In this document: positions 1-35,105 of the stretch, in pieces
How positions within the stretch are numbered: the stretch's first letter is position 1
Layout: each line of letters begins with the position of its first letter
DNA from: Pseudomonadota bacterium
GTDB taxonomy: Bacteria; Pseudomonadota; Gammaproteobacteria; Xanthomonadales; Xanthomonadaceae
Assembly: GCA_021821195.1 (NCBI GenBank)
Contig: JAKACT010000010.1
Location: forward strand, 1-35,105
Reading direction: 5' to 3'
Length of the DNA: 35,105 nucleotides
Made by a program: the position numbers and the translations under genes
Notes under the pieces: model-generated
The model's input: the letters and a program-made list of their open reading frames with translations, nothing else
Told to the model about the DNA's origin: nothing
The model's database searches: none

Positions 1-42
1 ATCTACAAGACCGACGCACTGCCCACGCCGCGCACGCACTGA
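1..42 (+). CDS. 3' end of an unidentified gene
   Basis: Reading from base 1 gives a short C-terminal stretch (IYKTDALPTPRTH) that ends at a TGA, directly before the palindrome at 63-114. The rest of the gene lies outside the window, so no function can be given. It converges on the LysR gene that ends at 123. The codon choice is GC-rich and fits a real gene end, but 13 codons are too few for proof. Confidence 0.4.
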   Translation: MYKTDALPTPRTH

Positions 43-62
43 GCCGGAGGGAACAAGGGGCC

Positions 63-114
63 GAAAGGGGGTCAGGTTCACTTCCGCACGCGGAAGTGAA
101 CCTGACCCCCTTTC
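63..114. repeat. 52-bp perfect palindrome (REP-like, possible two-way terminator)
   Basis: Two perfect 25-base arms (63-87 and 90-114) flank a 2-base centre. The left arm contains GGGGGTCAGGTTCACTTC and starts GAAAGGGGG; the right arm ends CCCCCTTTC. It lies between two converging genes, where it could form a very stable hairpin in either transcript. GGGGTCAGGTTCACTT-type palindromes are familiar to me as dispersed REP-like elements in Xanthomonadaceae and other Proteobacteria, often mobilised by RAYT (IS200-like) transposases. The repeat class is inferred; the palindrome is directly visible. Confidence 0.85.
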
Positions 115-122
115 ATCACTTT

Positions 123-1091
123 TTACCGCTCCGAATGCCCGCTCTCGTCGTAGCCGCGCGGCGTGAGCACCTCCGGCTGGATCAGCTCGACGAACGCGCG
201 GGCCTGCGCTGACAGGAACTTGCCCTTGCGCATCACGATGCCGTAGCTGCGCGACGGGAACCAGCGCGCCAGCGAGCGCGCCGCCAGCCGCTGGCGGTCG
301 GCCTCGGTCAGGCAGATCGCGGTCACGATGCTGATGCCTAGGCCCATCGCCACATACTGCTTGATGACCTCCCAGCCGCCCACCTCCAGCGCCACCGTGT
401 ACGGCACCCGGTTCTGCTGGAACACCAGGTCGACCAGCCGGTAGGTGGTCAGGCGCTTGGGCGGCAGGATCAGCCCGTAGGGCGACAGGTCCTCCAGCGA
501 CAGCTCGCGCTTGCTTGCCAGCGGGTGGTCGGGCGGGGTGATCAGCATCGGCTCGAAGCGGTACACCGGCGCGTAGGTCAGGTCGGCCGGCACGTCCAGC
601 ATCGAGCCCACGGCCAGGTCCACGGCGTCGCTGCGCAGCAGGTCCAGGCCGCTGGCGCCGGTGACGTTGTGCAGGCTCAGGCGCACGTCTGGGTGGCGCT
701 GGCGGAACGCATCGACGATGCCCGGCAGCAGGTACAGGATGGTGGAGCTGCCAGCGGCCACGTTCAGCTCGCCGGCGTCCAACCCGCGCACCTGCTCGCG
801 GAAGCTGGCGGCCAGGTTGTCCAGCCCCTCCACCAGCGGGCGGGCCATTTCGTACAGCAGGTCGCCCTCGCGGGTGGGGACCAGACGGCGGCCAACGCGC
901 TCAAGCAGCCGCACCCCCAGTTCGCGCTCCAGCGCCTGCAACTGCAGGGTCACCGCCGGCTGGCTGAGGTACAGCGCCTCGGCAGCGCGCGAAATCGAGC
1001 CCAGCCGCGCCACCTGGCAGAACGCCCGCAATGGCTTCAGGCGCGAGCCCTTGTAGGCGAAACGCAGCGCTGGGGCGGGGCTTTTCGGCAT
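123..1091 (-). CDS. LysR-family transcriptional regulator, divergent from aceBA
   Basis: This is a 322-residue protein of typical LysR length. Residues about 18-77 form the winged helix-turn-helix: LRAFCQVARLGSISRAAEAL, then the LYLSQPAVTLQLQALERELG recognition region. The remainder is a periplasmic-binding-like effector domain (GELNVAAGSSTILYLLPGIV, then GLGISIVTA). The effector domain looks closest to the CysB/Cbl side of the family. The gene is divergent from the glyoxylate-shunt genes and shares a 111-base control region with them that contains a LysR-type dyad at 1129-1149. The natural inference is local control of aceBA and of itself. The ligand cannot be read from sequence. The ATG at 1091 is the only start that keeps the full DNA-binding domain. 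Confidence 0.9.
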   Translation of the reverse strand: MPKSPAPALRFAYKGSRLKPLRAFCQVARLGSISRAAEALYLSQPAVTLQLQALERELGVRLLERVGRRLVPTREGDLLYEMARPLVEGLDNLAASFREQVRGLDAGELNVAAGSSTILYLLPGIVDAFRQRHPDVRLSLHNVTGASGLDLLRSDAVDLAVGSMLDVPADLTYAPVYRFEPMLITPPDHPLASKRELSLEDLSPYGLILPPKRLTTYRLVDLVFQQNRVPYTVALEVGGWEVIKQYVAMGLGISIVTAICLTEADRQRLAARSLARWFPSRSYGIVMRKGKFLSAQARAFVELIQPEVLTPRGYDESGHSER

Positions 1092-1128
1092 GTTTCGATT
1101 ACGTTATTTGGAAATTTAATACTAAGCA

Positions 1129-1156
1129 TTGACAAATCTAGTTTGTCAAATACAAC
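1129..1156 (+). promoter_or_regulatory. aceB promoter overlapping a LysR-type operator
   Basis: TTGACA at 1129-1134, a 16-base spacer and TACAAC at 1151-1156 form a plausible sigma-70 promoter for aceB. The same bases make an inverted repeat, TTGACAAA (1129-1136) and TTTGTCAA (1142-1149), with a 5-base centre. This fits a LysR-family operator. By symmetry the second arm reads TTGACA on the minus strand and could serve as the -35 of the regulator gene. Binding here would cover RNA polymerase contacts, so repression is more likely than activation, though that is inference. Confidence 0.6.
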
Positions 1157-1202
1157 ACGCAGGCGGATGGTTGGCTTCCCCACACGTGTCACGGAGCCGC
1201 CG

Positions 1203-2819
<1,617 letters not shown>

Positions 2820-2868
2820 TCCACCTGCCGACTTTCCCCTGCTGCCGCCAACCCCACGAGGTTTCCCC

Positions 2869-4170
2869 ATGAAGCACCATCTGCCTACCGCCGAACAACT
2901 GAAGCTGGACTGGGCCAACAATCCGCGCTGGGCCGGCGTCACCCGCAGCTATTCCGCTGAGGACGTGGTGCGCCTGCGCGGCACCGTCCCGGTCGAGCAT
3001 TCGCTGGCCCGGCTCGGCGCCGAGAAGCTGTGGAAGTCGCTGCACAGCGAACCCTTCGTCAACGCCCTCGGCGCGATGACTGGCAACCAGGCCATGCAGC
3101 AGGTCAAGGCCGGCCTGAAGGCCATCTACCTGTCCGGCTGGCAGGTGGCGGCCGATGCCAACCTGGCCGGTGAGATGTACCCCGACCAATCGCTGTACCC
3201 CGCCAACTCGGTGCCGCAGGTGGTCAAGCGCATCAACAACACCCTGCTGCGTGCCGACCAGCTGCACCATGCCGAGGGCGACGACTCCATCGACTTCCTG
3301 CAGCCGATCGTGGCCGACGCCGAGGCCGGTTTCGGCGGCGTGCTCAACGCCTTCGAGCTGATGAAGGGCATGATCGAGGCCGGCGCCGCCGGCGTGCACT
3401 TCGAGGACCAGCTGGCCAGCGTCAAGAAGTGCGGCCACATGGGCGGCAAGGTGCTGGTGCCCACCCGCGAGGCGGTGGAGAAGCTGACCGCGGCGCGCCT
3501 GGCCGCCGACGTGATGGGCGTGCCCACCCTGATCGTGGCCCGCACCGACGCCGAGGCGGCGGACCTGCTGACCTCCGACGTGGACGACAACGACAAGCCG
3601 TTCTGCACCGGCGAGCGCACCATCGAGGGCTTCTACAAGACAAAGAATGGGCTGGACCAGGCGATCAGCCGCGGCCTCGCCTACGCGCCGTATGCCGACC
3701 TGGTCTGGTGCGAGACCGGCAAGCCCGACCTGGAGTTCGCCCGCAAGTTCGCCGAGGCGATCCATGCCAAGTTCCCCGGCAAGCTGCTGGCCTACAACTG
3801 CTCGCCGTCGTTCAACTGGAAGAAGAACCTGGACGACGCCACCATCGCCAAGTTCCAGAAGGAAATCGCCAGCTACGGCTACAAGTTCCAGTTCATCACC
3901 CTGGCCGGCTTCCACGCGCTCAACTACGGCATGTTCGACCTCGCCCACGGCTACGCGCGCCGGCAAATGAGCGCCTTCGTCGAGCTGCAGGAAAAGGAGT
4001 TCGCCGCCGCCGAGCGTGGCTTCACCGCGGTCAAGCACCAGCGCGAGGTCGGCACCGGCTATTTCGATGTCATCACCCAGACCATCCAGGGCGGCAAGTC
4101 CTCCACGGTGGCGCTGAAGGGCAGCACCGAGGAAGAGCAGTTCCACGCCGGCACCCGCGCAGCCGCCTGA
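2869..4170 (+). CDS. aceA: Isocitrate lyase (glyoxylate shunt)
   Basis: Isocitrate lyase cleaves isocitrate to succinate and glyoxylate, the latter being the substrate of the malate synthase upstream. The product has 433 residues, normal for the short proteobacterial form. The family signature KKCGHM is present, with the catalytic cysteine at residue 188. Metal- and substrate-binding segments ([36 protein letters not shown]) are intact. The start at ATG 2869 is supported by CACGAGG at 2855-2861 and by the typical N-terminus ([15 protein letters not shown]). Together with aceB it allows growth on acetate or fatty acids. Confidence 0.97.
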
Positions 4171-4182
4171 GCGGGCCCGTTC

Positions 4183-4212
4183 CCGCCATCGCCGGGGCGC
4201 GGGCGATGGCGG
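4183..4212 (+). terminator. Hairpin after aceA, possible terminator
   Basis: An 11-bp perfect stem (CCGCCATCGCC at 4183-4193, GGCGATGGCGG at 4202-4212) with an 8-base loop lies 12 bases after the aceA stop. There is no T-tract, so it is not a classical intrinsic terminator. It could pause polymerase or protect the 3' end of the aceBA transcript. Confidence 0.45.
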
Positions 4213-4323
4213 CGGCGGGGGGCCGGATCGCGGGACGACACCGGCGCCACCGCCGTAATCCCGCAGCGGATGCAATGCTATCCTGCGGCTGGATCAGGAG
4301 TTCAGGGCCGCACAGGGGAGCGC

Positions 4324-5331
4324 GTGGCAGCACTAGCGCACATGATCGATGCCCGCACGGGCGCGGACGCCAGCGCGTCCGCGCTGCACCCTGACGAGTA
4401 CGCGCTGTTCGCGCAGGTAGCCCGGTCCTGCCAGGTGGAAGCCGGGCATAGGCTGTTCCGGCGCGGCGACCACGGCGACGCCATGTACGTGGTCGCCAAT
4501 GGCGCCGTCGAACTGGATTTCGGCGATGACCTGGTCGGCAAGCGGCTGGGTGCGCGCGCCTTCTTCGGCGAGTTGGGCCTGCTGATCGGCGACCACGCCC
4601 GCAGTGCCGACGCGATGGTGGTCGAGGCCGGCGAGCTGCTGGAGCTGGGCCGCGATGAATTCGAACTGTTGGCCCAGCGCGACCCTGCGCTGCTGGCGCA
4701 GTTCCTGCGCCGCGCGATCATGCGGGTGGTGCTCAACGAGCAAGCGCTGATCGCGCGCCTGCGCCGGCGCAACCAGGACCTGCAGGAAGCCCTGGACGCG
4801 CTGCGGTCGGCCACCAACCGGCTGGACGAGTCCGAGGCGCTGACCCGTACCGACGAGCTCACCGGGCTGACCAACCGGCGCGGGTTCGCCGCGCACGTGG
4901 AGCAGCGGCTGCAGGCCGGTGGACTGGACGGGCATGTGCTGGTGCTGGTGGACTGCGACCGCTTCAAGTCGATCAACGACACCTACGGCCACCTGGCGGG
5001 CGACCGCGTCCTGCAGAGCGTGGCCAACCTGCTGCGCGCCGTGGCGGGTGCCGACGACATCGTCTGCCGGCTGGGCGGCGACGAGTTCTGCCTGATCCTG
5101 AGCGGCCACACCCGCGACGGGGCGGAGCGGATCGCCGGCTACGTCACCGACAGTGCGCGCATGCTCGAACGCATGCACAACAGCCCGCCGCAGATGACCA
5201 CGCTCAGCATCGGCGCCTGCCTGATCGGGGCCGGCAGCCATGCGGGTTGGGAACACTGGTACGCGCTGGCCGATGACGCCCTGTACCGGGCGAAGCGCAA
5301 CGGCGGCGACTGTGTCGAGTGGCTGGATTGA
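4324..5331 (+). CDS. cNMP-binding diguanylate cyclase (cNMP-GGDEF)
   Basis: About residues 20-135 form a cyclic-nucleotide-binding (CRP-like) beta-barrel, with RRGDHGDAMYVVANGAVELD and a FFGELGLLIGDHARSADA phosphate-binding cassette. A short helix leads to a GGDEF domain with LTRTDELTGLTNRRGF, DCDRFKSINDTYGHLAGD and an intact GGDEF motif at 251-255, so it should make c-di-GMP. The inhibitory RxxD site expected five residues before GGDEF is absent (GADD instead). GTG 4324 follows a GGGGAG; ATG 4342 is an alternative. The open frame reaches back to 4270, but TATCCT at 4279-4284 looks like a -10 element. The cyclase gene starts 7 bases after the stop. The arrangement matches X. campestris XC_0249, reported as a cGMP-responsive diguanylate cyclase. 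Confidence 0.88.
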   Translation: MAALAHMIDARTGADASASALHPDEYALFAQVARSCQVEAGHRLFRRGDHGDAMYVVANGAVELDFGDDLVGKRLGARAFFGELGLLIGDHARSADAMVVEAGELLELGRDEFELLAQRDPALLAQFLRRAIMRVVLNEQALIARLRRRNQDLQEALDALRSATNRLDESEALTRTDELTGLTNRRGFAAHVEQRLQAGGLDGHVLVLVDCDRFKSINDTYGHLAGDRVLQSVANLLRAVAGADDIVCRLGGDEFCLILSGHTRDGAERIAGYVTDSARMLERMHNSPPQMTTLSIGACLIGAGSHAGWEHWYALADDALYRAKRNGGDCVEWLD

Positions 5332-5338
5332 CGGGCGC

Positions 5339-7828
5339 ATGCAGGACGCCAGCGCGCCGCAGGTTCGCACGCTCCTGCTCACCGACCTGGTGGATTCCAC
5401 CCATTTGGTGGAGCGGTTGGGCGATGCCGCCGCGGCCGCGCTGTTCCGCGCCCACGATCGCCTGGTGCTGGAGCTGCAGCAACGCTGGCGCGGCCGGCTG
5501 ATCGACCGCAGCGACGGCCTGCTGCTGCTGTTCGAACGCCCCATCGACGGCCTCGCCTTCGCCCTCGACTACGCCCGCGGCCTGCGCGACCTGGGCCGCG
5601 AAATGCAGGTCAAGCAGCCGCTGCAGGCGCGCGCCGGCCTGCACGTGGGCGAGGTGCTGGTGTGGGAGAACAGCGCCGATGCGGTGCGGCTGGGTGCCAA
5701 GCCACTGGAAGTCGAGGGTCTGGCCAAGCCGCTGGCCGGCCGGCTGATGGCGCTGGCGCGGCCCGGCCAGATCCTGCTGTCGGCCACCGCCGAGCCGCTG
5801 GCCCACCGCGCCGCGCGCGAACTGGGCGAGCGCGGCGAGCTGCTGGTCTGGAAGTCCTACGGACGCTGGCGCTTCAAGGGCATTCCCGAGGCGCAGGAGG
5901 TCCATGAAGTCGGCGAGCCCGGCCTGGCGCCGCTGCGCATCCCCGCGCATACGCCCAAGGCCTGGCGCGACCTGCCGCTGTGGCGGCGGCCGGTGGCGCT
6001 GGCGGCGGAAGCCCTGCTGGTGGCCGGCATGGCCATCGGCGCGTGGTTCCTGGCCCAGCCGAAGCCGGCCATCGCCTTCGCGGAACGCGACTGGGTGGTG
6101 GTCGGCGACCTGCGCAACCTCACCGGCGACCCGCGCCTGGACGAGGCGCTGGAGCAGGCGTTCCGGATCAGCCTGGAGCAGTCGCGCTACGTCAACGTGC
6201 TGGGCGACCTCAAGGTGCGCGACACCCTGCAGCGCATGCAGCGCAAGCCGGACGCAGCGGTGGACCGCGCGCTGGGTTCGGAAATCGCCCTGCGCGACGG
6301 CGCGCGTGCGCTGCTGCTGCCCACCGTGGCCGAAGTCGGCGGCCGCCTGCGGGTCAGCGCCGAGGTCGTCGACCCGCACACCCAGACCACCGTGTACGCG
6401 GTATCGGCGGATGGCAAGGGCATCGAATCGGCGCTGGGCTCCATCGACGATGTCACCGACCAGCTGCGCGGCAAGCTGGGCGAGGCCCTGCAGAACGTGC
6501 AGAAGACCTCGGTGCCGCTGCCGAACGTGGCCACCCCCAGCCTGGATGCGCTGAAGGCGTTCGCGGTGGCGCGCAACGTCGCCAACACCTCGCAAGATCG
6601 CGAACAGGCGCTGGGCCTGTACCGGCGCGCGCTGCAGCTGGACCCGCAGTTCGCGCTGGCCTACGCCGACATCGCCCGCCTGCATGCCGCGCTGGGCGAA
6701 GTGGCGCAGGCCAGCGAGGCCTGGCGCAGGGCGCAGGCGTTGCCGCAGCGGCTGTCGCCACAGGAACGCCAGATGGTCGAGCTGATGCTGGCCTCGAACG
6801 ACGGTCCGGCCGCGTACTTCCGCAAGGCAGAGGAATATCTGGCGCTGTATCCGGATGACTATCGCGTCATCAGTCGGTTGTCGGCCAATCAATGGCATCA
6901 GCGCAACGATTTCCGTACCGCCGAATCGCTGATCCGACGCAGCTTGAAACCGCAGTTCGAGCGCCTCGGCGCGGCGCACTACAGCTTGGGCATCTATCTG
7001 CTCGGTCAGGAAAAATACGATGCCGCCCTGCTGGAATTCCGCCGGGCGAGCGAGACTGGTTTCCTCGGTGCGGGTGAGCTGCACGCGCGCGTTTACGACG
7101 CACGCGGCCAGCATGCGCAAGCCGACAAGACCTATGCCGCCAGCACCAGCGGGCGCGATGGCTGGCAGGGCGAAACGGCGGTGATCACCTGGCTGGATCG
7201 TGGCCAGCCCACCCGCGCTGCCGACGCCGCGCGTGAATGGCGGCAACGCATGGACGCGGACGATAACCTGGCTGAACGTCTGCGTGCCCGCGCGGCGGTG
7301 GCCGCAGTGGCGGCTCTGTCGGGTCAAGGCGATCCCGGTCCGGCGCTGCGCGACCTGTTGACGCTGGTGAATGCGCGGGAATCCGACGCCAGCGCCATCT
7401 ATCCTCCGCTCTCCGCGGAGCTGCGGCTGTTTGCCGGACTGCTGGCCGCCCATCGCAGCGATCGCGCTGGAGTAGACGAAGCCCTGCGCCGTACTGAAGG
7501 CAGCGCGCTGGTGCGCGACTATCCGACGTTAGCGCAGCTGCGGCAGGTGTTGCTGGCCGAACAGGAGCGGTTGGCCGGCCAGCCGCGCGCGGCGCTGGCG
7601 CGACTGCGGCCGCTGGCGCAGCGCGACACCGCGCTTGTGGCCGTGCATTGGGCGCTGCTGCGGTCTGCGCAGGCGGCGGGTGACGCGGCCGGCGCGCAGG
7701 CACAGATGCGCTGGTTCGCAAACCATCGCGGCCGTGTCTTCGCCGAAAGAACGACCAGCGAAGTGCTGTGCTTCTTCAACGCCGGCATCGCGGCGCGCGC
7801 CGCGTCCACTGCGATGCCGATGAAGTGA
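5339..7828 (+). CDS. Class III nucleotide cyclase with TM segment and TPR region (peptide modification system cyclase family)
   Basis: The 829-residue product has an N-terminal class III cyclase domain (about 9-185). Candidate metal-binding aspartates are D16 (LLLTDLVDST) and D59 (IDRSDGLLLLF), 43 residues apart as in the family. Later comes the AGRLMALARPGQILLS block. One membrane segment lies near 218-238, followed by a FlgO/TolB-like region (WVVVGDLRNLTGDPRLDEAL) and tetratricopeptide-like helices from about 424 (ALGLYRRALQLDPQFALAYA). The catalytic face is divergent: by eye, the transition-state Asn before AGRL appears to be Pro. ATG 5339 is 7 bases from the previous stop. The order matches X. 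campestris XC_0250, reported to make cGMP, and I recall a TIGRFAM family calling such proteins peptide modification system cyclases. Base composition becomes less GC-rich from about 6840. Confidence 0.82.
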   Translation: MQDASAPQVRTLLLTDLVDSTHLVERLGDAAAAALFRAHDRLVLELQQRWRGRLIDRSDGLLLLFERPIDGLAFALDYARGLRDLGREMQVKQPLQARAGLHVGEVLVWENSADAVRLGAKPLEVEGLAKPLAGRLMALARPGQILLSATAEPLAHRAARELGERGELLVWKSYGRWRFKGIPEAQEVHEVGEPGLAPLRIPAHTPKAWRDLPLWRRPVALAAEALLVAGMAIGAWFLAQPKPAIAFAERDWVVVGDLRNLTGDPRLDEALEQAFRISLEQSRYVNVLGDLKVRDTLQRMQRKPDAAVDRALGSEIALRDGARALLLPTVAEVGGRLRVSAEVVDPHTQTTVYAVSADGKGIESALGSIDDVTDQLRGKLGEALQNVQKTSVPLPNVATPSLDALKAFAVARNVANTSQDREQALGLYRRALQLDPQFALAYADIARLHAALGEVAQASEAWRRAQALPQRLSPQERQMVELMLASNDGPAAYFRKAEEYLALYPDDYRVISRLSANQWHQRNDFRTAESLIRRSLKPQFERLGAAHYSLGIYLLGQEKYDAALLEFRRASETGFLGAGELHARVYDARGQHAQADKTYAASTSGRDGWQGETAVITWLDRGQPTRAADAAREWRQRMDADDNLAERLRARAAVAAVAALSGQGDPGPALRDLLTLVNARESDASAIYPPLSAELRLFAGLLAAHRSDRAGVDEALRRTEGSALVRDYPTLAQLRQVLLAEQERLAGQPRAALARLRPLAQRDTALVAVHWALLRSAQAAGDAAGAQAQMRWFANHRGRVFAERTTSEVLCFFNAGIAARAASTAMPMK

Positions 7829-7882
7829 GCGTGGCCCGGGAAGTCCCGGTTCACGCCTTTGGATCGTCGACGGCGGTGCGGA

Positions 7883-8167
7883 TCAGAGCCCGGCGGTCGC
7901 CTGTTCGTCCAGCGGGCAGACCATGCCCTGGATGCCGCTCAGTGCATCCTCCAGCTTGGCGCGCTGTTTCTTGATCTCTTCGGGTGATGCAAGTCCCGAC
8001 TTCAGGCTCATGCATGCCCACGGATCGGTATAACCCAGCGAGCGCAATGCCTGCTCCGGTGATTTCTGGAACAGCGCGCGAAAATCGTCGTTGCTTTCAA
8101 GGTTGTCCAGCAGCTTTTTGACCAGCTGCGGATGCAGGCCAGCGGGCGGAATGGTGGGCTCGGGCAT
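7883..8167 (-). CDS. Putative modified (RiPP-like) precursor peptide with NHLP-type leader
   Basis: A 94-residue product. Residues about 12-46 (LVKKLLDNLESNDDFRALFQ, then KSPEQALRSLGY) resemble the nitrile-hydratase-alpha-like leaders of some ribosomally made, post-translationally modified peptides. The C-terminal part has two cysteines, C52 in DPWACMSLKSG and C84 in GMVCPLDEQ, and no double-glycine processing site that I can see. The start at 8167 has AGGGG about 10 bases upstream; longer in-frame starts would run back into the dehydrogenase gene. It lies antisense between the cyclase, which converges on it, and the dehydrogenase, which diverges from it. I recall such small genes being grouped in silico as putative modified peptides beside these two enzymes. 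The modification and activity are unknown. Confidence 0.75.
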   Translation of the reverse strand: MPEPTIPPAGLHPQLVKKLLDNLESNDDFRALFQKSPEQALRSLGYTDPWACMSLKSGLASPEEIKKQRAKLEDALSGIQGMVCPLDEQATAGL

Positions 8168-8234
8168 CGCGGTGTTTCCCCTGTTGGATGGAGCCGCGAC
8201 AATACCATCGCGATGCAACGGGGGACGTACGCGA
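8168..8234. promoter_or_regulatory. Divergent control region between peptide and dehydrogenase genes
   Basis: Only 67 bases separate the two start codons. On the minus strand TGGTATTGTC contains a TATTGT hexamer that could be the -10 of the peptide gene. A GGGGGA purine run at 8221-8225 serves as the ribosome site of the dehydrogenase. A shared region this small suggests joint control of substrate and enzyme, but no operator dyad stands out. Confidence 0.4.
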
Positions 8235-9470
8235 ATGCGACTCAGGCGATGTGCGGTGGCGTGGCTGGAGCCGCGCGAGGTGGCAACGTTCCAGCTGGAT
8301 GACCTGCTGTCCGGCGGCACCGGCGTGGTGGCGCGGCTGGCGTGGTTCGCACACGCGCCGCATCTGGGCGAAGCGGTGGAGGTCGATGCTGCTCACGTGC
8401 CGCTGCTGGGCGCGCTGGGCGCCATCGACTGGATCGAGCGGGCGAGCCTTGATGCGCAATTCGGAACGGATGCGGTGGATGCGCTGCTGGCCGCTGGTCT
8501 GTTGTTGCCGCAGCCGGAGGAGGGCGAAGACGCGCTGGCCGATGCCGGCTTCCGCGCGCAGGGCTGGCACCCGCCGGCGGCGGTCGCGCACATGGCCGGG
8601 CGCTGGCAGGCCATCGACGGCCCGAAGGGGATGGCCGAACAGGACTTGGACAGCAACGAGGGCCTGTTGCGCCAGCACGGCCTGCCGCCGCCGCGAGAAA
8701 CGCCGGCATCGCCGGTGGCTGCGATGCTGGCACTGCCACGCGTCGAGCGCGATGGCTTCGACGCACTGCTGGATACCCGCGCGACCTGCCGCAATTACGA
8801 CACCGCCGCCGCGGTGCCGCTGGCGACTTTTTCGCAGCTGCTGGCGCGGGTGTTCGGTGCGCGCGGCAGTGGCCATCCCGCGCCCGGCTTCGACGTCAGC
8901 AAGCGCACCAGTCCCTCCGGCGGCGCGCTGCATCCCACCGAGTGTTTCCTGATCGTGCAGCGGGTGGAAGGGATCGCCGCGGGCTTGTACCGCTACCGGG
9001 TCGAAGGGCATGCGCTGGAGCCGGTAGTGCCGCATATCGCGCCGCCGCAGGCCGGCGACGTGGGCACGCATGCGCTGGGCGATGCCGCGCCGCGCGCATG
9101 GAGTGCAGGGGAGCTGCGTGCGTTCGCGCGGATCGCGGTGGCCGGGCAGGACTTCTTTGCCGATGCGCCGGTGTTGTGCGTGCTGGCGCCGCGCTTCCAT
9201 CGTAATTTCTGGAAGTACCGCAACCACGCCAAGGCCTACCGCGTCTGCGTGCTCGACGTCGGCCACCTGTCGCAGACATTGCAGCTATGCGCCACCCAGG
9301 CCGGCTTGGGCCCGTTCGTCACCGGCGCGATCAATGAAGTGGATATCGAACGCGCGTTCGGGATGACCGGCTACGTGCAGAGCCCGCTCGTGGTGTGCGG
9401 CTTTGGCCCGCGTGCGGCCACGCTGGTGGAGTCCGAATTCGACCCCAACCGGTTGGTCTGGCCGCGCTGA
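8235..9470 (+). CDS. SagB-like peptide maturation dehydrogenase
   Basis: A 411-residue product. The first 150 or so residues form a family-specific N-terminal part without a motif I can name. From about residue 180 there is a SagB/nitroreductase-type flavin domain: RATCRNYD near 182 for FMN phosphate, TSPSGGALHPTE near 226, and YRNHAKAYRVCVLDVGHLSQ near 328 with GLGPFVTGAINE. SagB-type enzymes oxidise azolines to azoles in thiazole/oxazole peptides. No YcaO cyclodehydratase is present here, so the substrate chemistry must differ or be supplied from elsewhere. I recall a TIGRFAM for exactly this subgroup. ATG 8235 was chosen for GGGGGA at the right distance; an upstream open frame antisense to the peptide gene is unlikely to be used. 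Confidence 0.82.
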   Translation: MRLRRCAVAWLEPREVATFQLDDLLSGGTGVVARLAWFAHAPHLGEAVEVDAAHVPLLGALGAIDWIERASLDAQFGTDAVDALLAAGLLLPQPEEGEDALADAGFRAQGWHPPAAVAHMAGRWQAIDGPKGMAEQDLDSNEGLLRQHGLPPPRETPASPVAAMLALPRVERDGFDALLDTRATCRNYDTAAAVPLATFSQLLARVFGARGSGHPAPGFDVSKRTSPSGGALHPTECFLIVQRVEGIAAGLYRYRVEGHALEPVVPHIAPPQAGDVGTHALGDAAPRAWSAGELRAFARIAVAGQDFFADAPVLCVLAPRFHRNFWKYRNHAKAYRVCVLDVGHLSQTLQLCATQAGLGPFVTGAINEVDIERAFGMTGYVQSPLVVCGFGPRAATLVESEFDPNRLVWPR

Positions 9471-9613
9471 CGACACGCGCAGTCGCGAGGGCCCGGGTGC
9501 GGCTGGCGCGCTGTCGGCCAGGCGGCATTGCGTTATGCAAGGGCCGGCGTGCACCGATCGGTTCGCGCTTCAGGGCGCATGCAGCGAAGCCGGAGCATCC
9601 GGCCCCGCGTCGA

Positions 9614-11922
<2,309 letters not shown>

Positions 11923-11928
11923 CCGACG

Positions 11929-13833
11929 CTACTCTTCCACCCGGTCGCGGCCTTCGTGCTTGGCCCGATAGAGCGCCGCGTCCGCACGCGCGAACAGGGA
12001 TTCGCGGGTGTCGCCGGGGTGCGCTTCGGCAATGCCGATGCTGGTGCGGACGTGCAGCGCGGGGTCGATGTCCGGCAGCTGCAGGGTACGGGTAGCGCCA
12101 AGCAGGCGGTTGGCGATCGCCAGCGCCTGCTCGCGGTTGGCGTCCACGCAGACCACCACGAATTCCTCGCCGCCGATCCGTCCCAGCAGGTCGCGCCCGC
12201 GCAGCTGTGCCTGCCAGGCCGCGGTGGTGGCGCGCAGCACTGCATCGCCAGCGGCATGGCCGTAGCGGTCGTTGATCGTCTTGAAGTGATCCAGGTCCAG
12301 CAGCAGCATGGTGAGCGGTGTTTGTGCCCGGGCCGACTCGGCCAATTCCCGTTCGAGGATCTTCTCGATGGCGCGGCGGCTAGCCACCTCGGTTAGCGGG
12401 TCGGTCATCGCCAGCGTGCGCAGGCGGCGCGTGCGCTGGCGCTGGCGCAGGGCCAGCGCCACCAGCACGGCGACCAGCAGCACGCCCAACAGCAGGGCAA
12501 GGGTCTGCCACCCGCGGATCCGTTCGAGCGCCTTCAGCTGCGACTGGCGGGTGCTGGCTTCGGCGCGCAGCCGGTGGTTCTCGAACTCGCGCTTGCGGAT
12601 CTCGTATTCGTATTCCAGCAGGCGGCTCTGCTCCAGCCGCATCTTGCCCTGCAAGGAGGTCTGCAGCGTCGAGTAGCGCTTGTAGTCGGCCAGTGCGTTG
12701 GCGGTACTGCCCAGCGCTTCCTCGCTGGCGGCGCGCGCCTGGTAGAGCAGGGCCAGGTAGCGCTGGTTGCCGTCTTTTTCGATCAGCGGCAGCGCCTGCG
12801 CGTAGCGGGCCATCGCTTCCTGATGCTGGCCCTTGCCGGCCAAGGCCTGGCCGGTCAGCAGCAGCCGCATGTCCGCGCTGGCGTTGACGCCTTCGGCGTC
12901 GAAGATCGCCTGCGCCTGCGCCAGCGTGGCCAGCGCGGCGTCGTGCTCGCCCAGCGACACTTGCGCGGCGGCCAGCCCCACCTGCGCATTGGCGGCACTG
13001 AGCGGCAGCTTGTGGGCATTGGCGACGTCGATGGCGCGGGCGAACGAGGCCTTCGCTTTTTGTGGCTTGCCGGACTCGTCGTAGAGGAAGCCAAGCTGCA
13101 CCAGGTCGGTGACCACCCGATCCCAGTCCTGCTTGTCCTGCATGGTTTCCACCGAGCGGGTGAAGTAGCGCTCGGCCTGCGCCCAGTCGCCGATGCGGCG
13201 GTAGGTGATCGCGATCCACAGCATCAGCGTGTCGATCTCGTGGTCGATCCCGGCTTGGCGGAAGCTGGCGCGGGCGCGCTGGAAGTCCAGCAGCGACCGG
13301 GCCTGCTCACCCTGCTGGGAAAGCAGCGAACCGCGCTGGATCAGGGCCTCGCCAAGCAGCTGCGATTCCGTGGAATTTTCCAGCAGGCGCACCATGCGGT
13401 CGGCTTCGCGCAGTGCCTGTCCGGCGCCCTCGAGCTCCTGCACGTAGCCGATCCGGCAAAACTGCGCGCGCCCCTGCGAGGCCAAGTCGCCGGCCTCGCG
13501 GGCGCGGCGCTGGGCCTCGTCGGCATAGGCCAGCCCCTGCTTCGGATCCTTCCAGCGCTCGCTGGTGCAATACACCGAGCGGAACTGCACTTCGCGCTTG
13601 CGATCCCCCGGCGGCAGCAGCACGCGCAGTTGCTGCAGGTACGCCTCGTAGCGCTCGTAGGTCATGTCCATCGAACCGGGGCCGATCACCTCGGCGAACA
13701 CCGTGTCGAAGCGGCTTGCCGACGGCACCGCTGCATCGCGCTGGGTGCCCGGCTGGGCGGCCACGGCCGTGCTGGCCGCCAGCACGAGTGCCAGCAGCAG
13801 GCTTGCCTTACGCAGCAACCGGGTCATTTCCAT
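11929..13833 (-). CDS. Membrane-bound TPR sensor diguanylate cyclase
   Basis: A 634-residue product with an N-terminal signal-like segment (about 5-27, LLRKASLLLALVLAASTAVA). A long periplasmic tetratricopeptide-like helical region follows to about 390, then a coiled coil (about 395-438) and a membrane segment near 440-462 (LALLLGVLLVAVLVALAL). A cytoplasmic GGDEF domain closes the protein. The active motif is GGEEF at 554-558, and an RxxD inhibitory site (RGRD) stands exactly five residues before it, so feedback inhibition by c-di-GMP is expected. DLDHFKTINDRYGHAAGD is intact. ATG 13833 is supported by AGGAG five bases upstream. The input signal is unknown. It is a stand-alone gene converging on glnB. 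Confidence 0.9.
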   Translation of the reverse strand: MEMTRLLRKASLLLALVLAASTAVAAQPGTQRDAAVPSASRFDTVFAEVIGPGSMDMTYERYEAYLQQLRVLLPPGDRKREVQFRSVYCTSERWKDPKQGLAYADEAQRRAREAGDLASQGRAQFCRIGYVQELEGAGQALREADRMVRLLENSTESQLLGEALIQRGSLLSQQGEQARSLLDFQRARASFRQAGIDHEIDTLMLWIAITYRRIGDWAQAERYFTRSVETMQDKQDWDRVVTDLVQLGFLYDESGKPQKAKASFARAIDVANAHKLPLSAANAQVGLAAAQVSLGEHDAALATLAQAQAIFDAEGVNASADMRLLLTGQALAGKGQHQEAMARYAQALPLIEKDGNQRYLALLYQARAASEEALGSTANALADYKRYSTLQTSLQGKMRLEQSRLLEYEYEIRKREFENHRLRAEASTRQSQLKALERIRGWQTLALLLGVLLVAVLVALALRQRQRTRRLRTLAMTDPLTEVASRRAIEKILERELAESARAQTPLTMLLLDLDHFKTINDRYGHAAGDAVLRATTAAWQAQLRGRDLLGRIGGEEFVVVCVDANREQALAIANRLLGATRTLQLPDIDPALHVRTSIGIAEAHPGDTRESLFARADAALYRAKHEGRDRVEE

Positions 13834-13922
13834 CCGGGCTCCTGCATGCCATCGCCGCGGCATCGCGACAGGTTGATGGTATGCGGTTTTCCGGCGGCAG
13901 TGGGGGAGCTGCCCCCGGTATT

Positions 13923-14777
13923 TCAGGCTTTCAGGGCGGCCGTCACAAACGGCGGCAGGCTCTGCGCGCCCTTGTGGATGTCGGCGGTGTAGTAGAGCGT
14001 GGCGAAACCCTTGCCGCGGGCGTCCGCCTCGCGGAAGCCGAAATCGGCATTCGCCACCTTTTTCGCCATCGTGCAGCTCCACCAGCCGGTGGGGTAGCAG
14101 GGCTGCGGGAACGGCAGGGTCTGGAAGCCGTGGAAGCCGGCCTTGCCCATTTCCGCGCGCATCGCCTTGATCAGGTCGAGCAGCACCAGCGGCGATTCGC
14201 TCTGCTGCACCAGGATGCCGTCGTCCTTGAGCGCGCGGTGGCAGCTTTCGAAGAAGGCCTTGTTGAACAGCCCTTCGGCCGGGCCGACCGGGTCGGTGGA
14301 GTCCACGATCACGATGTCCACGCTGCCGGGTTCGCAGTTGGCCATGTAGGCGATGCCGTCATCGAACAGCAGCTCGGCGCGCGGATCGGCGTTGGATTCG
14401 CACAGCTCGGGGAAGTACTTCTCCGCCATCCGCGTGACCTGCTCGTCGATGTCGCACTGGACGGCCTTCTCCACGCCCGGGTGGCGCAGCACCTCGCGTA
14501 GCGTGCCGCAGTCGCCGCCACCGATGATGACCACGCGCTTGGGGTCGGCATGGGTGAACAGCGCGGGATGCGACATCATCTCGTGGTAGAGGAAGTTGTC
14601 GCGGCTGGTCAGCATCATCGCGCCGTCGATCAGCATGACGTTGCCCCAGTCGGTCGACTCGAAGATTTCGATCTTCTGGAACGGCGACTGCACCTCGTCC
14701 AGCTTGCGGGTGATGCGGAAGCCGATGGACGAGCCGGCCTTGTCGAAGTTCTCGTACAGCCAGTTGGAGTCGGTCAT
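13923..14777 (-). CDS. speE: Polyamine aminopropyltransferase (spermidine synthase)
   Basis: The enzyme transfers an aminopropyl group from decarboxylated S-adenosylmethionine to putrescine to give spermidine. The 284-residue product has the nucleotide-binding GGGDCGTLREVLRHPGVEKA and CDIDEQV, and the catalytic DSTDPVGPAEGLF segment. Gate residues in QSESPLVLLD and FPQPCYPTGWWSCTMA are recognisable. ATG 14777 gives the common MTDSNWLYENF start but has only a weak ribosome site. It is divergent from speA. The intermediate enzyme for agmatine to putrescine is not in this window. Confidence 0.95.
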   Translation of the reverse strand: MTDSNWLYENFDKAGSSIGFRITRKLDEVQSPFQKIEIFESTDWGNVMLIDGAMMLTSRDNFLYHEMMSHPALFTHADPKRVVIIGGGDCGTLREVLRHPGVEKAVQCDIDEQVTRMAEKYFPELCESNADPRAELLFDDGIAYMANCEPGSVDIVIVDSTDPVGPAEGLFNKAFFESCHRALKDDGILVQQSESPLVLLDLIKAMRAEMGKAGFHGFQTLPFPQPCYPTGWWSCTMAKKVANADFGFREADARGKGFATLYYTADIHKGAQSLPPFVTAALKA

Positions 14778-14806
14778 GGCGGGGGGTTCCGGGGAATCGT
14801 GGTAAC

Positions 14807-14818
14807 CGCGCATTGTAG
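14807..14818 (-). promoter_or_regulatory. speE -10 region
   Basis: On the minus strand the bases read CTACAATGCGCG, with TACAAT as a near-consensus -10 hexamer 35 bases before the speE start. No convincing -35 is visible. The same 12-mer occurs on the plus strand before speA (14925-14936). Confidence 0.55.
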
Positions 14819-14924
14819 CGAAAGGGGTTTCCCGGGATGTCGTGGCCGGTCTGCCGGGCCGCGCCCGGGTGGCGGCGGGTCCGGCGCGGTCACCGCAGCA
14901 GGACGGGCGCGGCCCTACAATGCG

Positions 14925-14936
14925 CGCCTGTTTGCC
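14925..14936 (+). promoter_or_regulatory. speA -10 region
   Basis: CTACAATGCGCG on the plus strand carries a TACAAT -10 hexamer at 14926-14931, 17 bases before the speA start, followed by GGAG at 14937-14940 as ribosome site. The transcript leader would be very short. It mirrors the element before speE. Confidence 0.55.
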
Positions 14937-14948
14937 GGAGTTGCCGCG

Positions 14949-16831
<1,883 letters not shown>

Positions 16832-16835
<4 letters not shown>

Positions 16836-17959
16836 GCACCGCCGCGGCGCCGGCGCGCCTGCCGGGCCTGGACCTGCTGCGCGCCATCGCGGTGCTGTGG
16901 ACGATGCAGTTCCATAGCTTCATCGTCGGTGGGCTGGGGCCAGGCTGGGCGTGGCTGGAGCGCTACGGCTGGATGGGCGTGGACCTGTTCTTCGTGCTCA
17001 GCGGCTACCTGATCGGCGGGCAGCTGCTGCGGCCGCTGGCGCGCGGGGAATCGCCGTCGCTGCGCGCGTTCTACCTCAAGCGCGCGTTCCGCATCCTGCC
17101 CGCGTTCTGGGCGGTGCTGGCGGTCTACCTGCTGTGGCCGGGCTTCCGCGAGGCGCCGGGGATGGAGCCGTGGTGGAAGTTCGCGCTGTTCTTCGTCAAC
17201 CTCGATATCGACTACGCCGCCAACGCCGCGTTCTCGCACGCGTGGTCGCTGTGCGTGGAGGAACACTTCTACCTGCTGTTCCCGGCGCTGGCGCTGCTGC
17301 TGGCGCGCAAGCCGTCGCCGGCGAAATTCTGGGCCGTGTGCGTGGCGGTGTTGCTGGGCGGCATCGCCCTGCGCAGCGGCATCTGGCTGCACGATGACGC
17401 CACCCAGCCGCAGCGCCCGTGGTTCGTCGAGGACATCTATTACCCCACATGGAACCGCCTCGACGGCTTGTTGATGGGGGTGGTGCTGGCCGCGTGGCAG
17501 GCGTATCGCCCCGTTTCTTGGGCGCGCGCCGCGCAGCACGCCAACGGGTTCGCGCTGGCCGGCGTGGCGGTGATGGCGCTGGCGTTCTGGCTGTTCCGCG
17601 ACCGCGTCGGGCTGCCCGGCAACAGCATCGGCTGGCCGGTGCTGTCGCTGGGGTTGGCGCTGCTGGTGTTTGCCGGTGCGCAGGCGCGCGGCGTGCTGGG
17701 CGCGCGTGCGCTGCCGGGCGCGGGCTGGGTCGCGGCGATCTCCTACAGCCTCTACCTCGTCCACAAGCCTATGTACGCGGTGGTGCAGGGGCACTGGGGC
17801 GGGTGGCTGGACGGGCGCGGCCTCGTCGCCTGGCTGGCCTATGGCGCGGCCTCGCTGGCCGTGGCGGCACTGCTGTACTACGCGGTGGAACGGCCGTTCC
17901 TGCGGCTGCGTGGCGTCGTGCTGGCGCGAAGGCGCCGGGCCCTGCCTGCCGTGGCCTAG
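16832..17959 (+). CDS. Acyltransferase 3 family membrane protein
   Basis: An integral membrane acyltransferase of 375 residues with about ten hydrophobic segments. It begins with the family signature LPGLDLLRAIAVLWTMQFHS, then GWMGVDLFFVLSGYLIGGQL, FYLKRAFRILPAFW and HAWSLCVEEHFYLLFPALAL. Such enzymes O-acylate sugars of lipopolysaccharide, exopolysaccharide or peptidoglycan; the substrate here cannot be told. The start is GTG 16832, embedded in GTGA with the speA stop. No better start exists downstream before the first motif. A tie to polyamine synthesis is suggested only by this overlap. Its stop codon shares CTAG with the opposite-strand toxin gene. Confidence 0.88.
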
Positions 17960-18603
17960 AGCTGCCGCGCGTGCAGCCGCAGCGCTGCCTCCAGGATCGG
18001 TTTGGCCCAATGGGGCGTCTGCCCGAGGGTGGCGGCATCGGTGGGCCAAGTGATCCGCCCGGCTTCCATCTGCAGCAGCAGGCGCGGATCGCCGATGGGC
18101 GAGCCGGCCGTGGCATCGATGCTGTTGTCGTAGACCTGGAGCTGTGAAAGGTACGGCAGCAGGGTGGCGAGGTTGGCCAGCGATGCGACGTAGCGTTCGT
18201 GGATCTTCGCTTGGGGAATGTCGTGCCCGCCGCGGCTGACGCGATAGCGCACGCGGGCGATATGGTGCTCCGGCGAATCCAGTCCGCAGAACCACATGGC
18301 GACATCGTGGGTCTGCACGGCATCCCGCAGTTTCGCGGCGATGGTGTTGCCGCCCAGCGTGGTTTCGAAGGCATGGTCGCGGCCATTGGCGATGGCGGCC
18401 TCCAGCCTGCGCACCCCTTCCTGCCACGCCGCCGCATTGGCGTCGGCCAGCGGGCTGCCCGTGGCCTCCATCAGCTGGCGGGTAAAGGTGTCGGGGTTGA
18501 ACCAGTCCATGCCGGCATGCCGCAGCGCCGCGCCACCGATGGAGCTCTTGCCGGCGCCGTTGACCCCGGCGAGCACGAACACCAGCGGACGCGCCGCAGG
18601 CAT
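17956..18603 (-). CDS. Zeta-type kinase toxin (P-loop)
   Basis: A 215-residue P-loop protein. Walker A is VLAGVNGAGKSSIGG at about residues 10-24, followed by DWFNPDTFTRQL, the FETTLGG strand and a RVSRGGHDIPQAKIHERY segment. These are typical of the chromosomal zeta-toxin-like family. Known zeta toxins phosphorylate UDP-N-acetylglucosamine and block peptidoglycan synthesis; whether this one does so is inferred. ATG 18603 lies one base after the stop of the preceding antitoxin-like gene, a usual toxin-antitoxin arrangement. No epsilon antitoxin is present. Alternatively it is a non-toxic small-molecule kinase of the same fold. Confidence 0.8.
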   Translation of the reverse strand: MPAARPLVFVLAGVNGAGKSSIGGAALRHAGMDWFNPDTFTRQLMEATGSPLADANAAAWQEGVRRLEAAIANGRDHAFETTLGGNTIAAKLRDAVQTHDVAMWFCGLDSPEHHIARVRYRVSRGGHDIPQAKIHERYVASLANLATLLPYLSQLQVYDNSIDATAGSPIGDPRLLLQMEAGRITWPTDAATLGQTPHWAKPILEAALRLHARQL

Positions 18604-18604
18604 G

Positions 18605-18958
18605 TCAGCAGGTTTCTCCGGCGATGACACGGCCTTCCAGCTGCAACGGCTTGCGCAGGATGTCGCGCAGCGTGTCGCCGGCTCCCGGCGCATCGAGGCA
18701 GGCCAGACGCTCGTCGAACCTGCGCCGCAGGTCTTCCAGCAGCAGGCGGTCCTTCTCGCCGGCGTCGCGCAGCAGGGCCAGCAGGCGGTCGTATTCCTCC
18801 ACCGGCAGGATCACCGCTTCCGGCTTGTTGTGGTTGGTCACCACCACCTTGCCGTTGCGCGCTACGACCTGCATCACCCCGCGCCAGCCCAGCTTCTTCA
18901 CGTCGGAAGCAGGGGTGTGCGGCAGGTCAGCCATCGGTTTCAGGATGGTGGCGGCCAT
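18605..18958 (-). CDS. Phd/YefM-like antitoxin
   Basis: A 117-residue protein. Residues about 20-65 show the Phd/YefM pattern: WRGVMQVVARNGKVVVTNHN, then KPEAVILPVEEYDRLLALL. A charged helical C-terminal half (DRLLLEDLRRRFDERLACLD) follows, which would wrap and neutralise the partner toxin. The N-terminal part should bind the operator at 18973-18997. ATG 18958 has GGAG eight bases upstream. It is encoded first in the pair and ends one base before the kinase start, so translation is probably coupled. Confidence 0.8.
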   Translation of the reverse strand: MAATILKPMADLPHTPASDVKKLGWRGVMQVVARNGKVVVTNHNKPEAVILPVEEYDRLLALLRDAGEKDRLLLEDLRRRFDERLACLDAPGAGDTLRDILRKPLQLEGRVIAGETC

Positions 18959-18972
18959 GGCGCTGTCTCCAG

Positions 18973-18997
18973 AGGGTATCTGGGGGAAATATACCCT
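18973..18997 (-). promoter_or_regulatory. Toxin-antitoxin promoter and operator dyad
   Basis: AGGGTAT (18973-18979) and ATACCCT (18991-18997) form an inverted repeat with an 11-base spacer. The minus strand holds TATATT (18993-18988) as a likely -10 within it, 30 bases before the antitoxin start. This is the geometry expected for an autorepressed toxin-antitoxin operon. A good -35 is not visible. Confidence 0.6.
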
Positions 18998-19033
18998 TTT
19001 GGGGAAAAATAGCCTGAACGGTCGAATCTGGGG

Positions 19034-19792
19034 TCAGGCCTCGCGATGCACCTGGAAGCCGGCGAACGACTGCGAGGTCGGCATCAGCTCGATCCGGTTG
19101 ATGTTCAGGTGCGGCGGCTGGTTGGCGACCCAGAAGATCGTCTCGGCGATGTCGTCGGCGGTCATCGGGTTGGCGCCGCCATAGAGCTTGTCGGAGGCGG
19201 CCTGGTCGCCGTGGGTGCGGACCACGGTGAACTCGGTTTCGGCCATGCCCGGTTCGATCGCGGTCACGCGCACGCCGGTGCCGTGCAGGTCGGCGCGCAG
19301 GCCCAGCGAGAACTGGCTGACGAAGGCCTTGGTGCCGCCGTAGGCATTGCCGCCGGTGTAGGGGTAGGTGGCCGCGGTGGAGCTGATGTTGATGATGGCG
19401 CCCTTGCGCGCAATGAGCGTGGGCAGCAGGGCGTGGGTCAACGTCACCAGCGCGGTGACGTTGGTGTCGATCATGGTCTTCCAGTCGGACAGCAGCGCGT
19501 CCTGCGCCGGCTTCGTGCCCTGCGCCAGCCCGGCGTTGTTGACCAGCAGGTCGATCCCGCGGAAGCGTTCCGGCAGAGCATCCAGCGCGGCGCGCATGGC
19601 GGCCTCGTCGCGGATGTCGAAGCAGGCGGGGTGCAGTGCCTCGCCGAGTTCGGCGCGCAGGGCGTCAAGGCGGTCGGCGCGGCGGCCAGTGGCGATGACT
19701 TGCCAGCCGGCGGCGATGAAGCGGCGCGCGGCGGCGCGACCGAAGCCGGCGGTGGCGCCGGTGATGAGGGCGGTGCGGGGCGTGGTCTCCAT
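19034..19792 (-). CDS. ydfG: YdfG-like NADP-dependent 3-hydroxy acid dehydrogenase (SDR)
   Basis: A classical short-chain dehydrogenase of 252 residues. The cofactor motif TGATAGFGRAAARRF lies near the N-terminus with ATGRRADRL, a pattern preferring NADP. Also present are NNAGLA, the catalytic Ser in NISSTAATYPYTG and the YGGTK active-site Tyr/Lys. The C-terminal INRIELMPTSQSFAGFQVHR matches E. coli YdfG, which reduces malonic semialdehyde and oxidises L-allo-threonine and serine. The gene seems monocistronic; 31 bases separate its start from the SPOR gene stop. Its stop overlaps a GGGGTCAGG motif, a possible trace of the repeat family seen at 63-114. Confidence 0.9.
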   Translation of the reverse strand: METTPRTALITGATAGFGRAAARRFIAAGWQVIATGRRADRLDALRAELGEALHPACFDIRDEAAMRAALDALPERFRGIDLLVNNAGLAQGTKPAQDALLSDWKTMIDTNVTALVTLTHALLPTLIARKGAIINISSTAATYPYTGGNAYGGTKAFVSQFSLGLRADLHGTGVRVTAIEPGMAETEFTVVRTHGDQAASDKLYGGANPMTADDIAETIFWVANQPPHLNINRIELMPTSQSFAGFQVHREA

Positions 19793-19823
19793 CCCCCCAT
19801 TCTACGACCGCCGGCGGCGCGAC

Positions 19824-20576
19824 TCAGTGGGTCTTGACCGCCATCGCCGGCAGGCCGCCGCTGGCCAGCTTGGCCTTGGCGTCTGCCAGTTCGGAGGCGC
19901 TGCCGTACGGGCCCATGCGCACCCGGTAGACGGTCTTGCCGCCGATTTGGGCCGATTCCACGCGCGCATTGAGGCCCAGCAGGGCGATCTTGGCCTTGGT
20001 GGTTTCGGCATCGCCTGAGGCGCCGAAGGCGCCGGCTTGCAGGATGTAGCGGGTGGCAGTGGCACCGTGTGCGGCCTCCGGGCTGGCGGCCGGTGCCGCA
20101 GCGGGGGCTGGCGCCGTCGCGACCGGGGTTTCGCCCAGCGGCGCGGGCAGGGCGTCGGCGCCGCTGCCCGCCGCTGCCGCGGTGCCTGCCGCCGGCTTGG
20201 CGGCATTGGCCTGCGCTTCGGCTTCGGCCTTGGCGCTGGCGGCCAGTTCGGCATCGCTCACCGCCACTTCCTGGCCCGGGAGCAGGGTGTAGAAGTCGTA
20301 CTGGGTGGGCTTGGGCTTGTCGGCATCGACCTTCGCCTCGCCGGCGGGCGCGGTGTCCGGGGCGATGGCCTCGCCTTCGTCGCTCACTGCGGCCGGCAGG
20401 GCATCGGGATTGGGCTTGGGTCGGAAGAAACCGTCGCCGCCGTCGGACTTCAGGTAGCGCGGCAGCAGCAGCACCGCCAGCAGCGTCAGCAGCACGCCGA
20501 TCACCAGCCAGGCCCAGCCGGGCAGGCCGCCGGAAGAATTGCGCTTCGCCTGCGATTTTCCGCGTCGTGCCGCCAT
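19824..20576 (-). CDS. FtsN-like SPOR-domain protein
   Basis: A bitopic membrane protein of 250 residues. It has a short basic cytoplasmic tail ([13 protein letters not shown]), a membrane helix at about 19-39 (LPGWAWLVIGVLLTLLAVLL) and an FtsN-like YDFYTLLPGQEV near residue 92. An Ala/Pro-rich linker of about 70 residues follows, then a C-terminal SPOR domain (about 175-250, YILQAGAFGASGDAETTKAK, VYRVRMGPYGSASELADAKA). SPOR domains bind denuded glycan strands at the division septum. The position directly after argS is the common place for ftsN-like genes in related bacteria. Its ATG shares a base with the argS stop (TAATG). Whether it is the essential FtsN is not certain. Confidence 0.88.
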   Translation of the reverse strand: MAARRGKSQAKRNSSGGLPGWAWLVIGVLLTLLAVLLLPRYLKSDGGDGFFRPKPNPDALPAAVSDEGEAIAPDTAPAGEAKVDADKPKPTQYDFYTLLPGQEVAVSDAELAASAKAEAEAQANAAKPAAGTAAAAGSGADALPAPLGETPVATAPAPAAAPAASPEAAHGATATRYILQAGAFGASGDAETTKAKIALLGLNARVESAQIGGKTVYRVRMGPYGSASELADAKAKLASGGLPAMAVKTH

Positions 20577-22264
20577 TACATGCTCTCCGGGGCGGACACG
20601 CCCAGCAGGTCAAGGCCGTTGGCCAGCACTTGGCGGGTGGCCAGCGCCAGCGCCAGGCGCGCATCGCGCAGGGCGGCATCGTCCACCAGTACCGGGCTGG
20701 CGTGGTACCAGCCGTGGAAGGCGTTGGCCAGTTCGCGCAGGTACTGCGCGACTAGGTGCGGCTCCAGCGTGGCGCCGGCGGCCTCCACCACCTCGGGGAA
20801 GCGCGACAGTTCGCGCATCAGCTCCTGCGCCGGCGCATCGCCTAGCACCTGCAGCGAGGCGGCGCCGTTTGCCGCGTCGTGCGCGTAACCCTTTTCGCGG
20901 GCCTGGCGCAGCAGGCTGCACACGCGGGCGTGCGCGTATTGCACGTAGAACACCGGGTTGTCGTTGGACTGCGAGCGCGCCAAGTCGATGTCGAAGGTCA
21001 GCTGCGAATCCGGCTTGCGCGCGACCAGGAACCAGCGCACCGCATCGGCACTGGTTTCCTCGATCAGGTCGCGCAGGGTCAGGTAGCTGCCGGCACGCTT
21101 GGACAGCTTCACCTCCTCGCCGCCGCGCATCACCGTGACCATCTGGTGCAGCACGTAGTCCGGGTAGCCGGTGGGGATGCCGCAGTCCAGCGCCTGCAGG
21201 CCGGCGCGCACGCGCGCCAGCGAGCCGTGGTGGTCGGCGCCCAGCTCGGTGACCGCGCGCTGGTAGCCGCGCTGCCACTTGGAGAGGTGGTAGGCGACGT
21301 CCGGCACGAAGTAGGTGTAGGTGCCGTCGGACTTGCGCATCACCCGGTCCTTGTCGTCGCCGAAGTCGGTGGTGCGCAGCCACAGCGCACCGCCTTCCTC
21401 ATAGGTGTGGCCCTTGGCGATGAGTTCGCGCACGGTTTCCTCGACCTTGCCGTCGGTGTACAGCGAGGACTCCAGGAAGTAGCGGTCGAACGACACGCCG
21501 AAGGCCTGCAGGTCGGCGTTCTGCTCGCGGCGCAGGTACGCCACCGCGAAGGCGCGGATGGCGTCGAGGTCGTCGGCGTCGTCCTTGCCGGTGACGACGT
21601 GGCCGTCCACTTCCACGCTGTCGCCGCGCAGGTACGACTGGGCAACATCGGCGATGTAGTCGCCGTTGTAGGCGTCGGCCGGCCACTGCGCGTCGCCTGG
21701 CTTGAAGCCCTTGGCGCGCGCCTGCGTGGAGATGGCGAGATTGTTGATCTGTACGCCGGCGTCGTTGTAGTAGAACTCGCGTTTCACGTCCCAGCCGTTG
21801 GCGGCCATCACCCGCGCGATGCAGTCGCCGATCACGCCGGCGCGGCCGTGGCCCACGTGCAGCGGGCCGGTGGGGTTGGCGGACACGTATTCCACGCCCA
21901 CCGTCTTGCCGCCGCCGCTGGCATTGCGGCCGAACGCGGGGCCGGCGGCATGGATGTCGCGTACCTGCTGCTGCCACGCGGCCGGGGTCAGGTGGAAGTT
22001 GATGAAGCCGGGGCCGGCGATCTCGACCTTGGCGATCGCATCGGAAGCCGGCAGCGCGTCCAGCAGCTGCTGCGCCAGTGCGCGCGGATTGCCGCGTGCG
22101 GCCTTGGCCAGCAGCATCGCCGCGTTGGTGGAGAAGTCGCCGTGCGCGCGCTCCTTCGGCCGCTCGACCGAGAAGTCGGGGCTGGGCAGGTCGGCGGGCA
22201 GGGTGCCTGCGTTGCGCAAGGCGGACAGGCCCTGTTCGATCAGGGCGCGGAGCTGGGTTTTCAC
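20576..22264 (-). CDS. argS: Arginyl-tRNA synthetase
   Basis: A class I aminoacyl-tRNA synthetase charging tRNA-Arg, 562 residues. It has the N-terminal Add-1 domain and the HIGH motif as HVGHG in [33 protein letters not shown], the modified KMSKS loop [12 protein letters not shown] and the C-terminal DALR anticodon domain ([20 protein letters not shown]) follow. The start codon is GTG at 22264; the sequence [13 protein letters not shown] fits other ArgS N-termini. A TACAAT -10 element lies 33 bases upstream. The stop overlaps the start of the SPOR gene, so both are co-translated. Confidence 0.96.
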
Positions 22265-22296
22265 GTGCGGGAATGCTGCGGTTGAAGCGACCCGCC

Positions 22297-22302
22297 ATTG
22301 TA
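22297..22302 (-). promoter_or_regulatory. argS -10 element
   Basis: On the minus strand GTACAATGGCGG places TACAAT 33 bases before the argS GTG. It resembles the TACAATGCGCG elements of the spe genes. No clear -35 is present. Confidence 0.5.
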
Positions 22303-22315
22303 CGCGAGGCCACCT

Positions 22316-22990
22316 TCACACCAGCCCGCGCTGGGCCATCGAGGTGGGCGGGCCGTCGCCGATCACGAAGTGGTCGAGCAGGCGCACGTCCACCAGCGCC
22401 AGCGCCTGCTTGATGCGCGCGGTGACCGCGCGGTCGGCGGCGCTGGGTTCCGGGCTGCCGCTGGGATGGTTATGGCCGATGATCGCCGCCGCCGCGCCGT
22501 GCGCCAGCGCGCGCTGCACGAGGATGCGCGGATGCACTTCGGCGCCGTCGATGCCGCCGCGGAACAGTTCCTCGAAACCCAGCGCGCGGTGGCGGGTGTC
22601 CAGATACAGCACCGCGAACACCTCGTGCTGCAAGCTGCGCAGGCGCTGGGCGAAGTAGCGGCCGGCGCAGGCGGGGTCGCCCAGCGCCTCGCCGCGTTCC
22701 AGCTGCGCGGCCAGATGGCGCTGACCCAGTTCCAGTGCCGCCGCCAGCAGGCAGGCGCGGGCCGGGCCGATGCCGCGCAGGCTGGTCAGTGCTCTGGGGT
22801 CGCGGTCCAGCAGCCGGCGCAGGCCGCCCTGACCGGCCAGCAGGCCGCGCGCGCTGGCGACGGCATCGCTGCCGGCGGTGCCGGAACCGAGGAACAGCGC
22901 CAGCAGCTCGGCATCGGACAGGCTGCCGGGGCCACGGGCCAGCAGTTTTTCGCGGGGGCGTTCGGATTCGGGCCAGTCGCGGATATGCAT
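22316..22990 (-). CDS. radC: RadC family protein (JAB/MPN domain)
   Basis: A 224-residue member of the RadC/UPF0758 family. It has an N-terminal helix-hairpin-helix part (LTSLRGIGPARACLLAAALE) and a C-terminal JAB1/MPN metalloprotease-like domain. The complete zinc motif is in IIGHNHPSGSPEPSAAD (HxHPSGxxxxSxxD). The biochemical function is not firmly known despite the historic DNA-repair name. It is divergent from coaC across 95 bases, the usual position in many gammaproteobacteria. The N-terminus MHIRDWPESERPREKLL is the family's usual start, although the ribosome site is weak. Confidence 0.92.
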   Translation of the reverse strand: MHIRDWPESERPREKLLARGPGSLSDAELLALFLGSGTAGSDAVASARGLLAGQGGLRRLLDRDPRALTSLRGIGPARACLLAAALELGQRHLAAQLERGEALGDPACAGRYFAQRLRSLQHEVFAVLYLDTRHRALGFEELFRGGIDGAEVHPRILVQRALAHGAAAAIIGHNHPSGSPEPSAADRAVTARIKQALALVDVRLLDHFVIGDGPPTSMAQRGLV

Positions 22991-23085
22991 GCGGCCAGCG
23001 TGCGTCGGCCAGCGCCGCGGGGCAAAGGAAGCGGCCGCGGCATCGGGTAAGCTGCTGCTTCTCCAAGTGGTCAGGGAATGGCCCG

Positions 23086-23643
23086 ATGCAGGCTACGTTT
23101 TCCCCCGCCGGTGGCGTCCGCGTGCTGCTGTGCGTCTGTGGCGGCATCGCCGCGTACAAGTCCGCCGAGCTGGTGCGGCGGCTGCGCGACGCCGGCGCCG
23201 AGGTGCAGGTGGCGATGACCGACAGTGCGCAGCGCTTCGTCGGCGCGCAGACCTTCCAGGCCCTCTCGCACCGGCCGGTGCGCACCTCCCTGTGGGATGC
23301 GCAGGCCGAGGCGGCGATGGGGCACCTGGAACTGGCCGGCTGGGCCCAGCACGTGGTGGTGGCCCCGGCCACCGCCAATACGCTGGCGAAGCTGGCGCAC
23401 GGACTGGCCGATGACCTGGTGTCCACCCTGTGCCTGGCCGCCGAGGCGCCGCTGCTGGTCGCGCCGGCGATGAACCACCGGATGTGGCGACACCCGGCGA
23501 CCCAGTCGAACGTCGCCACGTTGCTGGCGCGCGGCGTACGCCTGATCGGCCCCAACGACGGCCCGCTGGCCGAGGGCGAATCCGGCCCCGGGCGGATGGC
23601 CGAGCCGGCGGAAATCGTGGCCGCGCTGGCGGTGGGCGCATGA
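23086..23643 (+). CDS. coaC: Phosphopantothenoylcysteine decarboxylase (CoaC part of a split CoaBC)
   Basis: CoaC is an FMN enzyme that decarboxylates phosphopantothenoylcysteine in coenzyme A synthesis. The 185-residue product shows [20 protein letters not shown], the active-site histidine H80 in [11 protein letters not shown], the FMN motif [16 protein letters not shown] and the PAMNHRMW loop. Two points are odd. It ends at a TGA exactly where the linker to CoaB would normally continue; almost all proteobacterial CoaBC proteins are single chains of about 400 residues. Also, the position of the E. coli redox cysteine (C158, in ACGDIGPGRM) holds Glu163 ([10 protein letters not shown]). ATG 23086 has AGGGA at 23073-23077. 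Confidence 0.88.
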
Positions 23644-24311
23644 GCGCGCCGCTGGCGGGCATGCGCCTCGTGGTCAGCGCGGGCCCGACCTTCGAGGACA
23701 TCGACCCGGTGCGTTTCCTCGGCAATCGCAGCAGCGGCAAGATGGGCTTCGCGATTGCCGCCGCCGCGGCACGGCGTGGCGCCGAGGTGGTGCTGGTGGC
23801 CGGTCCCGTGCAGTTGCCGACGCCGCCGGGCGTCGCCCGCGTGGACGTGCGCAGCGCGGCGCAGATGTTCGACGCGGTGATGGCCGCGCTGCCCTGCGCT
23901 GCCTACATCGGCGCCGCGGCAGTGGCCGATTTCACCCCGCGCGCGATCGCCGCCAGCAAGTTGAAGAAGCAGCCGGGACAGGACACGCTGGTGCTGGAAC
24001 TGGTCAAGACCCGCGACGTGCTGGCGGAGGTGGCCGTGCACCCGCAGCGGCCGCGGCTGGTGGTGGGGTTCGCCGCGGAAACCGACGACGTGGCCCGCTA
24101 CGCGCGCGACAAGCTGGAGCGCAAGCGGCTGGACATGATCTGCGCCAACCGGGTCGGGCTGGCGGGCAGCGGCTTCGAAAGCGACGACAACGCGCTGCTG
24201 GTCATCGATGCCAATGGCGAGCGCGCGCTCGGGCCCGCGCCCAAGGCCGAACTGGCGGCGGTGCTGCTGGATATCATCGGCGGACGCTTGCAGGCCGGGG
24301 GGGCCGCATGA
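23640..24311 (+). CDS. coaB: Phosphopantothenate-cysteine ligase (CoaB part of a split CoaBC)
   Basis: CoaB joins 4'-phosphopantothenate and cysteine using CTP. The 223-residue product matches the complete C-terminal domain of Coa[42 protein letters not shown], the AAVADF block, the KLKK lysine loop and [20 protein letters not shown]. It begins at ATG 23640 within ATGA, overlapping the coaC stop by four bases. Joining the two products gives a linker of the same length as in fused E. coli CoaBC, within about a residue. This points to a recent one-base frame change or to a sequencing error. It in turn overlaps dut by ATGA. Confidence 0.9.
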
Positions 24312-24769
24312 GCCAACGCACGCTGCAGGTGAAAGTGCTGGACCCGCGCATCGGCGGCGAATGGCCGCTGCCCGAATACGCCACCGCGCACAGCGCCGGA
24401 CTGGACCTGCGCGCCGCGCTGGACGCACCGCTGGAACTGGCGCCCGGGCAGGCCGTGCTGGTGCCGTCGGGGCTGGCCATCCACATCGGCGACCCGGGCC
24501 TGTGCGCGATGATCCTGCCGCGGTCGGGGCTGGGCCACAAACACGGCATCGTGCTGGGCAACGGTACCGGCCTGATCGACGCCGACTACCAGGGGCCGCT
24601 GATGGTCAGCTTGTGGAATCGCAGCGCCACCGCCTTCACCGTGGAGCCCGGCGACCGCATCGCCCAGCTGGTGCTGATGCCGGTGGTGCGTGCGGCGCTG
24701 CAGGTGGTGGATACTTTCGAGGAGAGCGCACGCGGACAGGGCGGCTTCGGCCACACCGGCGTGCGCTGA
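24308..24769 (+). CDS. dut: dUTP diphosphatase
   Basis: Trimeric dUTPase, which cleaves dUTP to dUMP and pyrophosphate, limiting uracil in DNA and feeding dTMP synthesis. The 153-residue product has all five family motifs: [29 protein letters not shown] with the uracil-pocket segment [22 protein letters not shown], and the C-terminal flexible [12 protein letters not shown] 24308 overlaps the coaB stop (ATGA). The order coaBC-dut-algC is common in Pseudomonas and Xanthomonas relatives. Confidence 0.96.
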
Positions 24770-24781
24770 CAGGGGAACGCG

Positions 24782-27136
24782 ATGGCTTTGTTCGGATTGG
24801 GTAGTAAGAAAGGCGCCGCGGGCGCGGAAGCGGACGGCAAGTTGGCGTACGACCCGCTGCAGGCGGCGCGCGCGCTGCCGTGGCTGGTTGCGCTGCTGGG
24901 CCTGTTGGGGCTGTGGTGCCTAGTCGCCGGCGGCCTGCGCCAGCGCGATGAAAGCCGCCAGGGCGCGCTGGAGTTCACCCGCGACGACGTGGTGGTGGCG
25001 GTGCGGCGCACCCTCAACGAGCACCGGCAGAAGTTCGGTGCGCGGCTGGCGGCGAAGGAATTCACCGCGCCCCTGGCGGCGGGCGACACCGCGGCGGCGG
25101 CCGCGGCGCTCAAGGGCTGGAGCGAGGTGGAGCGCGCCGAGCTGTGGCCTTCCGACTTGGATGCGCGCTATCAGCAGCTACCGAAAGGAGGCTTCGGCAG
25201 CCTGGCCGCGGCCGAGGATGCATTGGCCAGCGGCAAGATGGCGGTGCGGGTGGTGCGCGCCGGCGGTGGGCCGCGGCTGGCAATGGCCGCGATGGTTGGC
25301 AACGGCGGCATGATCGCCTACGTGGAATTGCCGCTGGACAGGCTGCGCAGCAGCGTGGAAAGCCCGACCCTGCCGGGTGGCACCTACCTGGCGCTGCGCC
25401 AGGGGCCGCGCAGCGTGGTCGAGCGGGGCGAGGCCGAGCTGGCCGCCTCGGCGGAGGCGCTGGGCGCCAAGGTGCCGGACAGCGAGCTGCGGGTGGCCGC
25501 GGCGGCACCGGACAGCATGGCCGCGCCGTTCGGGCTGAACGGCTGGACCTCGCTGGGGTTGGGCGTCGCGCTGCTGCTGCTGTGCGGCGGGCTGTGGTTC
25601 GTGCTGCGCCCGCGCCTGCTGGCGATGGGTGGCGCCGCTGCGGTCGAGGCCGGCCCCACGTTGTCCGACCTGCAGCAAACCCTGCCGCCGGTCGAGCCGA
25701 CGGTGCGCACCAAGGAGCGCGAGCAGGATGCCGCCAAACCTGCTTCCAAGGTGCAGGTGGTGATCGACCACCGCATCTTCCGCGCCTACGACATCCGCGG
25801 TGTCGTCGGCCAGTCGCTGGACGCCGGCGTGGCCGAATTGATCGGGCAGGCGATCGGCTCGGTGATGGCCGAGCAGGGGCTGGATGCCATCGTGGTCGGC
25901 CGCGACGGCCGCCTGTCCGGGCCGGAGCTGGCGCAAGGGCTGATCGAAGGCCTGCGCAAGGCCGGCCGCCACGTCATCGACATCGGCATGGCGCCGACGC
26001 CGGTGGTGTACTTCGGCGGCTACCACCTGCGCACCGGCTGCGGCGTGGCCATCACCGGCAGCCACAACCCGCCGGACTACAACGGCTTCAAGATCGTCGT
26101 CGGCGGCGAAACCCTGTCCGGCGATGCGATCAAGGACCTGCACGCGCGCATCGCCGAGGATCGCCTGCTCACGGCGGAGGTGCGCGGCAACCTGGACGAG
26201 CGCGACATCGGCGAGGACTACGTCCAGCGCATCGCCGGCGACATCCAGATCGGCCAGCGGCTGAAGGTGGTGGTGGATGCCGGCAACGGCGTGGCCGGCG
26301 TGCTGGGCCCGCGCGTGCTGGAGGCCATCGGCGCCGACGTCACCCCGCTGTTCTGCGACATCGACGGCACCTTCCCCAACCACCATCCCGACCCCAGCGA
26401 GCCGCACAACCTGGAGGCGCTGGTGCAGATGGTGCAGCGGCTGGACGCCGACCTCGGCATCGCCTTCGATGGCGATGGCGACCGCCTTGGCGTGGTCACC
26501 AAGGCGGGCAAGAACATCTTCCCGGACCGGTTGCTGATGCTGTTCGCCGCCGACGTGCTGGAGCGCAACCCGGGCGCGGTCATCGTCTACGACGTGAAGT
26601 GCACGGGCCGGCTGCCGACCCAGATCCTGCGCTACGGCGGCAGCCCCTTGATGTGGAAGACCGGGCATTCGCTGATCAAGTCGAAGATGCGCGAGGTCGA
26701 TGCCGCGCTGGCCGGCGAGATGAGCGGCCATTTCTTCTTCGCCGAACGCTGGTTCGGTTTCGACGATGGCATCTATGCGGCGGCGCGGCTGCTGGAAATC
26801 CTCGACGCCCGCGAAGAGTCGCCGGACGCGGTGTTCGACGCGCTGCCCGACGGCGTGTCCACCGCCGAGATCAAGGTCGATGCCCCGGACGGCGACCCGC
26901 ATGCGTTCGTCGAGCGCTTCCGCCTGACCGCGACGTTCGAGGGCGCGCGCCAGACCACCCTGGACGGCGTGCGGGTGGACTGGTCGGATGGCTGGGGACT
27001 GGTGCGTGCGTCCAACACCACGCCGGTGCTGGTGATGCGCTTCGATGCCGACAGCAGCGCGGCGATGGCGCGCATCCAGCAGGCGTTCCGCGACAACCTG
27101 CTGCGGCTGGAGCCGGGCCTGCAGCTGCCGTTCTGA
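24782..27136 (+). CDS. algC: Phosphomannomutase/phosphoglucomutase (AlgC/XanA) with membrane-anchored N-terminal extension
   Basis: The C-terminal half (from about residue 327) is a complete alpha-D-phosphohexomutase. It has VIDHRIFRAYDIRGVVG, the phosphoserine loop TGSHNPPDYNGFK with S427, the Mg site DGDGDR at 563-568, GEMSGHFFFAE and the phosphate-binding RASNTTPVLVMRF. It interconverts mannose or glucose 6- and 1-phosphates for lipopolysaccharide and exopolysaccharide. The first 320 or so residues are extra: a membrane helix near 32-52, a probable periplasmic domain, a second helix near 252-275 and a Pro/Lys linker. The total is 784 residues against about 460 for the enzyme alone. ATG 24782 follows GGGGAA, and the extension stays in frame throughout, so it is real. 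Longer AlgC forms are also annotated in Pseudomonas. Confidence 0.9.
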   Translation: MALFGLGSKKGAAGAEADGKLAYDPLQAARALPWLVALLGLLGLWCLVAGGLRQRDESRQGALEFTRDDVVVAVRRTLNEHRQKFGARLAAKEFTAPLAAGDTAAAAAALKGWSEVERAELWPSDLDARYQQLPKGGFGSLAAAEDALASGKMAVRVVRAGGGPRLAMAAMVGNGGMIAYVELPLDRLRSSVESPTLPGGTYLALRQGPRSVVERGEAELAASAEALGAKVPDSELRVAAAAPDSMAAPFGLNGWTSLGLGVALLLLCGGLWFVLRPRLLAMGGAAAVEAGPTLSDLQQTLPPVEPTVRTKEREQDAAKPASKVQVVIDHRIFRAYDIRGVVGQSLDAGVAELIGQAIGSVMAEQGLDAIVVGRDGRLSGPELAQGLIEGLRKAGRHVIDIGMAPTPVVYFGGYHLRTGCGVAITGSHNPPDYNGFKIVVGGETLSGDAIKDLHARIAEDRLLTAEVRGNLDERDIGEDYVQRIAGDIQIGQRLKVVVDAGNGVAGVLGPRVLEAIGADVTPLFCDIDGTFPNHHPDPSEPHNLEALVQMVQRLDADLGIAFDGDGDRLGVVTKAGKNIFPDRLLMLFAADVLERNPGAVIVYDVKCTGRLPTQILRYGGSPLMWKTGHSLIKSKMREVDAALAGEMSGHFFFAERWFGFDDGIYAAARLLEILDAREESPDAVFDALPDGVSTAEIKVDAPDGDPHAFVERFRLTATFEGARQTTLDGVRVDWSDGWGLVRASNTTPVLVMRFDADSSAAMARIQQAFRDNLLRLEPGLQLPF

Positions 27137-27146
27137 CGGCGGCTGC

Positions 27147-27836
27147 CTAGCCCGCCGGCGTCGGCGCTGCCGGCGCTGGCGCCGGTGCGTTGGGATCCTG
27201 GCGCATCGCGCGGTAGCGCTGCACCGAGTCGGCCAGTTCGCGTTCCAGCTCGGCGCGGTCTACTTCCTGCGCCCGCAGGATCTGCTGCTGGCGCAGCAGT
27301 TCGCCGTGCTGGTGGCGGATCGAGTCGGCCAGCTTGCGCGGCACCGGGCCATCGGCCAGCTCCAGGTCACCGGCTTGGCGCAGCAGCGACAGCAGGCTCA
27401 GGCGCAGGTTGGCCAGGCCCAGCCGGCTGGCCTTGAGGGTTTCGTCCAGCAGCGCGGTGCGCTCGCCATAGGCGCGGCGCAGGTCGGCTTCGGTCAGGTA
27501 GGACTCCACCATCGCCAGGTCACGGCGCTTCTGCAGCGCCTCCGCCTCGGCCTGCCGGCGCGCGGCTTCGGCCGCGACTTCCGCCGCGCCGCGCTCTTCG
27601 TCGGTGAGTGCGCGGCCTACCTGCCCGGTGGCCAGGCCGCTCTTGGCGTTGAATTCGGTGCGTGCGTTGTCCACCGCGGAGGCAGGCAGCGCATCGCCGC
27701 AGACCCTGCGCCCGCCTTCATCCCAGCAATAGATCTTCTTCTGCGTGGGTGCGGCGGTCTGGGCGACGACGACGCCGGTGCCGGCCAGCGCAAGCGCGGC
27801 GACGGCGGCGCGGAGGATGTGGCGTTGGTGCGGCAT
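27147..27836 (-). CDS. Secreted DUF4124-type protein with coiled-coil region
   Basis: A 229-residue exported protein of unknown function. There is a signal peptide at about 1-25 (ILRAAVAALALAGTGVVVAQ), then a DUF4124-like segment (KKIYCWDEGGRRVCGDALPA) with two cysteines that could pair. A long charged helical stretch rich in Glu, Arg and Leu (about 75-205) follows, then a Pro/Ala tail. The product is probably periplasmic. ATG 27836 has AGGGGG at normal spacing. It follows pyrE by 31 bases on the same strand and is probably co-transcribed. I cannot name a function. Confidence 0.75.
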   Translation of the reverse strand: MPHQRHILRAAVAALALAGTGVVVAQTAAPTQKKIYCWDEGGRRVCGDALPASAVDNARTEFNAKSGLATGQVGRALTDEERGAAEVAAEAARRQAEAEALQKRRDLAMVESYLTEADLRRAYGERTALLDETLKASRLGLANLRLSLLSLLRQAGDLELADGPVPRKLADSIRHQHGELLRQQQILRAQEVDRAELERELADSVQRYRAMRQDPNAPAPAPAAPTPAG

Positions 27837-27867
27837 GACGGCCCCCTGTGGCAGTCGGATGAGCGTA

Positions 27868-28518
27868 TCAGGCGACGCCGTAGCGCGCGCGGTAGGCAAG
27901 CAGCGCATCGCGATGGGCGGCCAGTCCGGCGTCTTCGCCGGCAAATGCCAGCAGGTCGTCCAGCGTGGCCACCGCGACCACCGGGATGGCGTGCTCGGCC
28001 GCCACCGCCTGCGCCGCGGATTCGGCGGCATCCTCGCGCACGCGTTCCTGCCGGTCCAGCGCGATCACGATCCCGGCCGGCGTGCCGCCAGCCTCGCGGA
28101 TGATCGCCAGCGCTTCGCGGATGGCGGTGCCGGCGGTGATCACGTCGTCCACGATCAGCACCCTGCGCCCGGCAAGCGGCGCGCCAATCAGGCTGCCGCC
28201 CTCGCCGTGCGCCTTGGCTTCCTTGCGGTTGAACGCCAGCGGCAGGTCGCGGCCGCGCCGCGCGTATTCGCAGGCCAGCGCGGTGGCCAGCGGGATGCCC
28301 TTGTAGGCCGGTCCGAACAGCAGGTCGAAGTCCAGCGCCGCCGCGTCCACCGCGTCGGCGTAGCACTGCGCCAGCGCGGCCAGCGCGGCGCCGGAGTCGA
28401 AGCGCCCGGCGTTGAAGAAATACGGGCTGCTGCGGCCGGACTTGAGGGTGAATTCGCCGAAGCGCAGGGCGTCGGCGCGCAGCGCGAGCTGCAGGAAGCG
28501 GTGGCGGTGGTCGGGCAC
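27868..28518 (-). CDS. pyrE: Orotate phosphoribosyltransferase
   Basis: The enzyme joins orotate to PRPP, making orotidine monophosphate for pyrimidine nucleotides. The 216-residue product contains [54 protein letters not shown] and the PRPP motif [17 protein letters not shown]. No ATG fits: GTG 28518 aligns with the start of known PyrE proteins ([13 protein letters not shown] against MSDHRTRFLQLAL as I remember the Xanthomonas form). The ribosome site is poor. The gene is divergent from xthA across 145 bases, which include TATGCT as a possible plus-strand -10. Confidence 0.94.
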
Positions 28519-28663
28519 GGCGATTCGGGTCAGGTGGGCGTGGGATGGAAAGCGTACCGCATGCGCCAGAGCCTCCGCGGCTGGACAGGTATGCTTGCGT
28601 GCTTCGGGCGCATGGCGCGTCCACCTGCTGCTGCCTCCGACTTCGAGCAACACGATCCCATCC

Positions 28664-29464
28664 ATGCGCATCCTCACCTTCAATGCCAACGGCCTGCGTT
28701 CGGCCGCCTCCAAGGGTTTCTTCGACTGGTTCGCCGCGCGCGACGTCGACGTGCTCTGCCTGCAGGAAACCAAGGCGCAGGAACACCAGCTGGCGGATGC
28801 CGCGTTCCGGCCGGAAGGTTACAAGGCGTGGTTCAAGGACGCGCAGAAGAAGGGCTACAGCGGCGTGGCGATCTACAGCCGGCGCGAGCCCGACGAGGTG
28901 CGCACCGAACTGGGCTGGGCGCCTTTCGACGACGAGGGCCGCTACATCGAGGCGCGCTTCGGCAACCTGTCGGTGGTCAGCTTCTACATCCCCTCCGGCA
29001 GTTCCGGCGAACTGCGCCAGGGCTTCAAGGAAGAAGTGATGGCCTGGCTGAAGCCGATCATGGACGGCTGGCTGGCCAGTGGCCGCGAGTATGTCCTGTG
29101 CGGCGACTGGAACATCGTCCGCGCGCGCAACGACATCAAGAACTGGACCGGCAACCAGAAGAATTCCGGCTGCCTGCCGCACGAGCGCGCCTGGCTCAGC
29201 GGGATGATCGCGGACGACTGCCACGACGGCCTGGTCGCGCCGCCCGCGCAGGGCTGGAAGGATGCCTTCCGGGTGGCCAAGCCCGGGGTGGTGGAGTATT
29301 CGTGGTGGTCGCAGCGCGGCGCCGCGCGCGCCAACAACGTCGGCTGGCGCATCGACTACCAGATCTGCACGCCCGGCATCGCCGCGTCGATCCGCGCCGC
29401 CGAGATCTTCCCCGAGCCGAAGTTCTCCGACCACGCGCCGGTGCTGGTCGACTACGCCGCATAG
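28664..29464 (+). CDS. xthA: Exodeoxyribonuclease III family AP endonuclease
   Basis: This DNA repair enzyme cuts at abasic sites and trims 3' ends. The 266-residue product has the endonuclease/exonuclease/phosphatase fold: [14 protein letters not shown], the metal-binding Glu in CLQETKAQ, the YSGVAIYSR strand, [14 protein letters not shown], and the C-terminal GWRIDYQIC and [11 protein letters not shown], all intact. ATG 28664 is set by the conserved N-terminus, although no clear Shine-Dalgarno precedes it. Being divergent from pyrE is also seen in Xanthomonas as I recall. It looks nearer to the ExoA-like branch than to E. coli XthA. Confidence 0.93.
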
Positions 29465-29530
29465 GCCAGCCCGGCACGATCGCCTCCCGCCAACCCCGTC
29501 GCGCCGGCAGGCGCTGCCACAGGAATCCCG

Positions 29531-30910
29531 ATGCCAGAAAGCGCCGCCACCCGCAAGAAGACCACCCGCGACGTCCTGCGCGCGCTGCGCCGGCCCAAGG
29601 TGCTGGCGATGCTGCTGCTGGGCTTCTCCTCCGGCCTGCCGCTGTACCTGGTCGGCAACACCATGGGCTACTGGATGCGCGAGAACGGCAGCGAGCTGTC
29701 GGCGATCGGCTTCCTGTCGTGGGTGGGCCTGGCCTACACGCTGAAGTTCCTGTGGGCGCCGGTGATCGACAAGACCAGCGTGCCGCTGCTGGGCCGGCTT
29801 GGCCACCGCCGCGGCTGGATGGTGTTGTCGCAGGTCGTGGTGGCGCTGGGCCTGGGCGGGATGGCGGTGGTGCAGCCACAGGGCGGCCAGTTCCAGCTGG
29901 CCGGCTTCGCCATCGAGCACCTGCTGGTGTTCGGCGCGCTGGCGCTGGCGGCGGCGTTCGCCTCGGCGACGCAGGACATCGTGGTGGACGCCTGGCGCAT
30001 CGAGATCGCCGACGATCCCGAAGAGCTGGGCCTGCTCACGTCCGGCACCCAGTTCGGCTATCGCACCGCGCTGCTGGTGACCGATGCGCTGATCCTGATC
30101 CTGGCCACCTACGTCGGCTGGTCGCTGTCGTACTGGGCGATGGCGGTGCTGATGGGCGTGGGCCTGTGCGCGGCGCTGTTCCTGGCGCGCGAGCCGTCCG
30201 CCTCGCAGCGCCCGGAGGCCACCGCGCACGCGCCGATGTGGACCGTGTCCGGGCTGTGGGACGCCATCGCCGGGCCGTTCATCGCCTTCTTCAAGACCCA
30301 CGGCCAGTGGGCGCTGCTGATGCTGGCGGCGATCAGCCTGTACCGGCTGCCGGATTTCGTGATGGGGCCGATGAACAATCCGTTCTATGCCGACATCGGC
30401 ATCAGCAAGGAATTCGTGGGCGAGGTGCGCGCCTCGATCGGGCTTGCTACCTCGCTGCTGGGGATCGCGGCTGCCGGCATCAGCGCGGTGCGCTTCGGCT
30501 TCGTGCCCACGCTGCTGGCCGGCGCCATCCTCGGCCCCGGCTCCAACGCCGCGTTCACCTGGGTGGCCTATGCCGGCGGCGACCACGCAGTGTTCGTGGC
30601 GGCGATGGCGATCGACGGCTTCTCCACCGGTTTCGCCGGCACCGCGCTGGTGGCCTACATGTCCAGCCTCACCAGCATCGGCTACACCGCCACCCAGTAC
30701 GCCCTGCTCAGCTCGTTCTACGCGCTGCTGGGCAAGCTGCTGAAGGGCTTCTCCGGCGTCGCGGTGGAACAGCTCGCCGTCGGCCGCACGCTGCTGGACG
30801 GCTATGCGCTGTTCTTCCTCGGCACCGCGCTGGCCGGGTTGCCGGCGCTGCTGCTGTGCCTGTGGCTGGCGCGACGGATGCGCGCCGCAGCCCCTGCTCA
30901 GGCGGGGTAG
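29531..30910 (+). CDS. ampG: AmpG-like muropeptide permease (MFS)
   Basis: An inner-membrane transporter of 459 residues with about 12 hydrophobic helices. Its N-terminal half is strongly AmpG-like: [49 protein letters not shown] and [14 protein letters not shown]. AmpG imports GlcNAc-anhydroMurNAc-peptides released during wall turnover and feeds peptidoglycan recycling and beta-lactamase induction. ATG 29531 has AGGAA nearby. Its last 13 bases overlap the 3' end of anmK, which works in the same pathway. A close paralogue importing another substrate cannot be excluded. Confidence 0.82.
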
Positions 30911-32025
30911 AGCGCGCCCAGCACGCGCGGCCCGGCGGCGCCGGTGACCGCGGGCAGGTTGCCCGGTCGGCCGGCGAGGTGTTCGCGCGCCAGCCAGGCG
31001 AATGCCATCGCTTCGACGAAATCCGGATCCAGCCCGTGTGCGGCGCTGGACTCGATCAGCGCGTCCGGCATCGCTTCGGCCAGCGCCGCCATCAGCAGCG
31101 GGTTGTGCACGCCGCCGCCGCAGGCGATGACCAGGCGGGTGCCCGGCTGGGTGGCGCGCAGGGCGTCGGCGACGCTGCGTGCGGTCAGCGCCAGCAGGGT
31201 GGCCTGCACGTCGGCAGGCGCTTCGGTGCCGGCCAGCGCGGCTTCCACCCAGTCGAGGTGGAAGCGGTCGCGGCCGGTCGATTTCGGCGGCGGCGCGGCG
31301 AACCACGGCTCGGCCAGCAGGCGCGCCAGCAGCGGGCCATCGACATGGCCCCGTGCGGCGAACGCACCGCCCACGTCATAGGCCGTGCCGGTGTGGCGCT
31401 GGCACCATGCATCCATCAGCCCGTTGGCCGGGCCGGTGTCGAACCCGCGCACCGTGCCGCGGGCCGGCAGCAGGGTGAGGTTGGCGATCCCGCCCAGGTT
31501 CAGCACCGCGCGATCCTCGCCGGGATCGTGCAGGGTGGCCGCGTGGAAGGCCGGCACCAGCGGCGCGCCGTGGCCGCCAGCGGCGACGTCGCGGCGGCGG
31601 AAGTCCGCCACCACCTGGATGCCGCAGCGCTCCGCGATCGCGTGGGCATCGCCCAGCTGCAGGGTGAACGGCGCGTCGCCGTGCGGATGGTGGCGCAGGG
31701 TCTGCCCGTGCGAGCCGATCGCGGTGATATCGCGTGCGGTCAGCCCGGCGTCGCGGAGCGTCGCCAGCGCGGCGGCGGCAAACGCGTGGCCGATGCGCAC
31801 GTCCAGCTCGCCCACTTCGTCCAGGGTCAGCGCCTGCGCCTGTTGGCCCAGCGCCACCAGGCGCTCGCGCAACGCGGGGTGCCAGGCATGGGTGCGGCCA
31901 TGCAGCAGGGTGGGGCGTGCGTGCGCGTGGTCGTCGTCGAACCGCACCAGCGCGGCATCGATGCCGTCGGCGCTGGTGCCGGAAATCAGGCCGAGAAAGA
32001 TCCGGCCAGTGGGGAGGTCGCTCAT
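30898..32025 (-). CDS. anmK: Anhydro-N-acetylmuramic acid kinase
   Basis: AnmK hydrolyses the 1,6-anhydro ring of anhydroMurNAc and phosphorylates it to MurNAc-6-phosphate during wall recycling. The 375-residue product is of normal length. The ATP-binding motif [16 protein letters not shown] is at the N-terminus, followed by [57 protein letters not shown] and [14 protein letters not shown] 32025 begins [16 protein letters not shown], a usual start. It converges on ampG with a 13-base overlap of coding ends. It lies 33 bases downstream of the endopeptidase gene on the same strand, so a wall-turnover operon with that gene is likely. Confidence 0.94.
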
Positions 32026-32058
32026 GCGATGCAGTATCGCATCGCCGCGTGCGTGGCC

Positions 32059-33498
32059 TCAGCCCTTCTTCGGCGCGGGTGCCGGCTTGGCGGCGGCGCT
32101 GGCGACGCGGCTGCCGTCATCGAGCTGGAACACCACGTCCTCGACCTCGCGGATCTTCTCCAGGGCGCGATGGGTCTCGCTCTTGAACGCCACCAGCGAT
32201 TGCCCGGTCAGCGGCGTGGGCGGCGGCAGGGTCATCTTCAGCGGGTTCATGTGCACGCCGTTGACCCGGAATTCGTAGTGCAGGTGCGGGCCGGTGGCCA
32301 GGCCGGTGCTGCCGACGTAGCCGATCACCGTGCCCTGTGCCACGCGCTGGCCGGGGCGCAGCTTCGCAAAGCGTGACATATGCCCGTACAGGGTGGTCTT
32401 GCCGCCGCCATGGTTGAGGATCACGGTGTTGCCGTAGCCGCCCTTGCGGCCGACGAACTCGACCCGCGCATCGCCCGCGGCCTGGATCGGGGTGCCGGTG
32501 CCGGCGGCGTAGTCAACGCCCTTGTGCAGGCGGAAGCGGCCCAGCACCGGGTGCCTGCGGCCGCCGAAGCCGGAGCTCAGGCGCGCATAGGGAATCGGCA
32601 TGCGGATGAAGGGGCGGCGCAGCGAGCGGCCGTCCGGGGTGAAGTACTCCGGCTTGCCGTCGCGCATGTAGCGGAAGGCGCTCTTGAGCTTGCCGTCGAC
32701 GGTGAAGGTCGCGGCCAGCACGGGACCGGTGTTGACCAGCTGGCCGTTCTTCCAGGTCTGGTCGACGACCACGCTGAAGCGGTCGTCCTCGCCCAGGTCC
32801 GAATCGAAGTCGATGTCGTACTTGAACATCTCGTCGGTGAGCTGGTTGAGCTGGGCGCTGCCCAGGCCCAGCTTGCGCGCCGAGGCGAACAACGACTTGC
32901 CCACTTCGCCGGTCAGCACCACCGTGCGGGTGGTGATCTCCACCGGCACCGCGCGCTCGCGCAGGGTGTCGCCGCTGAATTCCAGCTCGATGGGGGTATC
33001 GCCGATGCCCGGGCCGGCTTCCAGGCGCATCGCCCGCACGCTGCCGTCGGCCGGCAGGTTGAAGCTCAGCGCGGTGCCCGGGCGCAGCTTGCGCAGGGTC
33101 GGCTTGATCTTCGGGTGCTGCATCACCCGCGCCAGCTGGTCGTAGGGGATGCCCAGCTCCTCGAACACGCCGCTCAGGGTCTGGCCCGGCTTCAGCGTGA
33201 CCGACTGCCACTGGTCGTCGGTGCTCTTGGCTGCGCGTTTGTCCAGCTTGGGCAGCGACAGCGCCAGCGTCATCCGCTGCATCTGCATGTCACCCGGATG
33301 CTCCAGCACGCTGGAGAAACCGGGCACGATTGCCGCCAGCAGCACGCCCATGGTGGTCAGGACGCTGGCATGCGCCCAGTGGCGCCGCGTCCAGCGGCCG
33401 CGATAGGGCAGGGAATCGGTGGGGACGGATCGGTCCGCGTTGACGCGGGCACGTTCGAGATTCTCGCGACGCACGGCGTCGTGATTCGAATCCGTCAT
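32059..33498 (-). CDS. MepM-like M23 peptidoglycan endopeptidase
   Basis: A 479-residue envelope protein. A cytoplasmic stretch of about 40 residues precedes a membrane anchor (ASVLTTMGVLLAAIVPGF). An OapA/LysM-like domain follows (VTLKPGQTLSGVFEELGIPY, with LRKLRPGTALSFNL), then a linker domain and a complete M23 peptidase. The zinc ligands are visible: H325 and D329 in HKGVDYAAGTGTPI, then GPHLHYEF with H405 and H407. These enzymes cut D,D cross-links to let the wall expand. ATG 33498 has AGGGGA eight bases upstream and a well-formed promoter behind it. A Lys/Pro-rich C-terminal tail ends the protein. It is probably transcribed on into anmK. Confidence 0.9.
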   Translation of the reverse strand: MTDSNHDAVRRENLERARVNADRSVPTDSLPYRGRWTRRHWAHASVLTTMGVLLAAIVPGFSSVLEHPGDMQMQRMTLALSLPKLDKRAAKSTDDQWQSVTLKPGQTLSGVFEELGIPYDQLARVMQHPKIKPTLRKLRPGTALSFNLPADGSVRAMRLEAGPGIGDTPIELEFSGDTLRERAVPVEITTRTVVLTGEVGKSLFASARKLGLGSAQLNQLTDEMFKYDIDFDSDLGEDDRFSVVVDQTWKNGQLVNTGPVLAATFTVDGKLKSAFRYMRDGKPEYFTPDGRSLRRPFIRMPIPYARLSSGFGGRRHPVLGRFRLHKGVDYAAGTGTPIQAAGDARVEFVGRKGGYGNTVILNHGGGKTTLYGHMSRFAKLRPGQRVAQGTVIGYVGSTGLATGPHLHYEFRVNGVHMNPLKMTLPPPTPLTGQSLVAFKSETHRALEKIREVEDVVFQLDDGSRVASAAAKPAPAPKKG

Positions 33499-33537
33499 AT
33501 GATCGTCCCCTGCCTGTGTACAAAGCGTCAACGCGCT

Positions 33538-33566
33538 ACCATAGGCATGCTAGGAACCTGCGTCAA
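33538..33566 (-). promoter_or_regulatory. Sigma-70 promoter of the M23 peptidase gene
   Basis: On the minus strand TTGACG (33566-33561), a 17-base spacer and TATGGT (33543-33538) form a good sigma-70 promoter 40 bases before the start codon at 33498. It lies in the divergent region shared with tyrS. Confidence 0.65.
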
Positions 33567-33675
33567 CCCGTTGAATCTGCGAATGTTTTTCCAGTTCACG
33601 GTTTAACGCGTGGTTAACGCCACCCGTCCCGAACATGAATGCGGTGTCGTCACCCGCCGCCGGAGAGAAGTGCCC

Positions 33676-34902
33676 GTGTCCCCACAGTCCCCTGCCGACC
33701 TGCAGCCCACCCTGGACCTGATTGCCCGCGGCAGCGATGAAATCCTCAAGCGCGACGAACTGGAAGCGCGCCTGAAGCTTGGCCGCCCGCTGCGGATCAA
33801 GGCCGGCTTCGATCCCACCGCGCCCGACCTGCACCTCGGCCACACCGTGCTGCTCAACAAGATGCGGCAGTTCCAGCAGCTGGGCCACCAGGTCATCTTC
33901 CTGATTGGCGACTTCACCGGGATGATCGGCGACCCCACCGGCAAGAACGTCACCCGTAAGCCGCTGACCCGCGAGGACGTGCTGGCCAACGCGCAGACCT
34001 ACGCGGAGCAGGTGTTCAAGGTGCTGGATCGCGAGCGCACCGAGGTGCGCTTCAACAGCGAATGGTTCGGCGCGATGAGCGCCGCCGACATGATCCGTCT
34101 GGCCGCCCAGCACACGGTGGCGCGCATGCTCGAGCGCGACGACTTCGCCAAGCGCTACGCGGCGCAGCAGTCCATCGCGATCCACGAATTCCTGTATCCG
34201 CTGGTGCAGGGCTACGACTCCGTGGCGCTGAAGGCCGATGTCGAGCTCGGCGGCACCGACCAGAAGTTCAACCTGCTGATGGGGCGCGGGCTGCAGGAAC
34301 ACCATGGCCAGTCGCCGCAGATCGTGCTGACGATGCCGCTGCTGGAGGGTCTGGATGGCGTCAACAAGATGTCGAAGTCGCTGGGCAACTACATCGGCAT
34401 CGCCGAGCCGGCCATCGACATCGTCACCAAGACCATGAAGATCGGCGACGCGCTGATGTGGAAGTGGATCGACCTGCTCAGCTTCGAGATCGGCATCGAC
34501 GAGGCCGCGCAGCTGCGCGCCGAGGTGGAGGCCGGGCTCAATCCGCGCGACGTCAAGCTGCGCCTGGCGCGCGAGCTCGCGGCACGTTTCCATGACGCTG
34601 CGGCGGCGGAGCAGGCCATCGCCGGCTGGCATGCCGCGGTGCGTGGCGAAGGCGATCTCTCCGCGCTGCCGCTGCAGGACGTCGCGGTGCCGGCCGAGGG
34701 GTTGCGCATCGCTGCCCTGCTGGTGGCGGCCGGCTTGATGCCCAGCAACTCGGAAGCCGGCCGCAAGCTCAAGGAGCGCGCGGTGCGCATCGACGGCGAG
34801 GTGTTCGAGGATGCTTCGCGGGTGTTCGCGCCCGGCTTCGAGGCTGTGCTGGCGGTGGGCAAGCGCAACTTCGCGCGCGTGCGTCTGCGCCAGGCCAGTT
34901 GA
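33676..34902 (+). CDS. tyrS: Tyrosyl-tRNA synthetase
   Basis: A class I synthetase charging tRNA-Tyr, 408 residues, of the TyrZ-like group common in Xanthomonadaceae. HIGH appears as HLGH in [20 protein letters not shown]. The tyrosine pocket [15 protein letters not shown] and the KMSKS loop [14 protein letters not shown] follow. A C-terminal S4 RNA-binding domain runs from [23 protein letters not shown] 33676 is preferred: GGAG at 33662-33665 lies ten bases before it. GTG 33670 is too close, and the upstream ATG at 33610 would add an unconserved tail. The gene leads towards an rRNA-type promoter. Confidence 0.93.
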
Positions 34903-34916
34903 TTGCGATGTTTTAG

Positions 34917-34945
34917 CTGAATGCGCGCGCGATAGTCGCATTCAG
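34917..34945 (+). terminator. Hairpin after tyrS, possible terminator
   Basis: CTGAATGCG (34917-34925) and CGCATTCAG (34937-34945) form a perfect 9-bp stem with an 11-base loop, 14 bases after the tyrS stop. There is no T-tract, so termination strength is uncertain. A further imperfect hairpin (AAGGGG at 34977-34982 with CCCCTT at 34995-35000) follows. Confidence 0.5.
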
Positions 34946-35052
34946 GCAGCGAAATCAAGACTTCCCAATCGTCCTGAAGGGGTGCAAGATGCGCCCCCTT
35001 GCCGCTGCGGATGAATGCGGGGGCGGGGCAGGGAAGTGAGGCGATCCGGGTG

Positions 35053-35080
35053 TTGACAGAGGTTGTAACCCGGGTATGAT
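35053..35080 (+). promoter_or_regulatory. Strong rRNA-type promoter at the right edge
   Basis: TTGACA (35053-35058), a 16-base spacer and TATGAT (35075-35080) are near consensus, followed by a GC-rich discriminator (TCGCGGCCCT). This is the pattern of stringently controlled rRNA promoters. tyrS is next to an rRNA operon in several Xanthomonadaceae as I recall, so a 16S gene may begin beyond the window. Only the promoter itself is visible here. Confidence 0.7.
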
Positions 35081-35105
35081 TCGCGGCCCTCCTGCAGACG
35101 GTTCG

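What the first reader, a model, noticed from the sequence alone, without database searches (positions are those of the whole stretch)
4324..9470. Peptide-modification cassette joined to a cyclic-nucleotide/c-di-GMP relay
Four genes sit together: a cNMP-binding GGDEF protein, a membrane class III cyclase with TPR helices 7 bases behind it, a small NHLP-leader peptide gene on the other strand, and a SagB-like flavin dehydrogenase. No YcaO, radical-SAM enzyme, peptidase or exporter is in the window. Seen: gene order and motifs. Known: a homologous Xanthomonas cyclase/cNMP-GGDEF pair makes and senses cGMP, and the peptide, dehydrogenase and cyclase are grouped in TIGRFAM as a putative peptide modification system. 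Inferred: the peptide, or its modified form, is either a signal read by the cyclase's periplasmic TPR part or an output controlled by c-di-GMP. To my knowledge no product has been characterised.
Basis: partly seen in the sequence, partly recalled or inferred. Interest (0 to 1): 0.85.

Follow-up and report, generated by a model that had tools for sequence, protein, structure and literature searches.

The report
Swappable peptide–sensor cassette driving cyclic GMP
A four-gene bacterial unit appears to pair a small, enzyme-modified peptide with a membrane sensor that makes cyclic GMP; the peptide's tail, its modifying enzyme and the sensing half of the receptor tend to be exchanged together between relatives, as expected of a private chemical language.

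Summary
In detail: cNMP-GGDEF, TIGR04510 cyclase, TIGR04509 peptide and TIGR04511 dehydrogenase lie at 4324-9470. The set is conserved: all 93 of 149 family genomes with the peptide also match the dehydrogenase and the cyclase (in pieces in two). The cyclase family is that of XC_0250, the Xanthomonas cGMP synthase whose TPR part is called uncharacterised in print.

New here: the locus is an allelic cassette. In 23 of 42 close pairs the cNMP-GGDEF and the cyclase's catalytic domain stay at a median 96-97% identity while the TPR half is at 24-59% and the peptide core at a median 30%; the dehydrogenase is often replaced too. DNA identity falls abruptly inside the cyclase gene and returns after the dehydrogenase, or inside the peptide gene between leader and core. 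In 25 Xanthomonas loci, five types of TPR, core and dehydrogenase match one to one, with at least nine changes on the flank tree. TPR and core identity correlate at rho 0.93.

Best reading (about 0.6): the peptide core is the cognate ligand of the TPR sensor, giving a polymorphic signal-receptor system (ComQXPA/Agr-like in pattern) with cGMP then c-di-GMP as output. Secretion, modification and binding are untested; no exporter is known; exceptions exist.

The parts
4324..5331 (+). cNMP-binding GGDEF protein (relative of XC_0249), predicted cGMP-activated diguanylate cyclase; the conserved output side
   Evidence: Pfam cNMP_binding and GGDEF; residues matching F73, E90, H98, E146 of XC_0249 in 132 of 132 loci, N145 in 119 of 132, GGDEF motif 132 of 132
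5339..7828 (+). TIGR04510 membrane cyclase (family of the guanylate cyclase XC_0250)
   Evidence: AlphaFold pLDDT 90.5, pTM 0.66; XC_0250 residue check in Xanthomonas relatives
5354..5923 (+). cyclase catalytic domain (model residues 1-190), conserved side of the swap
5990..6055 (+). single transmembrane helix (model residues 213-234); left edge of the large swaps lies here
   Evidence: breakpoints at residues 210-222 in 9 of 23 swapped pairs
6089..6499 (+). alpha/beta domain after the membrane helix (model 246-382; 'TolB-like' is a recalled label)
   Evidence: model secondary structure; entropy 1.04 bit
6542..7822 (+). TPR superhelix (model residues 397-823), predicted periplasmic sensor, highly variable between relatives
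   Evidence: (mean entropy 2.27 bit)
7883..8167 (-). TIGR04509 NHLP-related precursor peptide, convergent with the cyclase
   Evidence: the peptide gene nearest the cyclase is convergent in 132 of 132 distinct loci
7886..7930 (-). predicted variable C-terminal core of the peptide (QGMVCPLDEQATAGL), next to the 3' end of the TPR-coding region
   Evidence: alignment split
8168..8234 (.). 67-base divergent region between the peptide and dehydrogenase starts
   Evidence: sequence; no sigma-70-like site found by the simple scan
8235..9470 (+). TIGR04511 SagB/McbC-type FMN dehydrogenase with an N-terminal domain

Best explanation
The four genes form a polymorphic peptide-signal/receptor unit. Proposed steps: (1) the NHLP-type precursor is bound through its leader by the SagB/McbC-like dehydrogenase, which oxidises the C-terminal core without a YcaO cyclodehydratase (inferred; alpha,beta-desaturation, as in cyclodipeptide oxidases of the same fold, is a guess). 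(2) The core, or part of it, reaches the periplasm or outside (inferred; exporter unknown). (3) The periplasmic TPR superhelix of the membrane cyclase recognises its own type of core (inferred from joint allelic replacement, which is shown). (4) Recognition changes guanylate cyclase activity (the activity is reported for XC_0250 by An et al. 2013; its control by the TPR part is inferred). (5) cGMP binds the neighbouring cNMP-GGDEF protein and raises c-di-GMP (reported for XC_0249 by An et al.; binding residues conserved here). Types differ between close relatives, so each lineage would answer mainly to its own peptide.
For: Co-occurrence: 93 of 93 peptide-bearing genomes among 149 match dehydrogenase and cyclase. 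cNMP-GGDEF is upstream of the cyclase in 86 of 95 cyclase genomes. Allelic swap: X. arboricola pv. juglandis vs NL_P126: cNMP-GGDEF 96%, catalytic domain 98%, TPR 40/29%, peptide 36%, dehydrogenase 44%. DNA identity is mostly 90-97% on both sides and 31-64% between, with edges in the cyclase gene and within about 250 bases after the dehydrogenase. Smaller swaps keep dehydrogenase and leader (leader-half DNA 91-99%) but replace the TPR part and the core half of the peptide gene (59-75%) (L143/L155, L046/L056, L053/L055, L032/L160). 42 close pairs, each locus used once: 23 have TPR below 60%; in these GGDEF median 96, catalytic 97, core 30, against core 95 in the 19 unswapped. Spearman TPR-core 0.93, TPR-catalytic 0.17; partial TPR-core given GGDEF, catalytic, leader and dehydrogenase 0.77 (0 of 10000 permutations), partial TPR-leader -0.10. 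8 of the 23 are within the Xanthomonas genus, 15 elsewhere. Control: upstream DNA median 90% in swapped and 91% in unswapped pairs. Xanthomonas: 25 loci, five types, TPR/core/dehydrogenase one to one, at least 9 changes on the flank tree. For the representatives of all five types the nearest TPR and dehydrogenase outside the genus are closer than those of any other Xanthomonas type representative. Relay: with PMC3770947.
Against: No secretion-like hydrophobic stretch in the peptide's first 35 residues and no Peptidase_C39 in the window's genome or in two same-genus cluster bearers, so how the peptide would reach a periplasmic sensor is unknown. The TPR-coding 3' end and the core-coding 3' end are adjacent, so joint swapping can come partly from physical linkage; the peptide's middle segment also tracks TPR (0.91) and was not partialled out. 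Exceptions: L096 against L097 and L098 share TPR at 74-75% with cores at 8-15% (2 of 118 pairs with TPR >=70% have cores below 50%), and 3 of 135 pairs with cores >=70% have TPR below 45%. A 26th locus of the Xanthomonas genus, L227, below the similarity limit of the 25, has its own TPR (51% to type 4) and core (35%) with a type-4-like dehydrogenase (66%). Helices assigned by alternation to the concave side were not more variable than the others, so no binding-groove signature. cNMP-GGDEF is missing upstream of the cyclase in 8 of 95 genomes. Swapping is shown in relatives, not within the window's own genus (3 cluster-bearing genomes; window vs L094 and L099: TPR 66-69%, core 33-40%). No binding, modification or cGMP response was measured.
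Confidence: 0.6

Rival explanations
1. The peptide is an antimicrobial or self-toxic product, and the cyclase's TPR part is a matched immunity or warning sensor; diversification is driven by competition, and signalling is secondary.
For: Matched polymorphism also fits toxin/immunity pairs (general knowledge); peptide matches are multiplied in some genomes (five in G040, nine in G022).
Against: The variable part is fused to a conserved second-messenger enzyme and sits downstream of its effector gene in 86 of 95 genomes. One genome, G054, keeps cyclase and effector without peptide or dehydrogenase matches. Cores within a Xanthomonas type hardly change.
Confidence: 0.12
2. Physical hitch-hiking: something else (for example phage or host selection on the TPR part, or free evolution of the peptide) drives replacement, and neighbours inside the recombining segment are carried along without functional matching.
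For: TPR and core ends are adjacent and convergent in 132 of 132 loci; TPR turns over faster than the dehydrogenase (of 354 close pairs, 76 have TPR changed and dehydrogenase kept, none the reverse).
Against: Matching persists across genera: nearest TPR and nearest dehydrogenase outside the genus beat the other Xanthomonas types for all five type representatives, mostly with similar cores. Only 2 of 118 pairs with TPR >=70% have cores below 50%. Leader and core behave differently although in one short gene.
Confidence: 0.13
3. The peptide is an output: cGMP/c-di-GMP controls its production or export, and the TPR part is a scaffold for maturation or export rather than a receptor.
For: TPR proteins often act as scaffolds (general knowledge); in 149 genomes the peptide was never found without the cyclase family.
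Against: The peptide gene is on the opposite strand, so it shares no operon with the cyclase. A scaffold would be expected to match leader or enzyme, but TPR tracks the core (partial 0.77) rather than the leader (partial -0.10), with a weaker tie to the dehydrogenase (partial 0.37).
Confidence: 0.1

Closest known systems
XC_0250/XC_0249 cGMP to c-di-GMP relay of Xanthomonas campestris (An et al. 2013, PMC3770947)
   Same: Same two protein families, linked genes; six active-site residues and five cGMP-contact residues traced in relatives.
   Different: The paper gives no input for the TPR part. I read parts 1 and 2 of 4; a word search of the whole main text found no 'peptide', 'dehydrogenase', 'nitroreductase', 'periplasm', XC_0248 or XC_0251.
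TIGR04509/TIGR04510/TIGR04511 (NCBIfam 'NHLP-related RiPP peptide', 'putative peptide modification system cyclase', 'putative peptide maturation dehydrogenase')
   Same: All three models match far over cut-off.
   Different: The model names imply a modification system; nothing in them tells of allelic swapping, the effector or a signalling role.
ComQXPA and Agr polymorphic pheromone cassettes (Firmicutes)
   Same: Precursor tail and the sensing part of the receptor vary most while the output side is conserved (ComQXPA passages of PMC4008528; Agr recalled).
   Different: Here the receptor candidate is a class III guanylate cyclase with a TPR sensor, not a histidine kinase; the precursor is NHLP-type with a flavin dehydrogenase; no secretion shown.
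SagB/McbC/ThcOx azoline dehydrogenases (azole RiPPs)
   Different: No YcaO in this genome and over cut-off in only 9 of 93 cluster genomes; 11 of 132 cores have no Cys, Ser or Thr.
RRNPP peptide receptors (recalled)
   Same: TPR superhelix proposed to bind a short peptide.
   Different: RRNPP receptors are cytoplasmic regulators of Gram-positives; here the TPR lies after a membrane helix and is fused to a cyclase.

Membership tests
TIGR04509/04510/04511 putative peptide modification system | three models over curated cut-off in one locus | tested here: met
   63.9/34, 921.8/400, 460.5/240 bits
XC_0250/XC_0249 cGMP relay | cyclase family is that of XC_0250 | tested here: met
   Residues D41, D71, L73, A150, L157, A161 matched in number and letter 6 of 6 in 7 of 13 Xanthomonas loci, 5 of 6 in 6. 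The XC_0250 sequence itself was not at hand; the window's cyclase is an orthologue by family and gene order.
XC_0250/XC_0249 cGMP relay | cGMP-contact residues of the cNMP domain | tested here: met
   F73, E90, H98, E146 in 132 of 132, N145 in 119 of 132; window has all five
XC_0250/XC_0249 cGMP relay | makes cGMP and responds to it | not testable with these tools
   needs enzyme assay
Azole RiPP (TOMM/LAP) | YcaO cyclodehydratase | tested here: not met
   none in own genome; over cut-off in 9 of 93 cluster genomes
SagB/McbC dehydrogenase | nitroreductase-type FMN fold with Lys-Tyr dyad (dyad recalled) | tested here: met
NHLP peptides exported by C39-peptidase ABC transporter | Peptidase_C39 exporter in the genome | tested here: not met
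   no match in G000; 64 of 93 cluster genomes have a C39 match somewhere
Polymorphic pheromone cassette (ComQXPA/Agr kind) | enzyme, precursor and sensor part co-vary while output side is conserved | tested here: met
   (in relatives; not within the window's own genus)
Polymorphic pheromone cassette (ComQXPA/Agr kind) | secreted signal with type-specific activation | not testable with these tools
   no export route identified; needs bench assay
Polymorphic pheromone cassette (ComQXPA/Agr kind) | histidine kinase receptor | tested here: not met
   receptor candidate is a class III cyclase
RRNPP | cytoplasmic TPR receptor | tested here: inconclusive
   TPR follows a predicted membrane helix; topology not measured

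The most novel reading that the evidence does not exclude
Bacterial receptor guanylate cyclases for peptide pheromones: a trans-genus polymorphic 'pherotype' system of the Xanthomonadales in which a dehydrogenase-modified RiPP core is read by the periplasmic TPR half of a membrane guanylate cyclase, so that kin (same type) raise cGMP and then c-di-GMP. Recombination within and between lineages exchanges ligand, modifier and sensor as one module.
Probability: 0.5. Interest if true: 0.93.

Novelty: new variant of a known kind. Interest (0 to 1): 0.86.

Why it matters
The TPR input part of the Xanthomonas cGMP pathway (biofilm, virulence) is called a domain of uncharacterised function in print. 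The swap pattern names a candidate ligand for it, the neighbouring peptide core, and makes the question testable with synthetic peptides. If true it adds a Gram-negative, cyclase-based member to polymorphic peptide signalling, a bacterial counterpart of peptide-receptor guanylate cyclases, and a dehydrogenase-only RiPP chemistry.

Tried and rejected
Azole (TOMM) reading: rejected for lack of YcaO. C39/PCAT export as a general route: rejected because the window's genome and two same-genus bearers lack a C39 match. Export route therefore open; radical-SAM and other transporter families were not searched genome-wide.

Degenerate cyclase: in the alignment to 1ybt the residue four before the conserved Arg is Pro in the window and His in 1ybt (that this is the canonical transition-state Asn position is recalled). 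Both metal Asp are invariant and XC_0250, of the same family, is active in print; so it was not treated as dead.

A concave-surface variability signature in the TPR was looked for by helix entropy and not seen (the A/B helix assignment is mine).

Simple promoter/terminator scan gave nothing above shuffles.

Right-hand breakpoint calls were confounded by unequal stretch ends; replaced by feature-wise identities. In one search the L185/L220 alignment failed, and the cyclase end of L038/L164 scored 0.

An all-pairs table over 126 loci was replaced by 42 pairs with each locus used once over 132 loci. Loci with two cyclases, without cNMP-GGDEF, or without a dehydrogenase match over 350 bits were left out (178 loci passed, 132 distinct). 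Pairs were chosen greedily and are not a strict phylogenetic sample.

Cross-genus nearest relatives were first computed with L227 wrongly counted as outside the genus; one search repeats it with L227 excluded, and the result holds for all five type representatives. The same check moved G126 from 'cut by a contig end' to 'no cNMP-GGDEF within 2.5 kb'.

A control with another TPR sensor across the same pairs was considered and not run.
Full report
What is there. Four genes at 4324-9470 are confirmed: a cNMP-GGDEF protein, a TIGR04510 cyclase starting 7 bases behind it, a TIGR04509 peptide on the other strand, and a TIGR04511 dehydrogenase. They sit between malate synthase/isocitrate lyase and a YifB-type ATPase, a P-II gene and a TPR-GGDEF gene (the last shown as GGDEF, its TPR part by sequence similarity only). 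The window is contig C12 of a 2.92 Mb, 98% complete genome.

How widespread. In the same 149 genomes of the family, the cyclase model passes its cut-off in 93, the peptide in 93, and the dehydrogenase in 91, with matches at E<=0.001 in 95. All 93 peptide-bearing genomes have a dehydrogenase match (in a few a fragment at a contig end), and 91 have the cyclase over cut-off; in the other two (G011, G120) the cyclase is present in pieces. Two genomes have the cyclase without a peptide match: G054, and G126, whose pieces end at contig ends. One further dehydrogenase match (G130) is weak and partial. cNMP-GGDEF lies upstream of the cyclase in 86 of 95 cyclase genomes (in G120 in pieces, 3.4-3.9 kb away); 8 have none in the stretch held and 1 (G141) is cut by a contig end. 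In 398 genomes drawn from the phylum, the peptide passes its cut-off in 8, all in this order: 6 of this family and 2 of another family; one more match, in another part of the phylum, is below cut-off.

Loss states. Of 13 aceA neighbourhoods fetched from genomes without the full set (one only 1.8 kb long), G131 has isocitrate lyase next to the YifB gene with all four gone. G107, G060 and G052 keep the cNMP-GGDEF gene alone. G054 (fetched) keeps cyclase plus cNMP-GGDEF. In the 149 genomes the peptide was never found without the cyclase family. This direction of dependence fits a peptide that serves the cyclase.

Link to known work. An et al. 2013 (PMC3770947; parts 1 and 2 of 4 read; whole main text word-searched) report that the XC_0250 cyclase domain makes cGMP, that XC_0249 binds it (Kd 0.29 uM) and that its diguanylate cyclase activity then rises. 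They call the TPR part uncharacterised; a 2019 review repeats this (PMC8042644, passages). The six residues they mutated fall at the same numbers in Xanthomonas members of this cyclase family, 6 of 6 in 7 loci and 5 of 6 in 6 loci. The five cGMP-contact residues are all present in the window; four are in 132 of 132 loci and N145 in 119. The numbering was anchored on PDB 5h5o; that this entry is XC_0249 is my inference from the numbering.

The swap. X. arboricola pv. juglandis (L156) and X. arboricola NL_P126 (L194) are 96% identical in the cNMP-GGDEF protein and 98% in the catalytic domain, but 64% in the membrane stretch, 51% in the next domain, 40% and 29% along the TPR, 36% in the peptide and 44% in the dehydrogenase. 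By DNA in 150-base windows, identity is mostly 90-97% from 450 to about 6560 of L156 (with dips between genes), 31-64% from there to about 10300, and about 95% again from 10351; the dehydrogenase match ends at 10108. X. euroxanthea (L189) holds a third, mutually divergent version in the same flanks.

A second, smaller kind of swap. In Pseudoxanthomonas L143/L155 and in L046/L056, L053/L055 and L032/L160, dehydrogenase and leader stay alike (dehydrogenase DNA 89-96%, leader half 91-99%) while the TPR part and the core half of the peptide gene (59-75%) are replaced. Because the nearest peptide gene runs towards the cyclase gene in 132 of 132 distinct loci, the core-coding and TPR-coding ends are neighbours, and one recombination event can exchange both.

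Numbers. I took 132 distinct loci with one cyclase and all four genes, and formed 42 close pairs (catalytic >=88%, GGDEF >=80%, each locus once; 84 of 132 loci used). In 23 pairs TPR identity is below 60% (24-59%): medians GGDEF 96, catalytic 97, leader 46, core 30, dehydrogenase 58. In 19 pairs it is not: 98, 97, 93, 95, 91. Of the 23, 8 are within the Xanthomonas genus. Spearman with TPR: core 0.93, domain after the membrane helix 0.92, peptide middle segment 0.91, dehydrogenase 0.83, leader 0.79, GGDEF 0.29, catalytic 0.17. Partial TPR-core given GGDEF, catalytic, leader and dehydrogenase is 0.77, reached by 0 of 10000 permutations; partial TPR-leader is -0.10, TPR-dehydrogenase 0.37. DNA before the cNMP-GGDEF gene is 90% identical in swapped (23 pairs) and 91% in unswapped (17 of 19 pairs measurable), and the last 1.2 kb of the cyclase gene 49% and 86% (medians). 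Left edges lie at cyclase residues 210-222 in 9 of 23 pairs, 253-294 in 6 and 328-409 in 8; the membrane helix of the window is at 213-234.

Types. In 25 distinct Xanthomonas loci (similar to L156 at catalytic >=88% and GGDEF >=80%) there are five types. TPR, dehydrogenase and core types coincide in all 25, and each needs at least 9 changes on a quick tree of 4.4 kb of upstream, cNMP-GGDEF and catalytic DNA. Cores are nearly constant within a type (for example NHTVIFAFES-S-RSTL) and unlike between types (for example NMQPIRLNVPSGSSPQLKK). A 26th locus of the genus, L227, outside those limits, has its own TPR and core with a type-4-like dehydrogenase (51, 35 and 66% to type 4). For one representative of each of the five types, the closest TPR and the closest dehydrogenase outside everything called Xanthomonas by NCBI or GTDB are closer than those of the other four type representatives (TPR 39-50% against 24-34%, dehydrogenase 51-63% against 35-48%), mostly with similar cores. 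Over the family, single-linkage TPR clusters at 60% number 85 among 132 loci and dehydrogenase clusters at 65% number 43.

Against. L096 shares TPR at 74-75% with L097/L098 but has a different core; these are 2 of 118 pairs with TPR >=70%. Of 135 pairs with cores >=70%, three have TPR below 45%. Part of the coupling can be linkage. The window's own genus shows drift rather than a swap. No export signal or linked exporter was found. TPR helix variability did not mark a groove.

Reading. Joint replacement of enzyme, precursor and sensor, with the output side conserved, resembles what is described for ComQXPA (PMC4008528, passages). I therefore propose a peptide-type-specific receptor guanylate cyclase, probability about 0.6, and put the observed cassette swapping itself near certain. 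Literature searches (open-access library only, listings seen) showed no paper joining XC_0250 to the peptide or describing the swap.

Noticed in passing
L110 (G067) and L112 (G022): Expanded clusters without cNMP-GGDEF: L110 has two cyclases, three dehydrogenases and five peptide matches; L112 has one cyclase plus a fragment, five dehydrogenase matches (one a fragment) and nine peptide matches.
   Followed up: partly
L120 (G040) 5759-7611: Five tandem peptide genes with nearly identical sequences ahead of dehydrogenase and a cyclase whose N-terminal motif is divergent (VLVCDERELALCVERLD).
   Followed up: no
L254 (G107), L261 (G060), L264 (G052): cNMP-GGDEF effector kept at the same locus after loss of cyclase, peptide and dehydrogenase.
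   Followed up: partly
Described only.
   Followed up: no
L232 (G171): Cyclase gene matched in several pieces in one Xanthomonas genome. Described only, not analysed.
   Followed up: no
L172: Record titled Bacillus subtilis SK7B5 holds a Stenotrophomonas-like copy of the four-gene locus (closest pair L180, S. rhizophila); probably a mislabelled or contaminated record.
   Followed up: no
window 5354-5923: By numbering, the published metal Asp D41 of XC_0250 falls on the Asp of the ERIGD stretch rather than on the Asp of the TDLCDST motif that aligns with class III cyclases; the published L157/A161 positions likewise do not coincide with the conserved Arg region as aligned to 1ybt. Canonical roles are recalled.
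   Followed up: partly
window 11929-14082: A second GGDEF gene lies close by on the minus strand and is found near the same locus in several relatives (L253, L254, L259, L092).
   Followed up: no
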